A stretch of 64,000 nucleotides of DNA, from NCBI GenBank assembly GCA_040743155.1, contig JBFLJU010000001.1, positions 1,364,001 through 1,428,000 of the forward strand. Direction: 5' to 3'. The number at the start of each line of letters is the position of its first letter. The stretch's first letter is position 1. The notes under the pieces are model-generated. The model was given only the letters and a program-made list of their open reading frames with translations. It was not told the origin of the DNA and made no database searches. The position numbers and the translations under genes are program-made. The DNA comes from Cycloclasticus sp. GTDB lineage: Bacteria > Pseudomonadota > Gammaproteobacteria > Methylococcales > Cycloclasticaceae. This document shows, one piece after another, positions 1 through 64,000 of this stretch.

Positions 1-26
1 AGCCAATGAATATTTAGAATACCAGC

Positions 27-1160
27 CTAGCCTACTACGGCTAACAATACACCGGCCGCAACAGCAGAACCAATAACACCTGCTACGTTAGGCCCCATTG
101 CATGCATCAACAGGTAATTATGTGGGTTCGCTTCTTGCCCGACTTTATTCACCACTCGCGCCGCCATTGGAACCGCTGATACGCCGGCCGCACCAATTAA
201 AGGATTAACTTTTCCACCTGTTACTTTATGCATCACTTTACCCATTAGGATGCCGCCTGCTGTACCGATTGAAAAAGCGGCCATACCTAATACTAAAATA
301 CCCAGTGTTTCAGCTGTTAAGAACTTATCAGCTGACAGTTTTGAACCCACTGCCAACCCCAAGAAAATCGTTACGATATTAATCAGTTCATTTTGAGCTG
401 TTGAGCTTAGACGATCAACCACGCCACTTTCGCGCATTAAATTACCGAAGGCCAACATGCCAATCAGTGGCGCTGACGCCGGTAAAAACAAAATGACAAC
501 GGTCAGTATTGCTAAGGGGAAAATAATCCTTTCTTTCTTACTGACGTGCCTTAGATGCTTCATTTCAACTTTACGCTCTGATTCAGTTGTCAAAAAGCGC
601 ATTATCGGTGGTTGAATAAGCGGTACTAAAGCCATATAAGAATAAGCCGCCACAGCGATAGCGCCCAATAAATCAGGTGCTAGTTTGGACGCCAAGAATA
701 TAGCCGTCGGCCCATCTGCACCACCAATAATGGCGATAGCCGAAGCATCTGCTAAACTAAATTCCATACCCGGAATCATATTCATGGCTAATGCGCCGAG
801 CAAAGTGGCAAAAATGCCAAATTGTGCTGCCGCACCAAGCACTAATAAACTTGGCATCGCAATAAGCGCACCAAAGTCTGTTAACGCCCCCACTCCCATG
901 AAAATCAGTAACGGAAACAAACCCGTATCAACACCCATGTGGTACAACATGCCTAACAAGCCCTCTGGCCCACTAATTTCCGCAATGGGAATATTCGCTA
1001 AAATACCACCAAAACCAATCGGTAGTAATAATAAAGGTTCAAAGTTTTTAGCAATCGCTAAATAAATTAATAATAGACCAATGGCTATCATTAAGATATT
1101 TCCCCATTCGAAATTTGCGATGCCAGTCGATTGCCAAATTTGTAATATGCCGCTATCCAT
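27..1160 (-). CDS. oadB: Oxaloacetate decarboxylase beta subunit (Na+ pump)
   Basis: Integral membrane subunit that completes decarboxylation of carboxybiotin and uses the energy to export Na+. The 377 residues are almost entirely hydrophobic helices. They carry the family's conserved [10 protein letters not shown] segment (about residues 144-153), which contains the membrane aspartate used for Na+ coupling, and a conserved C-terminal region rich in Gly, Pro and Asn ([14 protein letters not shown]). Length is in the usual range for GcdB/OadB. It is the last gene of oadG-oadA-oadB, 11 bp behind oadA, so it is very probably co-transcribed. The family also serves methylmalonyl-CoA and glutaconyl-CoA decarboxylases; oxaloacetate is assigned from the alpha subunit next door. 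Confidence 0.93.
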
Positions 1161-1171
1161 TATCTAAACCC

Positions 1172-2953
1172 TTAACAAATTAGGATCAATGGTGCACCAG
1201 CAGGAACTGATTCACCTTCTTTAACAAAAACATCGGATATTTGGCCTTCAATATGCGCTCTTACTTCCGTTTCCATCTTCATCGCTTCTAAGGTGATAAC
1301 TACATCACCTTCATGCACATCATCACCTGTTGCGACTGCTATTCTAATAATATTGCCAGCCATAGGAGACAACAAAGGCTCATTTTGGCAATAAGCACCC
1401 GATGCTTCAACTTCTTTTGGGGCAGCAGCAGGAGTACTAGGAGCAGCTACCGCTTTCAGGTTGTCGATTGAGCCGCTTGGGCCCACTTCAACTTGATAGA
1501 GCTTGCCGTTAACAGCCACGTCATATGTTTCACTACCCACAGGCTCAGCCGCAGCAACTGCAACAACACCTGTTGGTACGGGTTCAAAAGCGTCTGGGTT
1601 ATTTCTATTTTTAATAAAGTCCAAACCAACTTGAGGAAATAGCGCATACGTTAGTACGTCATCAATCACTTGGTCCGCTAACTCTAAGTTTTCTTCTTTC
1701 GCTTTAGCTTCTAGCTCTGATGCTAATTTATCTAACTCATCATCTATTAAGTCAGCTGGGCGACAAGTGATCACTTCTGCCCCTTCTAAAACGCGTGCTT
1801 GAAGCTCTGCATCTACAGCTGCAGGTGTTGCGCCGTATTCGCCTTTTAGGACACCCGCGGTTTCTTTGCTGATTGATTTATAACGTTCACCCATCAAAAC
1901 ATTCATCACCGCTTGCGTACCTACAATTTGCGATGTCGGTGTTACCAATGGTAAATACCCTAGGTCTTTACGAACCAATGGGATTTCAGCCAATACTTCA
2001 TCGATTTTATCAGCCGCATTTTGTAGTTTTAATTGACTCTCAAGGTTGGTCAACATACCACCAGGTACTTGAGCAATTAAGATCCTTGAATCCACACCTT
2101 TCAGTGAGCCTTCAAACTCTGCGTATTTCGGGCGGACAGTTCTAAAGTATGCAGCCACTTCTTCAACACTTTCAATATTTAACCCTGTTGCACGATCGGT
2201 TCCTTCAAGCATCGCGATAAAGGTTTCTGTTGGTGAGTGACCATAGGTCATACTCATAGACGAGATAGCCGTATCCAGCATATCTAGCCCAGCATCAACT
2301 GCTTTTAAACAAGTAGCAACACTCATCCCTGTTGTAGCATGACTATGCAACGCAATAGGCACGTCACACTCAGCTTTTAAGCGCTTAACCAACTCTTCTG
2401 CCACATAAGGTTTTAAAAGACCGGCCATATCTTTAATCGCAATTGAATGACAGCCCGCATCTTCTAAACGTTTACCCATATCAACCCAACCATCGAGGGT
2501 ATGCACCGGGCTTTCAGTATACGAAATAGTACCTTGCGCGTGCTTACCAACTTCTACCGTTGCTTTAATAGCAGTATCCAAGTTGCGCACATCATTCATC
2601 GCATCAAAAATACGGAACACATCCATACCATTTTCAGCCGCACGTTCAACAAATTTCCGAACCACGTCATCAGCGTAATGCCTGTAACCGAGTAAATTCT
2701 GGCCACGTAATAACATCTGTTGTTGTGTATTAGGCATAGCTGCTTTTAACAACCTCAAACGCTCCCAAGGATCTTCGCCTAAGTAACGAATACAGGAGTC
2801 AAATGTTGCGCCACCCCATGTTTCTAGTGACCAATAACCGATTTTATCCAGCTTTTCTGCAATCGGTAACATGTCTTCAATTCGCAAGCGTGTTGCAAAA
2901 AGGGATTGGTGTGCATCGCGTAAAACGACGTCAGTAATTTTTAATGGGTTCAT
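1172..2953 (-). CDS. oadA: Oxaloacetate decarboxylase alpha subunit, biotin-carrying
   Basis: Cytoplasmic carboxyltransferase that moves CO2 from oxaloacetate to biotin and passes it to OadB. Three parts are visible in 593 residues: an N-terminal HMGL-like TIM barrel (opening [13 protein letters not shown], with the metal-ligand HSHATTGMS segment near residue 203), a conserved carboxylase middle domain, and a C-terminal biotinyl domain with the biotinylation motif EAMKMETEV about 35 residues from the end, joined by an Ala/Pro-rich linker. The ATG start is followed directly by the conserved [11 protein letters not shown]. It lies 14 bp behind oadG and 11 bp before oadB. A pyruvate carboxylase B subunit shares the same architecture, but linkage to oadG and oadB favours the decarboxylase. 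Confidence 0.94.
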
Positions 2954-2967
2954 TATGATTTTTGAGT

Positions 2968-3198
2968 TTATTTAGAGCGAAAACGTTGAACAGCAATGGT
3001 AATTGCCGCAACGACATCTTCATTAATACCTTTGGAAACAGGAACTTTAGCACTGTGTTCAACGACGGGTTCGTATCGCTCAACAAAAAAAGAAACTGCT
3101 TTAATAACAAAAACTAACAAGCCCAAGATAAAGAAAACCATCCCCATCCCAAGCATCATTAGTTCGACACCTTGTTCTAATAAATTTGAAACATTCAT
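2968..3198 (-). CDS. oadG: Oxaloacetate decarboxylase gamma subunit
   Basis: Small subunit that anchors the alpha subunit to the membrane and helps assembly. One hydrophobic helix ([19 protein letters not shown]) near the N-terminus is followed by a polar tail, as in OadG. I place the start at the ATG at 3198 (76 residues), because [14 protein letters not shown] matches the family N-terminus; an in-frame GTG at 3219 would add seven unlikely residues. A TATAAT sits at 3205-3210, so close to the ATG that, if it is a real -10 box, the transcript would have almost no leader. No good ribosome binding site is visible for either start. Confidence 0.85.
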
Positions 3199-3280
3199 TC
3201 GAGCATTATAAGGCACCAACCGCAGAAATATAAAATAAATATACGCCCGTTTAATGAATTAGTTGCGCAACACATGACCC

Positions 3281-3730
3281 TCAATCAAATTGAGCACCCT
3301 TAAGCACTCGGTCATCAGCGTCTTTCTGCTCTTGGCGGCCTACTTCGGCTAACTCTTCTTGCTTAGATTTCTCGATGAGTTTTTCGACCACTTTTTTTCT
3401 ACTATTTGTTTTTTGGAAAGCCTGTTGGTGCTCCCCAACTTTCACCTTCATTCTTTGAACGGCCCCTATCTGTTCCTCTATAGCACCATCCAACTTTTGT
3501 ACAAACGCTTGGTAGCCCTGTAACCTTGACGCCGACATACCGCCTTGCCCTTTAATCTTAAACTGGGCAACGTAGTCATCACGGTACTCTTTTAGTTTTT
3601 CCAACTGACTAAGAGAATTTTTTTGCTCTTGAACCGATTGACTCATTTTTACAGCCGCGGCTGTTTCGTTATTTTCAGCAATTCTTTTGACTGGCTCGAA
3701 TCTTTTTGATTTTTTCAATACCGTTCCCAT
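3281..3730 (-). CDS. fliJ: Flagellar export chaperone FliJ
   Basis: Soluble coiled-coil component of the flagellar type III export apparatus. It binds the FliI ring and links it to FlhA. The 149 residues are highly charged, rich in Gln, Glu and Lys and almost free of Pro and Gly, as expected for two long helices; the N-terminus (LKKSKRFEPVKRIAENNETAAA) fits the family pattern. It directly follows fliI with no gap and is the last gene of the fliE-J run. Sequence conservation in FliJ is low, so position after fliI is much of the support. Confidence 0.85.
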   Translation of the reverse strand: MGTVLKKSKRFEPVKRIAENNETAAAVKMSQSVQEQKNSLSQLEKLKEYRDDYVAQFKIKGQGGMSASRLQGYQAFVQKLDGAIEEQIGAVQRMKVKVGEHQQAFQKTNSRKKVVEKLIEKSKQEELAEVGRQEQKDADDRVLKGAQFD

Positions 3731-5116
3731 TTATGATACCACCGGCATAGCAACCGACCTCCCTTGTTTCAACACGGCTTGCAAGCCATTAATGCTTTCA
3801 TCAAAACTGACCGATTCTGTTATTCGCTGCTGAAGAAATTCTAGCATCGATTCATGCATATCAACGGCTTGATCGACCAGCGAATTTGTACCGGGTTGAT
3901 ACGCACCCACATTAATTAAATCTGCATTTTGTTGATACCTTGAGTTTATTTTTCTAAATTCACGCGCCATATCTTGGTGCTCTTCAGGAACTACCTCTGT
4001 CATCAAGCGGCTGACCGACGCCTCTAGGTCTATTGCTGGAAAGTGCCCCGCTTCAGCCAAACTTCGAGACAAGTGAATATGCCCATCTAGGATCGCTCGA
4101 CTTGCGTCAGCAATAGGGTCATTAGCGTCATCGCCTTCTGTTAACACCGTATAAAAGGCGGTAATAGAGCCCCCACCCACATCCGAATTACCCGCACGCT
4201 CTACTAGGCTGGGCAACTTACTAAAAACAGAAGGTGGATAACCTTTGGTAGCAGGTGGTTCATTAATGGCTAAAGCAATTTCACGCTGCGCCTGCGCATA
4301 TCGCGTTAACGAATCCATCAGCAATAAAACATTTTTACCTTGATCTCGAAAGTATTCTGCAATACTCGTCGCCAGCATCGCACCGTGCATCCGCATTAGT
4401 GGCGGAGCATCAGCTGGTGAAGCCACAACAACAGCACGCGCCATCCCTTCTGCACCAAGTGTTTTACTCACAAACTCGTTTACTTCTCGACCACGTTCGC
4501 CGATCAAACCAACAACGACAATGTCGGCCTTAGTATATTTTGTCATCATGCCCAGCAACACACTTTTACCCACTCCACTACCAGCAAACAAGCCTATCCG
4601 CTGCCCTTGGCCAACAGTCAACAAAGAATTGATCGCGCCAATTCCCACGTCAAGCGGGTCTGTAATGGCTCTCCTGCCCAATGGGTTCATAGCTCGCCCA
4701 TGCAAAGGCATGGTGTCGGTCGTGTGAACTGGGCCTTTTCCATCCAACGGCTTGCCGCCACCATCTATCACACGACCCAATAACCCAGGACCTACGTGCG
4801 CCATACTGGTTAAGCCCATCGGGATAACACGACAGTCTTGCTCAAGACCTCTAATATCGCCGGTTGGCATTAAATAAAGGCGCTCGCCTGAAAAACCAAC
4901 CACTTCCGCTTCCGTACGATTACCGTCGACTGTTTCGATCATACAACGACCACCAATTGTTGAACGACAGCCCACCGCTTCCAACGTTAAACCCACCATA
5001 CGGGTCAACCGCCCTTCTACCAACATGGGCTGGGGGTCTTTTATCCGCTCTTTATAGCCCTCCAGACGGTAAAGCCATTTGTTGGCACGCTGTTTTACAA
5101 AAGTTTGAGCGTTCAC
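3731..5116 (-). CDS. fliI: Flagellum-specific ATPase FliI
   Basis: F1-beta-like ATPase that energises substrate unfolding and entry to flagellar type III export. Walker A is GLFAGSGVGKSVLLG (about residues 175-189) and Walker B is NVLLLMDSLTRYAQAQREI, with the family signature TEGDDANDPIADASRAILDGHI after it. The length of 461 is typical. The start is GTG and shares four bases (GTGA) with the fliH stop, so translation is probably coupled. The gene is followed immediately by fliJ. Confidence 0.96.
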   Translation of the reverse strand: MNAQTFVKQRANKWLYRLEGYKERIKDPQPMLVEGRLTRMVGLTLEAVGCRSTIGGRCMIETVDGNRTEAEVVGFSGERLYLMPTGDIRGLEQDCRVIPMGLTSMAHVGPGLLGRVIDGGGKPLDGKGPVHTTDTMPLHGRAMNPLGRRAITDPLDVGIGAINSLLTVGQGQRIGLFAGSGVGKSVLLGMMTKYTKADIVVVGLIGERGREVNEFVSKTLGAEGMARAVVVASPADAPPLMRMHGAMLATSIAEYFRDQGKNVLLLMDSLTRYAQAQREIALAINEPPATKGYPPSVFSKLPSLVERAGNSDVGGGSITAFYTVLTEGDDANDPIADASRAILDGHIHLSRSLAEAGHFPAIDLEASVSRLMTEVVPEEHQDMAREFRKINSRYQQNADLINVGAYQPGTNSLVDQAVDMHESMLEFLQQRITESVSFDESINGLQAVLKQGRSVAMPVVS

Positions 5117-5763
5117 GAAGTCGCCCTTTCATCACCAAGCGCTTGCGCAATAATAGCTAGTAGCCTGTTTTCGATCGTCGCATCAATCGTAGAAGCGTCA
5201 GTCGATACGCGACAACCACCACGTGTAATAACGGGGTCTTCAACCACTTTCCAGCGAGTTTCATCATCTAGAGAAAAAGCTGATTTAACCAAGTTAGCAT
5301 CATCAGGGTGTAAAAATAATTGTATGTTTTGAGAACTTGAAGGCAGCGCCTTTAACGCCTCTTTAACCACACCCACTACTTGTCCAGAATCTACTTTCAA
5401 CTCTCGCCGAATCAACTGTTTTGAAATTTGAATCGCTAACGCTACAATTTCATTCTCTACTCGCTCATCAAACTCTTCAAATGGACTTGCTAATGACTGA
5501 ACAACCGATTTGAGTGATGCCACCTGCTGCGCAACTTGCGATTCACTCGCCTTCAAACCTTTCGCAAAGCCCTCTTCATAGCCTCTTTTAGACGCTTCTT
5601 GTACGGTCTGTTGCTGTAGTTTTTCAAGCTCACCGGCAGTCGGCGCTTTCACATTGCCAATTTCAACATCAACGGATGTCGCCCCTGTAAATGAAGGGAA
5701 GTTCCATGAGGTAATATCCTCTTTTTCTGATGATTTAGACAAAATCATCACCTCCGCCGCCAC
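5113..5763 (-). CDS. fliH: Flagellar assembly protein FliH
   Basis: Regulator and stator-like partner of FliI in flagellar export. The 216 residues hold a variable N-terminal third, a central helical stretch containing GYEEGFAKG (about residues 83-91, in line with the GxxxG repeats of the family), and the conserved C-terminal domain. The start is ambiguous: GTG at 5763 or ATG at 5748, both inside the 3' end of fliG. The fliG Gly codons supply a GGAGG just ahead of the ATG, closer than usual. The overlap with both neighbours points to one polycistronic unit. Confidence 0.88.
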   Translation of the reverse strand: MAAEVMILSKSSEKEDITSWNFPSFTGATSVDVEIGNVKAPTAGELEKLQQQTVQEASKRGYEEGFAKGLKASESQVAQQVASLKSVVQSLASPFEEFDERVENEIVALAIQISKQLIRRELKVDSGQVVGVVKEALKALPSSSQNIQLFLHPDDANLVKSAFSLDDETRWKVVEDPVITRGGCRVSTDASTIDATIENRLLAIIAQALGDERATS

Positions 5764-6748
5764 CTAATGAAATTTCACCTGAATCTGCTAAACGCCTTGC
5801 GATAACCAACACTTCTTTTTGTGCCGCCTCAACGTCACTCACTTTTGCGGGAGGCGCTGCTTCCATGTCATCACGCAGCATTTCCGCCGCACGTTTAGAC
5901 ATATTGGCAAATACTTTTTCTTTCAACGCTTCTTCTGCAGCACGTAGCGCAAGCGTTAACACGTCTGTTGAAACTTCTTTTAATAACCCTTGAATACCAC
6001 GATCATCCACGTCAATAAGATTATCAAACACAAACATTTTATCTTGAATTAACTGCCCAATTTCATCATCGGAATCGACCACTGCATCAATCAATTCAGC
6101 ACTCACAGATCCTTCCATAAAGTTCAAAATATTTGCCGCCGTTTGAATACCGCCCATTTGAGCGGTTTGCGCGCCAGAATTACCCGACAGTTGTTTCTCC
6201 ATAATAGCGTCTAACTCTTGCAACGCATCCGGATGCACCCCTTCCAATACAGCAATACGCATTAGCACATCAGGCCGCAGTCTTGGCGCAAGGTAACCCA
6301 ACGTTTCAGCCGCTTGATCACTATCCAAATACGATAAAACAATGGCAATAATCTGCGGATGTTCTAGCCTGATTAATTCAGCGATCGTACGAGGATCCAT
6401 CCATTTTAATTGCTCCAAACCTTTAGAATTTCTACCCAATAAAATCCGATCAATCACACCGCCGGCCTTATCAACGCCCAATGCATTGGTTAATACATTT
6501 TTGATGTATTTATCCGAATCAATGCCTAACGCTGTCTGACCACCAATAGTAGTAATAAAATACCCAACTACTGAATCGAGTGTTTCTGTGGTGATGTTCT
6601 CCAGGGTCGCCATCGCAGAACCCACTTGTTGAACTTCTTTCGGCCCCATATGTTTCATCACACCCGCCGCGTGATCTTCACCCAGCGACAACAACAACAC
6701 AGCAGCTTTTGCCGTACCACTCAATTCTGTTGCTTGTTCTTCAGCCAT
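5735..6748 (-). CDS. fliG: Flagellar motor switch protein FliG
   Basis: Rotor protein of the C-ring. It interacts with the stator and sets torque and direction. The sequence contains the armadillo-like middle domain and the EHPQIIAIVLSYL segment conserved in FliG (about residues 126-138). The charged C-terminal torque helix region (DDRGIQGLLKEVSTDVLTLALR) is present. I take the ATG at 6748 (MAEEQATELSG, 337 residues), which overlaps the fliF stop as TAATG; an upstream ATG at 6763 would add five residues. The tail ends in a Gly run followed by DDFV. Confidence 0.95.
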   Translation of the reverse strand: MAEEQATELSGTAKAAVLLLSLGEDHAAGVMKHMGPKEVQQVGSAMATLENITTETLDSVVGYFITTIGGQTALGIDSDKYIKNVLTNALGVDKAGGVIDRILLGRNSKGLEQLKWMDPRTIAELIRLEHPQIIAIVLSYLDSDQAAETLGYLAPRLRPDVLMRIAVLEGVHPDALQELDAIMEKQLSGNSGAQTAQMGGIQTAANILNFMEGSVSAELIDAVVDSDDEIGQLIQDKMFVFDNLIDVDDRGIQGLLKEVSTDVLTLALRAAEEALKEKVFANMSKRAAEMLRDDMEAAPPAKVSDVEAAQKEVLVIARRLADSGEISLGGGGGDDFV

Positions 6749-8439
6749 TATTCTTGTATCCATGTTTTCATAACTTGTGCAACTCGTTTAGGGTCTTCCC
6801 CTGCAATCTTTTGCGCCATTTCGAGCCGTTGCTCATAACTTTTAGGTGCCTCTAACATCATCAACTCTTCATCCGACTCAAGCGCTAATGGTGCACCACC
6901 TGCCGAGGCTGAAGCCATATTGCCTTGCGCCATTCCACCGCCAGCTGCCACCATGTTTCCATCCGCCCCCATTACCATACCTTGCGCTCCCTCAGTCACC
7001 ATTGCAACGGTTGGCTTTTCTAATAATGATTTAATGGTTGGCTTTAACACAACGAATATTAAGATCAGTGCAAAGATTCCACCTACAGCTTGTTTAGCGA
7101 TATCCAGCACCCACGCTTGCTCCCATAAAGGTATTTCAGGTAAAGCGGCCGGCACCTCTGGCTGGATAAAAGCTAAATTAGTCACGGTAACACTGTCACC
7201 ACGCAGTTCATCGAAACCAACAGCTTCCTTAACTAGGCGGGTGAACTTAGCGATTTCTTCAGTCGTATACGCCACCGATGCCCCTGCTACACCTTCAGCT
7301 GTCACCGCACCTTGTTTATTATCAATAACCACCGCAACGCTCACCCGTTTTATACGCCCCGTTGATAGCTTGGTGTGACTAATCTTTTTATCCAATTCAT
7401 AATTTTTAATCGCCCTCTTATTGACGTTCATCGATGCAGCAGGCGCCTCATTTGCCGCTTCACCACCAGCGACTACTTCTGGCGCCACTCCCGCAACTGG
7501 CGGCTGATTTGATAAGGCCCCTGGAATGCCGTGCGCTCCGGCCAAACTGCTCTGCTCTTCGGTCACCTGTTCGCTTCTCAAGGCCGGCAAATCAGGATTG
7601 TATTGTTCTTGCGTTTGTTCTGTTATCGTAAAATCAACATCCGCAGAGACTGATGCACGAATAGCCCCCATACCTACAATCGGTAATAAGATATTTTCAA
7701 CACGCCCAATAAGATGCTCTTCCACACCTTGCTTATATTCAAATTGATTACTCGTCATAGACATCGTGTCATTTGACGTTTTAGAACTTAGAAGCGAGCC
7801 TTTTTGATCAACGATCGTGACCTGCGTAGCATCAAGCATTGGTACAGCCGAAGACACTAAATGTAAAATAGCAGCTACTTCAGATTTTTTAAGCTCACGC
7901 CCTTGATGCATATCGACAACAACAGACGCGCTCGGTTTTTTACGGTGCCTTAAAAAAACTGATTGTTTCGGTATCGCCAGTAAAACACGGGCCGAGCGCA
8001 CACTTTGAATGGTCACAATTGATCGGGCAATTTCACCTTCAAGCGCACGTTGAATACGCGCTTTCTCAATCGCCTGACTGCCACCAAAACCTGTATCTTT
8101 TTCTAACAGCTCAAACCCTTGACCACCACCGCGCGGCAAACCTAAGCCTGCCAACTGTAAGCGTAATTCATCCACTTTTGATGACGGTACTAAAATGGCA
8201 CCTGAACCCGCGTCTAACTTGTACTCAACGCCTGACTGCTGCAAACCTGACACCACAGCGCTCAGTTCACGATCACCTAAATTACTGTATAACAAACTGT
8301 AGTTTGGCGTTTGCGACCACAACACGACCGCAACGCCTAATGCGACACTAATCGCTAGTGCCACCATGACGCCTAGCTGACGCACCATCATATTGCCTTG
8401 GGGTATCTGCACTTGCATTTGACCTGCGGGAGTTCCCAT
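6748..8439 (-). CDS. fliF: Flagellar MS-ring protein FliF
   Basis: Forms the membrane-embedded MS ring on which the rotor and export gate assemble. The 563 residues have a transmembrane helix near the N-terminus (about 20-44), ring-building motifs with the conserved KKPSASVVV segment near residue 170, a low-complexity Ala/Gly/Pro stretch around 305-335, a second transmembrane helix near 450-470, and a cytoplasmic tail that ends in the FliG-binding helix. The stop overlaps the fliG ATG. An unusual Met/Gly/Ala-rich stretch lies between the second helix and the tail (about 485-520). Confidence 0.96.
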   Translation of the reverse strand: MGTPAGQMQVQIPQGNMMVRQLGVMVALAISVALGVAVVLWSQTPNYSLLYSNLGDRELSAVVSGLQQSGVEYKLDAGSGAILVPSSKVDELRLQLAGLGLPRGGGQGFELLEKDTGFGGSQAIEKARIQRALEGEIARSIVTIQSVRSARVLLAIPKQSVFLRHRKKPSASVVVDMHQGRELKKSEVAAILHLVSSAVPMLDATQVTIVDQKGSLLSSKTSNDTMSMTSNQFEYKQGVEEHLIGRVENILLPIVGMGAIRASVSADVDFTITEQTQEQYNPDLPALRSEQVTEEQSSLAGAHGIPGALSNQPPVAGVAPEVVAGGEAANEAPAASMNVNKRAIKNYELDKKISHTKLSTGRIKRVSVAVVIDNKQGAVTAEGVAGASVAYTTEEIAKFTRLVKEAVGFDELRGDSVTVTNLAFIQPEVPAALPEIPLWEQAWVLDIAKQAVGGIFALILIFVVLKPTIKSLLEKPTVAMVTEGAQGMVMGADGNMVAAGGGMAQGNMASASAGGAPLALESDEELMMLEAPKSYEQRLEMAQKIAGEDPKRVAQVMKTWIQE

Positions 8440-8490
8440 AATTTTAAACCTGTCCTTATTTTAATCTGTCTATGAAATAATTGATCGAAC

Positions 8491-8811
8491 CTACATTGTC
8501 ATCCGCATCACATCTTTGTACGCATCGACCAATTTGTTTCGAGTTTGTAAAACTGTCTGAAAAGATAAATTAGCCTTTTGTAACGACACCATCACCTCAG
8601 CCAAACTAGCATCTGTTTCGCCAGTAGTGAACGCCGTTGACAGTGCGCCAGCTTGTTTCTGCGTTTTATTCACCGCCTCTATAGACTGACTTAACATGGT
8701 GGAAAAATCCGATGAGTTCGTTGGTTTTGTTTCAACCACAGCACTTGAAGCCTGAACTGACATCGCTCTCATTTGGGCTAGCACACCACTTATTTGCATA
8801 TCACTCATCAT
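8491..8811 (-). CDS. fliE: Flagellar hook-basal body protein FliE
   Basis: Small periplasmic protein that joins the MS ring to the proximal rod. The 106 residues show the FliE pattern: a weak N-terminus, then DFSTMLSQSIEAVNKTQ and the C-terminal QKANLSFQTVLQTRNKLVDAYKDVMRMTM. Two adjacent ATG codons are possible starts; an AAGGGG ends 4 nt before the first and 7 nt before the second, and the shorter form is slightly better spaced. It heads the fliEFGHIJ run, 36 bp behind flrC. No convincing sigma-54 promoter was seen in that short gap. Confidence 0.92.
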   Translation of the reverse strand: MMSDMQISGVLAQMRAMSVQASSAVVETKPTNSSDFSTMLSQSIEAVNKTQKQAGALSTAFTTGETDASLAEVMVSLQKANLSFQTVLQTRNKLVDAYKDVMRMTM

Positions 8812-8847
8812 TATTCCCCTTAAATTTTTTAATGCTCGTTAAATATC

Positions 8848-10191
8848 TCACGCTGGAATCTCTACACCCGCGTCACGCATCCGCGCAATTTTGTAACGCA
8901 ATGTTCTAGCGCTAATACCTAGGCGCTCTGCCGTATTCTTTCTGCTACCGTTTGAATTCACTAAGGTCTCAAGAATAAGCTTGTCTTCAACCGCTCTGAC
9001 TCCATCACTCAAGTCACTTTCAACAGCTAAACTGACGTTTTCTGACGGCGGCATGGAGACCGTTTGCCCTAACTCGAAAATTAAATCGTTCGCGTCAATA
9101 ATTGAGCTTGTCGCCATGATCAAAGCTCGTTGAATAACGTTCTCCAACTCTCTTACATTACCTTTCCAGCTGTGGTTCTCAAGCAGTTTAATAGCGCCTG
9201 CCGATAACTTAGGCGTAGATTGATCGCCGCTATAATGCCGAGCGATCATCGTTTTAGATAGCGCCAAAACGTCTGACTTACGTTCCCTTAGTGGCGGAAT
9301 ATTGATAGGAAAAACATTAATTCTGTACAACAAATCTTCTCTGAACTTACCTTCGTTCACCATCTCTCTAAGGTTCTTATTGGTCGTCGCTAGCACGCGT
9401 ACATCCAAAGCGATCGTTTTCTTTCCACCCAATCGTTCCACTTCTTTTTCTTGCAAAACACGCAATAACTTAGCTTGTAATAAAATATTCATTTCTGATA
9501 TTTCGTCAAGCAGGATGGTGCCGCCTTGAGCCTGCTCAAATTTACCCGCTGATGACTGATAGGCACCCGTAAACGCGCCTTTCTCGTAACCAAACAACAT
9601 TGCTTCGAGCATATTTTCAGGAATCGCCGCACAATTAATGGCAATAAATGATTTTTTACTTCTGCTTGAGTTTTTATGAATAAAGCGTGACAGCACCTCT
9701 TTTCCCGTTCCACTTTCACCTTGAATAAGAACCGTCGCCTCGCTCTTAGCGACCCTACCGGCTAAAGCAACGATGTCTTTCATACTGCTGTCATTACTGG
9801 GCAATTCACCAAATGTCGTTGCTTCTGGCGCGATGGTCTGCTCGACGTTAACGATTAGTTGGTCCACTTCAAAAGGCTTCGTTAGATAATCTGCTGCGCC
9901 CGATTGTATTGCTTTAACCGCTTTTTCAACCGTCGCATGCGCCGTCATCAATAAAATGGGTAAACTGGGGAAGCGCGCCTTGAGTTCCACAAGAAGCTCC
10001 TGACCGCCCATCTGATCCATTTGAACATCGCTGATGACCAATCGCGCTTGATACACTTCTAACGCTTTTAACGCTTCAACACCATTCGCAACACACTTGG
10101 TTTTATAACCATAGGTTGTTAGCGCACCGTTAATGGCTTCTTGCAACGGCAAATCATCTTCAACAATTAATACATCTATTTGTTTTATCAC
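8848..10191 (-). CDS. flrC: Sigma-54 response regulator FlrC/FleR
   Basis: Two-component activator of middle flagellar (sigma-54) genes, phosphorylated by FlrB. Domains: receiver (1-120, phospho-acceptor D55 in VISDVQMD), AAA+ domain with Walker A GESGTGKE (158-165) and the sigma-54 contact loop GAFTGA (205-210), and a C-terminal Fis-type helix-turn-helix that is intact here (NTAERLGISARTLRYKI). It lies one base behind flrB, so the pair is one transcription unit. Its likely targets include the fli genes downstream; this comes from the Vibrio and Pseudomonas hierarchy. Confidence 0.95.
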   Translation of the reverse strand: MIKQIDVLIVEDDLPLQEAINGALTTYGYKTKCVANGVEALKALEVYQARLVISDVQMDQMGGQELLVELKARFPSLPILLMTAHATVEKAVKAIQSGAADYLTKPFEVDQLIVNVEQTIAPEATTFGELPSNDSSMKDIVALAGRVAKSEATVLIQGESGTGKEVLSRFIHKNSSRSKKSFIAINCAAIPENMLEAMLFGYEKGAFTGAYQSSAGKFEQAQGGTILLDEISEMNILLQAKLLRVLQEKEVERLGGKKTIALDVRVLATTNKNLREMVNEGKFREDLLYRINVFPINIPPLRERKSDVLALSKTMIARHYSGDQSTPKLSAGAIKLLENHSWKGNVRELENVIQRALIMATSSIIDANDLIFELGQTVSMPPSENVSLAVESDLSDGVRAVEDKLILETLVNSNGSRKNTAERLGISARTLRYKIARMRDAGVEIPA

Positions 10192-10192
10192 G

Positions 10193-11377
10193 CTATAAAC
10201 TCCTGTTTAATTTCTTAATTGAAGAGGCCACCACTGGTAACCGTAATTCCATGGTTGTTCCAACACCAATTGTTGACAAACATTTGATCTCACCGGCATG
10301 CGCGTTAACAACCTCGTTAACAACCGCTAGCCCTAATCCAGTACCATTCGTTTTGTTGGTATAAAACGGTTCAAATATTCGTTGCTGCTGCTCTATCGTT
10401 AAACCGACCCCTAGATCCACAACTTCAATGGTCAGATTATTAATATCGTCTAAGCCAATGTTGCATGTCACACGAGCATCGTAGCCAATGGCATCTAACG
10501 CATTGTCGAGCAAATTGCTCACCGCTCCACTGAGTGCTTCTTTATTGATGTAAACCAGCGCTGGCTTATTAATATCGGCGAATTGAAAATCAACAGCTTT
10601 ATCTCGATAAAGTGCTTTTATGTGTTCAATAAACCGTTCTAAGGTAATCGACTCTTTTATAAATTCACCGCAATGTGAATAATTCAGCATATCTGTCACT
10701 TGTGAATTCAAAAACCTCAAGCTCTCAAGTAACTTTGCAGAGAATTTTTGTTGCGCATCAGCGCTTAATGCGTCCGTATTGAGTTGAGAGGCATATAACA
10801 ATGCCGAGGCTAGGGGCGTGCGGACTTGGTGAGCTAAACTTGCTGAAAATTCACCCATCGCCGCCAATTTCTTTTTATGCTCAAGCTGCTGATACAACTC
10901 TTGTTGCTGAGTAATATCACTTAATAAAACAACATACCCTGACTGCCCCATTAATTTGGTTGTTGATAGCGCCACAACCTGTCCGCTTTTCAGACTAAAC
11001 TGATCACCGAATGTGTCTTGACTGATCAAATGTTTTGTTCGTACAGCGCCCCAGCTTAGTCCAATAATGTCATCATCTAACCAATACCTTGCGCAGGCAT
11101 TTGCCTTTATAACAATGTGCTGAGTATTTAAAACTACCAATGCTCCGGGGATCGCTTCAATCAAACCTTCTTGTTGACTAGCTAAGGCTTCCTTATCTGA
11201 TAGGTACTGACTTTTTTCCGAGTTTGACTGCGCTAACTCTTTGCCGAGCAGACTGACTTGCCGCTCTAAACGTTGATAAGAGTCTGTTAGGTGTTGAGAA
11301 ATTTGATTAAACGCAAGAAACGCATCTTCGAGAGGCTGGCTCTTATGGGGCGTTTCTGGTGTAGCAAGTAAGCTCAT
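10193..11377 (-). CDS. flrB: Flagellar sensor histidine kinase FlrB/FleS
   Basis: Cytosolic histidine kinase that phosphorylates FlrC. No membrane segment is present. An N-terminal coiled coil is followed by a PAS-like domain (about 65-155), the HisKA domain with the phospho-acceptor H183 in SLAHQVRTPLA, and an ATPase domain with its N box (NLLDNALDAI), the DLGVGL box and GTGLGLAVV. The length of 394 is normal for FleS/FlrB. The gene sits 152 bp behind flrA, and that gap holds a sigma-54 promoter, which fits the known FlrA-to-FlrBC cascade. Confidence 0.95.
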   Translation of the reverse strand: MSLLATPETPHKSQPLEDAFLAFNQISQHLTDSYQRLERQVSLLGKELAQSNSEKSQYLSDKEALASQQEGLIEAIPGALVVLNTQHIVIKANACARYWLDDDIIGLSWGAVRTKHLISQDTFGDQFSLKSGQVVALSTTKLMGQSGYVVLLSDITQQQELYQQLEHKKKLAAMGEFSASLAHQVRTPLASALLYASQLNTDALSADAQQKFSAKLLESLRFLNSQVTDMLNYSHCGEFIKESITLERFIEHIKALYRDKAVDFQFADINKPALVYINKEALSGAVSNLLDNALDAIGYDARVTCNIGLDDINNLTIEVVDLGVGLTIEQQQRIFEPFYTNKTNGTGLGLAVVNEVVNAHAGEIKCLSTIGVGTTMELRLPVVASSIKKLNRSL

Positions 11378-11410
11378 TTTCTGTCATCTCAATTAAGGTA
11401 CTAGACCCAA

Positions 11411-11426
11411 TGCCAGAAACGTGCCA
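11411..11426 (-). promoter_or_regulatory. Sigma-54 (RpoN) promoter of flrBC
   Basis: On the minus strand the site reads TGGCACGTTTCTGGCA, against the consensus TGGCACGNNNNTTGCW: every fixed base matches but one, and the GG and GC elements have the required spacing. It lies 34 bp ahead of the flrB ATG. Control of flrBC/fleSR by RpoN with FlrA/FleQ is known in Vibrio and Pseudomonas; here it is inferred. Confidence 0.85.
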
Positions 11427-11529
11427 GATTATTTTTTACTTCTAAAACATGATGTTATTTTATCTATTTCATACCCCGTCAAATAACAGTCACTCAATCA
11501 TGACGCTGCATATCATGTTTTCGCATTTT

Positions 11530-12942
11530 TTAGACTAACGTTGTACGGCGCATATTAAGCTTCTTTGCCGCATGAGCCACCACACCTTTCGAATCGTCTA
11601 ACGCTTGTTGAATCAACGAGCACTCTAACTTATTCAAATGCTCTTTTAGATCAATTCCCTGCCCAGGTAAAATACCCGTTGCGGCATGACTGTTCTCTTG
11701 CGCAGAGAAATCATTGCCGGATATACTTTGCGCCACAGGCATATCCGGCTCGAGGCTAAGTTCTTCTTGCCTGATAACAGGCTGATCGGAATATTTGTGA
11801 AATTTATCAGGTAAATCCTTCACATCAACCACACCATAGGCATGAATAATCGTGAGCCTCTCAACCATGTTGGCTAACTCTCTTACATTGCCCGGCCAGT
11901 CGTGTTGACATAACACCATTAACGCACCAGAGGTAAAGCGCACAGAACCTTTTTTATCTTTTTCTATCCGCTGCACTAACTCACTCACCAGCATAGGAAT
12001 ATCTTCAGCCCGGTCTCTTAATGGCGCGATAGTAATCGGGAACACATCCAACCTATAAAATAGGTCTTCACGAAAACTACCTTTTTCAATCTCTTTTTTG
12101 AGATCTCTATGTGTCGCTGCCAGGATCCTAACATTACACTCAATAGTCTTATTACCACCCACTCTCTCAAAAACTTTCTCTTGCAATACGCGCAATAGCT
12201 TAACTTGCATTTGCATGGGCATATCACCAATTTCATCAAGAAATAACGTGCCTCCCTCTGCCAACTCAAAACGCCCTTGCCGAGCTGTTAACGCGCCCGT
12301 AAAAGCTCCTTTTTCATGACCAAACAACTCACTTTCAATCAGCTCAGCCGGTATCGCACCGCAATTGATAGGCACGAATGCTTTTTGTCGACGAGTCGAG
12401 TGATAGTGAATATTTCGTGCAATCACTTCTTTACCAGTGCCTGACTCGCCCAGAATTAAAACCGTCGCATCTGAAACACACACCTGTTGGATCAACTGTC
12501 TAACACGTTTCACTTCCTGGCTATTACCCACCAAACTTCTAAAGAGCTCAGAAGCCCTTTGAGACAAGTCTTCGTTCAGTGAATTTGCTGCAGACTGCAA
12601 CTGACGGATGCCATTTACAAAGTTCTGATAGGTCGTTGGCCATTCTAGAGGGACTAAATAACCCAACAATGTTTTGGCTATTTTTGGTGCTTTACCTTTG
12701 TTGTGGATATATAAAAATGGCTGCTGGCGTTTACGCTCAGCAAAAAACGCATGAATCACATCAGCGTCGACATCGACCCCTTCTGCCAACACGACAAGAG
12801 GAGAATCATCGATATTAACAGCCGCTTTCAGCTTATCAAGTGTTAATAATTTAACCTTGTAATCTAAGAAACTCAGTATTGTGGACACCTCAGAACGACG
12901 ACTTTTATCATCATCTATCACAAACACTTTTTGTAATGCCAT
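11530..12942 (-). CDS. flrA: Flagellar master regulator FlrA/FleQ, C-terminally truncated
   Basis: Sigma-54-dependent activator at the top of the flagellar hierarchy. Domains: degenerate receiver (1-120), AAA+ domain with Walker A GESGTGKE (165-172) and GAFTGA (212-217), and a Fis-type HTH. The residues used by Pseudomonas FleQ to bind c-di-GMP are all present: LFRSLVG (133-139), R176-N177 after Walker A, and ExxxR (E321-R325). The product therefore probably responds to c-di-GMP. The reading frame stops with TAA after MRRTTLV, inside the recognition helix. Directly after the stop the same frame reads KMRKHDMQRHD and then TGA (11494-11529), matching the usual FleQ ending (EKMRKYG...). One G-to-T change in a GAA codon would explain this. 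DNA binding is likely weakened unless the stop is read through or is a sequencing error. Confidence 0.93.
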
Positions 12943-12964
12943 AAACCTACAACCTATTATTTTT

Positions 12965-12994
12965 TTTATATCCGTATGTCCTTTAGTATGTCAA
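12965..12994 (-). promoter_or_regulatory. Sigma-70-type promoter of flrA
   Basis: On the minus strand a perfect -35 TTGACA (12989-12994) and -10 TATAAA (12965-12970) are 18 bp apart, about 20 bp ahead of the flrA ATG. A housekeeping promoter is expected for the top gene of the cascade. Confidence 0.7.
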
Positions 12995-13123
12995 AAAACC
13001 GACACTATTTGCAGGTTTTTATAAACTAACACCGACTTTAGTACATGAATTACGTTTTAGCTTGACAGTTAACCGAACAAGTTTTAGAAAGTAATTATAT
13101 TAATATTTAATCCAAGCTACGCT

Positions 13124-14401
13124 GTGACTGATCTTTCATTGGGCTTTCTTTTTAGTACCCTAGCCATCCTCATTTTATTATCTGCATTCTTTTCAGGCTC
13201 TGAAACTGCCTTAATGCGTTTAAATCGCTACCGCCTATTACACCTTATTAAGGGCGAGCACTTGGGTGCAAAACTAGCACACAAACTCCTTCAAAAACCC
13301 GACCGTTTAATTGGCCTAATTTTACTCGGCAATAATTTCATTAATATTTTGGCTTCGTCCATTTCAACGATTATTGCGTTACGCTTATATGGTGAAGCAG
13401 GTATAGCCATTGCTGCAGGGTTACTTACTTTCGTGATTCTAATTTTCTCAGAAGTCGCACCAAAAACATGGGCCGCAAGCCACCCTGAGCGACTCGCATT
13501 TTTCGCTTCCATCATCTACACGCCGCTATTAAAACTGCTGTATCCGATTGTCTGGATCATTAATACCTTGTCCAACTTACTGCTTAAAGCCTTCGGCATC
13601 CATGTGCGTCATGATGCCGACACAGCAATGCAGCATGAAGAACTCCGTACGGTCGTCACTGAGGCTGGCAGTCTTATCCCTGATGAACACAAGGACATGT
13701 TGCTCGGTATTCTGGATCTTCAACAAGCGACCGTTGAAGACATCATGACGCCCATTAATGAAATACATGGCATTGACCTTGATGACGATGTAAGTGATAT
13801 CAAAAAGCAATTATTGAGTTCCTCATACTCAAATTTGCCTATTTTCAGAACCAACATGGATTCCATTCAAGGGTACCTAAAAACAAAAGATCTTTTTAGC
13901 TTGATACATGACGAGGATTTCAACCAGCAAAAGTTACTCGATGTGCAACGAGACGCATACTTTGTTCCAAACAATACCAGCCTCTACAAGCAACTGATTA
14001 ACTTCCAACAGAATAAGCAACGGTTTGCTTTTGTTGTGAATGAATACGGCTCTCTTCTTGGCCTAATCACATTACAAGATGTCTTAGAGGAAGTCATTGG
14101 CGAATTCACCACGGACCCTTCAGACAGCTCACCAGACATTCAGAAAAAAGCCGATGGCACATTGCTAATCAGTGGCAATATAACCATCAGAGAACTAAAT
14201 CGTTCATTGGAATGGGACTTGCCAACAAACGGGCCAAAAACATTAAATGGGCTTATTATCGAGTACCTCGAGTCTATTCCAAAACAAGGAACTAGTCTTA
14301 AACTATACAACCACCCCATTGAAATTGTTCAAATGGAAGGCAACGCCGTTAAACTTGCTAAATTTCAATCAGATAAGGTCATTAAAAAAATAGCGCTATG
14401 A
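13124..14401 (+). CDS. CNNM/CorB-type membrane protein with CBS domains
   Basis: Resembles E. coli YfjD/CorB, a family linked to Mg2+ or Co2+ transport. An N-terminal DUF21 membrane domain opens with about three helices and the conserved FFSGSETALMRLNRYRL, then KPDRLIGLILLGNNFINILASS and a PKTWAA motif. Two CBS domains follow (about 200-320, DIMTP at the first), then a C-terminal CorC/HlyC domain with GNITIREL and LNGLI. The start is GTG at 13124. It is transcribed away from flrA, with a 181-bp shared upstream region, and leads the FHA and PilZ genes. Substrate is not shown by the sequence. Confidence 0.9.
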   Translation: MTDLSLGFLFSTLAILILLSAFFSGSETALMRLNRYRLLHLIKGEHLGAKLAHKLLQKPDRLIGLILLGNNFINILASSISTIIALRLYGEAGIAIAAGLLTFVILIFSEVAPKTWAASHPERLAFFASIIYTPLLKLLYPIVWIINTLSNLLLKAFGIHVRHDADTAMQHEELRTVVTEAGSLIPDEHKDMLLGILDLQQATVEDIMTPINEIHGIDLDDDVSDIKKQLLSSSYSNLPIFRTNMDSIQGYLKTKDLFSLIHDEDFNQQKLLDVQRDAYFVPNNTSLYKQLINFQQNKQRFAFVVNEYGSLLGLITLQDVLEEVIGEFTTDPSDSSPDIQKKADGTLLISGNITIRELNRSLEWDLPTNGPKTLNGLIIEYLESIPKQGTSLKLYNHPIEIVQMEGNAVKLAKFQSDKVIKKIAL

Positions 14402-14442
14402 TTTAACTGATCTATACTTAGGAAAATAATGGAATACCACCT

Positions 14443-15069
14443 ATGGCAAAGCTAACCCTTTTTTTCAACAATAGACCCATTGACGTTTTTCATCTAGAAC
14501 AAAGTATATCCTCGCTCGGTAGAGATTCGTCTAACACGTTTGTTATCGACAGCCTTGCCATTGCTCCAACACACCTAAAAATAACACTTATCGCCGATGA
14601 GTATTTTATCGAAAATTCATCTGAGCAGTTTTCAACACTCATAAATAACCACCTTATTAATAGAAGTGTCATCCGGCAAGGTGACAAAATCACTATCGGA
14701 AAACACACACTTTTTTACTCACACACCTCTGACTTCTCAATACTGGACAACACTCAAGCAGAAAACTCTTCAGCAACTGAGCAACTCGCCCCTAAGTCAG
14801 CAAGCAACCTAGGTACAGCTAACATACAAATTATGAACGGTGCTGATATCGGCTTAGTCGTTAGCTTGAATAAAGTTGTTAACGAAATAAATATTGCCGA
14901 CAGCACCCCAGCCATTATTGTCAAACGAAACGATGGCTACTATATCTCTAGATTGGCGGATGATGTAGAGATCCATGTTGATGGTGTCGCCATCTCAGCT
15001 GAGACAATATTAAATAACAACACCCCGATACAAATTGGCGAAAAGAAATATATTTACTTCATAGAATAG
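14443..15069 (+). CDS. FHA-domain protein, probably with a second degenerate FHA fold
   Basis: Cytoplasmic signalling protein of 208 residues with no membrane segment. Residues 1-90 form an FHA domain with the phosphothreonine-binding GRDSSN motif (about 26-31), THLKI and GDKITIGKH. A Ser/Glu-rich linker follows (about 97-120). The remaining 85 residues are again beta-rich and end in IQIGEKKYIYFIE, echoing the IxIGKHTLFY end of the first domain, so a second FHA-like copy lacking the GR motif is likely. It lies 41 bp behind the CorB-like gene and 9 bp before a PilZ gene. No kinase or phosphatase gene is nearby, so its partner is unknown. Confidence 0.85.
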   Translation: MAKLTLFFNNRPIDVFHLEQSISSLGRDSSNTFVIDSLAIAPTHLKITLIADEYFIENSSEQFSTLINNHLINRSVIRQGDKITIGKHTLFYSHTSDFSILDNTQAENSSATEQLAPKSASNLGTANIQIMNGADIGLVVSLNKVVNEINIADSTPAIIVKRNDGYYISRLADDVEIHVDGVAISAETILNNNTPIQIGEKKYIYFIE

Positions 15070-15078
15070 GACATAAAT

Positions 15079-15474
15079 GTGAACGATGATCATAAAGAAA
15101 AAAGACGCTTCAAGCGCATCTTCCATGATGCAAGCACTCACTTAATTGCCGAGGATGGCAGCGCCGTACAGTGCAATTTATTGGATATTTCGTTTAACGG
15201 CTGTTTAATATCTGGTAGTAAATACACGGCTAACTTTCAAGTACAAGACAAGCTCACTATCGACATTATATTAGGCGAACAGATCGGTATTGAAGTATCA
15301 GCGCACATCGTCTTCATCGGCAAATACAAGCAGCTAGGCTTTCAATTTGACGAAATTGATATTGATAGCGTTACCGCATTGAGAAAACTGGTGGAACTCA
15401 ATATGGGCGACACCTCCATGCTAGAAAGAAACTTATTATCTCTTAGCTCACTTGGATCAGATGAAGACCCTTAG
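15079..15474 (+). CDS. PilZ-domain c-di-GMP receptor
   Basis: Small (131 residues) single-domain PilZ protein. Both c-di-GMP-binding motifs are present: the arginine pair in EKRRFKRIF (about 7-15) and DISFNGCLI (about 40-48, DxSxxG). It has no output domain, so it would act by binding a partner. The start is GTG at 15079, 9 bp after the FHA gene, which suggests the two work together. The stop codon overlaps the radA stop from the other strand by four bases. Its target (motility, secretion or polysaccharide) cannot be read from the sequence. Confidence 0.88.
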   Translation: MNDDHKEKRRFKRIFHDASTHLIAEDGSAVQCNLLDISFNGCLISGSKYTANFQVQDKLTIDIILGEQIGIEVSAHIVFIGKYKQLGFQFDEIDIDSVTALRKLVELNMGDTSMLERNLLSLSSLGSDEDP

Positions 15475-16835
15475 AAAAACTCTAAGGCATCTCGCAGCAC
15501 ACTCACTGGGTGAGTTTTCAAACCATCAATGCCGCCTTTAGGAATATTACCTTTCGGCGCTAAAGCAAACTTAAAGCCGTGTTTAGCAGCCTCCCTCAGG
15601 CGCTCTTCACCATTCGGCACAGGGCGTACTTCGCCTGACAGGCCCAGCTCGCCAAACACGACCCAGTCCTTCGGGATATTTTTAGATTTAAAACTGGATA
15701 ATAACGCAGCTACTACCGCTAAATCACTGCCCGTTTCCATAACTCGTAAACCACCTACAATATTCACGAATACATCTTGATCTAATAAAGAACACTGCCC
15801 ATGTCGATTCAAAATCGCCAGCAACATTGCCAACCTATTTTGATCCATACCCACGGTGACTCGTTTAGGATTGCCTTGCCGGCACTCATCCACCAGCGCT
15901 TGCACCTCAACCAATAATGGCCTCGACCCTTCACGAGTAACCATCACCACACTACCAGGCACTTCTTGTTCGTGTCGTGAAAGAAAGATCGCCGACGGGT
16001 TCGTTACTTCTCGCAGCCCTTTCTCAGTCATTGCAAAAACGCCCAATTCATTAACCGCACCAAAGCGGTTTTTGATTGCGCGAATGACTCGAAAGCGGCT
16101 GCCTGAATCACCCTCAAAATATAAAACAGAGTCCACCATATGTTCCAGTACTCGCGGCCCTGCGATCGCACCCTCTTTCGTCACGTGGCCTACTAGAAAT
16201 ATAGTCGTATTAGTCCGTTTAGCAAAACGAACCAAGCGCGCAGCACATTCTCTAACTTGACCAACTGAGCCTGGGGCAGATGCCAACTCATCACTAAACA
16301 CGGTTTGAATTGAGTCGATCACCAACACCTTTGACGACATTTTTTCAGCCGTTGCCAAAATAGTTTCCAGTGAAATTTCACATAAAATATTTACTTTATC
16401 AACCGAAAGTTGGAGCCGGGTCGCCCGCATACTCACCTGTTGAGCAGATTCCTCACCGCTAACATATAGCGTATTAGTATGTTGGCTTAAACTGGCTAAC
16501 GACTGCAGCAATAACGTTGATTTACCAATACCAGGATCACCACCAATGAGGATAGCTGAGCCAGGCACAATACCGCCACCCAATACTCGGTCCAACTCAT
16601 CTAGCCCGCTTTTAGCCCGCTCAATACACTGCGCTTCCACCGCCGATAATATTTGCACCTCAGCTGAACTTGTTTGATCTGCGTAGCCACTAAAACGGTT
16701 TACTTTCGAAGAGCTCGATACGATTGATTCATCTAGGGTATTCCAGCCACCACAATCTTGGCATTGGCCTGCCCACTTTGAGGCACTCGAACCACACTCA
16801 CGGCAGCTATACACGGTTTTTGGTTTACTCGCCAT
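15471..16835 (-). CDS. radA: DNA repair protein RadA/Sms
   Basis: RecA-related ATPase that drives branch migration and helps process recombination intermediates. An N-terminal four-cysteine zinc finger (CRECG...CQDCGG, about residues 11-31), Walker A GGDPGIGKSTLLLQ (about 98-111), the RadA-specific KNRFGAVNE motif and a C-terminal Lon-like domain with GLRVMETGSDLAVV are visible. I start it at ATG 16835 (454 residues); a TTG three bases earlier is also open. The start lies inside the 3' end of alr, an 11-base overlap. Confidence 0.96.
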   Translation of the reverse strand: MASKPKTVYSCRECGSSASKWAGQCQDCGGWNTLDESIVSSSSKVNRFSGYADQTSSAEVQILSAVEAQCIERAKSGLDELDRVLGGGIVPGSAILIGGDPGIGKSTLLLQSLASLSQHTNTLYVSGEESAQQVSMRATRLQLSVDKVNILCEISLETILATAEKMSSKVLVIDSIQTVFSDELASAPGSVGQVRECAARLVRFAKRTNTTIFLVGHVTKEGAIAGPRVLEHMVDSVLYFEGDSGSRFRVIRAIKNRFGAVNELGVFAMTEKGLREVTNPSAIFLSRHEQEVPGSVVMVTREGSRPLLVEVQALVDECRQGNPKRVTVGMDQNRLAMLLAILNRHGQCSLLDQDVFVNIVGGLRVMETGSDLAVVAALLSSFKSKNIPKDWVVFGELGLSGEVRPVPNGEERLREAAKHGFKFALAPKGNIPKGGIDGLKTHPVSVLRDALEFF

Positions 16836-17919
16836 CAACAGACTCTCTTATAATTCTAGTGACTCGATCGGTAATGCCGCACATCAACTCATAGGAAATC
16901 GTATCGCTTTTTTCAGCAACCTCCTCAACCGGCAGTCCATCGCCCCATAAAACAACCTCATCACCCACTTTGATATTCACACATTGGCTGACATCCACAT
17001 TAATAGAATCCATCGACACTCGCCCTACCAGCGGGGCTTTTTGTCCAGCAACGATCACCGGTGTTCCGGTTGCCGCATGACGCGGATAACCATCGCCATA
17101 ACCAATACCAATGGTTGCTATCAAACTAGTTCTTTTTGCCTGCCAAACCGCACCATAACCGACAAACTCGCCTCTTTTAACCGTTCGAAGTGAGATGACA
17201 CTGCTTTTTAGCGTCATAACGGCTTGTAAGTCATCAGTATTCGCCGCTACGTTACAAAACGGACCACCGCCATAGAGCATAATCCCCGGGCGCACCCAAT
17301 GCCGCTGTGCACGTTGCCAACCAAGAAGACCCGCTGAATTAGCAATACTTTGCTCACCGCTTAAGCCCACTATACTTTGGTCAAACAAATCAATTTGTTT
17401 TTCGGTTGACACTGAATCCATATCATCCGCACAGGCTAAATGCGTCATCAACTTAATCGGCAAACGTACTTTACCCGTTAACTGCAGCGCATCGTGAATT
17501 CTGCTCACAGTCGAGCTGTCGACACCCAAGCGATTCATCCCCGTATTTATTTTTAACCAAACCGAAATTGGTGTTGAAAGGCTGCTTAAATTCAACAACT
17601 CCAACTGATACTCACTATGAATAACGGCGTCTAAGTCATAGCTAGAAAACTGTACAACCTCATCCACCGAAACAAAACCGGTCAGTACTAAAATAGGCGT
17701 GGTAATGCCTGCATTTCTAAGTGCTATCGCCTCATCTAACCGTGCTACTGCAAAACCATCAACATCAGATAAGGCTTGCGCAACCGCCAACATGCCATGT
17801 CCATATGCATCCGCTTTAATCACCGCCATTAACTTTGAATGCGGTGCGGCTTGACGAGCAATGGAAGCATTATGCCTCAATGCTGATAAGTCAATAATGA
17901 CCTTAGTATGGCTAGACAT
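16825..17919 (-). CDS. alr: Alanine racemase
   Basis: PLP enzyme that makes D-alanine for peptidoglycan. The PLP lysine is in AVIKADAYGHG (about residues 32-42). The second catalytic base, a tyrosine, is in the GEFVGYGAVW segment near residue 250, and MSMDSI-like GRVSMDSINVDVS is present. The length of 364 fits the gammaproteobacterial enzyme. It follows dnaB by 40 bp and overlaps radA. Confidence 0.96.
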   Translation of the reverse strand: MSSHTKVIIDLSALRHNASIARQAAPHSKLMAVIKADAYGHGMLAVAQALSDVDGFAVARLDEAIALRNAGITTPILVLTGFVSVDEVVQFSSYDLDAVIHSEYQLELLNLSSLSTPISVWLKINTGMNRLGVDSSTVSRIHDALQLTGKVRLPIKLMTHLACADDMDSVSTEKQIDLFDQSIVGLSGEQSIANSAGLLGWQRAQRHWVRPGIMLYGGGPFCNVAANTDDLQAVMTLKSSVISLRTVKRGEFVGYGAVWQAKRTSLIATIGIGYGDGYPRHAATGTPVIVAGQKAPLVGRVSMDSINVDVSQCVNIKVGDEVVLWGDGLPVEEVAEKSDTISYELMCGITDRVTRIIRESVDGE

Positions 17920-17959
17920 GTTTAACGTAGGACTTCGTTAGCGTGAATAATGAGTCGAG

Positions 17960-19357
17960 TTAGTACTCATCATCAATGTACGAGTCATTTGCAAGATTTT
18001 CAAACCGCGTGTATTGCCCTAAGAAGGTCAAACGGCACGTTCCGATGGGGCCATTACGCTGCTTACCAATGATAATTTCTGCCACGCCTTTTGCTTCAGA
18101 ATCCTCGTTATACACCTCATCTCTATAAATAAAGATAATCACGTCGGCATCCTGCTCAATACTACCCGACTCTCTTAAATCAGACATAACGGGGCGCTTA
18201 TTCGGGCGTTGCTCCAAGTTACGATTTAACTGCGATAAAGCAATAACAGGAACATTCAACTCTTTCGCCAGTGCTTTTAATGACCGAGAAATATCAGAAA
18301 TCTCTGCCACACGACTTTCACTTTTGGAAGGTGACTGCATTAGCTGTAAATAATCTAGTACGATCAAGCCTAACTGGCCGTGCTCTTTCATTAAGCGCCG
18401 AGAACGTGCACGAATCTCTATTGGGCTTAATGCCGCCGTATCGTCTATAAATATTTTTGCTTCAGCCAAAATGTTAATTGATGATTGCATCCGCGGCCAC
18501 TCATCGTCGTCGAGCTGCCCAGTTCTTACTTTATGCTGATCAATCCGGCCTAAGGACGACATCATCCTCATCGCTAACGAATCGCCAGGCATCTCCATAC
18601 TAAACACAGCAATCGGCAGACCACTTTTGATACCTACGTTTTCCGCAAGGTTCATCGCAAAACTGGTTTTACCCATCGAAGGTCGCCCTGCCACGATAAT
18701 TAAATCCGCTGGCTGAAGCCCTGATGTCATTTCATCTAGATCAGAGAAACCCGTACTAACACCGGTAATCGAATTCTGGTTCTCATGTAACTCTGTGATC
18801 TTATCGACCGCTTTACCCAATAAATCTTTTATCGTCTCAAAGCCTTTCTGTCCTTTCGCCCCTTGCTCTGCGATCTTAAAGACCTTACTTTCAGCCACAT
18901 CCAGTAATTCATTGATATCACGGCCTTCGGTATCAAACCCAGAGTCCGAAATTTCGTTACCAATGTGAATCAATTGGCGTCGAACAGAACGCTGACGCAC
19001 AATGGCTGCGTAACTCACAATATTGGCCGCACTCGGTGTATCTTTGGCCAACGCACCCAAATACGCCAAACCACCCACACTCTCTAGCTCACCTGTTTGA
19101 CCTAGTATTTCTGAAATAGTGACCACATCGAAGGGTTCGTCTTTTTTTGCTAAATCAGCAATTGCTTCAAATATTAAACGGTGATCCTTACGGTAGAAAT
19201 CCTCTGCCATCACCTTGTCAGCCACTGTATCCCAGCACTGATTGTCTAGCATCAAACCACCTAAAACAGATTGTTCGGCTTGCAAAGAATGTGGCGGCAC
19301 ACGAAGAAACTCCGTTTCATCCGGCATTTCATAATCGAACATTGGTTCTTCAGACAT
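17960..19357 (-). CDS. dnaB: Replicative DNA helicase DnaB
   Basis: Hexameric helicase of the replication fork. The N-terminal domain (PPHSLQAEQSVLGGLMLD near residue 21) is followed by a linker and the RecA-like domain, with Walker A AGRPSMGKTSFAMN near residue 225 and the DYLQLM Walker B. The length of 465 is standard and no intein is present. The neighbours rplI upstream and alr downstream match other gammaproteobacteria. A strong terminator lies between rplI and dnaB, so dnaB should have its own promoter or depend on read-through. Confidence 0.97.
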   Translation of the reverse strand: MSEEPMFDYEMPDETEFLRVPPHSLQAEQSVLGGLMLDNQCWDTVADKVMAEDFYRKDHRLIFEAIADLAKKDEPFDVVTISEILGQTGELESVGGLAYLGALAKDTPSAANIVSYAAIVRQRSVRRQLIHIGNEISDSGFDTEGRDINELLDVAESKVFKIAEQGAKGQKGFETIKDLLGKAVDKITELHENQNSITGVSTGFSDLDEMTSGLQPADLIIVAGRPSMGKTSFAMNLAENVGIKSGLPIAVFSMEMPGDSLAMRMMSSLGRIDQHKVRTGQLDDDEWPRMQSSINILAEAKIFIDDTAALSPIEIRARSRRLMKEHGQLGLIVLDYLQLMQSPSKSESRVAEISDISRSLKALAKELNVPVIALSQLNRNLEQRPNKRPVMSDLRESGSIEQDADVIIFIYRDEVYNEDSEAKGVAEIIIGKQRNGPIGTCRLTFLGQYTRFENLANDSYIDDEY

Positions 19358-19420
19358 GGATCTACTTAAAATTTAAATGGAAAGTTAAACGATTGTACAG
19401 GAAGGGTAAATCCGGATCGC

Positions 19421-19455
19421 AAAAAAAAGCCGGTGTCAAAAAGACACCGGCTTTC
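19421..19455 (-). terminator. Rho-independent terminator after rplI
   Basis: On the minus strand a 12-bp stem (AAAGCCGGTGTC pairing with GACACCGGCTTT, loop TTTTT) runs into an unbroken T tract, 18 bp after the rplI stop. It would end the rpsF-rpsR-DUF2232-rplI transcript ahead of dnaB. Confidence 0.9.
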
Positions 19456-19472
19456 TCACAAAAGATAGCGGT

Positions 19473-19922
19473 CTAGTCTTCAGAAACTACCGCTAATTTA
19501 AGTGTTGCAACAACATCAGAGTGCAAGTGAATAGCTACTTCAAATTCACCCGTTTGTCTAATTGATCCTTCAGACAACTTGATTTCTTGCTTATCAATTT
19601 CAACACCTGCATCAGCACATGCTTTGATAATGTCTGGCAAACCTACTGAACCAAATAATTTACCTTCTTCACCTGCTTGGTGAGTGATTGTCAGGCTTAG
19701 TTTTTCAACAGCTTCTGCTCGTGTTTGAGCCTGTGTTAAACGGTCTGCTTCTGCTTTTTCAAGATCGGCTCTACGCGCTTCAAATTCTTTAATTCTATCA
19801 GGGGTTGCAAGAACTGCTTTACCGCCCGGTATTAAAAAATTACGACCAAAACCTGGTTTAACCGATACTTTATCGCCCAAATTACCTAAATTTGCTACTT
19901 TTTCAAGAAGAATAATGTTCAT
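19473..19922 (-). CDS. rplI: 50S ribosomal protein L9
   Basis: Ribosomal protein that binds 23S rRNA with its N-terminal domain. The family start MNIILLEKVANLGNLGDKV and the GFGRNFLIP motif (about 24-32) are present, followed by the long connecting helix (about 40-75) and the C-terminal domain with GKLFGSV. The length of 149 is exact for the family. It is the last gene of the rpsF operon and is followed by a terminator. Confidence 0.98.
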   Translation of the reverse strand: MNIILLEKVANLGNLGDKVSVKPGFGRNFLIPGGKAVLATPDRIKEFEARRADLEKAEADRLTQAQTRAEAVEKLSLTITHQAGEEGKLFGSVGLPDIIKACADAGVEIDKQEIKLSEGSIRQTGEFEVAIHLHSDVVATLKLAVVSED

Positions 19923-19964
19923 CTTTACTGAATCCTATCTATAAATTTAAAATTTAACCCAGCG

Positions 19965-20870
19965 TTACGCTTTAACTAACCGTTGACGCCAATCCATCCA
20001 AACATCCGATAACCCAATCAATACTAAGGGTAACATCAAATGTGGCACAAAAAATACTGCAATATAAAAAACCCCGAGCAAAAATCGACTGCCGCCTCTG
20101 TTTTTAATTACCACATGAACAACAGATACGCCTACTATAAAAAATAACAGTAGAACTTGTATATCGAGGTTCCATATTAACTCTGCAAACTGCCCTTCTA
20201 ATAACACACCTAAGGCAATAAGCACTACAAACACCAAGCCATCACGAGGCAACAAACGAATATGGCTAAACTCCTCGTCAAAACCACCTGCATTAAACAG
20301 TAGGCCTTGCCACCATCTTCCTAACAACAAGCTCATTAACAAGCTAATAAGCGTACCGGCTACTACAATTCCAGTAATGTACTGGGACCAAAACTCCAGG
20401 CCTTCTTGCAACTCTGCCTGAGTGATGAGTAAACCTTGTTGCTCCACTAAGCTTTTAATAATATTTTGGATGCCTTCCGCCCAAAGTTGGGCTGGGTTAT
20501 CTATCGTTAAATAGACACCGGCTACCGCCAACATCCCTAATACTACCAAAAACTCTAGGGCTTTATTTAGCTGCCTACTTTCGCGCAGTACCATCGACAC
20601 TAAAAAGGCCGGCAACCACATAATGAGCAGATATGTAAAGGAAACTAATGATGTTCCCAATAACATATACCCCATTAATGCAGTCGCTACCGTTGATCCT
20701 ACTAAAACCCTTAAGCCTTCAGTAGAACCATTTCTTAGTGTCACCAAACATACTGCAGCGACACTCACTATCAGCAGTGGCGGAAATAACAATGACAAAA
20801 TAGCCATTGTGGCCACAACAATAGTAGCCTGCCGCCCGCCTTGCATAATAAATATTGCTAATGCTTTCAT
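19965..20870 (-). CDS. DUF2232 multi-pass membrane protein
   Basis: Predicted inner-membrane protein of 301 residues with about eight hydrophobic helices and short loops, ending in the basic LSDVWMDWRQRLVKA. It matches the DUF2232 family by position and character: in Pseudomonas and relatives an uncharacterised membrane protein sits between rpsR and rplI, as here. Function is unknown; some YybS-like relatives occur in Firmicutes. It lies 39 bp from rpsR and 42 bp from rplI, so it is co-transcribed with ribosomal genes. Confidence 0.8.
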   Translation of the reverse strand: MKALAIFIMQGGRQATIVVATMAILSLLFPPLLIVSVAAVCLVTLRNGSTEGLRVLVGSTVATALMGYMLLGTSLVSFTYLLIMWLPAFLVSMVLRESRQLNKALEFLVVLGMLAVAGVYLTIDNPAQLWAEGIQNIIKSLVEQQGLLITQAELQEGLEFWSQYITGIVVAGTLISLLMSLLLGRWWQGLLFNAGGFDEEFSHIRLLPRDGLVFVVLIALGVLLEGQFAELIWNLDIQVLLLFFIVGVSVVHVVIKNRGGSRFLLGVFYIAVFFVPHLMLPLVLIGLSDVWMDWRQRLVKA

Positions 20871-20909
20871 AATGCAGGGCTTAAAACGCGATCACTCGCG
20901 ACAAATATT

Positions 20910-21146
20910 CTAACGTTCGTGTGCGTCGCAATATGGAATCAATGAAAGAAAACGAGCTTTTTTAATCGCTGCAGTTAACTGACGTTGGTACTTTGCCTTT
21001 ACACCTGTTACACGAGCAGGAATGATTTTTCCTGTTTCCGTCATATATTCTTTTAATGTATCCAAATCTTTGTAATCAATTTCTTTTACATTCTCCGCAG
21101 TAAAGCGGCAGTAACGTGGACGTCTAAAACCTTTATCAAATGCCAT
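20910..21146 (-). CDS. rpsR: 30S ribosomal protein S18
   Basis: Small-subunit protein that pairs with S6 on the platform. All landmarks are visible in 78 residues: RRPRYCRF near the N-terminus, [26 protein letters not shown] in the middle and [21 protein letters not shown] near the end. It lies 31 bp behind rpsF, its binding partner. Confidence 0.98.
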
Positions 21147-21177
21147 ATCTATTCCTTAAATTTTGTTTTACAGCGTC

Positions 21178-21606
21178 TTATTTTTCCGTTGCTTTTTCAG
21201 CAACAGGCTCAGACTTTTCTGTTTTTTCAGCTGGTGCTTCAGCCGCTTTTTGGACAGGCTTTACATAAGATTTAGCCGCTTCTTTTTCGTTTGATTTAGC
21301 AAGAGGCGTTGTACCAGCCGCTGCTTCATCACGACGCATAATCATATTTCTGATCACTGCATCATTGAATTTGAATGACTTTTCTAATTCATCAAGACCT
21401 TCTTGACTACACTCAATGTTCATCAATGTGTAATGGGCTTTATGAATTTTATTGATTGGATAAGCAAGCTGCCTTCTACCCCAATCTTCTACTCGGTGAA
21501 TATTGCCGCCGCTTTCTTTAATTGACGCACTATAACGCTCAATCATTGCAGGCACTTGCGCACTTTGATCCGGGTGAACCAAAAATACAACTTCGTAATG
21601 TCTCAT
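21178..21606 (-). CDS. rpsF: 30S ribosomal protein S6
   Basis: Small-subunit protein of the platform. The core ([36 protein letters not shown]) is normal. After residue 105 it has a tail rich in Lys, Ala and Glu, ending PVAEKATEK. Long acidic or charged S6 tails also occur in E. coli, where RimK adds glutamates; whether that happens here is unknown. A good ribosome binding site (AAGGAGA) precedes the ATG. Confidence 0.97.
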
Positions 21607-21628
21607 TTTATCTCCTTAAGGATTATCA

Positions 21629-21652
21629 GCTTCCCTGAAATACAGGTGAAGC
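21629..21652 (-). promoter_or_regulatory. Hairpin in the rpsF leader (possible S6:S18 control element)
   Basis: On the minus strand GCTTC-A-CCTG pairs with CAGG-GAAGC around the loop TATTT, with one bulged A, 23 bp ahead of the rpsF ATG. Many bacteria place an S6:S18-binding hairpin in this leader. The usual bulged CCG of that motif is not clearly visible, so the match is structural only. Confidence 0.4.
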
Positions 21653-21696
21653 AAGGATCACAGCCCAATATTAAGGACCGCAATTTCGAACGCGCG

Positions 21697-21725
21697 ATTT
21701 TACAGACATTAACCCTGTAAATCAA
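21697..21725 (-). promoter_or_regulatory. Probable sigma-70 promoter of the rpsF operon
   Basis: On the minus strand TTGATT (21720-21725) and TAAAAT (21697-21702) are separated by 17 bp, followed by a GC-rich stretch (CGCGCG) such as is found in discriminators of stable RNA and ribosomal promoters. It lies about 90 bp ahead of the rpsF ATG. Confidence 0.6.
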
Positions 21726-21835
21726 GCGAACGCCTGAGGTTTAAGATTTATTTGCTTTTAATTTACTACTTCTACAACTCACAAGTAAACATCGCACACC
21801 AAAGGCATAACTTATCAAGCAGGACTTGGTTTAGA

Positions 21836-22354
21836 TTATTTCTTCATCGCATCGACTAACTCGGCATAAAAGGCTTTGAAATCGCTCTCTTTAGACACCC
21901 TATCTTTCGGAATAATAATGGCTGCATCTTTACTCATATAAAGGTAAACATGGTGTTTTGACTTTTCAAGTCTATGAATACTCGACCATTCTATAAGATC
22001 CTCTCCCATCGGCCTAATTTCCATCAAGCCCTCAGGGGTTACTTTCAAACTATAGTCACCCGTGGCCTGCTCTACCTGCTCATCAGACATCTGATCATTA
22101 ACGTGTTGGTAAAATCTCTTCTTCAACCACGCCGGCACCAATAACGACCAAATGAACGCACCCGTCAAGGTCAACACACCCTTTTGCGCATCTCCTGTAG
22201 ACATCACAATAAACAATGCTGCAACAGCAATAATTGCAGGCCATAACATCTGATGCCTCGTCACACTTTTACCGTAGGCACTATTCATCTTGGCGTGATA
22301 TTCATTAAATTCAAGAAGATCAGTTTTTTGTACGGTAAAAACTAAAGTAGACAT
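21836..22354 (-). CDS. YcxB-like membrane protein
   Basis: Protein of unknown function, 172 residues from ATG 22354 (a TTG at 22366 would add four; GGAAC upstream supports the ATG). The pattern fits the YcxB-like family: an N-terminal strand, two adjacent hydrophobic helices (about 40-80), then a soluble beta-rich domain with YSLKVTPEGLMEI and IIIPKDRVSKESDFKAF. It lies between rlmB and rpsF, where most relatives have nothing, and has 229 bp of its own space before rpsF. An independent insertion into the conserved cluster is likely. Confidence 0.7.
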   Translation of the reverse strand: MSTLVFTVQKTDLLEFNEYHAKMNSAYGKSVTRHQMLWPAIIAVAALFIVMSTGDAQKGVLTLTGAFIWSLLVPAWLKKRFYQHVNDQMSDEQVEQATGDYSLKVTPEGLMEIRPMGEDLIEWSSIHRLEKSKHHVYLYMSKDAAIIIPKDRVSKESDFKAFYAELVDAMKK

Positions 22355-22405
22355 GGTGTGTTCCAATATTTATGTAATATTTTATTATTCGGTTATTTGA
22401 TTTTT

Positions 22406-23155
22406 TTATAAGGCTTTCTTATTTTGCCGAAGCACTTCATACAAAATAATGCCCGTTGCGACTGAGACATTCAGACTCTCTACCTTTTCTGACATCGGAA
22501 TCTTAACCAACTGGTCACATTGTTGTTGCGTTAATTGCCTTAAACCTTTCCCCTCAGCACCCATGACGATAGCCACGGATCCTGTTAATTCGGCATCAAA
22601 AATACCCAGTGTCGCCTCGCCTGCGGCACCACTGAGCCAGACACCCTCGCCTTTAAGCCATTTCAACGTTCGAACAAGGTTGGTGACACGGTAGACAGGA
22701 AGCACTTCAGCCGCTCCACTGGCCACCTTACAAACCGTAGCATTTAGCCTGCAGGCATTGTCTTTTGGCACAATCACGCCTTGCACACCCGCCGCCAACG
22801 CGGTCCTTAAACACGCACCTAAATTATGCGGGTCAGTGACTTGATCTAAGACCAAATAAAACGCATCATCTGTACGTTCTTTAACCCTTTTTTTGAGCTC
22901 CTCCTCTGTGCGCTCTTGTGGCAGCTTAACGGTTAGTAAGACACCCTGATGATTCCCATTGCCGGACAACTTCTCTAACGTTTTCTTATCCGCATATTCA
23001 ACACGTACCCCCACAACATCCAAGCTCTCTTTTATTGCTTGTAGCTTTGCATCTTTTCGCTGGCGATCTAACCACGCGTTAACGATTCGATCTGGCCCAG
23101 CTTTAATCAGCGCTTGCGCAGCATGAATACCATAAACTGTTTGCATCTCAGCCAT
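22406..23155 (-). CDS. rlmB: 23S rRNA (guanosine-2'-O-)-methyltransferase RlmB
   Basis: SpoU-type knotted methyltransferase that modifies G2251 of 23S rRNA (E. coli numbering). The substrate-binding N-terminal domain (YGIHAAQALI) is followed by the SPOUT domain with DQVTDPHNLGACLRTA, GAEGKGLRQL and the knot segment IPMSEKVESLNVSVA. Length 249. Its ATG overlaps the rnr stop as TAATG, so translation is coupled to rnr, as in E. coli and Pseudomonas. Confidence 0.96.
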   Translation of the reverse strand: MAEMQTVYGIHAAQALIKAGPDRIVNAWLDRQRKDAKLQAIKESLDVVGVRVEYADKKTLEKLSGNGNHQGVLLTVKLPQERTEEELKKRVKERTDDAFYLVLDQVTDPHNLGACLRTALAAGVQGVIVPKDNACRLNATVCKVASGAAEVLPVYRVTNLVRTLKWLKGEGVWLSGAAGEATLGIFDAELTGSVAIVMGAEGKGLRQLTQQQCDQLVKIPMSEKVESLNVSVATGIILYEVLRQNKKAL

Positions 23156-25377
23156 TATCGTCTGCTCTTCTTAAAGCGCTTACTCGACACTTTTTTCTTC
23201 TGTTCCGCCCCCACTAAGGACAAGTCAATTTTCTTGTCATCTAAACTTACTTTCACCACTTTCACCTGTAACCGATCACCTAAGCGAAATGATTTATTCG
23301 TACGTTCGCCGAGTAAACGATGTTTACCTGCATCAAAGTGATAGTAATCATCACCCAACGCGGTTACGTGAATCAGGCCATCAATAAAGACTTTATCCAA
23401 CTCTACAAACAAGCCAAATGAAGTAACAGAGGAAACGACCCCAGTAAACTGCTGGCCAATTTTATCCATCATAAACTCACACTTTAGCCAACTCTCAACA
23501 TCACGTGTTGCCTCGTCTGCGCGACGGCTACAGTGCGAACAATGCTCGCCAAATAAATCCATGTCGCCATCTGAGTAATTAAAACTCGCTGGCGTTTGTT
23601 TTTGAATAACGTGCTTAATTGCTCGGTGCGTCAACAAGTCCGGATAACGTCGAATTGGCGAGGTAAAGTGCGCATACAAATCTAACGCCAAGCCAAAATG
23701 TCCTTGCTGCTCTGGGCTATACATAGCTTGTGACATTGAACGCAACATAACGGTTTCTATTAAATGCGAGTCGGGGCGGTCGTGTATGCTGGCAATCAAT
23801 TGCTTATAATGATGCGGCTTTGGCTCTTCACCACCCTCCAAACTTAAACCAAGTTCTGACAAAAACCCTCTAAGCTTTAACAAGCGGTCAACACTTGGGC
23901 CATCATGTATACGCAGTAAATTAGGCATCTTTTGTTTCGCTAGAAAGTCAGCCGTTGATGCATTTGCTGCAATCATAAACACTTCAATAAGGCGATGCGC
24001 ATCATGCCGAACAACCGGTTCAATGGCTTTTATTTTTCGCCCCTTATCAAAAACAAAGCGCGTTTCAAAGGTATCAAATTCAAGTGCACCACGCTCGTCT
24101 GCCGCCACTTTCATTACCTCATAGAGGCCCCGCAAGGCATTCAAATGCGGCAGAAGTTTTTTATGTTTTTGCAGGAGCTCTGGCGCCGTTTCGTCAAATA
24201 TCGACCCAACTTCATCATACGTTAGCCTCGCATGTGAATGCATCACTGCTTGGTAAAACTTGACGCCAGTCACCGTCCCTTGCTCATCCAGCCGCATCTC
24301 ACAAACCATGCACAAGCGGTCAACGTGAGGGTTGAGACTGCACAGCCCGTTAGACAACACTTCAGGTAACATCGGTATCACTTTTTCGGGGAAATACACT
24401 GAGGTACCCCGCTCATATGCTTCTGTATCAATGGCACTATTGGGCCTTACATAGTGAGCCACATCAGCAATGGCTACACAGAGCTTCCAGCCCTTTGCCA
24501 TTTTTTTACAAAACACTGCGTCATCAAAATCTCGCGCATCAGCGCCATCTATTGTTACAAAAGGCAGCTTACGAATGTCTTTTCGATCAAGCAAATCCGC
24601 CTCAACCACGCCGGCACCAAAACTTTGCGCTTCATCAAGCACCGCTTGTGACCAACTATTTGGTAACTCGTATGAACGAATCGCCATGTCAATCTCCATA
24701 CCTGGCGCCATATGGTCGCCCATCACTTCAATTACCTTAGCAATAGCTTGTGTACGGGCAGATGGGTAGCGTGAAATCTGCGCCATCACAATCTGGCCAT
24801 CTTTCGCGCCTAAGGTCGCGTCTGCAGGAATCAGTATGTGCTGAAAAATTCGTTTATTTTCTGCTTCAACATGGAAAACGCCCATCACATCGAAAAATCG
24901 TCCGACCACCGTTTTAACTTTTCTATCTAGCACTTCAACAATACGTGCCTCGAGCTTTCCTTGACGATTCAACTTCCCTCGACTAGCAACTACACGGTCA
25001 CCGTTCATTAACGCGCGCATTTCGTGTGGCGGTATAAACATATCGTCACCGCCGGCATCGCGTTTCAAAAATCCGAACCCATCCGCATGGCCAATCACCA
25101 CGCCAGTTTCAAGGTCGCTTTGTTGCACCAAGCAATACTGCTCTTTTCGATTAAATAGCAACTCACCCGACTTCAACATCGCCGATAAATGGCGCGATAA
25201 CGATTTTTTTTCTCGTTTAGATTGCACCATTAAACCGCCAGCGATATCTAGCCAAGCCTGGGGCCGTTTTTGATTGGCCAAGTAGCTTACTAGCTGCGTT
25301 TTAGTGATGAGTTCTTTATCATCGATGGCTTCTATCTCTTTTCTTGACAATTTATTGGAGGGCTTCTTTTTAGACAC
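23155..25377 (-). CDS. rnr: Ribonuclease R
   Basis: Processive 3'-5' exoribonuclease of the RNase II family that can degrade structured RNA. Order: an N-terminal winged-helix region, cold-shock domains (GFLKRDAGGDDMFIPPHEM near residue 100), the RNB catalytic domain with the metal-binding aspartates in DGADARDFDDAVF (about 282), the FTSPIRRYPDLLTHRAI segment, an S1 domain (about 645-725), and a short Lys/Arg-rich tail. 740 residues, somewhat shorter than the E. coli enzyme because the basic tail is short. Confidence 0.96.
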   Translation of the reverse strand: MSKKKPSNKLSRKEIEAIDDKELITKTQLVSYLANQKRPQAWLDIAGGLMVQSKREKKSLSRHLSAMLKSGELLFNRKEQYCLVQQSDLETGVVIGHADGFGFLKRDAGGDDMFIPPHEMRALMNGDRVVASRGKLNRQGKLEARIVEVLDRKVKTVVGRFFDVMGVFHVEAENKRIFQHILIPADATLGAKDGQIVMAQISRYPSARTQAIAKVIEVMGDHMAPGMEIDMAIRSYELPNSWSQAVLDEAQSFGAGVVEADLLDRKDIRKLPFVTIDGADARDFDDAVFCKKMAKGWKLCVAIADVAHYVRPNSAIDTEAYERGTSVYFPEKVIPMLPEVLSNGLCSLNPHVDRLCMVCEMRLDEQGTVTGVKFYQAVMHSHARLTYDEVGSIFDETAPELLQKHKKLLPHLNALRGLYEVMKVAADERGALEFDTFETRFVFDKGRKIKAIEPVVRHDAHRLIEVFMIAANASTADFLAKQKMPNLLRIHDGPSVDRLLKLRGFLSELGLSLEGGEEPKPHHYKQLIASIHDRPDSHLIETVMLRSMSQAMYSPEQQGHFGLALDLYAHFTSPIRRYPDLLTHRAIKHVIQKQTPASFNYSDGDMDLFGEHCSHCSRRADEATRDVESWLKCEFMMDKIGQQFTGVVSSVTSFGLFVELDKVFIDGLIHVTALGDDYYHFDAGKHRLLGERTNKSFRLGDRLQVKVVKVSLDDKKIDLSLVGAEQKKKVSSKRFKKSRR

Positions 25378-25499
25378 GGCTTGAGGGTTTAATGAGGTGG
25401 GGCAACAAGCCTAATGCGCATGAGCGGAGTTTGCAACCTATAGTTACCCTAGCCGGACACGCACTCAACCGAGTGCATACTTTATGAGACATACGTATA

Positions 25500-25699
25500 A
25501 GCCAAATCGGCTCAACCAGCGTAGGTTGCCAAACAACCTACATAATCTTCCCCTAATGTTAGTTAGAGTGACTAATGTCACGTGAAAAAACCACCTTTAC
25601 CGTAATATTTGCGCCAGTTGGGATGTTCTCAAAGATGTACCAACCTCCTCAGGTTCTCATGAACCTCTTATACCCGCGATTCTTTCGCGGGTTTTTTTT
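25500..25699 (+). ncRNA. Candidate small RNA ending at a plus-strand terminator
   Basis: Both flanking genes run on the minus strand, yet a textbook plus-strand terminator ends at 25699. Something on the plus strand should be transcribed into it. The preceding 200 bp contain three hairpins (25521-25541, 25568-25581, 25651-25666) and no open frame. The 5' end is a guess; only a weak TATAAG (25496-25501) is seen near it. It does not fit 6S, SRP, RNase P or tmRNA by eye. Confidence 0.35.
25673..25699 (+). terminator. Rho-independent terminator, plus strand
   Basis: CCCGCGA pairs with TCGCGGG around the loop TTCTT and is followed by eight T (25692-25699). There is no T tract in the opposite orientation, so it acts on plus-strand transcripts only. 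Confidence 0.85.
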
Positions 25700-25852
25700 G
25701 CTGGCAACATTTTATTTGAATCATCCGCTGTGCAAAAACACTCATACCTAATTGTCAGGCGATAAACCTTCCTTCAATTATTATTTCCTTTGACGCAAGC
25801 CAACGTCAGCTTAGCCACTGACTCACCTTCGTTCCTTGAGCCGTTTTTTTAA

Positions 25853-27118
25853 TTACAAACGCCCATCCGATTCAGTTGAATCAAGCAGGTATTTAATATC
25901 ATAAAGCACATGCTTGTCTTTACCGAACGCATGAATACTTGAGGCACTAAGCTCTTTAAACTCATCATGGGAAACCGCAACAATAATCGTGTCATAGTAA
26001 TTGTCAGCGGGCCATCCGATTAACCTTAAACCGTACTCACTCAGCACCTCTTCTTCATTGACCCAAGGATCCCAAACATCAACTTCTGCATTGCATAGCT
26101 GCAACTCTTCAACCATCTCAATAACACGGGTATTTCTCAAATCGGGACAGTTCTCTTTGAATGACAGCCCCATCATCAATACCTTCGCGCCAACGATACT
26201 TAACCTTTTTACCGCCATTAACTTAACCACTTCACTGACAACAAAAGACCCCATATTGTCGTTAATGCGCCTAGCCGCCGCAATCAGCTGCGGGTGATAG
26301 CCCAGTGTTTCAGCTTTATGAACAAGGTAATAAGGGTCTACACCAATGCAATGCCCGCCCACAAGGCCGGGTCTAAAGGGTAAGAAGTTCCATTTCGTAC
26401 CAGCGGCTTGCAAAACTTCTTCAGTGTCGATACCGATTCTATTAAAAATAAGCGCCAATTCATTAACTAAGGCGATATTAATATCGCGCTGCGTGTTCTC
26501 AATGACTTTAGCGGCTTCAGCTACCTTTATACTGCTGACCTTATGCGTTCCGGCCGGAATAATAGATTGATATAAATCATCAACCGTTGTTGCAACCTTC
26601 GCTGTTGAGCCTGATGTGACCTTGGTAATGGTCGTTAAGCTACGTTCTTTATCACCGGGATTAATGCGCTCTGGGCTATAGCCACAAAAGAACCCATCAT
26701 TGAATATCAGACCTGAGAGTTGTTCTAGAATGGGCACACAAACTTCTTCTGTTGCGCCCGGATATAAGGTCGATTCATAAATGACGATGTCGCCGTCACT
26801 CAAATAACCGGCCACTGTTTTCGTAGCCTCTTTTATCGGCGTTAAATTCGGGTTATTACCCTTATCTATTGGCGTAGGGACTGTAATGATATAAATATTA
26901 GCCGTAGAGAGTTCTGTTGTGTCTGTCGTAAAAAACAACTGCTTAGCTGCTGCTATTTCAGCAGTTGACATCTCAAGTGTTACATCCACACCCTCGTTTA
27001 ATGCCGCTATACGTTCCTTACTGATATCAAAGCCGATGCTAGGATACTGCTTGCCCAACTCAACCGCCAAGGGCAAGCCCACATATCCCAGTCCGATGAT
27101 GGCTATATTAGTGTTCAT
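25853..27118 (-). CDS. tviB: UDP-N-acetylhexosamine dehydrogenase, TviB/WbpO type
   Basis: NAD-dependent nucleotide-sugar dehydrogenase that oxidises C6 of UDP-GlcNAc or UDP-GalNAc to the uronic acid, for surface polysaccharide. The Rossmann motif [13 protein letters not shown] (about 8-20), [12 protein letters not shown], the catalytic cysteine in [12 protein letters not shown] (about 255-266) and [15 protein letters not shown] are present. The residue pattern is much closer to WbpO/TviB than to UDP-glucose dehydrogenase. No glycosyltransferase, epimerase or other polysaccharide gene is in the window, so it is an orphan here. It lies 21 bp behind a crotonase gene on the same strand. Confidence 0.9.
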
Positions 27119-27139
27119 TTTAAATGGTATGTTGAGCGC

Positions 27140-27931
27140 CTACTTAAATTGCGCGCGGCGTTTCTCACAAAACGAAGTGACACCTTCAGTAAAATCTTCT
27201 TTCAACATACTCGAATAAAAATTCTCAGCCTCTTCATCCAACCGGTCTTTTAAACTGACATCGTACGTTTGGTTGAGCAATAGCTTGGTTCTCGCCAACA
27301 CATCATTAGGCCCTCTGCATAATGTGTCCGCCAACTCCTTAGTTTTAGTCTCCAGCTCATCTGTGCTAACGACCTGATTGACCATTCCCCATTGCTCGGC
27401 TTGTTCTGCCGAAAATCGTTGCCCTGTCAACGCCAGCTCCATTGCTCTTTTTTGGCCAACGGCTCGCGGTAAGAAGTACGTCATCCCACCATCCGGCGTC
27501 GTGCCAATTTTACAATAAGCTACCGACAAAACCGTACTCTCAGCAGCTACCACCATATCGCACGCCAGCATCAAACTTAAGCCAAAGCCTGCAACAGCGC
27601 CTTGAACACTCGCCACAACTGGCTTTTCCATCGACGTAATATTTAGAATCGCTTCATGCAAATCACTAAACATATCATCCGGTAAGGCCGATTCGCCTTC
27701 TACCGCATAAGCATCAACCAGAGATTTAAAGTAATCAATATCACCCCCAGCCATAAAGTGATCACCCGCTCCCGTGATGATAACGCACTTAACTTTTTCA
27801 TCATTTTTCAATTCTTGGGTACAACGTCGCAAATCTGCTGGCATCTCCAAACCCAATACATTCAATTTTTCAGGCCTATTTAAAATAAGCCAAGCGATAT
27901 TTCCTTTCTTCTTAACTAAAACAGATGACAT
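27140..27931 (-). CDS. Crotonase-superfamily enoyl-CoA hydratase/isomerase
   Basis: Cytoplasmic acyl-CoA enzyme of 263 residues. The oxyanion-hole strand (GDHFMAGGDIDYFKS) and the second half of the fold (VAGFGLSLMLACDMVVA) are clear. The two glutamates of a classical hydratase are both missing: the first is Ser (GFGLSLML, where GGGCEL is usual) and the second is a Tyr just before CKIGTTPDGGMTYFLPR. The Asp in TPDGG is instead like that of PaaG-type isomerases. An isomerase role (double bond or epoxide type) is therefore more likely than plain hydration; the substrate is unknown. It is divergent from fadD, with 362 bp between their starts. Confidence 0.85.
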   Translation of the reverse strand: MSSVLVKKKGNIAWLILNRPEKLNVLGLEMPADLRRCTQELKNDEKVKCVIITGAGDHFMAGGDIDYFKSLVDAYAVEGESALPDDMFSDLHEAILNITSMEKPVVASVQGAVAGFGLSLMLACDMVVAAESTVLSVAYCKIGTTPDGGMTYFLPRAVGQKRAMELALTGQRFSAEQAEQWGMVNQVVSTDELETKTKELADTLCRGPNDVLARTKLLLNQTYDVSLKDRLDEEAENFYSSMLKEDFTEGVTSFCEKRRAQFK

Positions 27932-28293
27932 TAATTTTTCCTAATTACAATTCAACAAAATGACATAGTGCCTTTATTTAGTTTTTTTGCAATAAAAACC
28001 TTGTTCCTTTAGTTATGCCAGAGTGAATCCAGTGCTCACTATCCAACACTGTTAATGCACTGATAGTGTTGATACGAATCAAATCCAGCAGCGCTCAGTT
28101 CTCAAGCTCGTTGAAATCTTTGAACTATCACATTTTGCTTGAATTAAACAAAGTCCCTTTACCACGACCTTTTAATATAGGATTATTTATACCGTTGGGC
28201 TGGTTTTTCTTCAAACGTTACAAATTTTGTAGCTGTGGAAAAAACAGACTCGCTTTACTCGACTTTAATATGCAGCCGACAAAGGAAAGCATC
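27932..28293. other. Shared upstream region of the crotonase and fadD genes
   Basis: 362 bp without a gene, once fadD is started at 28294. The CACTATC at 28037-28043 is mirrored by GATAGTG at 28062-28068, and AACACT (28045-28050) by AGTGTT (28065-28070), so two hairpins compete within 35 bp. They could be an operator for a fatty-acid regulator, but they do not match the FadR or PsrA (GAAAC-N4-GTTTC) sites. Confidence 0.5.
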
Positions 28294-29955
28294 ATGGACA
28301 GACCTTGGTTAAATAGTTATCCAGAAGGCATTAATGCCGATATAGATATCAACAAATACGCCTCCGTTGTTGAAATTTTTGAGCAAAGCGTTGAGCAATT
28401 TGCCAGCAGGCCTGCTTTTAGTAACTTCGGTAAAACGCTGACTTATGCTGAGTTTGAGTCCTCAACCAGAGCAGTCGCTAGCTACTTACAAAACAAACTA
28501 GGCTTAGAAAAAGGCGACCGCGTTGCGATTATGATGCCGAACCTGCTACAGAACCCTGTCTGTATTTTTGGCGTTCTTAGGGCTGGCTTAACGGTAGTCA
28601 ATACGAACCCACTATATACTGCGCGCGAATTACGTCACCAACTAAACGATTCTGGTGCTAAAGCCATTATTGTTGTTGAAAACTTCGCCAGCACCGTTCA
28701 AGAAGTTGTTGCTGATACCCAGCTTGAGCATATTATCGTCACCAAAATGGGCGATATGCTTGATTTTCCAAAATCAATGCTGATCAATCTAGTCGTTAAA
28801 TACGTTAAAAAAATGGTGCCCAGCTTTTCCTTAGCAAACGCCATTTCATTCAAGAATGTCTTATCTGAAGGTGCAAAACTAGAGTTTACTCATATTGCGC
28901 CAACACACGACGATATCGCATTTCTGCAATACACCGGCGGCACAACAGGGGTCTCTAAAGGCGCTATATTGACCCATAAAAATATGGTTGCCAATATGTT
29001 GCAAGCATCCGAATGGATAAAAAATGACGTTATCTTAGGCAACGAAATCGTTATCACCGCGCTACCGCTCTATCACATCTTTTCATTAACCGCTAACTGC
29101 CTCGTCTTTATGGAAGCTGGCGCAAAAAACATCTTAATTACCAACCCCAGAGATTTTGCAGGTTTTGTAAAAGAACTCAGTAGCATTCCTTTTACCGCCA
29201 TTACCGGTGTTAACACCTTATTCAACGCCCTTATCAATACCAAGGGCTTTAGTGACATTGACTTTTCTAAGCTTAAAATCACTCTTGGTGGCGGCATGTC
29301 GGTGCAACCGGCCGTGGCGGCGCAATGGAAGCAAATAACAGGTTGCACACTGGTTGAAGCCTTCGGCTTGACAGAAACATCGCCAGCGGTGTGTATCAAC
29401 CCTTTAAACCTTAAAGAATACAATGGCAGCATTGGCCTTCCTATTTCGTCAACATACTGCCAGCTAGTTGATGATAAAGGGCAGGTTATTACAGATGGCG
29501 AATCTGGTGAGCTATGCGTTAAAGGCCCACAAGTTATGCGAGGCTATTGGAATCGCCCAGAAGAAACGGCCAATGTTTTATCGGATGGTGGCTGGCTTAA
29601 AACAGGTGATGTTGCAAAAATGGATGGCAATGGTTTTTTCTACATAGTCGACCGGATAAAAGACATGATTTTAGTCTCTGGCTTTAACGTTTACCCCAAT
29701 GAAGTTGAAAATATTATCGTTGAACACGACGGTGTTCTTGAATGTGGTGTGATTGGTGTACCCGATGAAAAACGCGGCGAAGCCGTTAAAGCATTCGTCG
29801 TTAAAAAAGACGATTCCCTCAGCGAAGCTGATTTAATCGCCCACTGCAAAAAGAGTTTAACCGCTTATAAAACGCCTGACAAAATTGTCTTCATTCAAGA
29901 ACTACCTAAGACCAATGTTGGCAAGGTGTTAAGGCGCGAATTAAGATCGTTGTGA
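28294..29955 (+). CDS. fadD: Long-chain acyl-CoA synthetase FadD
   Basis: AMP-forming ligase that activates fatty acids with CoA at the inner membrane. I start it at ATG 28294: it has a strong ribosome binding site (AAAGGAAAG) 5 bp ahead, and MDRPWLNSYPEG aligns with the E. coli FadD start, giving 553 residues. The open frame extends 76 codons further upstream without homology. Motifs: P-loop YTGGTTGVSKGA, EAFGLTETSPAV, and GWLKTGDVAKMDGNGFFYIVDR continuing to the FACS signature. It is followed at 89 bp by the thiolase, so it likely belongs to the beta-oxidation cluster. Confidence 0.94.
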   Translation: MDRPWLNSYPEGINADIDINKYASVVEIFEQSVEQFASRPAFSNFGKTLTYAEFESSTRAVASYLQNKLGLEKGDRVAIMMPNLLQNPVCIFGVLRAGLTVVNTNPLYTARELRHQLNDSGAKAIIVVENFASTVQEVVADTQLEHIIVTKMGDMLDFPKSMLINLVVKYVKKMVPSFSLANAISFKNVLSEGAKLEFTHIAPTHDDIAFLQYTGGTTGVSKGAILTHKNMVANMLQASEWIKNDVILGNEIVITALPLYHIFSLTANCLVFMEAGAKNILITNPRDFAGFVKELSSIPFTAITGVNTLFNALINTKGFSDIDFSKLKITLGGGMSVQPAVAAQWKQITGCTLVEAFGLTETSPAVCINPLNLKEYNGSIGLPISSTYCQLVDDKGQVITDGESGELCVKGPQVMRGYWNRPEETANVLSDGGWLKTGDVAKMDGNGFFYIVDRIKDMILVSGFNVYPNEVENIIVEHDGVLECGVIGVPDEKRGEAVKAFVVKKDDSLSEADLIAHCKKSLTAYKTPDKIVFIQELPKTNVGKVLRRELRSL

Positions 29956-30044
29956 CATCGCAAAAACATTGAATCAACTCAATGAGATTCACCGTGCAAG
30001 CACACAGTCACTTAACAAAGAATTAGCAATCAAATGGAGTTAAC

Positions 30045-31181
30045 ATGAAAAACGTCGTCATTGCAGCTTACGCAAGATCCCCTCAAACATTTGCACACAA
30101 AGGTGCTTTAGCGACCGTTAGGCCGGATGACATGGCCGCACAAGTGATCGCCAGTCTAGTGACAAAGACAGGCATCGACCCAAACACTCTTGAAGACCTT
30201 ATCATGGGCTGCGCATTCCCTGAAGGCGAGCAAGGTTTTAATATCGCTAGGCTTGCTGGTTTAATGGCCGGGCTTCCACAATCCATTGCAGCGACCACGG
30301 TTAATCGCTTTTGTGGCTCATCAATGCAAGCCATACATATGGCCGCGGGTGCCATCCAAATGGATGCAGGCGAGGCTTTTATCTGTGCCGGCGTTGAATC
30401 CATGAGCCGTATCCCTATGGGTGGTTATAACCCTATGCCAAGCCCCGAGCTATATAAATCTCTCCCCGCCGCTTACATCAGTATGGGCGAAACCGCTGAG
30501 AACGTCGCAAAACAATACAAGCTTACGCGTCAACAGCAAGATGAATTCGCCATTATTAGCCAACAAAAAGCCATTTCTGCTCAACAGCAGGGCTATTTCA
30601 CTGATGAAATCGTGCCTATCGTTACCCGAACCGGCACAGTCAATGTGGATGGTTGCCTACGCCCCAGCACCACATCAGACGATTTAGCAGGCTTGAAACC
30701 GGCTTTCCTAGCCAATGGCACGGTAACAGCCGCCACTTCATCGCCTTTAACTGATGGCGCATCCGCCACACTGGTTTGCAGTGAAGAATATGCAAAACAA
30801 AACGGCTTATCGCCTTTAGCACGTATTAAGAGTATTGCGGTAGCAGGTTGCGCACCAGAAACGATGGGCCTTGGCCCCATTGCCGCGACAAAAAAAGCCT
30901 TATTACGCGCCTCATTGAGCATCAAGGATATCGACATTATCGAGATTAACGAAGCCTTTGCCAGTCAATCCATTGCCTGCATTCAAGACTTAGGCATCCC
31001 AATGGAACGCGTGAATTTAGACGGTGGCGCCATAGCTTTAGGTCATCCCCTTGGCGCTACAGGTGCTCGTATTACGGGAAAAGCAGCTTCTTTATTAACA
31101 CGTGAAAACAAACAATACGCATTAGCAACCCAGTGCATCGGCGGCGGTCAAGGCATCGCAACGATATTGGAGTCTATCTAA
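30045..31181 (+). CDS. fadA: Acetyl-CoA C-acyltransferase (3-ketoacyl-CoA thiolase)
   Basis: Final step of beta-oxidation: thiolytic cleavage of 3-ketoacyl-CoA. The nucleophilic cysteine is in VNRFCGSSMQAIH (about residue 90), the catalytic histidine in GGAIALGHPLGATGAR and the second cysteine in TQCIGGGQG near the C-terminus. 378 residues. A TGGAG precedes the ATG. Its TAA shares its last base with the ATG of the next gene (TAATG), which couples it to the HAD/crotonase fusion. Confidence 0.95.
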   Translation: MKNVVIAAYARSPQTFAHKGALATVRPDDMAAQVIASLVTKTGIDPNTLEDLIMGCAFPEGEQGFNIARLAGLMAGLPQSIAATTVNRFCGSSMQAIHMAAGAIQMDAGEAFICAGVESMSRIPMGGYNPMPSPELYKSLPAAYISMGETAENVAKQYKLTRQQQDEFAIISQQKAISAQQQGYFTDEIVPIVTRTGTVNVDGCLRPSTTSDDLAGLKPAFLANGTVTAATSSPLTDGASATLVCSEEYAKQNGLSPLARIKSIAVAGCAPETMGLGPIAATKKALLRASLSIKDIDIIEINEAFASQSIACIQDLGIPMERVNLDGGAIALGHPLGATGARITGKAASLLTRENKQYALATQCIGGGQGIATILESI

Positions 31182-33505
31182 TGAACATTGAACGCGTTGC
31201 CGTGATTGGCGCTGGCGTAATGGGCAGCGGTATCGCCGCGCAAATTGCCAATGCAAGCAAAAAGGTTTTGTTATTAGACATCGTGCCTGACGGCGCTACA
31301 AATAGAAATATTATCGCTGAAAGCGCTATTCAAAAGTTACTAAAAGTTAAGCCTGCCGCTTTAATGCATAAACGTAACGCCAAACATATTACGCCTGGCA
31401 ACCTAGAAGACCATCTAGCTGAGTTGGCGGATGTTGACTGGATTATCGAGGTCATCATTGAGCGGCTTGACTTAAAACAGGCGCTTTATAAAAAAATTGA
31501 TCGCGTTCGAAAACCAAACAGTATTATTTCGTCGAACACCTCAACTTTACCGCTGGCTGACTTAACGGCAGGCATGCCCGACAGTTTTACCAGCAATTTT
31601 TTAATTACTCATTTTTTTAACCCACCGCGCTACATGCGTTTAATGGAAATCGTTCAAGGCCCTAATACGCGCCAAGAATCGGTTGATACTCTTGACTATT
31701 TTTGCGATCACCACCTTGGGAAAGGCGTCGTAAAATGTAACGACACACCCGGCTTTATTGCTAACAGAATTGGGGCTTATTGGATGCAAACGGCGCTGCT
31801 TGAAGCCATCCGTTTGCGGTTAACTATTGATGAGGCTGATGCTCTATGTGGCAAACCAATGGGTATACCAAAAACGGGAGTTTTCGGTTTAATGGATTTG
31901 GTTGGTATCGATATTATGCCTCATATATTGGCGTCTATGACTCACTCATTACCCGAAGCAGATGCTTTTCACGAACAGGCCGTTATCCCAGATCTTGTCA
32001 CGAAAATGATTGATGATGGCTACATCGGCCGTAAGGGAAAAGGTGGTTTTTACCGACTCAATAAAGAAAATGGCAAAAAAGTTAAGGAATCCATCGATTT
32101 AAAAACCGGCAAATATGCGCCTAGTCAAAAAGCCTCCTTAGCTTGCTTAGCACCATCCACAGCGAAAGATTTGCGTAAATTAGTCAGCTTTGATGACAAA
32201 GGAGGTAGTTTTGTTTGGTCGGTGTTATCAAAAACACTCCATTATTCTGCCGGATTAATTCCAGAAATCGCCGCTAGCATTGATGCTATCGACCGCGCTA
32301 TGAGGCTCGGCTACAACTGGAAATACGGGCCTTTTGAGCTGATAGATAAACTCGGCGTTGAGTGGTTTATCGATAAACTCAATGCAAACGGGCTGCCTAT
32401 CCCTCCCATTCTGGCGGAGGCTAAAGGCCAACCGCTGTATCGGATTCACAATAAACAACGCCAATGCCTAGATTTAAAGGGCAAATATCAAACCCTAACG
32501 CGCGAAAATGGTGTTTTGTTATTAGCCGATATCAAGCAAAATCAACAACCCATTAAGCATAATCCATCCGCCAGCTTGTGGGATATTGGCGATGCTGTTT
32601 TGTGCCTAGAATTTCATAGCAAAATGAATTCAATTGACCCCGATATACTAGGGATGATTGATATCGCTATTGCAATCATTCCAACCAAATATAAAGCCTT
32701 AGTGTTATATAACGAAGCTGACAACTATTCTGTTGGGGCCAATATTGGCTTGGCATTATTCGCCGCTAATGTTGCAGCTTGGCCGCAAATAGAGGCGATG
32801 GTGAAGTCGGGTCAAGACACATACAAAGCTATGAAACACAGCCCTTTCCCCGTTGTTGGCGCACCCGCTGGGATGGCCTTAGGTGGAGGCTGTGAAAGTT
32901 TACTCCATTGTGATGCCATTCAAGCACATGCCGAATCATACATTGGATTAGTTGAAGCCGGAGTCGGTCTTATTCCCTCATGGGGCGGCAGTAAAGAAAT
33001 GCTCACTCGCTGGATGCTAAACCCAAAACGCCCGAAAGGGCCTATGCCCGCTATCAGCAAAGCTTTTGAACTGATTAGTACAGCAAGCGTATCCACTTCA
33101 GCTGACGAAGCCAAAAGCCATCTGTTTCTGGCACCGTCAGATGGCATTACGATGAACCGTGAACGTTTATTATTCGACGCCAAAAACAAAGCCTTACAAC
33201 TGGCCGCTGAGTATATACCTCCTGAACGCAACAATATTTCATTACCCGGTCCTACCGCTAGCACTGCACTCAACTTAGCCGTTGACAGTTTTGTAAAATC
33301 GGGCAAAGCCACTTCATACGATGCCGTCGTTGCGAATCAGCTTGCCATGGTATTGACTGGCGATGAAACAGATATTTCAGAATTGCATTCAGAAGATGAT
33401 TTGCTGTCATTAGAGCGTAAGGCTTTTATGACATTGATAAAACAACACAAAACACTCGACCGAGTTCAACATACGCTTGAAACTGGAAAACCTTTAAGGA
33501 ATTAA
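31181..33505 (+). CDS. 3-hydroxyacyl-CoA dehydrogenase / enoyl-CoA hydratase fusion, FadN order
   Basis: Bifunctional beta-oxidation enzyme. I start it at ATG 31181 (774 residues), overlapping the thiolase stop; the open frame runs 16 codons further up into the thiolase gene. Order is the reverse of E. coli FadB: the dehydrogenase comes first (Rossmann IGAGVMGSGIAAQIA, NTSTLPL, catalytic His in LITHFFNPPRYM near 145) and the crotonase domain last (about 480-700). The latter keeps its oxyanion segment SVGANIG and both glutamates (GMALGGGCESL and GLVEAGVGLIPSWGG). This order is that of Bacillus FadN and many proteobacterial paralogues. Three bases separate it from the acyl-CoA dehydrogenase. 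Confidence 0.93.
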   Translation: MNIERVAVIGAGVMGSGIAAQIANASKKVLLLDIVPDGATNRNIIAESAIQKLLKVKPAALMHKRNAKHITPGNLEDHLAELADVDWIIEVIIERLDLKQALYKKIDRVRKPNSIISSNTSTLPLADLTAGMPDSFTSNFLITHFFNPPRYMRLMEIVQGPNTRQESVDTLDYFCDHHLGKGVVKCNDTPGFIANRIGAYWMQTALLEAIRLRLTIDEADALCGKPMGIPKTGVFGLMDLVGIDIMPHILASMTHSLPEADAFHEQAVIPDLVTKMIDDGYIGRKGKGGFYRLNKENGKKVKESIDLKTGKYAPSQKASLACLAPSTAKDLRKLVSFDDKGGSFVWSVLSKTLHYSAGLIPEIAASIDAIDRAMRLGYNWKYGPFELIDKLGVEWFIDKLNANGLPIPPILAEAKGQPLYRIHNKQRQCLDLKGKYQTLTRENGVLLLADIKQNQQPIKHNPSASLWDIGDAVLCLEFHSKMNSIDPDILGMIDIAIAIIPTKYKALVLYNEADNYSVGANIGLALFAANVAAWPQIEAMVKSGQDTYKAMKHSPFPVVGAPAGMALGGGCESLLHCDAIQAHAESYIGLVEAGVGLIPSWGGSKEMLTRWMLNPKRPKGPMPAISKAFELISTASVSTSADEAKSHLFLAPSDGITMNRERLLFDAKNKALQLAAEYIPPERNNISLPGPTASTALNLAVDSFVKSGKATSYDAVVANQLAMVLTGDETDISELHSEDDLLSLERKAFMTLIKQHKTLDRVQHTLETGKPLRN

Positions 33506-33507
33506 GT

Positions 33508-35292
33508 ATGGCTACTTTAAAAGCGCCGGTTGATGATATTAACTACCTAGTGCATGAGTTTTTAAATACCTCTGAACTAGACAGCATCCCCATGTTCGCT
33601 AATATGACAGCCGATCTCACGGCTGCTATTTTTGAAGAAGCCGGCAAAGTGAGCGAGACCTTATTATTTCCGCTTAATAGATCCGGTGACGAAGAAGGTT
33701 GTTCATTTAAAGACGGTATCGTCACAACACCTAAGGGGTTTAAGCAGGCTTACCAAGAGATGACGGCCGCTGGTTGGGGCAATTTAACCTGTAAAGCAGA
33801 ATACGGCGGACAAGGCTTGCCTCATTACATTGCGAATGCAGTCGATGAAATGCTTATTTCAGGCAATATGTCATTCACAATGTATATGGGGTTGACTCTA
33901 GGCGCCTATAACGCGATTGAGCAATTTGCCAGCGAAGAGCTAAAAGCCAAATTTCTGCCCAATATGGTCTCAGGAAAGTGGAGCGGCACCATGTGTCTAA
34001 CTGAACCTCAATGCGGCACTGACTTAGGGCTCATCCGAACTAAAGCCATTCATCAAGAAGATGGAAGCTATGCCATTACTGGTAGCAAAATATTTATTTC
34101 AGCTGGCGAACACGACTTGACCGAAAATATTATTCATCTTGTATTAGCACGAACTCCCGATGCACCAGAGGGCATTAAAGGTATTAGTTTATTTCTTGTC
34201 CCGAAAATCAATATCGATATCAATGGCACGTTAAGCAACTCAAACAGCACTGTTTGTAGTGGTATAGAGCACAAAATGGGCATCAAGGCATCGTCTACAT
34301 GCGCAATGGAATTTGAAGGCTCCAATGGATACCTGATTGGTGATCTAAACAAAGGCATGAAAGCTATGTTTATCATGATGAACAGTGCCCGTATTCATGT
34401 GGGAATTCAAGGTTTAGCACTCGCACACGCCTCATATTGTGGCGCTGTAGACTACGCAAAAGAACGCACCCAAGGACGTGCACTTTCGGGTGATAAATAC
34501 CCTGATCAGCCTGCTGACCCACTCATCGTTCACCCAGATGTAAGACGGATGTTAATGACAATGAAAGCATATACCGAAGGTGCTCGAGCATTCAGCCTTT
34601 GGTTATCGTTTAAACTTGATCTATCACATAACGCTGTTAATTCTTTACATCGCCAAGAAGCGAATGAACTGGTCTCCTTACTCACCCCCGTCATGAAATC
34701 GTTTCTAACCGATATTGGCGAAATAACGACTAGCCTTGGTATGCAAGTCTATGGAGGTCACGGCTACATTCGTGAAAATGGTATGGAACAATACCTACGT
34801 GACGCGAGAATAAGTAAAATTTACGAAGGTACTAACGGTATCCAAGCATTGGATTTAGTGGGCCGTAAACTGCCGGCTCATATGGGCAAATACTTACGCC
34901 ACTTTTTTCATCCATTATCAGAATTCCTCGAACAACATTCAGAGGACGAACGTATGTCGGCATACATTCAACCCTTAGCAAAATCTTTTTCAAGACTTCA
35001 AATGGCTACGCTTTTTATTGCACAAAAAGGCTTATCCAACCCTGATGAAGCCGGTGCCGCTGCAAGCGACTACCTTAATTTATTTGGACTAGTTGCCCTA
35101 GCTTATATGTGGGCTTCAATGGCAGAGCAAGCTCTCAATAGAAAAGGCAATATGCCCGACGAATTTTATGATGGCAAACTAACAACAGGTCTGTTTTATA
35201 TGCAACGCTTGTTACCACAATCAGGTTCGTTACTGTCTAACATTATGTCTGGCTGCGACAGCACGATGAGTTTAAAAGATAGTCAGTTTTAG
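33508..35292 (+). CDS. Acyl-CoA dehydrogenase
   Basis: FAD enzyme that makes the first double bond of beta-oxidation. The 594 residues comprise a short N-terminal extension typical of the long proteobacterial group, the helical N-domain, the beta middle domain (MCLTEPQCGTDLG, about 165; GSKIFISAGEHDL), the helical C-domain with the catalytic Glu in ISKIYEGTNGIQALDL (about 440), and an extra C-terminal helical domain. It closes the thiolase - fusion - dehydrogenase set and is followed by a terminator. The chain-length preference is not visible. Confidence 0.94.
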   Translation: MATLKAPVDDINYLVHEFLNTSELDSIPMFANMTADLTAAIFEEAGKVSETLLFPLNRSGDEEGCSFKDGIVTTPKGFKQAYQEMTAAGWGNLTCKAEYGGQGLPHYIANAVDEMLISGNMSFTMYMGLTLGAYNAIEQFASEELKAKFLPNMVSGKWSGTMCLTEPQCGTDLGLIRTKAIHQEDGSYAITGSKIFISAGEHDLTENIIHLVLARTPDAPEGIKGISLFLVPKINIDINGTLSNSNSTVCSGIEHKMGIKASSTCAMEFEGSNGYLIGDLNKGMKAMFIMMNSARIHVGIQGLALAHASYCGAVDYAKERTQGRALSGDKYPDQPADPLIVHPDVRRMLMTMKAYTEGARAFSLWLSFKLDLSHNAVNSLHRQEANELVSLLTPVMKSFLTDIGEITTSLGMQVYGGHGYIRENGMEQYLRDARISKIYEGTNGIQALDLVGRKLPAHMGKYLRHFFHPLSEFLEQHSEDERMSAYIQPLAKSFSRLQMATLFIAQKGLSNPDEAGAAASDYLNLFGLVALAYMWASMAEQALNRKGNMPDEFYDGKLTTGLFYMQRLLPQSGSLLSNIMSGCDSTMSLKDSQF

Positions 35293-35304
35293 CCACATCG
35301 ACAT

Positions 35305-35333
35305 AAAAAAGCCCTGATTAATCAGGGCTTTTT
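35305..35333. terminator. Bidirectional terminator between the beta-oxidation genes and comEA
   Basis: AAAGCCCTGAT pairs with ATCAGGGCTTT around a two-base loop, flanked by A6 on one side and T5 on the other, so it can end transcripts from either side: the plus-strand acyl-CoA dehydrogenase gene and the minus-strand comEA. Confidence 0.88.
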
Positions 35334-35344
35334 ATAATGATTCG

Positions 35345-35614
35345 TTATGACGACTTAACGTCTAATTGAATGCTCTCACGGTTTTTATCAACCGTTGCTG
35401 CACCAATCCCCTTTATTTTGGTAAGCTCTTTCAAGTTTTTAAAGGCACCATGCTTTTCACGATAAAGAACAATAGCCCCTGCTTTAGCTGGCCCAATTCC
35501 CTTAAGTTCTTTTGCTATTTCTTCAGCCGTTGCCGTATTAACATTAACAGCCAATGTTGACATTGAAAAGCTCAGACAAACCAACGAAGCAACCAACATA
35601 ATAATCTTTTTCAT
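35345..35614 (-). CDS. Secreted ComEA-like helix-hairpin-helix protein
   Basis: Small (89 residues) periplasmic DNA-binding-type protein. A signal peptide (MKKIIMLVASLVCLSFSMSTLAV, cleavage after about residue 22) is followed by tandem helix-hairpin-helix motifs: VNVNTATAEEIAKELKGIGPAKAGAIV and LKELTKIKGIGAATVDK. It has the same build as ComEA-related proteins that pull DNA into the periplasm during natural transformation, but such short forms are widespread and often uncharacterised. It is the last gene after lapB, 130 bp away. No other competence gene is in the window. Confidence 0.85.
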   Translation of the reverse strand: MKKIIMLVASLVCLSFSMSTLAVNVNTATAEEIAKELKGIGPAKAGAIVLYREKHGAFKNLKELTKIKGIGAATVDKNRESIQLDVKSS

Positions 35615-35744
35615 AAATGTCCCTATTTATTAATTAATTGAATATCCGTACTTAGTAACGCTTCTTTACTATGGATAAGTCAACTGGCGGGGTCAATACG
35701 CTTATGCCTAAATCACCGTAAGAAAATGCTGACACCTGGAGTCG

Positions 35745-36887
35745 CTATAGTAAAACAGGCTCAATAACTCCCCATTCTTTACAGCTTGGGCAACACCAGT
35801 TTAAGTCAACAGAGGTAAAACCGCATTGCTTACATTGAAAACCGGATGATTCATCCTCAAGCTGTTTAATGATATTACACAAAAAAACAGATTCGGTACC
35901 CTCTGGCTCACCAGCATCTACTTGCGCATACAATTTCAAATAGCTTTTGCTCGGGTGTTCCAATAACTTTTTATACATAAAAGCCGATGCTTCAGCTGCT
36001 CCTCTTTGCTTGAGCAATACATCCATAAAACGACTGATAACAATGGTAGATTCATTAGCCGACTGAAGGTTAGCAAGAAACTCAAACTTTTGCTTAGGCT
36101 TATCCAACTCATCAAAGCAGGTAAGAATCAAATCGATAAACACGGGAATAAATCGAACATCTTGATCCATAATTTTCATTAAGAATTTTAATGCCTGCTT
36201 ATATCCACGCGTTGTTATAGCCATCTCGGCATTAATAAGGTTAGCCCTAACGCATATAGGATCTATTTTAAGTGCTTTTCTTAAATGATTTTTTGTAATG
36301 CTGGTGTCAGAATCATCTTTGTAAAAAAGTGCTGCCTCGCAGTGCAAATGCGACAACAATGAAGTCTGTTTATACAGGTCAATTGATTCTAATTTTTCTG
36401 CATATTCGATTGCACTTAACCACTCTTTTTCTTGCTGATAAACAGACAATAATTGCCGAATGACATTAACCTTATGCAAATTACCTTTTTCAAGCTCAAG
36501 AAAGATACTTTCTGCTCGATCAAGCAAACCAGCACGCATATAGTCGAGACCCAACTCATTTAAAAGGCCCGCTCTAGTTGTATGATTAATTTGTGGGCGA
36601 GCAATCAAGTTTTGGTGCAAGCGTATTGCTTTTTCAACCTCTCCACGTTGCCGGAATAAGGTGCCAAGAGCCAAATGTACTTCAATCGTCTCATCGTCAA
36701 CTTCCAACAAGTCAATAAAGACATCGATAGCTTTATCCGGCTGCTCGTTTAATAGGTAATTTAGCCCTTTAAAATAACCTTCGTGTTCATTAAGAGGCTT
36801 TTCCGCTTTCGCTTTATAGTGTCTAGAGGCAACATACCATCCACTGGCTGCTGCAACTGGTAGCAGCATTATTGCAATTTCAAACAT
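35745..36887 (-). CDS. lapB: Lipopolysaccharide assembly protein LapB (YciM)
   Basis: Inner-membrane adaptor that helps FtsH degrade LpxC and so sets the rate of lipopolysaccharide synthesis. One N-terminal membrane helix is followed by a run of TPR repeats (about 35-330) and a C-terminal rubredoxin-like metal site with two cysteine pairs (CKQCG...CCPSCKEWG). 380 residues, typical. It is directly behind lapA with no gap. Confidence 0.94.
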   Translation of the reverse strand: MFEIAIMLLPVAAASGWYVASRHYKAKAEKPLNEHEGYFKGLNYLLNEQPDKAIDVFIDLLEVDDETIEVHLALGTLFRQRGEVEKAIRLHQNLIARPQINHTTRAGLLNELGLDYMRAGLLDRAESIFLELEKGNLHKVNVIRQLLSVYQQEKEWLSAIEYAEKLESIDLYKQTSLLSHLHCEAALFYKDDSDTSITKNHLRKALKIDPICVRANLINAEMAITTRGYKQALKFLMKIMDQDVRFIPVFIDLILTCFDELDKPKQKFEFLANLQSANESTIVISRFMDVLLKQRGAAEASAFMYKKLLEHPSKSYLKLYAQVDAGEPEGTESVFLCNIIKQLEDESSGFQCKQCGFTSVDLNWCCPSCKEWGVIEPVLL

Positions 36888-37178
36888 TTAGTTTATGCGT
36901 TTTGCTGGATAAGTTCTTAGGTTGGAAACTTCTTTTTTAGTGATAGCAGCTTCTTTAGATAACGCTGAGTAACGTTGACGTAGGACTAAGTTACTCCAAA
37001 CTTTAGCCATCAAGCCAATCAACGTACCTAAAATAAAAGCCGTAAGAAGCGCAAAGGACAACGGCATTTCAAGCCAGCCATAGTAATAATTAATTTGTAT
37101 CGGCGCAGAATTCAAAATTGACAATACAAAGCCAACAACTAGAATTACTACAAACAACAATAGGTATAAAAATCTCAT
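36888..37178 (-). CDS. lapA: Lipopolysaccharide assembly protein LapA (YciS)
   Basis: Partner of LapB in the inner membrane. 96 residues with two hydrophobic helices (about 2-22 and 42-64) and a C-terminal cytoplasmic tail that is basic and probably coiled coil. The motif NSAPIQINYYYGWLEMPLSFALL between and into the second helix is characteristic. The gene follows ihfB, as in Pseudomonas. Confidence 0.9.
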   Translation of the reverse strand: MRFLYLLLFVVILVVGFVLSILNSAPIQINYYYGWLEMPLSFALLTAFILGTLIGLMAKVWSNLVLRQRYSALSKEAAITKKEVSNLRTYPAKRIN

Positions 37179-37271
37179 ATTAACCTTCTAAAGCTTTAGA
37201 CATCATGTCAGTAAGTCACTTTCATGTTCGATTATAACAAGCCCCCGTATAATTAGGACTTTTCTTAAAGC

Positions 37272-37302
37272 AAAAAAAAGCCCCTTTAAAGGGGCTTTTT
37301 TT
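37272..37302. terminator. Terminator after ihfB
   Basis: AAGCCCCTTT pairs with AAAGGGGCTT, with A and T tracts outside (37272-37279 and 37296-37302). It touches the ihfB stop codon. The symmetrical tracts allow function in both directions. Confidence 0.88.
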
Positions 37303-37603
37303 ATTTAATTCTGTATCGTTCTTTCGCTTCATCAACCCGTATTCTTAACTCTTTCCCCGGCTTAAAGTGGGGCACATACTTTCCTGATAACGCGACTGAC
37401 TCACCATTTTTCGGATTTCTTCCAACCCTTGGCGGTCGATAGTGCAGTGAAAAGCTACCAAACCCTCTAATCTCAATCCTTTCGCCAGAAGATAGCGCCC
37501 TACTCATTCTCTCGAGAATACACTTAACTGCTAACTCAACATCTTTATAAGGAAGATGGACCTGCTGATCTGCTAATTTTTCTATTAATTCTGATTTAGT
37601 CAC
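37301..37603 (-). CDS. ihfB: Integration host factor beta subunit
   Basis: DNA-bending protein that works as a heterodimer with IhfA; it also assists sigma-54 promoters such as that of flrBC. 100 residues with the HU/IHF signature [21 protein letters not shown] (about 46-66), which contains the beta-arm proline used for intercalation. It follows rpsA at 59 bp, as in most gammaproteobacteria. A strong hairpin lies in that gap. Confidence 0.97.
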
Positions 37604-37624
37604 ATAGTCACCTTAAATTGGATC

Positions 37625-37652
37625 TAGGTGGGAAGTTGAATTCCCACCTAGC
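37625..37652 (-). promoter_or_regulatory. 11-bp perfect hairpin between rpsA and ihfB
   Basis: CTAGGTGGGAA pairs with TTCCCACCTAG around a six-base loop. On the minus strand it is followed by ATCCAATTTAAGG with no T tract, so it is not a standard terminator. It is better placed as an mRNA end-protecting, processing or attenuating structure that uncouples rpsA from ihfB. Confidence 0.6.
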
Positions 37653-37662
37653 TCCAAACAGT

Positions 37663-39330
37663 TTACTTATCTTCCATTGAGCTTTTGAAGATATCACCTA
37701 ATGTAGGTGTGCTAGCATTTTGAGCAGAGTAATCGCTCAATACTGCTTTTTCTTCATCATCATCTTTAGCTTTTATAGATAAGTTAATGGTTTTATTTTT
37801 ACGATCAATACCAATAAACTTAGCTTCAATTTCATCGCCTTCAGTTAGGATGTTTCTAGCATCGTCAACACGGTCGCGATTCAATTCAGAGGCACGTAAA
37901 TAGCCTTCAATGCCATTTCTAAGCACGATAACAGCGCCTTTAGCATCTACTTCTTTCACTGTACCTTTTACTAGACTACTTTTCTCGTTAGACGCTAAGA
38001 ACTCTTGGAATGGGTCTTGTTCGAGCTGCTTAATGCCCAATGAAATTCTTTCACGATCTGAATCGATCGCTAGAATAACCGTTTCAATTTCCATACCTTT
38101 CTTGAAGCTTTGGAGATCTTCATCGCCTTTTTCATCCCATGAAATATCAGATAAATGTACCAAACCATCAATTTCTCCATCCAAACCAATGAACACACCA
38201 AAGTCTGTGATTGATTTGATAAGGCCTTTGATTTTGTCGCCTTTCTTATGAATAGCTGAGAAATCTTCCCATGGATTGCCTTTACATTGCTTCATGCCTA
38301 ATGAAATACGACGACGTGTGTCATCAATTTCAAGAACCATAACTTCAACTTCATCACCCAAAGAAACTATTTTAGCTGGGTTAACGTTTTTGTTAGTCCA
38401 ATCCATTTCTGATACGTGAACAAGTCCTTCAATACCGTCTTCAATTTCAATGAAACAACCGTAATCAGTTAAGTTAGTCACTCTACCGCTAAGTTTAGAA
38501 TTCACAGGGTAACGGTCTAGAATGTTAACCCAAGGATCTTCACCCAATTGCTTCATACCAAGTGATACACGTTTCTTCTCTTCGTCGTAACGTAAAACAA
38601 GTACTTCAATATCTTGTCCAATTTCGATAACTTCAGACGGATGCTTAACACGCTTCCAAGCCATATCGGTAATATGTAATAGACCATCTACACCACCTAA
38701 ATCGATAAACGCGCCGTAATCGGTAAGGTTTTTGACCATACCTTTCAAGATAGCGCCTTCTTTCAAGTTTTTAAGTAGTTCTTCACGCTCTGCACTGTAT
38801 TCTGTTTCAAGAACAGCGCGACGAGATACAACAACGTTATTACGTTTTTCATCAAGTTTAATCACTTTAAACTCAAGATCTTTACCTTCTAAGAAGGTCG
38901 TATCTCTTAACGGACGTACATCAACAAGTGACCCTGGTAAGAAGCCACTCAAGCCACCTACTTCGACTGTGAAACCACCACGTACTTTGCCAGTGATGAC
39001 ACCCGTAACTGTTTCTTTTTCTTCTGCTGCTTTTTCTAGGAATTTCCAAGCGGCGGCTTTCTTCGCTTTATCTCTTGATAATAGCGTTGAGCCTAGGCCG
39101 TCTTCAACCATATCTAGTACAACTTCAACTTCGTCGCCGATGGCTACTTCTAGCTCACCTTTTGCGTTAACAAACTGCCAACGAGGGACATTGCCTTCTG
39201 ATTTTAGGTTAGCGTTAACGATAACTGAGTCATTAGTGATATCAACCACTAAGCCAGTAATTAACGTACCCGGTGTAAGTTCAGCGGATTGAATGCTTTC
39301 TTCAAATAATTCTGCGAAATTTTCGCTCAT
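37663..39330 (-). CDS. rpsA: 30S ribosomal protein S1
   Basis: Binds mRNA leaders on the small subunit. 555 residues from ATG 39330 ([14 protein letters not shown] matches the E. coli start MTESFAQLFEES); the open frame has a further in-frame ATG ten codons upstream. Six S1 domains are recognisable through repeated [28 protein letters not shown]-like and GDEVEV segments. The leader contains several hairpins, as expected for a gene that E. coli S1 represses itself. Confidence 0.97.
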
Positions 39331-39360
39331 GACGTTCTCTTTATTAATTTTTAAGGGCAT

Positions 39361-39460
39361 TAGGAGCCTTTAAAAAAGGTTAAGTTATAAAAAGTTTGAG
39401 CTGTATGAACTCAAACCACCTTGGTTTCTCTTTAACGAGATTTCACCCCACATGGGGTAT
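39361..39460 (-). promoter_or_regulatory. Structured leader of rpsA
   Basis: Three small stems lie in the 130 bp ahead of rpsA: ACCCCA/TGGGGT (39445-39458), AAACCA/TGGTTT (39413-39427, loop AGG on the message) and CCTTT/AAAGG (39367-39379). In gammaproteobacteria, rpsA leaders fold into serial hairpins with purine-rich loops that S1 binds to repress its own translation. The arrangement fits, but it is not a close sequence match to E. coli. Confidence 0.45.
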
Positions 39461-39503
39461 GTGTCATCATATTGGTGTGCTAAGCACGCCCTTTAATCCA
39501 ACA

Positions 39504-40178
39504 CTATTTGTTTTTCAATATATTTAAAACTTGCGCCACAACTTCATCAATAGCATTAAACGATGAGTCTATATAAACGGCGCCATCTGGAATTACCAGC
39601 GGAGACACTAAGCGGTTTTTGTCCCGCTCATCTCTTTGTTCAATATCTTGAATAACATCAGACAGATTAGCATTTATTCCTTTCTCAATCAACTGCTTAT
39701 AGCGCCTTTTTCCTCGCTCATCGGCGGTAGCTGTCAAATAGATTTTATATGGCGCATCAGGAAATACCACACTGCCCATATCTCTGCCGTCTGCAACTAG
39801 CCCAGGAGCTTCCTGAAATGTTTGCTGCTTTGCCAATAACCCGCTTCTGACCTTTGCAAACACTGCAATTTTTGAGGCGACATGACCGACAGCTTCGGTC
39901 TGCAATTGGTCTTGTACCTGCATGCCATTAAGAAACACCCCCCAATTTCCCTGTTCTGCCTTCTTAAACTCTAATTCTATTTTGTCAATTAAGTCGGCTA
40001 ATGCATCTTCATTGTCGATATCCACTTCATTCTTAATCGCCGCTATTCCGAGCGCTCGGTACAAAGACCCACTATCTAAATAATGCCAACCCAGCTTCTC
40101 GGAAACACGCTTTGAAATAGAGCCCTTCCCCGATCCGCTAGGCCCATCTATCGTTAAAACGGGTACCGGCTTACTCAT
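39504..40178 (-). CDS. cmk: Cytidylate kinase
   Basis: Phosphorylates CMP and dCMP. P-loop GPSGSGKGSISKRV (about 13-26), YLDSGSLYRALG (about 34-45), and the VADGRDMGSVVFPDAPYKIYLTA segment around residue 130 are all present. 224 residues. The ATG overlaps the aroA stop by four bases, and rpsA follows after a regulated leader. Confidence 0.97.
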   Translation of the reverse strand: MSKPVPVLTIDGPSGSGKGSISKRVSEKLGWHYLDSGSLYRALGIAAIKNEVDIDNEDALADLIDKIELEFKKAEQGNWGVFLNGMQVQDQLQTEAVGHVASKIAVFAKVRSGLLAKQQTFQEAPGLVADGRDMGSVVFPDAPYKIYLTATADERGKRRYKQLIEKGINANLSDVIQDIEQRDERDKNRLVSPLVIPDGAVYIDSSFNAIDEVVAQVLNILKNK

Positions 40179-41476
40179 TTTGTTTCTAGGTTAAAACCAC
40201 ACATAGTGGCCAAATCAACAAAATTAGGAAACGACGTAGCAACATTTTCACAGTTATTTATTTGAATCTGGCCTTTAGACTGCAGACCGGCAACCGCAAA
40301 CGCCATCGCAATTCGGTGGTCATCAAAACTCTCAATTGTTCCACCGTTCACACTACCGCCATTAATAACCATTCCATCCGGCGTCGCCTGAGCATCAACG
40401 CCCAACGCTTGCAGGCCATCGGCCATGGTTTGAATTCGATCACTTTCTTTAACACGCAACTCCTCTGCGCCAGTCACCACGGTGTTACCATCAGCGTATG
40501 CTGCAGCCACAAATATCACCGGAAATTCATCAATAGCCAACGCTACCAAGTTATCAGGAACGTGTATCCCTTTTAAGCGACTACTTTTGACACGCAGGTC
40601 AGCCACCTGTTCACCACCAACTACCCGTTCATTCAATAGTTGAATATCAGCACCCATTTGTAACAAAATATCGATAACACCTGTGCGCGTTGCATTAATG
40701 CCAACGTGCTCGAGCGTTATATCTGAGTTTGGTGTAATCGATGCCGCCACAAGGAAAAAAGCGGCAGAAGAAATATCCGCTGGCACATCAATTGACATCG
40801 CCTTTAAAGTACCACCACCTTGCAGCGACACAACATTTCCCTCGGTTCTCACATCGTAACCAAAACCTCTGAGCATTCGCTCGGTATGATCTCTAGTAAC
40901 GGCCGGTTCAACAACGGTAGTCGTTCCCTCTGCGTAAAGACCCGCTAACAATAAACATGACTTTACCTGAGCACTCCCCATCGGCATTTCATAATGAACC
41001 CCCAACAGTGGTGCGCCGCCGTGTATTTTTAATGGTGATGTGCCTGTCGCCGTACTTTCAACTTTTGCACCCATCAGTGACAACGGATCTAAAACTCGGC
41101 GCATCGGCCGCTTAGTCAACGAACTATCGCCCGTTAATACACTATCAAAAGCTTGCCCAGCCAGAATGCCCGACAATAAGCGCATTGAGGTACCCGAATT
41201 ACCAACATACAAGTCACCCTCTGCTGGCTTAAGCCCGTGCAAACCTACACCGTGGATCCTTAACTGACCTTCACCTAAGCGATCAATCTCAACCCCCATA
41301 TTCTGAAAGGTTTTTAAAGTAGCCAACGCATCTTCGGCTTCTAAAAACCCACTTACCTCTGTCACGCCTTCAGCCAAGCTTCCGAGCATCACTGATCGAT
41401 GCGAAATTGACTTATCTCCGGGGACACGAAATTTACCATTTAGCCCTTCACTAGGGGCCGAAAACATTGTATTCAT
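40175..41476 (-). CDS. aroA: 3-phosphoshikimate 1-carboxyvinyltransferase (EPSP synthase)
   Basis: Sixth step of the shikimate pathway. PGDKSISHRSVMLGSLAEG (about 18-36), the GNSGTSMRLLSGILAG motif (about 92-107) and the RVKESDRI and DDHRIAMAFAVAGL motifs near the C-terminus are intact. 433 residues. GNSGTSMRL carries Ser where E. coli-type enzymes have Ala in GNAGTAMR, as in the class II enzymes of many bacteria. It lies six bases behind tyrA. Confidence 0.96.
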   Translation of the reverse strand: MNTMFSAPSEGLNGKFRVPGDKSISHRSVMLGSLAEGVTEVSGFLEAEDALATLKTFQNMGVEIDRLGEGQLRIHGVGLHGLKPAEGDLYVGNSGTSMRLLSGILAGQAFDSVLTGDSSLTKRPMRRVLDPLSLMGAKVESTATGTSPLKIHGGAPLLGVHYEMPMGSAQVKSCLLLAGLYAEGTTTVVEPAVTRDHTERMLRGFGYDVRTEGNVVSLQGGGTLKAMSIDVPADISSAAFFLVAASITPNSDITLEHVGINATRTGVIDILLQMGADIQLLNERVVGGEQVADLRVKSSRLKGIHVPDNLVALAIDEFPVIFVAAAYADGNTVVTGAEELRVKESDRIQTMADGLQALGVDAQATPDGMVINGGSVNGGTIESFDDHRIAMAFAVAGLQSKGQIQINNCENVATSFPNFVDLATMCGFNLETK

Positions 41477-41482
41477 TTGATA

Positions 41483-42355
41483 TTATTTATTTTGCAGGCT
41501 TAAAAAATATTCACGCGCACCCTGCGCAGATTTAAAAATATCCAGTAAACCTTGTTTATCTTTTGTCTCAATCAATGATGAAATTTTCTGATTGAGCCGT
41601 TCTAATTCTTTCATCACATTGATCAGCTCAGATCCATTAGCCAAACAAATATCAGCCCACATTTCAGGATTACTAGATGCAATGCGCGTAAAATCTTTAA
41701 ATCCACCTGCGGCATATTCAAATATTTCACGTTCATCCTGCTTATTTTTCAGAACTTCTACTAATGAAAAAGCCAACACATGCGGTAAATGACTGGTTGC
41801 AGCGAAAACTTCATCGTGGTGTTGAGGGGACATCTTAGAAACTATTGCACCCATCTTCTGCCACCACAATTGACACTTTTTTATCGCTATTATGTCCGTT
41901 TCTTCAACCGGCGTTATGATACTCCGTTTACCATGAAACAAGGTATCGCTAGAAGCTTCTACACCATTTTTTTCTGAACCTGCGATAGGGTGAGCTGGCA
42001 CAAAATTACTAGGTACTTCACCAAAAACTGATGTTAATGCACTCAACACACTTTCTTTTGTACTGCCAACATCGGTATATAAGCAGTCTTTCGACCACGT
42101 GGCTTTTAACTGCTTAAACACGGCTTCGAAAGAACCCACTGGAGAACAAACGACCACAATATCCGCGCCTTTTGTGGCTTCTGCAATAGACAGATCAAAG
42201 CTGTCGATAACACCCAAATCAACCGCCTTTTGCAAGTGACTTTGGCTGCGCCCAACCCCTACTATATTTGCGCATAACCCATTCTCTCTTGACGCTCTAG
42301 CGATTGAACCACCAATTAAACCAACGCCAATGATGCATATTTTTTTAAACATCAT
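41483..42355 (-). CDS. tyrA: Prephenate dehydrogenase
   Basis: NAD(P)-dependent oxidative decarboxylation of prephenate to 4-hydroxyphenylpyruvate on the tyrosine branch. Rossmann start ICIIGVGLIGGSIARA, DVGSTKESV, and the catalytic histidine in FVPAHPIAGSEKNG (about 118-131). 290 residues, no chorismate mutase domain. The enzyme is monofunctional; the mutase is supplied by PheA. The start (ATG ATG) lies inside the 3' end of hisC, 11 bases of overlap. Some relatives prefer arogenate. Confidence 0.93.
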   Translation of the reverse strand: MMFKKICIIGVGLIGGSIARASRENGLCANIVGVGRSQSHLQKAVDLGVIDSFDLSIAEATKGADIVVVCSPVGSFEAVFKQLKATWSKDCLYTDVGSTKESVLSALTSVFGEVPSNFVPAHPIAGSEKNGVEASSDTLFHGKRSIITPVEETDIIAIKKCQLWWQKMGAIVSKMSPQHHDEVFAATSHLPHVLAFSLVEVLKNKQDEREIFEYAAGGFKDFTRIASSNPEMWADICLANGSELINVMKELERLNQKISSLIETKDKQGLLDIFKSAQGAREYFLSLQNK

Positions 42356-43475
42356 TCAGTACTCTTCCCAAAGCATCTAAAAATATTTTATTTTCTGTTG
42401 GCAAGCCTACAGATACTCTTAAATGCTGGGGCATTTTATACGCCGATATTGGACGCACAATAACTCCTTCTTGCAGTAATCTCGTATATATCTCTGGCGA
42501 CTGATCACCTACATTAACGGTTATAAAGTTAGCGACTGAAGGAATATAATCCAAGCCCAGCTGCTCAAACCCATCGGCCACTAGCTGCAGACCTTGTTTA
42601 TTTAACTCGCGGCTTTTCTCAATATACGTTTCATCTTTGAGCGCTGCTTCTGCCGCCACTAAGCCCAACGAATTAACATTAAATGGATGCCGTACTCGAT
42701 TAAGTAAATTTGCAATATCGGGATGACTGAGCGCGTAGCCAACCCTCAAACCAGCTAAACCATAAGCCTTTGAAAAAGTTCTTGTGATGATAAGGTTTGG
42801 GTATTTCGTCAGCCACTTTATTGTGTCGATCACGTCTCGTTGAGCTAAATATTCACAATACGCTTCATCCAACACAACGATAACGTCACGAGGTATTTTT
42901 TTAATAAAGTTTTCTAAAACATCTGAGGCTAACCAAGTCCCTGTTGGATTATTAGGGTTAGCAATAAAAACCACCGAGGTTTTTTCAGTCAGCAACTTTT
43001 CCATCGCGTCTAAGTCGTGCCCATAAGCTCCATCATTATCAGCCGAGTACGCTTTTGCCACGCACGCTGTCGCACCCACTGATTGGGTCGCTATCGCATA
43101 CACAACAAATGCATATTCTGAATAGACCGCCTCACGACCTGCACTTAAAAAGACGCGGGCTATTACGTCCAGCACATCATTTGAGCCATTGCCAAGCGTG
43201 ATCATATCCGCGGTAACCCCCAGCTTTTCCGAGAGCGCTTTCTTCAAATAAAAACCACTGCCGTCTGGGTATTGTGAAATATCACCTAATGAGTTTTGAA
43301 TCGCCCTTTTAACCGCGTCACTCGGGCCCAAGGGGTTTTCATTTGAGGCTAGCTTGACAATATTGTCGAGACCTAGCTCTCTTTGAAGTTCATCAATTGG
43401 TTTCCCTGGCTGGTAAGGAAATAAACCATTTATTGGCTCGAAAGCCAAATCACAAAAGAGATTTTCTGTAGACAT
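42345..43475 (-). CDS. hisC: Histidinol-phosphate aminotransferase (HisC2 type)
   Basis: PLP aminotransferase. In this pheA-hisC-tyrA position it is thought to serve aromatic amino acid as well as histidine synthesis. The PLP lysine is in TRTFSKAYGLAGLRVGYA (about 231-248), with ANPNNPTGTWL and SNENPLGPSD. 376 residues. It lies 43 bp behind pheA. Confidence 0.92.
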   Translation of the reverse strand: MSTENLFCDLAFEPINGLFPYQPGKPIDELQRELGLDNIVKLASNENPLGPSDAVKRAIQNSLGDISQYPDGSGFYLKKALSEKLGVTADMITLGNGSNDVLDVIARVFLSAGREAVYSEYAFVVYAIATQSVGATACVAKAYSADNDGAYGHDLDAMEKLLTEKTSVVFIANPNNPTGTWLASDVLENFIKKIPRDVIVVLDEAYCEYLAQRDVIDTIKWLTKYPNLIITRTFSKAYGLAGLRVGYALSHPDIANLLNRVRHPFNVNSLGLVAAEAALKDETYIEKSRELNKQGLQLVADGFEQLGLDYIPSVANFITVNVGDQSPEIYTRLLQEGVIVRPISAYKMPQHLRVSVGLPTENKIFLDALGRVLNDV

Positions 43476-43518
43476 ATTAATTATTGTTTTTTTCGAGAAA
43501 GGCCTAGCTTTTCACGTG

Positions 43519-44607
43519 TTAAATAACCGCTTTGGGGTAAGAGCCTAATACTTTTAACAAATTAACGTTGGGTAATAACTCTTGCAGTACTACTGCCACT
43601 TTCTCATCTTCTTGATGACCATCAATGTCAATAAAAAAGACGTAATCCCATGCAGCTTGCCTTGATGGTCTCGACTCAATTTTATTCAGACTTATGCCAG
43701 CATAAGCAAAAGGTGCTAATACACTTTGTAATGCACCAGCAATATTTTTTGTAGAAATCATCATCGTGGTTTTATCGTCGCCACTAGCAGGTATTTTTTG
43801 TTGGCCAATAACCAAGAAGCGTGTCGTATTATTCGACTCATCTTCTATATTGTTTGCCAATGTATTCATCTGATAAATATCTGATGCCGCTTCACCTGCT
43901 ATTGCAGCCGCACCGGTTTCTTTACTCGCAAGCCGCGCCGCTTCAGCGTTGCTACTGACTGCGATAGTTTCTACGTCAGCTAAATGAGACATAAGCCATT
44001 GCCTACATTGCCCTAACGATTGCTGATGTGAGTAGACAACCTTAATTTGATCCAATGAGTCGGCCGTTGACATCAGGTGATGATGAATGCGTAAAGCCAC
44101 TTCACCACAAATGTACAGAGGTGAATTCATGAATCTGTCCAAGGTATGACTAATAACGCCTTCAGTTGAATTTTCAACAGGCACAACGCCATAATGCGCC
44201 TGCCCATTTTCAACCTCGTGAAAAATATCTGCAATCGTCACCGCTTGAACCGTATTTACCGCATGACCAAAATGCTTCAATGCTGCTTCTTGTGTGAAAG
44301 TACCAGAAGGGCCTAAATAAGCAACCGTTAACGGTTTTTCCAATGCTAGACACGATGACATTAATTCACGATAAACTCGCGCAACGTGCTCATCTTTCAA
44401 TGGCCCTGGGTTTTGTTCTTTAACCCGCCTTAATACACTGGCCTCACGGTCGGGACGGTAGAAATCAACCGATTCACCTTCACGCATTTTAACAACCGCT
44501 ACTTCTTTAGCTAAATCAGCACGCTCATTAAAAAGTGTTAACAACTTACCATCTAACTCATCGATAGCATCTCGTAATTCTGATAGTGAATTGTTAACAC
44601 TCATCAT
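43519..44607 (-). CDS. pheA: Chorismate mutase / prephenate dehydratase (P-protein)
   Basis: Bifunctional enzyme of phenylalanine synthesis. Chorismate mutase helices (1-90, LRDAIDELDGKLLTLFNERADLA) precede the dehydratase domain (about 93-275, AYLGPSGTFTQEAAL, VPVENSTEGVISHTLD, TTRFLVIG) and an ACT domain for phenylalanine feedback (about 285-362, with ESRPSRQAAWDYVFFID). 362 residues, full length. It lies five bases from serA. Confidence 0.96.
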   Translation of the reverse strand: MMSVNNSLSELRDAIDELDGKLLTLFNERADLAKEVAVVKMREGESVDFYRPDREASVLRRVKEQNPGPLKDEHVARVYRELMSSCLALEKPLTVAYLGPSGTFTQEAALKHFGHAVNTVQAVTIADIFHEVENGQAHYGVVPVENSTEGVISHTLDRFMNSPLYICGEVALRIHHHLMSTADSLDQIKVVYSHQQSLGQCRQWLMSHLADVETIAVSSNAEAARLASKETGAAAIAGEAASDIYQMNTLANNIEDESNNTTRFLVIGQQKIPASGDDKTTMMISTKNIAGALQSVLAPFAYAGISLNKIESRPSRQAAWDYVFFIDIDGHQEDEKVAVVLQELLPNVNLLKVLGSYPKAVI

Positions 44608-44612
44608 AAACC

Positions 44613-45776
44613 TTAAATTGTTCTAACTGATAAAACACCGTCGATCGCTTTTATTTGGTTAACAACCTCGTCGGTAATTTCTGTATCCACATCTAACAAG
44701 GTATACGCCAAATCGCCTCTAGATTTATTCAATAAATCCAATATGTTATGACCTGTTTCCGCCAAAATACTAGAAATTTGACCGACCATGTTAGGTACGT
44801 TTGAGTTAGCAATAGCCATACGGTAGCCGCTCACTCTTGGCATCTTAACCTGCGGGAAATTCACCGAATTTTTAATATTGCCATTCTCTAAAAAGTCTTT
44901 CAACTGATCAGCAATCATAATGGCACAATTTTCTTCCGCCTCTCCTGTAGAAGCGCCCAAATGCGGCAGCGTAATCACACGTGGATGATCTTTCAATAAA
45001 TTACTTGGGAAGTCACAAATATAGGCATAAAGCTTGCCTGAATCTAACGCTGCAACAACGTCTTCATCATTGACAATGCCGTTGCGTGAGAAATTCAAAA
45101 TAATCGCATTATCGTTCATTGTGCTAATACGGCTCGCATTAATTAAGTCTTTAGTGCCTTCATTAAGCGGTACATGAATGGTTACAAAATCAGACTTTGC
45201 TAACAGCTCATCAACCGTGTTTGCCGATTCAATAGAAGATGATAATTGCCACGCACGTTCGACGGTAATGGCTGGATCAAATCCAACAACACCCATGCCT
45301 AAATCTTGTGCCGTATTGGCAACTGACGTGCCAATAGCACCAAGACCAATAACACCTAATGTGCGGCCAGGCAGTTCAAAACCAACGTAATTCTTCTTAA
45401 CTTGTTCTACTTCTTTACCAATTGACTCGTCATCACCTTCTAGGTTTTTCGCACATTCCCAAGCCTGACAAATATTACGACAACCCAATAGCATCCCAGT
45501 TAAAACCAATTCCTTAACGGCATTAGCATTAGCACCAGGTGCATTAAAGACGGGTATACCTAAGGCACTCATTTTTTCGATAGGAATATTATTCACGCCA
45601 GCACCTGCTCGACCGACTGCTAAGACGCTTTCCGGAATATCCATATCGTGTAACTTTAAAGAACGAAGCATATATGCATCAGGGTTTTGCATTTCTGACG
45701 CCACTTCATACGTTTCTCTTGGAAACTTTTCAAGACCTTTGACAGAGATATTATTCAATGTTTGTATTTTGTACAT
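44613..45776 (-). CDS. serA: D-3-phosphoglycerate dehydrogenase
   Basis: First step of serine synthesis, or a closely related 2-hydroxyacid dehydrogenase. The NAD motif GLGAIGTSVANTAQDLGM (about 143-160), the catalytic Arg in LNFSRNGIVND, and His in TLPHLGASTGEAEENCA are present, followed by a C-terminal ACT domain (about 315-387) that may sense serine. 387 residues. It sits between serC and pheA, where many gammaproteobacteria have no gene, so the two serine genes are adjacent here. Confidence 0.92.
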   Translation of the reverse strand: MYKIQTLNNISVKGLEKFPRETYEVASEMQNPDAYMLRSLKLHDMDIPESVLAVGRAGAGVNNIPIEKMSALGIPVFNAPGANANAVKELVLTGMLLGCRNICQAWECAKNLEGDDESIGKEVEQVKKNYVGFELPGRTLGVIGLGAIGTSVANTAQDLGMGVVGFDPAITVERAWQLSSSIESANTVDELLAKSDFVTIHVPLNEGTKDLINASRISTMNDNAIILNFSRNGIVNDEDVVAALDSGKLYAYICDFPSNLLKDHPRVITLPHLGASTGEAEENCAIMIADQLKDFLENGNIKNSVNFPQVKMPRVSGYRMAIANSNVPNMVGQISSILAETGHNILDLLNKSRGDLAYTLLDVDTEITDEVVNQIKAIDGVLSVRTI

Positions 45777-45841
45777 ATTACTAACCTATAAAGTATTTAA
45801 CGGGGTATTTATCAGCTTCAAATGATAAATTTATCTGTAAT

Positions 45842-46924
45842 TTAAGCTTTCGTTCTTTCAAACTCTGCCATCATGCTAATCAATGCATCAACACCTTCTT
45901 CGGGCATGGCGTTGTATATGCTGGCTCGCATACCACCCACAGAGCGATGTCCTTTTAATGTTACTAAACCGGCTGCTTTTGCTTCACTCAAAAATAACGC
46001 GTCCAATTCACTATTTGCTAATGTGAATGGAATATTCATTCTAGAGCGCGAGCTAAGCTCAACTGGGTTCGCATAAAAGTCTGAGCCATCAATTGCCGCG
46101 TAAAGCTTTTCAGATTTACGAATATTGCGAGCTTCAATCGCCGAAACTCCGCCATTTTCTTTGATCCACTCAAACACCAAACCCATCAAGTACCAGCTGT
46201 ATGTTGCTGGCGTATTGAACATTGAGTCAGCATCCGCATGATTTTTATAATCCATCATAGAAGGCGCTCCCGCTTGAACATTACCAATCAAGTCTTCACG
46301 AACGATGGTTAAGGCAATGCCTGATGGGCCCATATTTTTTTGCCCACCGGCGTAAATAACGCCAAACTTACTCACATCAATTTCTCTAGATAAGATATTT
46401 GATGACATATCTGCCACTAAATCCAAGCCGCCTACGTCTGGAATGCTCTGAAATTCAACACCGCCAATAGTTTCATTGCTGGTGTAATGCAAATAAGCAG
46501 CTTCTTGATCGATATCCCAGCTATCTACAGCGGGAATTGAGGTAAAGTTATCACCTTCCGATGTCGCTGATACTTGCACTTTACAGTGAATATTCGCTTC
46601 TTTAATCGCTTTCTTCGCCCAAGCGCCTGTGTTGACATAACACGCCTTGTTGTTACCACGAAGCAAGTTCATTGGTACCATTGAGAATTGCGTTGTCGCA
46701 CCACCTTGTAAAAATAGGACCTTGTAATTAGTTGGCACATTCATCAACTCTCTGACGTCTGCTTCGGCTTTCTCTGCAATTGAAATAAACTCCTTACCAC
46801 GATGGCTCATTTCCATAACAGACATGCCTGAACCATTCCAATCAAGCATTTCGCTTTGGGCTTTTTCTAATACTTCTACTGGCACCGCAGCTGGGCCGGC
46901 ACTAAAATTATATACGCGGGACAT
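45842..46924 (-). CDS. serC: Phosphoserine aminotransferase
   Basis: Second step of serine synthesis; also acts in vitamin B6 synthesis. The N-terminal YNFSAGPAAVP, the FLQGGATTQF motif and the PLP lysine in VIYAGGQKNMGPSGI (about 190-204) are clear; the C-terminal GHRSVGGMRASIYNAMP is normal. 360 residues. It follows gyrA at 19 bp, a conserved gene pair, with a good ribosome binding site (AGGAGG). Confidence 0.97.
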   Translation of the reverse strand: MSRVYNFSAGPAAVPVEVLEKAQSEMLDWNGSGMSVMEMSHRGKEFISIAEKAEADVRELMNVPTNYKVLFLQGGATTQFSMVPMNLLRGNNKACYVNTGAWAKKAIKEANIHCKVQVSATSEGDNFTSIPAVDSWDIDQEAAYLHYTSNETIGGVEFQSIPDVGGLDLVADMSSNILSREIDVSKFGVIYAGGQKNMGPSGIALTIVREDLIGNVQAGAPSMMDYKNHADADSMFNTPATYSWYLMGLVFEWIKENGGVSAIEARNIRKSEKLYAAIDGSDFYANPVELSSRSRMNIPFTLANSELDALFLSEAKAAGLVTLKGHRSVGGMRASIYNAMPEEGVDALISMMAEFERTKA

Positions 46925-46943
46925 CTAAACCTCCTTAAAACAA

Positions 46944-49523
46944 TTAATCTGTGATTTCTTCGTCAGATGCGGACTCTTCGTCGACGTCATCTTCATCTAA
47001 ACTAGCAATACGGTCTAAGCCGATTACTTTTTCATTTTTAGCCGGACGAATAACGCGTACACCTTGCGTATTCCTTCCCAAAATTGAAATTTCTTTGGTG
47101 CGTGTTCTCACTAATGTACCGCCATCGGTGATCAGCATTAACTCATCAGTTTCATCAACCAACACCGCACCAACTAGGGCACCATTACGCTCGCTGGTTT
47201 GCATCGCAATAACGCCTTGACCACCGCGCTTGTGAATCGGGTACTCTTCAATTTGCGTGCGTTTTCCATAGCCATTTTCTGTTAGCGTTAATACGGTACC
47301 TGGCTCTGAAATAATGAGTGAGATAATACGCTCTTCTTCTTTCAATCGCATACCACGCACACCACTGGCCGTACGTCCCATTACCCGTACATCAGCTTCT
47401 TTAAAGCTCGCCACCTTTCCTGAACTAGCGAATAGCATGACTTCTTTTTCACCATCGGTCACCGCCACACCCACTAAGGTGTCATTATCGCGTAAATCAA
47501 TGGCGATTTTGCCGTTTGCACGCGGCTTTTCAAACTCTTTTATAAAGGTCTTTTTAACGGTTCCAGATTCCGTCGCCATAAAGATAAACTCATCTTCATT
47601 GAACTCACGAATTGGCAAAATAGCATTTATCCGCTCATCACTTTCAAGTGGTAACAAGTTAACGATAGGTTTGCCTCTAGCGATCCTGCTGGCAACGGGC
47701 AAATTAAACACGCGCAGCCAATACACCTTACCTTTACTGGAAAAACACAATACTGTGTCATGCGTATTGGCAATAAATAACTTATCAATGAAGTCTTCGT
47801 TCTTGGTATTCGCCGCTGTTTTACCTTTACCACCACGGCGCTGAGCTGTATACGATGTCAATGGTTGCGACTTAACGTAACCCTCATGCGACAGCGTGAC
47901 CACCATATCTTCTTCTGTGATGAGATCTTCAGCCGTTAAGTTCAAAAACTTATCGACAATTTCAGTCCTACGATCTTCTTTATATTCTTCAATCAGCTTC
48001 TCTAGTTCGTCGCTGATAACAGACATCAAACGAACTCTATTCGCCAAAATATCCAGCAAATCGTCGATCACAACTAGCAAGCCTTTATATTCTAGCAAAA
48101 TCTTATCTTGCTCAAGCCCCGTCAAGCGATGCAAACGAAGCTCTAAAATAGCTTGAGCTTGTGCGGGTGATAAATGATAAGCACCATCGAGCAAACCATA
48201 TTGCTCTTCTAGCTTATCTGGACGAGAACGACTGGTGTCGGCCTTGGATAACAAGTCAGACACCAAACCCGGTTGCCATGACGCTTCTAACAAACTCACT
48301 TTCGCTTCGGCAGGTGTTTTTGCCGCCTTAATCATCGCAATCATCTCGTCGATATTGGATAGCGCAACAGCCAAACCTTCCAATGTATGCGCACGCTCCC
48401 GCGCCTTACGTAAATCGTATATCGTCCTACGGGTGACCACTTCTCTTCTGTGGTCAATAAAAGCATTTAAAATTTGCTTAATATTCAAGCATTTTGGGCG
48501 GCCATCAATCAGTGCCACCATGTTGATACCAAACACATTTTGCAGTTGCGTATGCTGATACAAATTATTGATGATAACTTCCGGCACTTCGCCGCGCTTT
48601 AACTCAATAACCATACGCATGCCGTCTTTATCAGACTCGTCACGCAAACCAGAGATACCCTCTAACTTCGCATCTTTCACGAGGTGCGCTATTTTCTCCA
48701 TTAAGCGCGCCTTGTTTACCTGGTACGGTAACTCAGTAACAACAAGCGACAATTTACTACTCGAACTCTCTTCACCTTCAACGTGGTATCTGGCACGTAA
48801 ATAAATCTTGCCACGCCCTGTTTGATAGGCTTCACGAATGCCGCTGGCACCATTAATAATTCCCGCAGTAGGGAAATCAGGGCCAGGAATGCACTCCATT
48901 AACTGGTCAATTGTTGTTTCTGGATTTTCAATTAAACGCAAGCAAGCAGCCGTTACTTCGGCAAGGTTGTGCGGAGGAATGTTAGTCGCCATACCGACAG
49001 CGATCCCAGACGAACCATTGACGAGCAGCAACGGCACACGTGCTGGCAAAACGGTTGGCTCAAACTCAGACTCATCGTAGTTCGCGTTGAAATCGACCGT
49101 TTCTTTATCCAGATCAGCCAACATTTCATGCGACAACTTTGACATTCTGATCTCGGTATAACGCATCGCCGCAGCTGAATCACCATCAACCGAGCCAAAG
49201 TTACCTTGACCATCCACCAACATATGGCGCATTGAAAAAGGCTGAGCCATACGAACAATCGTGTCATAAACCGCTGTGTCACCATGTGGATGGTATTTAC
49301 CAATCACATCACCAACAATACGTGCTGATTTTTTATACGCCTTATTCCAGTCATTACCCAGCACACTCATCGCAAATAACACTCTGCGATGCACCGGCTT
49401 CAAGCCATCTCGCACATCGGGCAATGCTCGACCAACAATAACACTCATTGCGTAGTCTAAGTACGACTGACGCATCTCATCTTCAATATTGACTGGTATT
49501 GTTTCTTTTACGAGCTCAGACAT
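46944..49523 (-). CDS. gyrA: DNA gyrase subunit A
   Basis: Breakage-reunion subunit of gyrase. The catalytic tyrosine is Y122 in [12 protein letters not shown]. In the quinolone region [10 protein letters not shown], residue 83 is Thr and residue 87 is Asp; Thr83 is natural in Pseudomonas, so it is not evidence of acquired resistance. The C-terminal beta-pinwheel with the GyrA box (QRRGGKG, about residue 560) is present and the tail is acidic ([17 protein letters not shown]). 859 residues. Confidence 0.98.
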
Positions 49524-49638
49524 GTACCGGTATCCCCTCAGATGCCAAATGATTCAATAAAACTTTAAGAAAGAAGAAAAAGCCTGGCCTTTACAGCACC
49601 ACTTTATCGCCTAAAAATTGATGAAAAATAAAGCCGAA

Positions 49639-49668
49639 ATTATACCCTAAATAGCCACTTCTTGATAA
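49639..49668 (-). promoter_or_regulatory. Probable sigma-70 promoter of gyrA
   Basis: On the minus strand a perfect -10 TATAAT (49639-49644) has TTATCA (49663-49668) 18 bp upstream. It leaves a leader of about 110 bases before the gyrA ATG. The rest of the 260-bp gap back to the diguanylate cyclase gene shows nothing else I can name. Confidence 0.55.
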
Positions 49669-49783
49669 CTTTGTTTATCCTCATTGATCACTGATCTTGG
49701 GCTTACGATTGCACTGTATAGAAAACAAAAACACGAAAGAGCAGTCATTATAAAACTGACATCAAAGAACCTACGCAGCTTGA

Positions 49784-50923
49784 TTAAGCTGATTCTTTTT
49801 CTGTTGCGGGAAGGGCCGCAACTTCACCACCGCTTAACACTTGATTACGGCCAGAGTTTTTCGCCAAATAAAGCGCCTTATCGGCCACCTCAATCAAAAC
49901 AGCCCTATCTATAGCCTTTAACACCCCTGCTTGCTTAACAACGAACGTTGACAAGCCAATTGAAACCGTTACGTTCAATCGCTTACTATGCGGTAATTCA
50001 ACGCCAGCTCGGGCAACCGCCTTGCGCATCCTTTCGGCCACTTCAATACCCTTCTTCTCCGATGCCGTTGGCAGTATGGCGACAAATTCTTCGCCACCAT
50101 AACGCGCTAAAATGTCATTGCTTCTGAGTTGGCTACGCAACTGCTCTGCCACATGCCTTAATGCCGTATCACCCACTTGGTGACCAAAGGTATCATTCAC
50201 TTTCTTAAAAAGATCGATGTCGATGAACAGGCAAGACAGGCAATCACCGGTTCTTAGCGAGCGAAGTATTTCCTCATCCAGCCGTTGCTCAAAAAAGCGT
50301 CGATTATTAACCCCGGTTAATGTATCGAATAAACTACTACGTCTAAGCTGTTCATAGTTGAGCGTATTTTCTATACAAACACTCAGCACCTTACCCAAAC
50401 GATCTAAGAAATAAGTCGCCATATCGGCTTGAAAACGCGCACTGTCATCGCTACCAAATACCATGCAACCCAAATACACACCTCGCCGCACTAAGGGGAT
50501 CACAGCCACTGTTTGCGGCTCATCCTGCTGTTCAGGCCAAAACTGCTTAGCAAGGGTATTACTGGCATTGCCCAATAATATACGTTGAGAGACGCCCAGT
50601 TTTTCTTTAAACAGAGCAATATCAGAGAGCAAAATAATGCTTTGATATTCATCAAACCTGAACCCATCTTCGGTCAGAAATTGCTTGATCTCGCCCGACT
50701 CATCCGCCAACACCAGAGACATTGATTGAAGACTGAAAACCTGTTTCGCATCATCATGGATATGTTCAATCAATTCCCGCAAGGAATTTAGCGATAACAA
50801 CCGCACTTCCAAATCCTGAAAACGTTTTAACATCTCCTCGTTCTTTTGCGCGCGTTGTATCATGCCATCCAAATGGCTCTGCAGCATGCAAACTTGCGTA
50901 TCTAAATCGTCTTCCATACCCAT
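49784..50923 (-). CDS. Diguanylate cyclase with N-terminal DUF484/GAF-like sensor
   Basis: Cytosolic enzyme that makes c-di-GMP. Residues 1-190 resemble DUF484/GAF proteins: a coiled-coil start, then a sensor fold with no membrane helix. The GGDEF domain begins near 196 (SLFDTLTGVNNRRFFEQRL) and has an intact active site GGEEF (276-280) and the product-inhibition site RSND (267-270), so it is expected to be active and feedback-limited. It lies ten bases from ligA and is probably co-transcribed with smc-zipA-ligA. Its product could reach FlrA and the PilZ protein of this window. Confidence 0.92.
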   Translation of the reverse strand: MGMEDDLDTQVCMLQSHLDGMIQRAQKNEEMLKRFQDLEVRLLSLNSLRELIEHIHDDAKQVFSLQSMSLVLADESGEIKQFLTEDGFRFDEYQSIILLSDIALFKEKLGVSQRILLGNASNTLAKQFWPEQQDEPQTVAVIPLVRRGVYLGCMVFGSDDSARFQADMATYFLDRLGKVLSVCIENTLNYEQLRRSSLFDTLTGVNNRRFFEQRLDEEILRSLRTGDCLSCLFIDIDLFKKVNDTFGHQVGDTALRHVAEQLRSQLRSNDILARYGGEEFVAILPTASEKKGIEVAERMRKAVARAGVELPHSKRLNVTVSIGLSTFVVKQAGVLKAIDRAVLIEVADKALYLAKNSGRNQVLSGGEVAALPATEKESA

Positions 50924-50933
50924 AAATTTATCC

Positions 50934-53701
<2,768 letters not shown>

Positions 53702-53723
53702 TTCCTACCCTTAAAAATTAGTG

Positions 53724-56700
53724 TTAACTAACCGCCATTTTAGCGGCTTCTTCCAAATCCACCGCAACTAATCTGGACACACCCGGTTCTTTCATCGTAA
53801 CCCCTGCTAATTGATTCGCCATTTCCATGGTGACTTTATTATGCGTAATCAAGATCATTTGAACATTCTCCGACATTTCCTTAACCAGCTCTCCAAAACG
53901 CCCTACATTAGCTTCATCAAGCGGTGCATCCACTTCATCCAACATGCAAAATGGAGAGGGGTTTAAATCAAAAATTGAGAACACCAGCGCAACCGCCGTT
54001 AATGCTTTCTCACCGCCCGATAATAAATGAATTGAGCTGTTACGTTTTCCCGGTGGTCTAGCCATGACCGTAACGCCTGTTTCAAGCAAATCCTCACCCG
54101 TTTGCTGCAAATAAGCATGTCCACCACCAAACAACTTTGGAAATCGTTTTTCAAAACCAGCGTTCACTTTATCAAAAGTTTGCTTGAACAGTGTACGACT
54201 TTCTTTATCAATTTTAGCAATCGCAGTATCCAGCGTTCGCAATGATTCGATCAAATCTAATTGCTGACTATCGAGGTATTTCTTTCGTTCCGACTGCGCC
54301 TCGTACTCTTCAATCGCCGTCAGGTTAATTAAGCCTAGTTTATTAATTTTTTCGGCCAAGTGCGTGACCTGTTCTTGCCATTGGCTATCATCCGCATCGT
54401 CCGGAATATTAGTCAGCGTTTCAACTAACTCAACACCCGATTCTTGCAGCTGTTCCACCAACGTTTGTTTTCGCACTAAAACTTCTTGGTGAGCAATCTT
54501 CGCCGTCGAGGTATCTTCCCTAGCCTTTTCAACTTTTAGCTCGGCTTGGTGACGCCTTGTTTCCGACCCTCTAATTAATTCTTCAAGCGACTCAGTTCTC
54601 GTACGCATTTCTACTAATCGATCTTCAACCAACACCCGGTCTTTTAACAAACCATCCAACGCTAACTTCTGTTCATCTAATGGCTTATCACTAACACTTA
54701 ACTCAACTTGTAACATGACAACTTTATCGTCCGCCTGCGTTATGCGCTCCCCAACGACTTGCAAATGTTGATTCGTCAGCGCTTGAGATGAGCGTTGCGA
54801 CTCGATTTTCATCAACAAGTTATGCGTCAAGTCACGAGAACTTTGTATATCTCGCCTTACTTCGTCAAGCAATCGTTTTTTTACAGAACGCTCTTGCTGC
54901 AAAGCTTCACGTTGCGTTTCTATTTGCGTCGATTGCTCAATAGCCGCATCCAAGGTCTGCTTACTTTCTAGTAGGCTTGCTTGGTCTATAGCTTGATGTT
55001 CGCTTATTTGCTTCATATCAATTTCTACCTGCAATGACCTTTGCTGCGCCGATTCAAGTGTTGATCGCTTCTCATTTATTTGCATCGCTAACTGAGAAAT
55101 TTGCTTCACCGCTGCACTCTCTTGTTGACGCAATTCACGGCCCTGCTTCTCCAACTCCGATAATTCGAGCCTAGCCTGTGCTAACGCTTCTTCTTTATGT
55201 GAGATAGCTGACAGTAGTTTTTGCAGTTGTTGTGTTAACTCTTTTTTCTCTTTCTCCAATACTAATGCACTACTCTTGTTGTCATCGCGTTTAAAACAAA
55301 CACTATCGGCATGCAGCCAAACGCCATCCTTTGTCATCACAGATTCATGCTCATCTAACACGCTAATCAATGTTTTTGCTTGCTCAATCGTTTCTGCAAA
55401 ATGGACGTTCTTCAACAACACCATAGCTGGTATATCTGACGTTATTAAGCTAGCTAATGAAGTTTTACTGACCGCAACTTGGGGCTGACTATGTGCATTA
55501 AACAGCGTTAACTCACCCACCGGATAATGTGTACCTTCCGTTAATATAGCCGCTATATCTTCCACGCAAACCGCCTGCAATCTTGTCCCCAACACTGTTT
55601 CGACTGCCTTTTCCCAACCTGCCACCACATCAATTTTTTCGATGAGTTTAGAGGCCGTTAACAAGCCCTTCTCTTCAAGCCACTGATTAACTGACTCATG
55701 GGAGTCACCTAAATTAGCTTGCTGTAAAACAACGATAGACTCCAGCCGACCTGCCAGCCGTGAATACTCTGCGCGCACGTTGGCTAATGCTTCACTTTCA
55801 TCGTGAATTAATTGCTGCGAAGTCGAAACCCCTAGTTGGTTTTGTTGCCATAACGCTTGATTTCTTTGATGCTGTGAATCAAGCGTATCATGCTGCTGTT
55901 GCAAGCCAATCAAATCGGTTTCACGCAATATTGTTTGTAACCTTTGTTGTTCATTTTGCGCAGCATACAGTCGCTGTGTCGATTGCAGCAACTGTTTATC
56001 TAACTGGCTTATTTTTGTTTTTTCAACGTCAATTTTTCTTTTTGGTTCGGCCACTTGATAGGTAAATTCATCCCACGATTTTTGCCAATCCATCATCGCT
56101 TGCTCAACCTCAACCAAAGATTGAGCCGCGTTACTTTCTTGCTCCCTCACTTCGGTTAAAGCCAACTCACTGCTCTTAATAGATGTATTGGATTGGGCTA
56201 TTTTCCCCTCACCTTCAGCAAGCTCTTGTTGAGATAGCTTTAGCATTGTTTTATAACGCTCCAGCTCCGTTTGTTGTTGTTGCTGTAAATTTTGCTGCTG
56301 CTGCAATACTTGCTCAACTTTCGCAATGTCAGAGCCTTTCGAATAGAACTCTCCTTGTATCTCGCTTAAGCTTGCTAATTGAACATTGTGCTGTTCTCGT
56401 TGTTGCTCAATATTCATCTCCAACTCACGTTGGCCTGCTAGAGCTTCTTCAACTTTAAGCTCTAACGATTTTATTGCTTTATGCTGACCTTCATCTTGCT
56501 CATTTAACGTCTGCCAACGCAATGCTAATAACTGCGCTTTAAGCTGACGCTCTTCGGTTTTCAAACCCTTATAACGCTCTGCCGTACTGGCTTGGCGTTT
56601 TAGATGACGACACTGCTTATCTATCTCTTCACATAGATCGGCGATACGCTCTAAATTTTCCCGAGTTCGACGCATCCTATTTTCAGTATCACGGCGACGC

Positions 56701-57224
56701 TCTTTGTACTTTGATATACCGGCTGCTTCTTCAAGGAACACCCGAAGCTCATCCGGTTTTGCCTCTACTAACCGTGAAATAGTGCCTTGCTCAATAATCG
56801 CATAACTACGAGGACCAAGGCCTGTGCCTAAAAAAAGATCTGTAATATCTTTACGGCGGCATCGCGTGCCATTTAAAAAATAAACCGACTGCCCTTCTCT
56901 ATTAACTTGCCGTTTTAGAGAAATTTGGCGATAGCCTGCAAACTCCCCTGTAATAGTCGCGTCAGCGTTATCAAAAATGAGCTCTACAAATGCCTGGCCA
57001 ACGGGTTTACGGGTCGTTGAGCCATTAAAAATAACATCAGCCATTTGATCGCCCCGCAGGTGTTTGGCCGAGCTTTCACCCAACACCCACCTAACAGCAT
57101 CAATCACATTCGATTTACCACAACCATTTGGCCCAACAATACAAACCAAATCACTCGAAAAAGGAATGGTCGTCGGATCAACGAATGATTTAAAACCGGA
57201 TAGCTTTATTTTTTCCAAACGCAT
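53724..57224 (-). CDS. smc: Chromosome partition protein SMC
   Basis: Condensin ATPase that compacts and separates chromosomes. Walker A GPNGCGKSNVIDAVRWVLG (about 32-50), two long coiled coils (about 170-500 and 650-1000), a hinge near 505-630 (VVAGWEKAVETVLGTRLQAV), the ABC signature LSGGEKALTAVAL and Walker B CMLDEVDAPLDEANV are in order. 1166 residues. Coding by smc, rather than mukB, sets it apart from enteric bacteria and Vibrio. Confidence 0.97.
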   Translation of the reverse strand: MRLEKIKLSGFKSFVDPTTIPFSSDLVCIVGPNGCGKSNVIDAVRWVLGESSAKHLRGDQMADVIFNGSTTRKPVGQAFVELIFDNADATITGEFAGYRQISLKRQVNREGQSVYFLNGTRCRRKDITDLFLGTGLGPRSYAIIEQGTISRLVEAKPDELRVFLEEAAGISKYKERRRDTENRMRRTRENLERIADLCEEIDKQCRHLKRQASTAERYKGLKTEERQLKAQLLALRWQTLNEQDEGQHKAIKSLELKVEEALAGQRELEMNIEQQREQHNVQLASLSEIQGEFYSKGSDIAKVEQVLQQQQNLQQQQQTELERYKTMLKLSQQELAEGEGKIAQSNTSIKSSELALTEVREQESNAAQSLVEVEQAMMDWQKSWDEFTYQVAEPKRKIDVEKTKISQLDKQLLQSTQRLYAAQNEQQRLQTILRETDLIGLQQQHDTLDSQHQRNQALWQQNQLGVSTSQQLIHDESEALANVRAEYSRLAGRLESIVVLQQANLGDSHESVNQWLEEKGLLTASKLIEKIDVVAGWEKAVETVLGTRLQAVCVEDIAAILTEGTHYPVGELTLFNAHSQPQVAVSKTSLASLITSDIPAMVLLKNVHFAETIEQAKTLISVLDEHESVMTKDGVWLHADSVCFKRDDNKSSALVLEKEKKELTQQLQKLLSAISHKEEALAQARLELSELEKQGRELRQQESAAVKQISQLAMQINEKRSTLESAQQRSLQVEIDMKQISEHQAIDQASLLESKQTLDAAIEQSTQIETQREALQQERSVKKRLLDEVRRDIQSSRDLTHNLLMKIESQRSSQALTNQHLQVVGERITQADDKVVMLQVELSVSDKPLDEQKLALDGLLKDRVLVEDRLVEMRTRTESLEELIRGSETRRHQAELKVEKAREDTSTAKIAHQEVLVRKQTLVEQLQESGVELVETLTNIPDDADDSQWQEQVTHLAEKINKLGLINLTAIEEYEAQSERKKYLDSQQLDLIESLRTLDTAIAKIDKESRTLFKQTFDKVNAGFEKRFPKLFGGGHAYLQQTGEDLLETGVTVMARPPGKRNSSIHLLSGGEKALTAVALVFSIFDLNPSPFCMLDEVDAPLDEANVGRFGELVKEMSENVQMILITHNKVTMEMANQLAGVTMKEPGVSRLVAVDLEEAAKMAVS

Positions 57225-57357
57225 CGGCTAACGATACATGATTGCGCTTTTACCATAAAGAATACTGATGAATTTATTCGTTAAAAAGAGTGATTAACAC
57301 CCTTCGTTTTATATTCATTGTAAAATGCACTTTTAAGACAACTTTAACGATAATTTA

Positions 57358-57747
57358 ATGAGTACACAGCCAAACACAGGTTTAGAAACCTTCCCAAACC
57401 CAAACATTGAACGCGACTACACGATTCGCATCGATACTCCCGAGTTTACCTGCTTATGCCCAAAAACAGGTCAGCCTGATTTCGCAACACTTACGCTTGA
57501 ATACGTCCCTAATGAACGTTGTGTTGAGTTAAAGTCGTTCAAACTATATATCTGGTCTTACCGCGATAAAGGCGCATTCCATGAAGCAGTCACTAATTCA
57601 ATATTAGAAGATCTAGTAAAAGCTTGTGAGCCGCGCTTTATGCGTCTATCTGCCGAGTTTAATGTTCGAGGCGGTGTTTATACGACTGTTGTTGCAGAAC
57701 ATAAATCGGATAACTGGACACCCAGCATCCCTGTTCAATTACCCTAG
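57358..57747 (+). CDS. queF: NADPH-dependent 7-cyano-7-deazaguanine reductase
   Basis: Reduces preQ0 to preQ1 in queuosine synthesis. This is the short, single-domain form (129 residues). The nucleophilic cysteine is in [17 protein letters not shown] (about 30-46), and the family motif [20 protein letters not shown] (about 58-77) is complete. It is divergent from smc, with a 133-bp gap. I saw no preQ1 riboswitch in that gap. Confidence 0.95.
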
Positions 57748-57804
57748 AAAACTCTCCGACATTCTTTCGAATTAAAGTCATTCAGTTTCAATTCATCGCT
57801 AAGT

Positions 57805-57854
57805 CTTATCCTTTAACTGCACGTTAACAAAACTGCATTGCAGTTAAGGATAAG
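57805..57854 (+). promoter_or_regulatory. Long hairpin masking the ribosome binding site of the His-rich gene
   Basis: CTTATCCTTTAACTGCA (57805-57821) pairs with TGCAGTTAAGGATAAG (57839-57854): 16 base pairs with one bulged T and a 17-base loop. The ribosome binding site AAGGA (57846-57850) is wholly inside the stem, and the stem ends at the first ATG. Such a layout blocks translation unless the stem is opened. It could also be a DNA operator, since AACTGCA recurs in the loop. Confidence 0.75.
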
Positions 57855-58286
57855 ATGATGAATATATTAAACACAGTTACGAAAGTTCTTTTTTGTTCCT
57901 TGCTACTTATTAGCACCGCTTCGTTAGCCGAGCGAAGACATTCTGATCACCGTGGCTATTCAGACCATCAAGCTAACGCGACACACCAGCAACCTCAAAA
58001 TCACCAACGGCACAACTCCGCTATGTACAGTCGGCGTCCTCACGCTTACGTCCATAATCAACAGTGGCGTGCGAGAAAACATTGGAACAAACACCATAAC
58101 AAGTACCAATATCGCGGTCATTTCAACCGTCACCACAGCAAATATTCTTACCGGCCTAGACATCGGGCGTACAACAACTACAGGCCCAGACATTCAAGCT
58201 ATTACTACGGAGCCCGGAGACTTAATAGGGCCTTAAGGCACTACAACCATCATAACCATGGCTTCAGGGTGCACTTATCGTTTTAA
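57855..58286 (+). CDS. Secreted histidine-, arginine- and tyrosine-rich protein
   Basis: Not recognised. 143 residues from the first ATG (57855); the second ATG (57858) has better spacing, 7 bp, to AAGGA. A clear signal peptide ends in STASLA (cleavage after about residue 25). By my count the mature part (about 118 residues) holds 21 His, 20 Arg and 13 Tyr but only three acidic residues, so it is strongly basic. There is an internal repeat (HHNKYQYRGH, then HHSKYSYRPRH) and YRPRH occurs twice; no cysteine in the mature part. It ends in GFRVHLSF. The make-up suggests metal, heme or polyanion binding outside the inner membrane, perhaps like RcnB-type proteins, but there is no real homology visible. 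It has its own terminator and a masked ribosome binding site. Confidence 0.8.
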   Translation: MMNILNTVTKVLFCSLLLISTASLAERRHSDHRGYSDHQANATHQQPQNHQRHNSAMYSRRPHAYVHNQQWRARKHWNKHHNKYQYRGHFNRHHSKYSYRPRHRAYNNYRPRHSSYYYGARRLNRALRHYNHHNHGFRVHLSF

Positions 58287-58320
58287 CTGCAAGATTGAAT
58301 TGAAGGTTCTTTTCCTCCCT

Positions 58321-58375
58321 TGTGAGATTTGTTCTCACATACTCAAAGGCGGCCACATGGGCCGCCTTCTTTTTA
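58321..58375 (+). terminator. Tandem hairpins and terminator after the His-rich gene
   Basis: A perfect hairpin TGTGAGA/TCTCACA (58321-58339) is followed by a 9-bp GC-rich stem AAGGCGGCC/GGCCGCCTT (58346-58368) and CTTTTT. The second is a rho-independent terminator for the plus strand. The role of the first stem is unclear. Confidence 0.8.
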
Positions 58376-58404
58376 CATCCAAATCAGGGCTGACAGCCCA
58401 TTTT

Positions 58405-60312
58405 TTACAACAGTGATTGCAACAACTTATTTAAACGGTGCACAAATGTTGCAGGGTCTTCCAATTGACCGCCTTCACTCAATAAAGCCTGTTCAAATAA
58501 CAAATGTGACAAATCCGCAAAACGCTCATCGTCTGTTTCTGATTTTAAACGTTGAATAAGCGCATGATCGGCGTTGACCTCAAATGTTGGCAGGCTTGCC
58601 GGCATATCCTGACCAGCCGCTTTCATGATGCGTTCCATATGTGCGCCCATTTCATGCTCATCTGCCACTAAACAAGCCGGAGAATCGGTTAAACGAGAGC
58701 TCACGCGCACCTCTTTCACCTTGCCTTCCAGAGTCGTTTTGATTTGTTCGAGCACACTATTCAGCGACTCGTCTTCATTCTTATCGTCAGCCTTTTTATC
58801 CGCATCATCTTCTTTATTACCTGCGTCAAGGTTGAGATCACCTTTTGCCACAGACTGTAAAGACTTGCCATCAAATTCAGGCATATGCTGTACCAACCAC
58901 TCATCAACATGATCGGTTAATAACAGCACTTCGATACCTTTCTTTTTAAAGACTTCAAGGTGCGGGCTATTTTTAATCGTACCGTACGCTCCACCCGTTA
59001 GATAATAAATCTTATCTTGCCCTTCTTGCATATTCTCAAGATAAGATGTCAATGTTAGGGTTTGCTTTCCATCGGTTTTAGTTGACGCAAAACGCAACAA
59101 TTTAGCTATGCGGTCTTTATTTTTGAAGTCCTCAATAGGGCCTTCTTTTAATACAGCGCCAAACTCTGCCCACAGTGTGTCAAATTTCTCAGGGTGGTTT
59201 TTAGACAAACCTTCGATTAAGGACAATACCTTTTTAACAGCGCCCGCTTTGAGTAAATCAATTTGCTTACTTTGTTGCAGCAATTCACGCGAAACGTTTA
59301 ATGGCAGACTATCTGAGTCAATGATGCCTTTAACAAAACGTAAATAACGCGGCATAAGCTCACCACCTTCCATGATAAAGGTACGTTTTACGTACAGTTT
59401 TACGCCGCTTGTCGCTTCTCTATCCCACATATCGAACGGTGCTTTCGAAGGCAGGTATAGCAGTAACGTATACTCATTAGTCCCTTCCACTTTACTGTGT
59501 GTATAAGCTAATGGGTCTTGATAGTCATTTGATGTTTGCTTGTAGAAGTCGTTGTAATCGTCTTCTTTCAGTTCATTTTTAGCTTTTGCCCATAATGCTG
59601 AACTGCTATTAACCGTGATATCGTCCGGCTCATCTTCTTTTTCTTCATCCTTATTCTCATTTTTCATCACAATGGGAATGTCCAGATGCTCAGAGAACTT
59701 ATGAATGATGGCTTGTAAACGGTAACTTTCTAAAAACTCGTCTTCCCCCTCTTTCAGGTGCAAGATAACATCTGTGCCGCGCGCTACTTTTTCAAGCGTC
59801 TCAATGGTGTACTCACCTTCACCTGACGATTCCCACTTAACGCCAGTTGCCTTACCTTCACCGGCTTTACGCGTTACTACGGTGACCTTGTCTGCAACGA
59901 TGAATCCAGAATAAAAACCCACGCCGAATTGGCCAATCATCTGGCTATCTTTACTCTCGTCACCGGTTAGTGATTCAAAAAACTTTTTAGTACCTGAATG
60001 AGCAATCGTACCAATATTCTTTTTAACTTCATCAGCATTCATGCCAATGCCATTATCTGAAATCGTCAGCGTACGCGCTTCTTTATCCACAGCTAAACGT
60101 ATTTTAAGCTCGCCATCACCTTCATAAAGGCCTTCGTTTGAAAGTGCAGAAAAACGCAGCTTATCCGCCGCATCAGAAGCATTTGAAACTAACTCACGTA
60201 AAAAAATCTCTTTATTGCTATAAAGAGAGTGTATGACCAACTCTAAAACTTGTTTAGTTTCTGCCTCAAACCCCAGTGTTTGTTTTTCATTCTTCTCTAT
60301 TGTTTCGCTCAT
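58405..60312 (-). CDS. htpG: Chaperone HtpG (Hsp90)
   Basis: ATP-dependent cytosolic chaperone. The N-terminal ATPase domain has NASDAADKLRFSAL (about 44-57), DNGIGMN, GTIAHSGTKKFFESL and GQFGVGFYSGFIVADKV; the middle domain holds the catalytic Arg in LPLNVSRELLQQ; the C-terminal dimerisation domain ends in LNKLLQSLL. 635 residues, with an acidic/Lys-rich insert (ENKDEEKEDEPDD) at the usual N-M linker site and another near 500. A sigma-32 promoter precedes it. Confidence 0.97.
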   Translation of the reverse strand: MSETIEKNEKQTLGFEAETKQVLELVIHSLYSNKEIFLRELVSNASDAADKLRFSALSNEGLYEGDGELKIRLAVDKEARTLTISDNGIGMNADEVKKNIGTIAHSGTKKFFESLTGDESKDSQMIGQFGVGFYSGFIVADKVTVVTRKAGEGKATGVKWESSGEGEYTIETLEKVARGTDVILHLKEGEDEFLESYRLQAIIHKFSEHLDIPIVMKNENKDEEKEDEPDDITVNSSSALWAKAKNELKEDDYNDFYKQTSNDYQDPLAYTHSKVEGTNEYTLLLYLPSKAPFDMWDREATSGVKLYVKRTFIMEGGELMPRYLRFVKGIIDSDSLPLNVSRELLQQSKQIDLLKAGAVKKVLSLIEGLSKNHPEKFDTLWAEFGAVLKEGPIEDFKNKDRIAKLLRFASTKTDGKQTLTLTSYLENMQEGQDKIYYLTGGAYGTIKNSPHLEVFKKKGIEVLLLTDHVDEWLVQHMPEFDGKSLQSVAKGDLNLDAGNKEDDADKKADDKNEDESLNSVLEQIKTTLEGKVKEVRVSSRLTDSPACLVADEHEMGAHMERIMKAAGQDMPASLPTFEVNADHALIQRLKSETDDERFADLSHLLFEQALLSEGGQLEDPATFVHRLNKLLQSLL

Positions 60313-60350
60313 TCAAGCCTCCATCTATTCATTAATATCGACAGTGAATT

Positions 60351-60378
60351 AAATGGGGGCTCATTTGAACAATTCAAG
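60351..60378 (-). promoter_or_regulatory. Sigma-32 heat-shock promoter of htpG
   Basis: On the minus strand CTTGAA (60373-60378) is followed after 14 bp by CCCCATTT (60351-60358), which matches the sigma-32 consensus (CTTGAA, 11-15 bp, CCCCATNT). The site is 39 bp ahead of the htpG ATG. Confidence 0.88.
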
Positions 60379-60469
60379 GACCTTTATTGCAGATAGTTTT
60401 TTTGCACTCTACAACCCGACCCTATCAGCATGATGCCATTCAAGTTAGCTTGAGAAAAGACACTAGCGT

Positions 60470-61312
60470 TTATTGTGAATCGAGCAGAACCTCTTTCATA
60501 TTTTCCAGCAGGTCAAGCGAGTCTTCTTCACTGAGGCCAAGATAATCAAGAACTGCCTCACCATGTCGCTGCCAATCAGCCCCTGATTGACCAGTCCGAT
60601 AAACATCATCCCCCCACTCTGACAGCTTAAGAATTGCCATCAATATGGCTGTATCTTCATCCAAAGAACTAGACGGTGACAGGATCGGAGCACAATCGTG
60701 GTGCATACTAATCACCTGCCTAATACTCTCAGACAAGCCCCATTCACGGCATAGGTAATATCCCATCACAGCGTGGTTCGTGCTGTATGCGGCATCTTCA
60801 ACTTGCGTGACTCGACCATCTTCTTGAGCATTCGCATCTCTTAACACATCAAGATAATCAGGAAAACGAGACGCCATCAATGGAATACCAATATCGTGAA
60901 ACAAACCAAGCATATACGGTTCGCTGGGCTCATGCAATTTCAATCTATTAGCAACATATGCGCAGAGATTTGCCGTATTTTTAGCGGTATCCCAATAACG
61001 TGGGAGTATCACAGTAAAACTTCTCATAGACTGCTCAAGCGCAAAGGCCGTTACAATATTGGTCGTTGCTGTAACACCTATTAAACTAACCGCATGTTGT
61101 ATGGATGAGATGCCTACCTTCATACCAAAGAAGGAAGAGTTAATCGTTTTCAAAACCGCAGCTGATATTGCTACGTCTTCGCTAATAATTTGCCCAATTT
61201 TAACTATATTGGCATCACCTTTACGCATTTCATTTTGCAAAGCCAACAATAATTCTGGCTGGGAAGGCAAGCTGAAGCGCTGTTGAGACCCCTTTACTTC
61301 TAATAAACTCAT
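60470..61312 (-). CDS. HDOD-domain signalling protein
   Basis: 280 residues made almost wholly of one HDOD domain, an HD-related fold without the metal-binding HD catalytic pair. Typical features: SLPSQPELLLALQNEM at the start, IGQIISEDVAISAAVLKTINSSFFG, and LFHDIGIPLMASRFPDY (about 140-156). Such proteins regulate c-di-GMP, chemotaxis or motility circuits by protein contacts. It has no receiver, GGDEF or EAL domain. The stop is 157 bp ahead of htpG, so it is separate. Partners are not shown. Confidence 0.88.
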   Translation of the reverse strand: MSLLEVKGSQQRFSLPSQPELLLALQNEMRKGDANIVKIGQIISEDVAISAAVLKTINSSFFGMKVGISSIQHAVSLIGVTATTNIVTAFALEQSMRSFTVILPRYWDTAKNTANLCAYVANRLKLHEPSEPYMLGLFHDIGIPLMASRFPDYLDVLRDANAQEDGRVTQVEDAAYSTNHAVMGYYLCREWGLSESIRQVISMHHDCAPILSPSSSLDEDTAILMAILKLSEWGDDVYRTGQSGADWQRHGEAVLDYLGLSEEDSLDLLENMKEVLLDSQ

Positions 61313-61402
61313 TTTTTTTATTTTATGGTCAACTTACTACAAACAATGAAATGAATCGTCCGGGATCATTTAACGAATTATTGCGGCAAACCGACCTACC
61401 TT

Positions 61403-62098
61403 TTATAGAGCATTCGCCAAACGGCTCAATGCATGTAATACCCCCATACTGGCATCTTCCATTTTCGCCAAATTATTTAACGCAACTACCCCATCACCCG
61501 TTTTAAAATTGGTCAAAGCAGACAACCCAGATTGATGCACCGCTTTATGCGGTCTTCCTATGTCGCTAAACCCACTCAATTTCAAGAAATTCTGATGCCT
61601 TTCGCCTTGATAATACCACAGACCTAATCGACATTTTGTATGATCAGCAAACTCGTCTGGTGTTTTATCCGAAACCCCCATAAAAACTTAGTAAACCTCT
61701 AATTTCCATGACAAAAGATCAATTCCACGGCTTCAACGAAGCTTTTAAGTCACCCCTGATTAATAACCACTTCCATCCTATTAAAAATAGTGATCATTTA
61801 ATCCATTTGGCTTTTTCATTCAGGCCAATTTTACTAAAGTTCTCCGAACTTGTGGCAACACCTTCAATTTGCTTCCTAGCCTGAGTTGTTTTAAACAGGT
61901 CACCATATTGCCAAAAACCCCACGGGAAACTTTCATATCGCCTTTATCACCCTGTATGCAAGATGCTGACTGTCGTATAGTTTCTGCTTGAGCGATTAAT
62001 TGCTGATTTAACACTTCTTATTATTGTTTAAGCGTAACGAGCTGCTCCTTCAGGTGATCCACTTCAACACTTTTATTATTTTTATTTCCAAAAAACAT
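61403..62098 (-). pseudogene. Remnant of a CZB-domain chemoreceptor
   Basis: Pieces of one soluble chemoreceptor lie in order on the minus strand. ATG 62098 starts MFFGNKNNKSVEVDHLKEQL, a typical start for short CZB receptors; after 25 codons there are two TAA codons, and the same frame goes on for 65 codons to a TGA at about 61820. Some 80 bp later FVEAVEL (61740-61720) and, after a frameshift, KLEVY, a TAA, then VFMGVSDK start the zinc-binding domain. That frame stays open to 61403 and has HTKCRLGLWYYQGE and PHKAVHQSG. The signalling domain (usually well over 100 residues) is missing, and the first zinc-ligand histidine is lost at the frameshift. The 92-codon frame at 61403-61681 might still be translated as a lone half CZB domain, but this is doubtful. 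Confidence 0.85.
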
Positions 62099-62359
62099 CT
62101 TGTATTACAACAACGCTAGTAATAGTTAACCAAGTACAAACGGCATGCCAAATAATGAATCTAAATATAGCTCACATTTAAGGAATAAATATCCAGTAAC
62201 TTAGAAGTTTTTTTCATTCTCCAAATCGCTTTATCGCTTAACATGAATATGCGTTAAATCATATATTTCGCCCAGCGCAACGCGCTTAAATAACGCCACA
62301 AACTTAAGAACCTCACTTAACAAACCACCCTTAATATCGTGCTCATGACTTCTCTAAAC
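62099..62359. other. 261-bp spacer with a possible coding remnant
   Basis: No intact gene. In the reading frame of the upstream SDR gene, after three stops, a minus-strand stretch of 39 codons (62231-62347) is open and looks protein-like (HDIKGGLLSEVLKFVALF and onwards to HIHVKR). No start or ribosome binding site fits it. I do not recognise it. Confidence 0.4.
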
Positions 62360-63157
62360 TTATTTAGGTAAACAACTCTTAATCAACGCCAGTTGCTTAC
62401 TAATCGAACTATCAACCAGTGCAGGAAAAACTCCATTAATACGAGCAAACAACTTCTCCGGCCAACCAACGTAATACCTTTGTTTATTAGACTCAACAAA
62501 TTCAACAAACTCTTTTGCAACTTGCGATGGCTCATCAACATGCGTATCAAGCGCCGCATTCAATGCATCAACATTAGCATCATTAAGAGGGGTTTTAGTC
62601 GCTCTTGGTGCAAAATAACGAACAGCAACACTACTATCAGATAATTCCCGAGCAAGCGCCTCGGTAAAGCCTCGCAGACCAAATTTACTCGCGCTATACA
62701 CCACAAAGCCTGGAAAACCTATACTGCCAAAAGCAGAGCCAACATTAACAATTTGAGAACTTTTTTGAGCTTGCAGAATTGGCAACATAGCCTGAGTTAA
62801 AAGAATAGTGCTCGTCAGGTTGGTATGAATTAATGATATAACCTGTTCTTCCTCTGTCTTATCAAACGATTTGAAGGCACCGATACCTGCATTGTTCACC
62901 AACATGTCCACGCCAGATTCTAGCGCCTGGCAATAACTAATAATCGTTTCTCTGCCATCAGCCGTGGCAATATCACATGACACAACGGAATGACCTTCCC
63001 CTAATAATTCAGCTAATTTGGAGAGTTTTTCTGTGTTACGGCCAATTAAAACAAGTCGTGCACCTTTTGAAGCAAGCTCCTCAGCCAATGCACCACCAAT
63101 ACCACCACTCGCCCCTGTTAAAACAACTGTTTTTCCTTGCACTATAAACTCCCTCAT
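62360..63157 (-). CDS. Short-chain dehydrogenase/reductase
   Basis: NAD(P)-dependent oxidoreductase of the classical SDR family, 265 residues. Cofactor motif TGASGGIGGALAEEL (about 15-29), NNAGIGAF (about 88-95), the catalytic Ser in VNVGSAFGSIG and the Tyr/Lys pair in VVYSASKFGLRGF (about 154-166). The C-terminal extension with RYYVGWPEKLFARINGVFPALVD resembles the DltE/YqjQ-like group. The substrate is unknown. It stands alone: the chemoreceptor remnant lies downstream and a long gene-free stretch lies upstream. Confidence 0.9.
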   Translation of the reverse strand: MREFIVQGKTVVLTGASGGIGGALAEELASKGARLVLIGRNTEKLSKLAELLGEGHSVVSCDIATADGRETIISYCQALESGVDMLVNNAGIGAFKSFDKTEEEQVISLIHTNLTSTILLTQAMLPILQAQKSSQIVNVGSAFGSIGFPGFVVYSASKFGLRGFTEALARELSDSSVAVRYFAPRATKTPLNDANVDALNAALDTHVDEPSQVAKEFVEFVESNKQRYYVGWPEKLFARINGVFPALVDSSISKQLALIKSCLPK

Positions 63158-63812
63158 TTATCTCGATTAAATTATAAAAATACTAGCATACTAACTGCAT
63201 AATTGTTTACCGCATCGAATGATAAGAGCTAGATCAGATGGAGCAGTATTTAACAAATACTGCCTAAATAAAAAAACTGCGCTCCTTTGTCTATTTAAAA
63301 AGAAGCGTTTGAATGTTTATGAAGTTACGATTATTTATAAGTCTAGGCGTTTATATTCAACCTTAGAAAATTGAAGCAAGAGTTAAAAACCAGAGATAAA
63401 ACAGGAAACGCTTACTAAAAAGCGGTTGCTAAATGCTAGCAGAGGCCACAAACGCAGCCATATTAGAACCAAATAAGCTCTGTAAGAATGCTTGATGGGA
63501 GGTATTAAGCTCTGATTGAAGTAATTTTGATAAGGCCCAAAATTATCCCTTTCCTACGCCCAGTGTAACTAAACAGCCTAGCTTAACCGTTCACTTCTAG
63601 GGTTCTAGGCACAGATACTAACGGCGTCCATCAGCGCCACATTTAGCAGCAAAGCAACGGAGAAAATAACCGATTAATTTATCAATCGAACAGTTTAAAT
63701 TCAAATTAGCGACTGCTAATTTATAAATTTTTGCGAATCAGGTATTACTTAGCAACAAGAGTCGATGAGAACGAACATACACCTGCCGCTAAGCATATTT
63801 AGCTACTTATGA
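63158..63812. other. 655-bp gene-free region between clpX and the SDR gene
   Basis: No intact gene on either strand. It holds a 9-bp perfect hairpin GCAGTATTT/AAATACTGC (63243-63263). A 36-codon minus-strand stretch (63429-63536) is open and reads plausibly as protein, ending LFGSNMAAFVASASI, but has no start. No clear terminator for clpX was found. In many relatives lon occupies this position. Confidence 0.6.
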
Positions 63813-64000
63813 CTAAGTGTGATTCAACGATGCCCGCTTTTTTTCATTGTCATAAATAAACATAGGAGCTGACTCGCCTCGAATCACCTTATCATCTATC
63901 ACAACTTTACATACATTATCCAACGAAGGTAGGTCGTACATTGTATCTAGTAAGACACTCTCCAAAATAGTCCTTAAACCGCGAGCACCCGTTTTACGAA
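63813..64000 (-). CDS. clpX: ATP-dependent Clp protease ATP-binding subunit ClpX (C-terminal part)
   Basis: The last 62 codons of clpX; the rest lies beyond the window edge. The minus strand translates to [13 protein letters not shown], then a segment with [10 protein letters not shown] and [11 protein letters not shown], ending KKRASLNHT and TAG at 63813-63815. This is the conserved sensor-2 arginine region (GARGLR) and C-terminal domain of ClpX, the AAA+ unfoldase that feeds ClpP. ClpP and the ClpX zinc-binding domain would be further upstream, outside the window. Confidence 0.95.

Follow-up and report, generated by a model that had tools for sequence, protein, structure and literature searches.

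The window analysed in this work, a stretch of 64,000 nucleotides, belongs to a Cycloclasticus genome of 2.56 Mb in a single contig. Bacteria of this genus are marine hydrocarbon degraders, and database records also place mussel and sponge symbionts in it. The gene order at the locus is queF, a leader, the gene of a His-rich secreted protein and a convergent htpG; no paper on this locus was found among the open-access papers searched. The features, in window coordinates, are the following.

57358–57747 (+): queF, the upstream neighbour, encoding preQ1 synthase (QueF-II; NCBIfam TIGR03139, 2.1e-51)
57780–57797 (+): conserved unpaired block ATTCAGTTTCAATTCATC, the proposed activator/−35 part, with 13 of 18 positions invariant in 15 rigid modules
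57803–57821 (+): 5′ arm of the long stem, or lock, which pairs with 57839–57856 with one bulged base; in 15 of 16 leaders its TTATCCT core is fully paired (7 of 7)
57807–57812 (+): putative −10 box TATCCT inside the 5′ arm, proposed, like the expected start at about 57818–57822, from the fixed distance to the block
57831–57845 (+): P2, a small hairpin AACTGC-AUU-GCAGUU just 5′ of AAGGA, which competes with the upper half of the lock
57839–57856 (+): 3′ arm of the lock, from RNA folding, containing the Shine-Dalgarno sequence AAGGA (57846–57850)
57855–58286 (+): open reading frame of the His/Arg/Tyr-rich protein, 143 aa, with the probable start codon at 57858
57855–57929 (+): signal peptide, residues 1–25, ending SLA (hydrophobic stretch, with A25 invariant in 15 aligned proteins; cleavage site by eye)
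58254–58283 (+): conserved C-terminal tail (NHGFRVHLSF in the window, often NPGLNVYLRF), whose last residue is Phe in 14 of the 15 listed proteins and Leu in one
58322–58338 (+): 3′ UTR hairpin GTGAGA...TCTCAC, seen by eye in 12 of 15 listed loci
58346–58368 (+): terminator-like GGCGGCC...GGCCGCC with a T tract, from a terminator scan

The locus and its secreted protein

The queF gene precedes the leader in all 16 copies analysed, and a QueF search with the window sequence returned, as its 14 best loci, L016–L029 with 93% to 79% identity. The end of htpG lies within 900 nt of queF in 8 of 13 loci, the other five having no htpG in that stretch. The first-pass annotation had described the gene as a unit of its own between queF and htpG. 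Its position and a terminator-like site behind it were borne out, but a separate unit is not shown by the sequence, since a scan of the window's + strand gave no terminator-like site in the interval from queF to the His-rich gene. The real start codon is probably that at 57858, because the homologous ATG follows AGGA by 7 nt in 15 of 16 leaders and by 8 nt in the remaining one.

The 3′ UTR is conserved over 58310–58382, where CCTCCCTTGTGAGA...TCTCAC forms a hairpin, absent in L016, L021 and L023, and is followed by the GGCGGCC terminator. A small RNA derived from this 3′ UTR, with an anti-Shine-Dalgarno-like CCTCCC, is possible, as is a terminator shared with htpG. A search of Rfam over 56000–60000 at E values up to 1 gave a single match, to the mmgR/suhB sRNA, which falls in the 3′ UTR and below threshold (22.1 bits against 41, E 0.21). 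A pairing of the conserved block with its own 3′ UTR, 9 nt by eye in the window, was discarded, as it is lost in L017 and L018. Two other regulators were also set aside: a preQ1 riboswitch, suggested by the neighbouring queF, has no Rfam aptamer match in 56000–60000, and for CsrA control inspection by eye found a single GGA, outside any loop.

The gene encodes a signal peptide followed by about 118 residues with 21 His, 20 Arg, 13 Tyr, three acidic residues and no Cys. These counts, given earlier from the window alone, were confirmed, the cut used for the mature part taking in three signal-peptide residues; the repeated units HHxKYxYR and YRPRH were each found twice, as had been reported. Identity to the window protein ranges from 20% to 48% over 14 relatives. 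What remains constant is the signal peptide, the composition and the C-terminal tail, with 8–29 His and a net charge of +13 to +21 among the 15 listed proteins, none of which has Cys in its mature part (mature parts were cut by a simple rule, and the whole protein was used for L023). In L023 the richness in His is largely gone (8 His in 105 residues), and the block upstream has decayed too. Few parts of the mature protein are as well conserved as the NPGLNVYLRF-like tail, which resembles the terminal signal of outer-membrane proteins.

Searches with the window protein matched 10 of the 18 genomes of the genus, a profile of ten sequences matched 11, and a profile of 15 proteins found the same 15 genomes as the leader. 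No Pfam or NCBIfam family scored above its cutoff (the best were DUF7299, 12.2 bits against 27, and HxsA3, 14.1 against 65), and PDB sequences gave no match at E values up to 1. AlphaFold2, run with 15 sequences, returned no confident fold (mean pLDDT 55, pTM 0.23). Outside the genus the profile gave weak matches in G248 (E 2e-4) and G250 (E 2e-6), both left out of the counts because the leader model was matched in neither. The G248 protein is not His-rich, and that of G250, from another family of the order (L161, match 955–1353), is secreted and rich in Arg, Ser and Tyr, but its C-terminal part differs. In the window-protein search, G021 and G065, also outside the genus, reached E values of about 0.1.

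Judged from these comparisons and from the structure model, the protein is a fast-changing, lineage-specific secreted product of Cycloclasticus without a predicted fold. As to its role, our guess would be that it is disordered after secretion and binds metals or polyanions such as nucleic acids.

Distribution and parts of the leader

A covariance model of the leader, R1, matched 15 of the 18 Cycloclasticus genomes, with one copy in each and two in G007. The model was built on 12 short leaders, so these 12 of the 16 copies match by construction, while the four long ones lie outside it. An order-wide search of 301 genomes, 18 of them from the genus, found the leader in none of the 283 others under stricter filters, by which some weak matches are lost. 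The analyses below use 16 leaders from 15 genomes, namely those of the window, L005, L015–L023 and L025–L029, two copies being from G007. Of the three genomes lacking the leader, two are incomplete, G002 at 73% and G006 at 58%, and have no queF match either. In the third, G016, queF is present with its 3′ end and the downstream part replaced, and the locus seems to have been lost through a mobile element.

At the G016 locus (L165), and also at L024, the 3′ end of queF and the next gene are replaced, and transposase-like frames, recognised by eye, lie just upstream of queF. The second leader and gene copy of G007 (L014/L015, contig C18) comes from a 5-kb contig belonging to that MAG; its coding frame is split, and it may be a strain variant or a pseudogene.

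The conservation of the hairpin in homologues, proposed earlier as a check, was found: 15 of the 18 Cycloclasticus genomes retain the leader with its locked ribosome binding site. On this sequence evidence the leader is a real, conserved, genus-specific regulatory element. In addition, leader and gene order reveal the gene even where the protein has diverged; inspection behind queF located it in G003, G008, G012 and G015, all missed by the ten-sequence protein profile.

The leader has three parts: a rigid module of 33 nt, a variable stretch, and the hairpin P2, which abuts the Shine-Dalgarno sequence. The variable stretch is enlarged by about 50–65 nt, with further hairpins, in L019, L020, L015 and L026. 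Leaders longer by about 50–65 nt with additional hairpins were observed at L003, L004, L015 and L104, and in L004 ATCCC-UUCG-GGGAT replaces P2.

Folding of the RNA of 57800–57870 gave −22.1 kcal/mol (z −6.0), and none of 200 shuffles was equally stable. The first-pass annotation had drawn a 16-bp stem with one bulge that buries AAGGA. The stem, the bulge and the burial of AAGGA (57846–57850) stand, and the count of pairs is corrected to 18; in a longer folding context, TTCATC/GATGAA extends the stem over the start codon. All seven pairs between TTATCCT and AGGATAA are formed in 15 of 16 leaders, one of them being U-G in two of these; in L029, 2 of the 7 core pairs are broken, yet the rigid module is retained. 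The four stem positions below the core are paired in 9–14 of the 16 leaders, with some two-sided changes and many mismatches, and RNAalifold found none of 13 pairs of the long stem changed on both sides. When halves of the stem were swapped between species, 138 of 20,000 swaps were as stable (515 of 20,000 with representatives), a weaker result than for P2 and one in which relatedness is not controlled. Such a lock is uncommon, not unique, because predicted Shine-Dalgarno access is below 0.02 at 4 of the 33 places in the window that fit a simple Shine-Dalgarno–ATG–reading frame pattern, two of the four being this gene counted twice.

The co-variation of P2 is stronger. When the 18 nt before AGGA are folded, a hairpin of 5–6 pairs ending 1 nt before AGGA appears in 14 of 16 leaders, the exceptions being L021, with no hairpin there, and L023, with a weak one of 4 pairs. 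With 26 nt folded it appears in 13 of 16; L020 favours another pairing, and the hairpin of L021 lies further upstream. The sequence of P2 differs wholly between clades (AACTGC/GCAGTT, TACTGC/GCAGTA, ATCCC/GGGAT, TATGCC/GGCATA), and the pairing is kept. Swapping of its halves between species gave no combination as stable in 20,000 with 16 leaders and 2 in 20,000 with 12 representatives, again with relatedness not controlled. The AACTGCA repeat of the loop, in which a possible strand exchange had been seen, is indeed present (57815–57821 and 57831–57837) and forms P2 as the competing hairpin.

The rigid module has the consensus TTCAGyTynnATTCATC-N8-TTATyCT, written out as (A/G)TTCAG(T/C)T(T/C)NNATTCATC, 8 nt and TTAT(C/T)CT, and its spacing is equal in 15 of 16 copies. 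Across the 15 rigid modules no base changes in TTCAG, in ATTCATC, in TTAT or in the final CT, and in the 8-nt spacer the commonest base is found in only 6–13 of the 15. From the block to TTATCCT the distance is 26 nt in 15 of 16 leaders; in L023, where the block has decayed, it is 31. The neighbouring distances vary, from 17 to 81 nt between the queF stop codon and the block (14 measured) and from 33 to 98 nt between TTATCCT and AGGA.

In sequence, the TTATCCT of the 5′ arm looks like a −10 box. The transcription start most likely lies inside the 5′ arm, a case that the first-pass annotation had set against its own reading, because the spacing between this arm and the conserved, promoter-like block before it is constant. 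A sigma-70 scan of both strands of 57230–58450 found no site (shuffles gave 2.5 on average), and the −35 place of the module has no TTGACA-like box; the promoter reading therefore needs a putative activator or sigma factor. The block holds two ATTCA half-sites with a distance of 11 bp between them, the second stopping about 9 bp short of the putative −10, which would fit the layout of OmpR/PhoB-type activator sites. In G000 the block occurs at one place with 0 or 1 mismatch. Over the 18 genomes, at most one mismatch gives 21 places, 15 of them leaders and 6 elsewhere, compared with 4 for a reversed control pattern. The activator is thus without the support of a regulon, as the block is not shared with other genes.

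Candidates for such a regulon were rejected: none of 12 own-genome block matches with 2 mismatches, and none of the three inspected among the six non-leader places (in G003, G005 and G004, at most one mismatch), is followed by TTATCC at the right distance. Downstream of the block-like place in G004 there is, however, a small lipoprotein-like gene.

Operators, too, are commonly laid out as inverted repeats at a likely promoter, and the ACTG core of the upper arm, its first base excepted, is invariant in the 12 aligned short leaders. The palindrome could then act as DNA, the RNA stem being incidental. However, a dimer site would keep its letters and its spacing, whereas P2 keeps its pairing through a complete change of sequence, the stem contains U-G pairs, and the arms lie at distances that differ by up to 65 nt. 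We regard a DNA operator as improbable.

Another alternative is a two-state RNA switch. Transcription would start upstream of the block, and on the full-length leader a ligand, a small RNA, a protein or a translating ribosome would move the 3′ arm from the long stem to P2 and open the Shine-Dalgarno sequence. That the long stem and P2 share one strand in the short leaders, that P2 pairing survives complete sequence change and that the unpaired block is conserved as strongly as the stem all agree with such a switch. On the other hand, P2 alone does not free the Shine-Dalgarno sequence, because the lower stem must open too, and the long leaders L019, L020, L015 and L026 would not form a switch, as P2 and the lower stem use different bases there and do not compete. 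In addition, the exact spacing of 26 nt is more like a promoter than like an RNA, and the only Rfam match is the sub-threshold sRNA of the 3′ UTR. This explanation appears rather unlikely, with a better claim than the operator.

Shine-Dalgarno access and a proposed choice of promoter

Folding of the full leaders at 25 °C predicted the Shine-Dalgarno sequence to be free at 0.000–0.017 in 14 of 16, at 0.111 in L029 and at 0.168 in L015. When the RNA starts 7 nt after TTATCCT, the predicted value rises to 0.504–0.841 in 13 of 16 (0.776 in the window), barely exceeding 0.5 in L019 and L020; L025 reaches 0.495, and the shortened RNA is predicted to stay mostly closed in L023 (0.259) and L026 (0.158). 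RNA shortened to begin 5, 7 or 9 nt behind TTATCCT, and so lacking the 5′ arm, is likewise predicted to have an open Shine-Dalgarno sequence in most leaders, L023 and L026 excepted. Shuffling of the spacer and the 5′ arm raised the median access to 0.15–0.36, and the native value was reached by 0–7 of 100 shuffles in 14 of 16 leaders; in L015 (32 of 100) and L029 (19 of 100) the lock is no better than many shuffles.

The stem had been likened to an RNA thermometer, and melting with warmth would suit both a Shine-Dalgarno sequence paired within a stem as far as the start codon and the neighbourhood of the convergent heat-shock gene htpG. The folding predictions contradict this: for the window leader, access stays at 0.000–0.004 between 4 and 42 °C, and each base of AAGGA is less than 0.12 free even at 65 °C. 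Among the other 15 leaders, access between 4 and 42 °C is at most 0.031 in 13, stays at 0.11 in L029 and falls with warming from 0.21 to 0.11 in L015. The Rfam search of 56000–60000 at E up to 1 also matched no thermometer family, and we give this explanation hardly any credence.

The predicted opening on removal of the 5′ arm (in most leaders, not in L023 and L026) would also be obtained by processing of the type I toxin kind, with an RNase cutting the loop of a long inactive message. In the short leaders this loop shows partial conservation. However, processing leaves the rigid upstream module unexplained, its cleavage site would be hypothetical, and the product is not a small hydrophobic peptide. 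For an antisense RNA of the type I kind, the sigma-70 scan of 57230–58450 gave no promoter on either strand. Little weight is given to processing.

We give about an even chance to a choice of promoter of the kind known from phage T4 gene e and I-TevI, in which read-through from queF is silent and the mRNA from the gene's own promoter is translated. The rigid module, that is, the block and TTATCCT, would be that promoter, probably switched on by an activator on the two ATTCA half-sites, and its −10 region would double as the strand complementary to the Shine-Dalgarno sequence. Read-through RNA from queF would carry the 5′ arm, form the long stem and not be translated. RNA starting about 7 nt behind TTATCCT would lack the 5′ arm, form only P2 and leave the Shine-Dalgarno sequence free. 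As only read-through RNA would carry the locking strand, translation would follow the gene's own promoter.

More tentatively, at somewhat less than even confidence, we propose the full picture: throughout the genus and on the chromosome, one stretch of DNA would serve both as promoter −10 and as anti-Shine-Dalgarno strand, and a co-varying second hairpin would replace the lock in the short message. The point at which the message starts would then decide its translation, keeping an intrinsically disordered, fast-evolving His-rich protein off unless its own activator is on.

Comparison with known systems

RNA thermometers of the fourU, ROSE and prfA types pair the Shine-Dalgarno sequence in a hairpin reaching the start codon. 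The Cycloclasticus leader shares this pairing, but its lock is predicted to be so stable that it would not melt at growth temperatures, and it matches no thermometer family. In type I toxin mRNAs the long RNA is locked and the shortened RNA is translatable, a likeness to the behaviour predicted here; the difference lies in the product, since this locus encodes a secreted, cationic protein with about 118 residues. Histidine-rich secreted metal-binding proteins, in turn, have a signal peptide and a high His content. In contrast to them, the protein of this locus belongs to no Pfam or NCBIfam family above cutoff, is also rich in Arg, Tyr and Asn, and is paired with a leader that is limited to the genus among the genomes searched.

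The nearest likeness is to phage T4. For gene e, the passages cited describe longer early transcripts that form an inhibitory structure and late transcripts without its 5′ portion (PMC3014915), and the I-TevI leader is presented as being of the same design (PMC2988022). As far as these accounts go, the likeness is that a stem buries the Shine-Dalgarno sequence on RNA initiated upstream, and that transcripts of the proposed promoter, whose start we infer in Cycloclasticus, would be without the 5′ arm. Unlike the T4 cases, this is a bacterial chromosomal gene with no tie to a phage late sigma factor, and a second, co-varying hairpin, P2, takes over beside the Shine-Dalgarno sequence. P2 itself is like the hairpin of seg43(25) of Aeromonas phage 25, described in the cited passage as stable and directly upstream of a free ribosome binding site (PMC2988022): both end just before the Shine-Dalgarno sequence and leave it uncovered, whereas that passage mentions no 5′ arm that would lock it. 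Of the readings considered, the likeliest for this leader is a read-through lock like that of T4, embedded in a promoter of a bacterial chromosome. If so, locks that depend on the transcription start, which two reviews describe for phage T4 (PMC3014915, PMC2988022), would also insulate neighbouring bacterial genes, and a rigid promoter module with a −10 box complementary to the next Shine-Dalgarno sequence could serve to recognise them.
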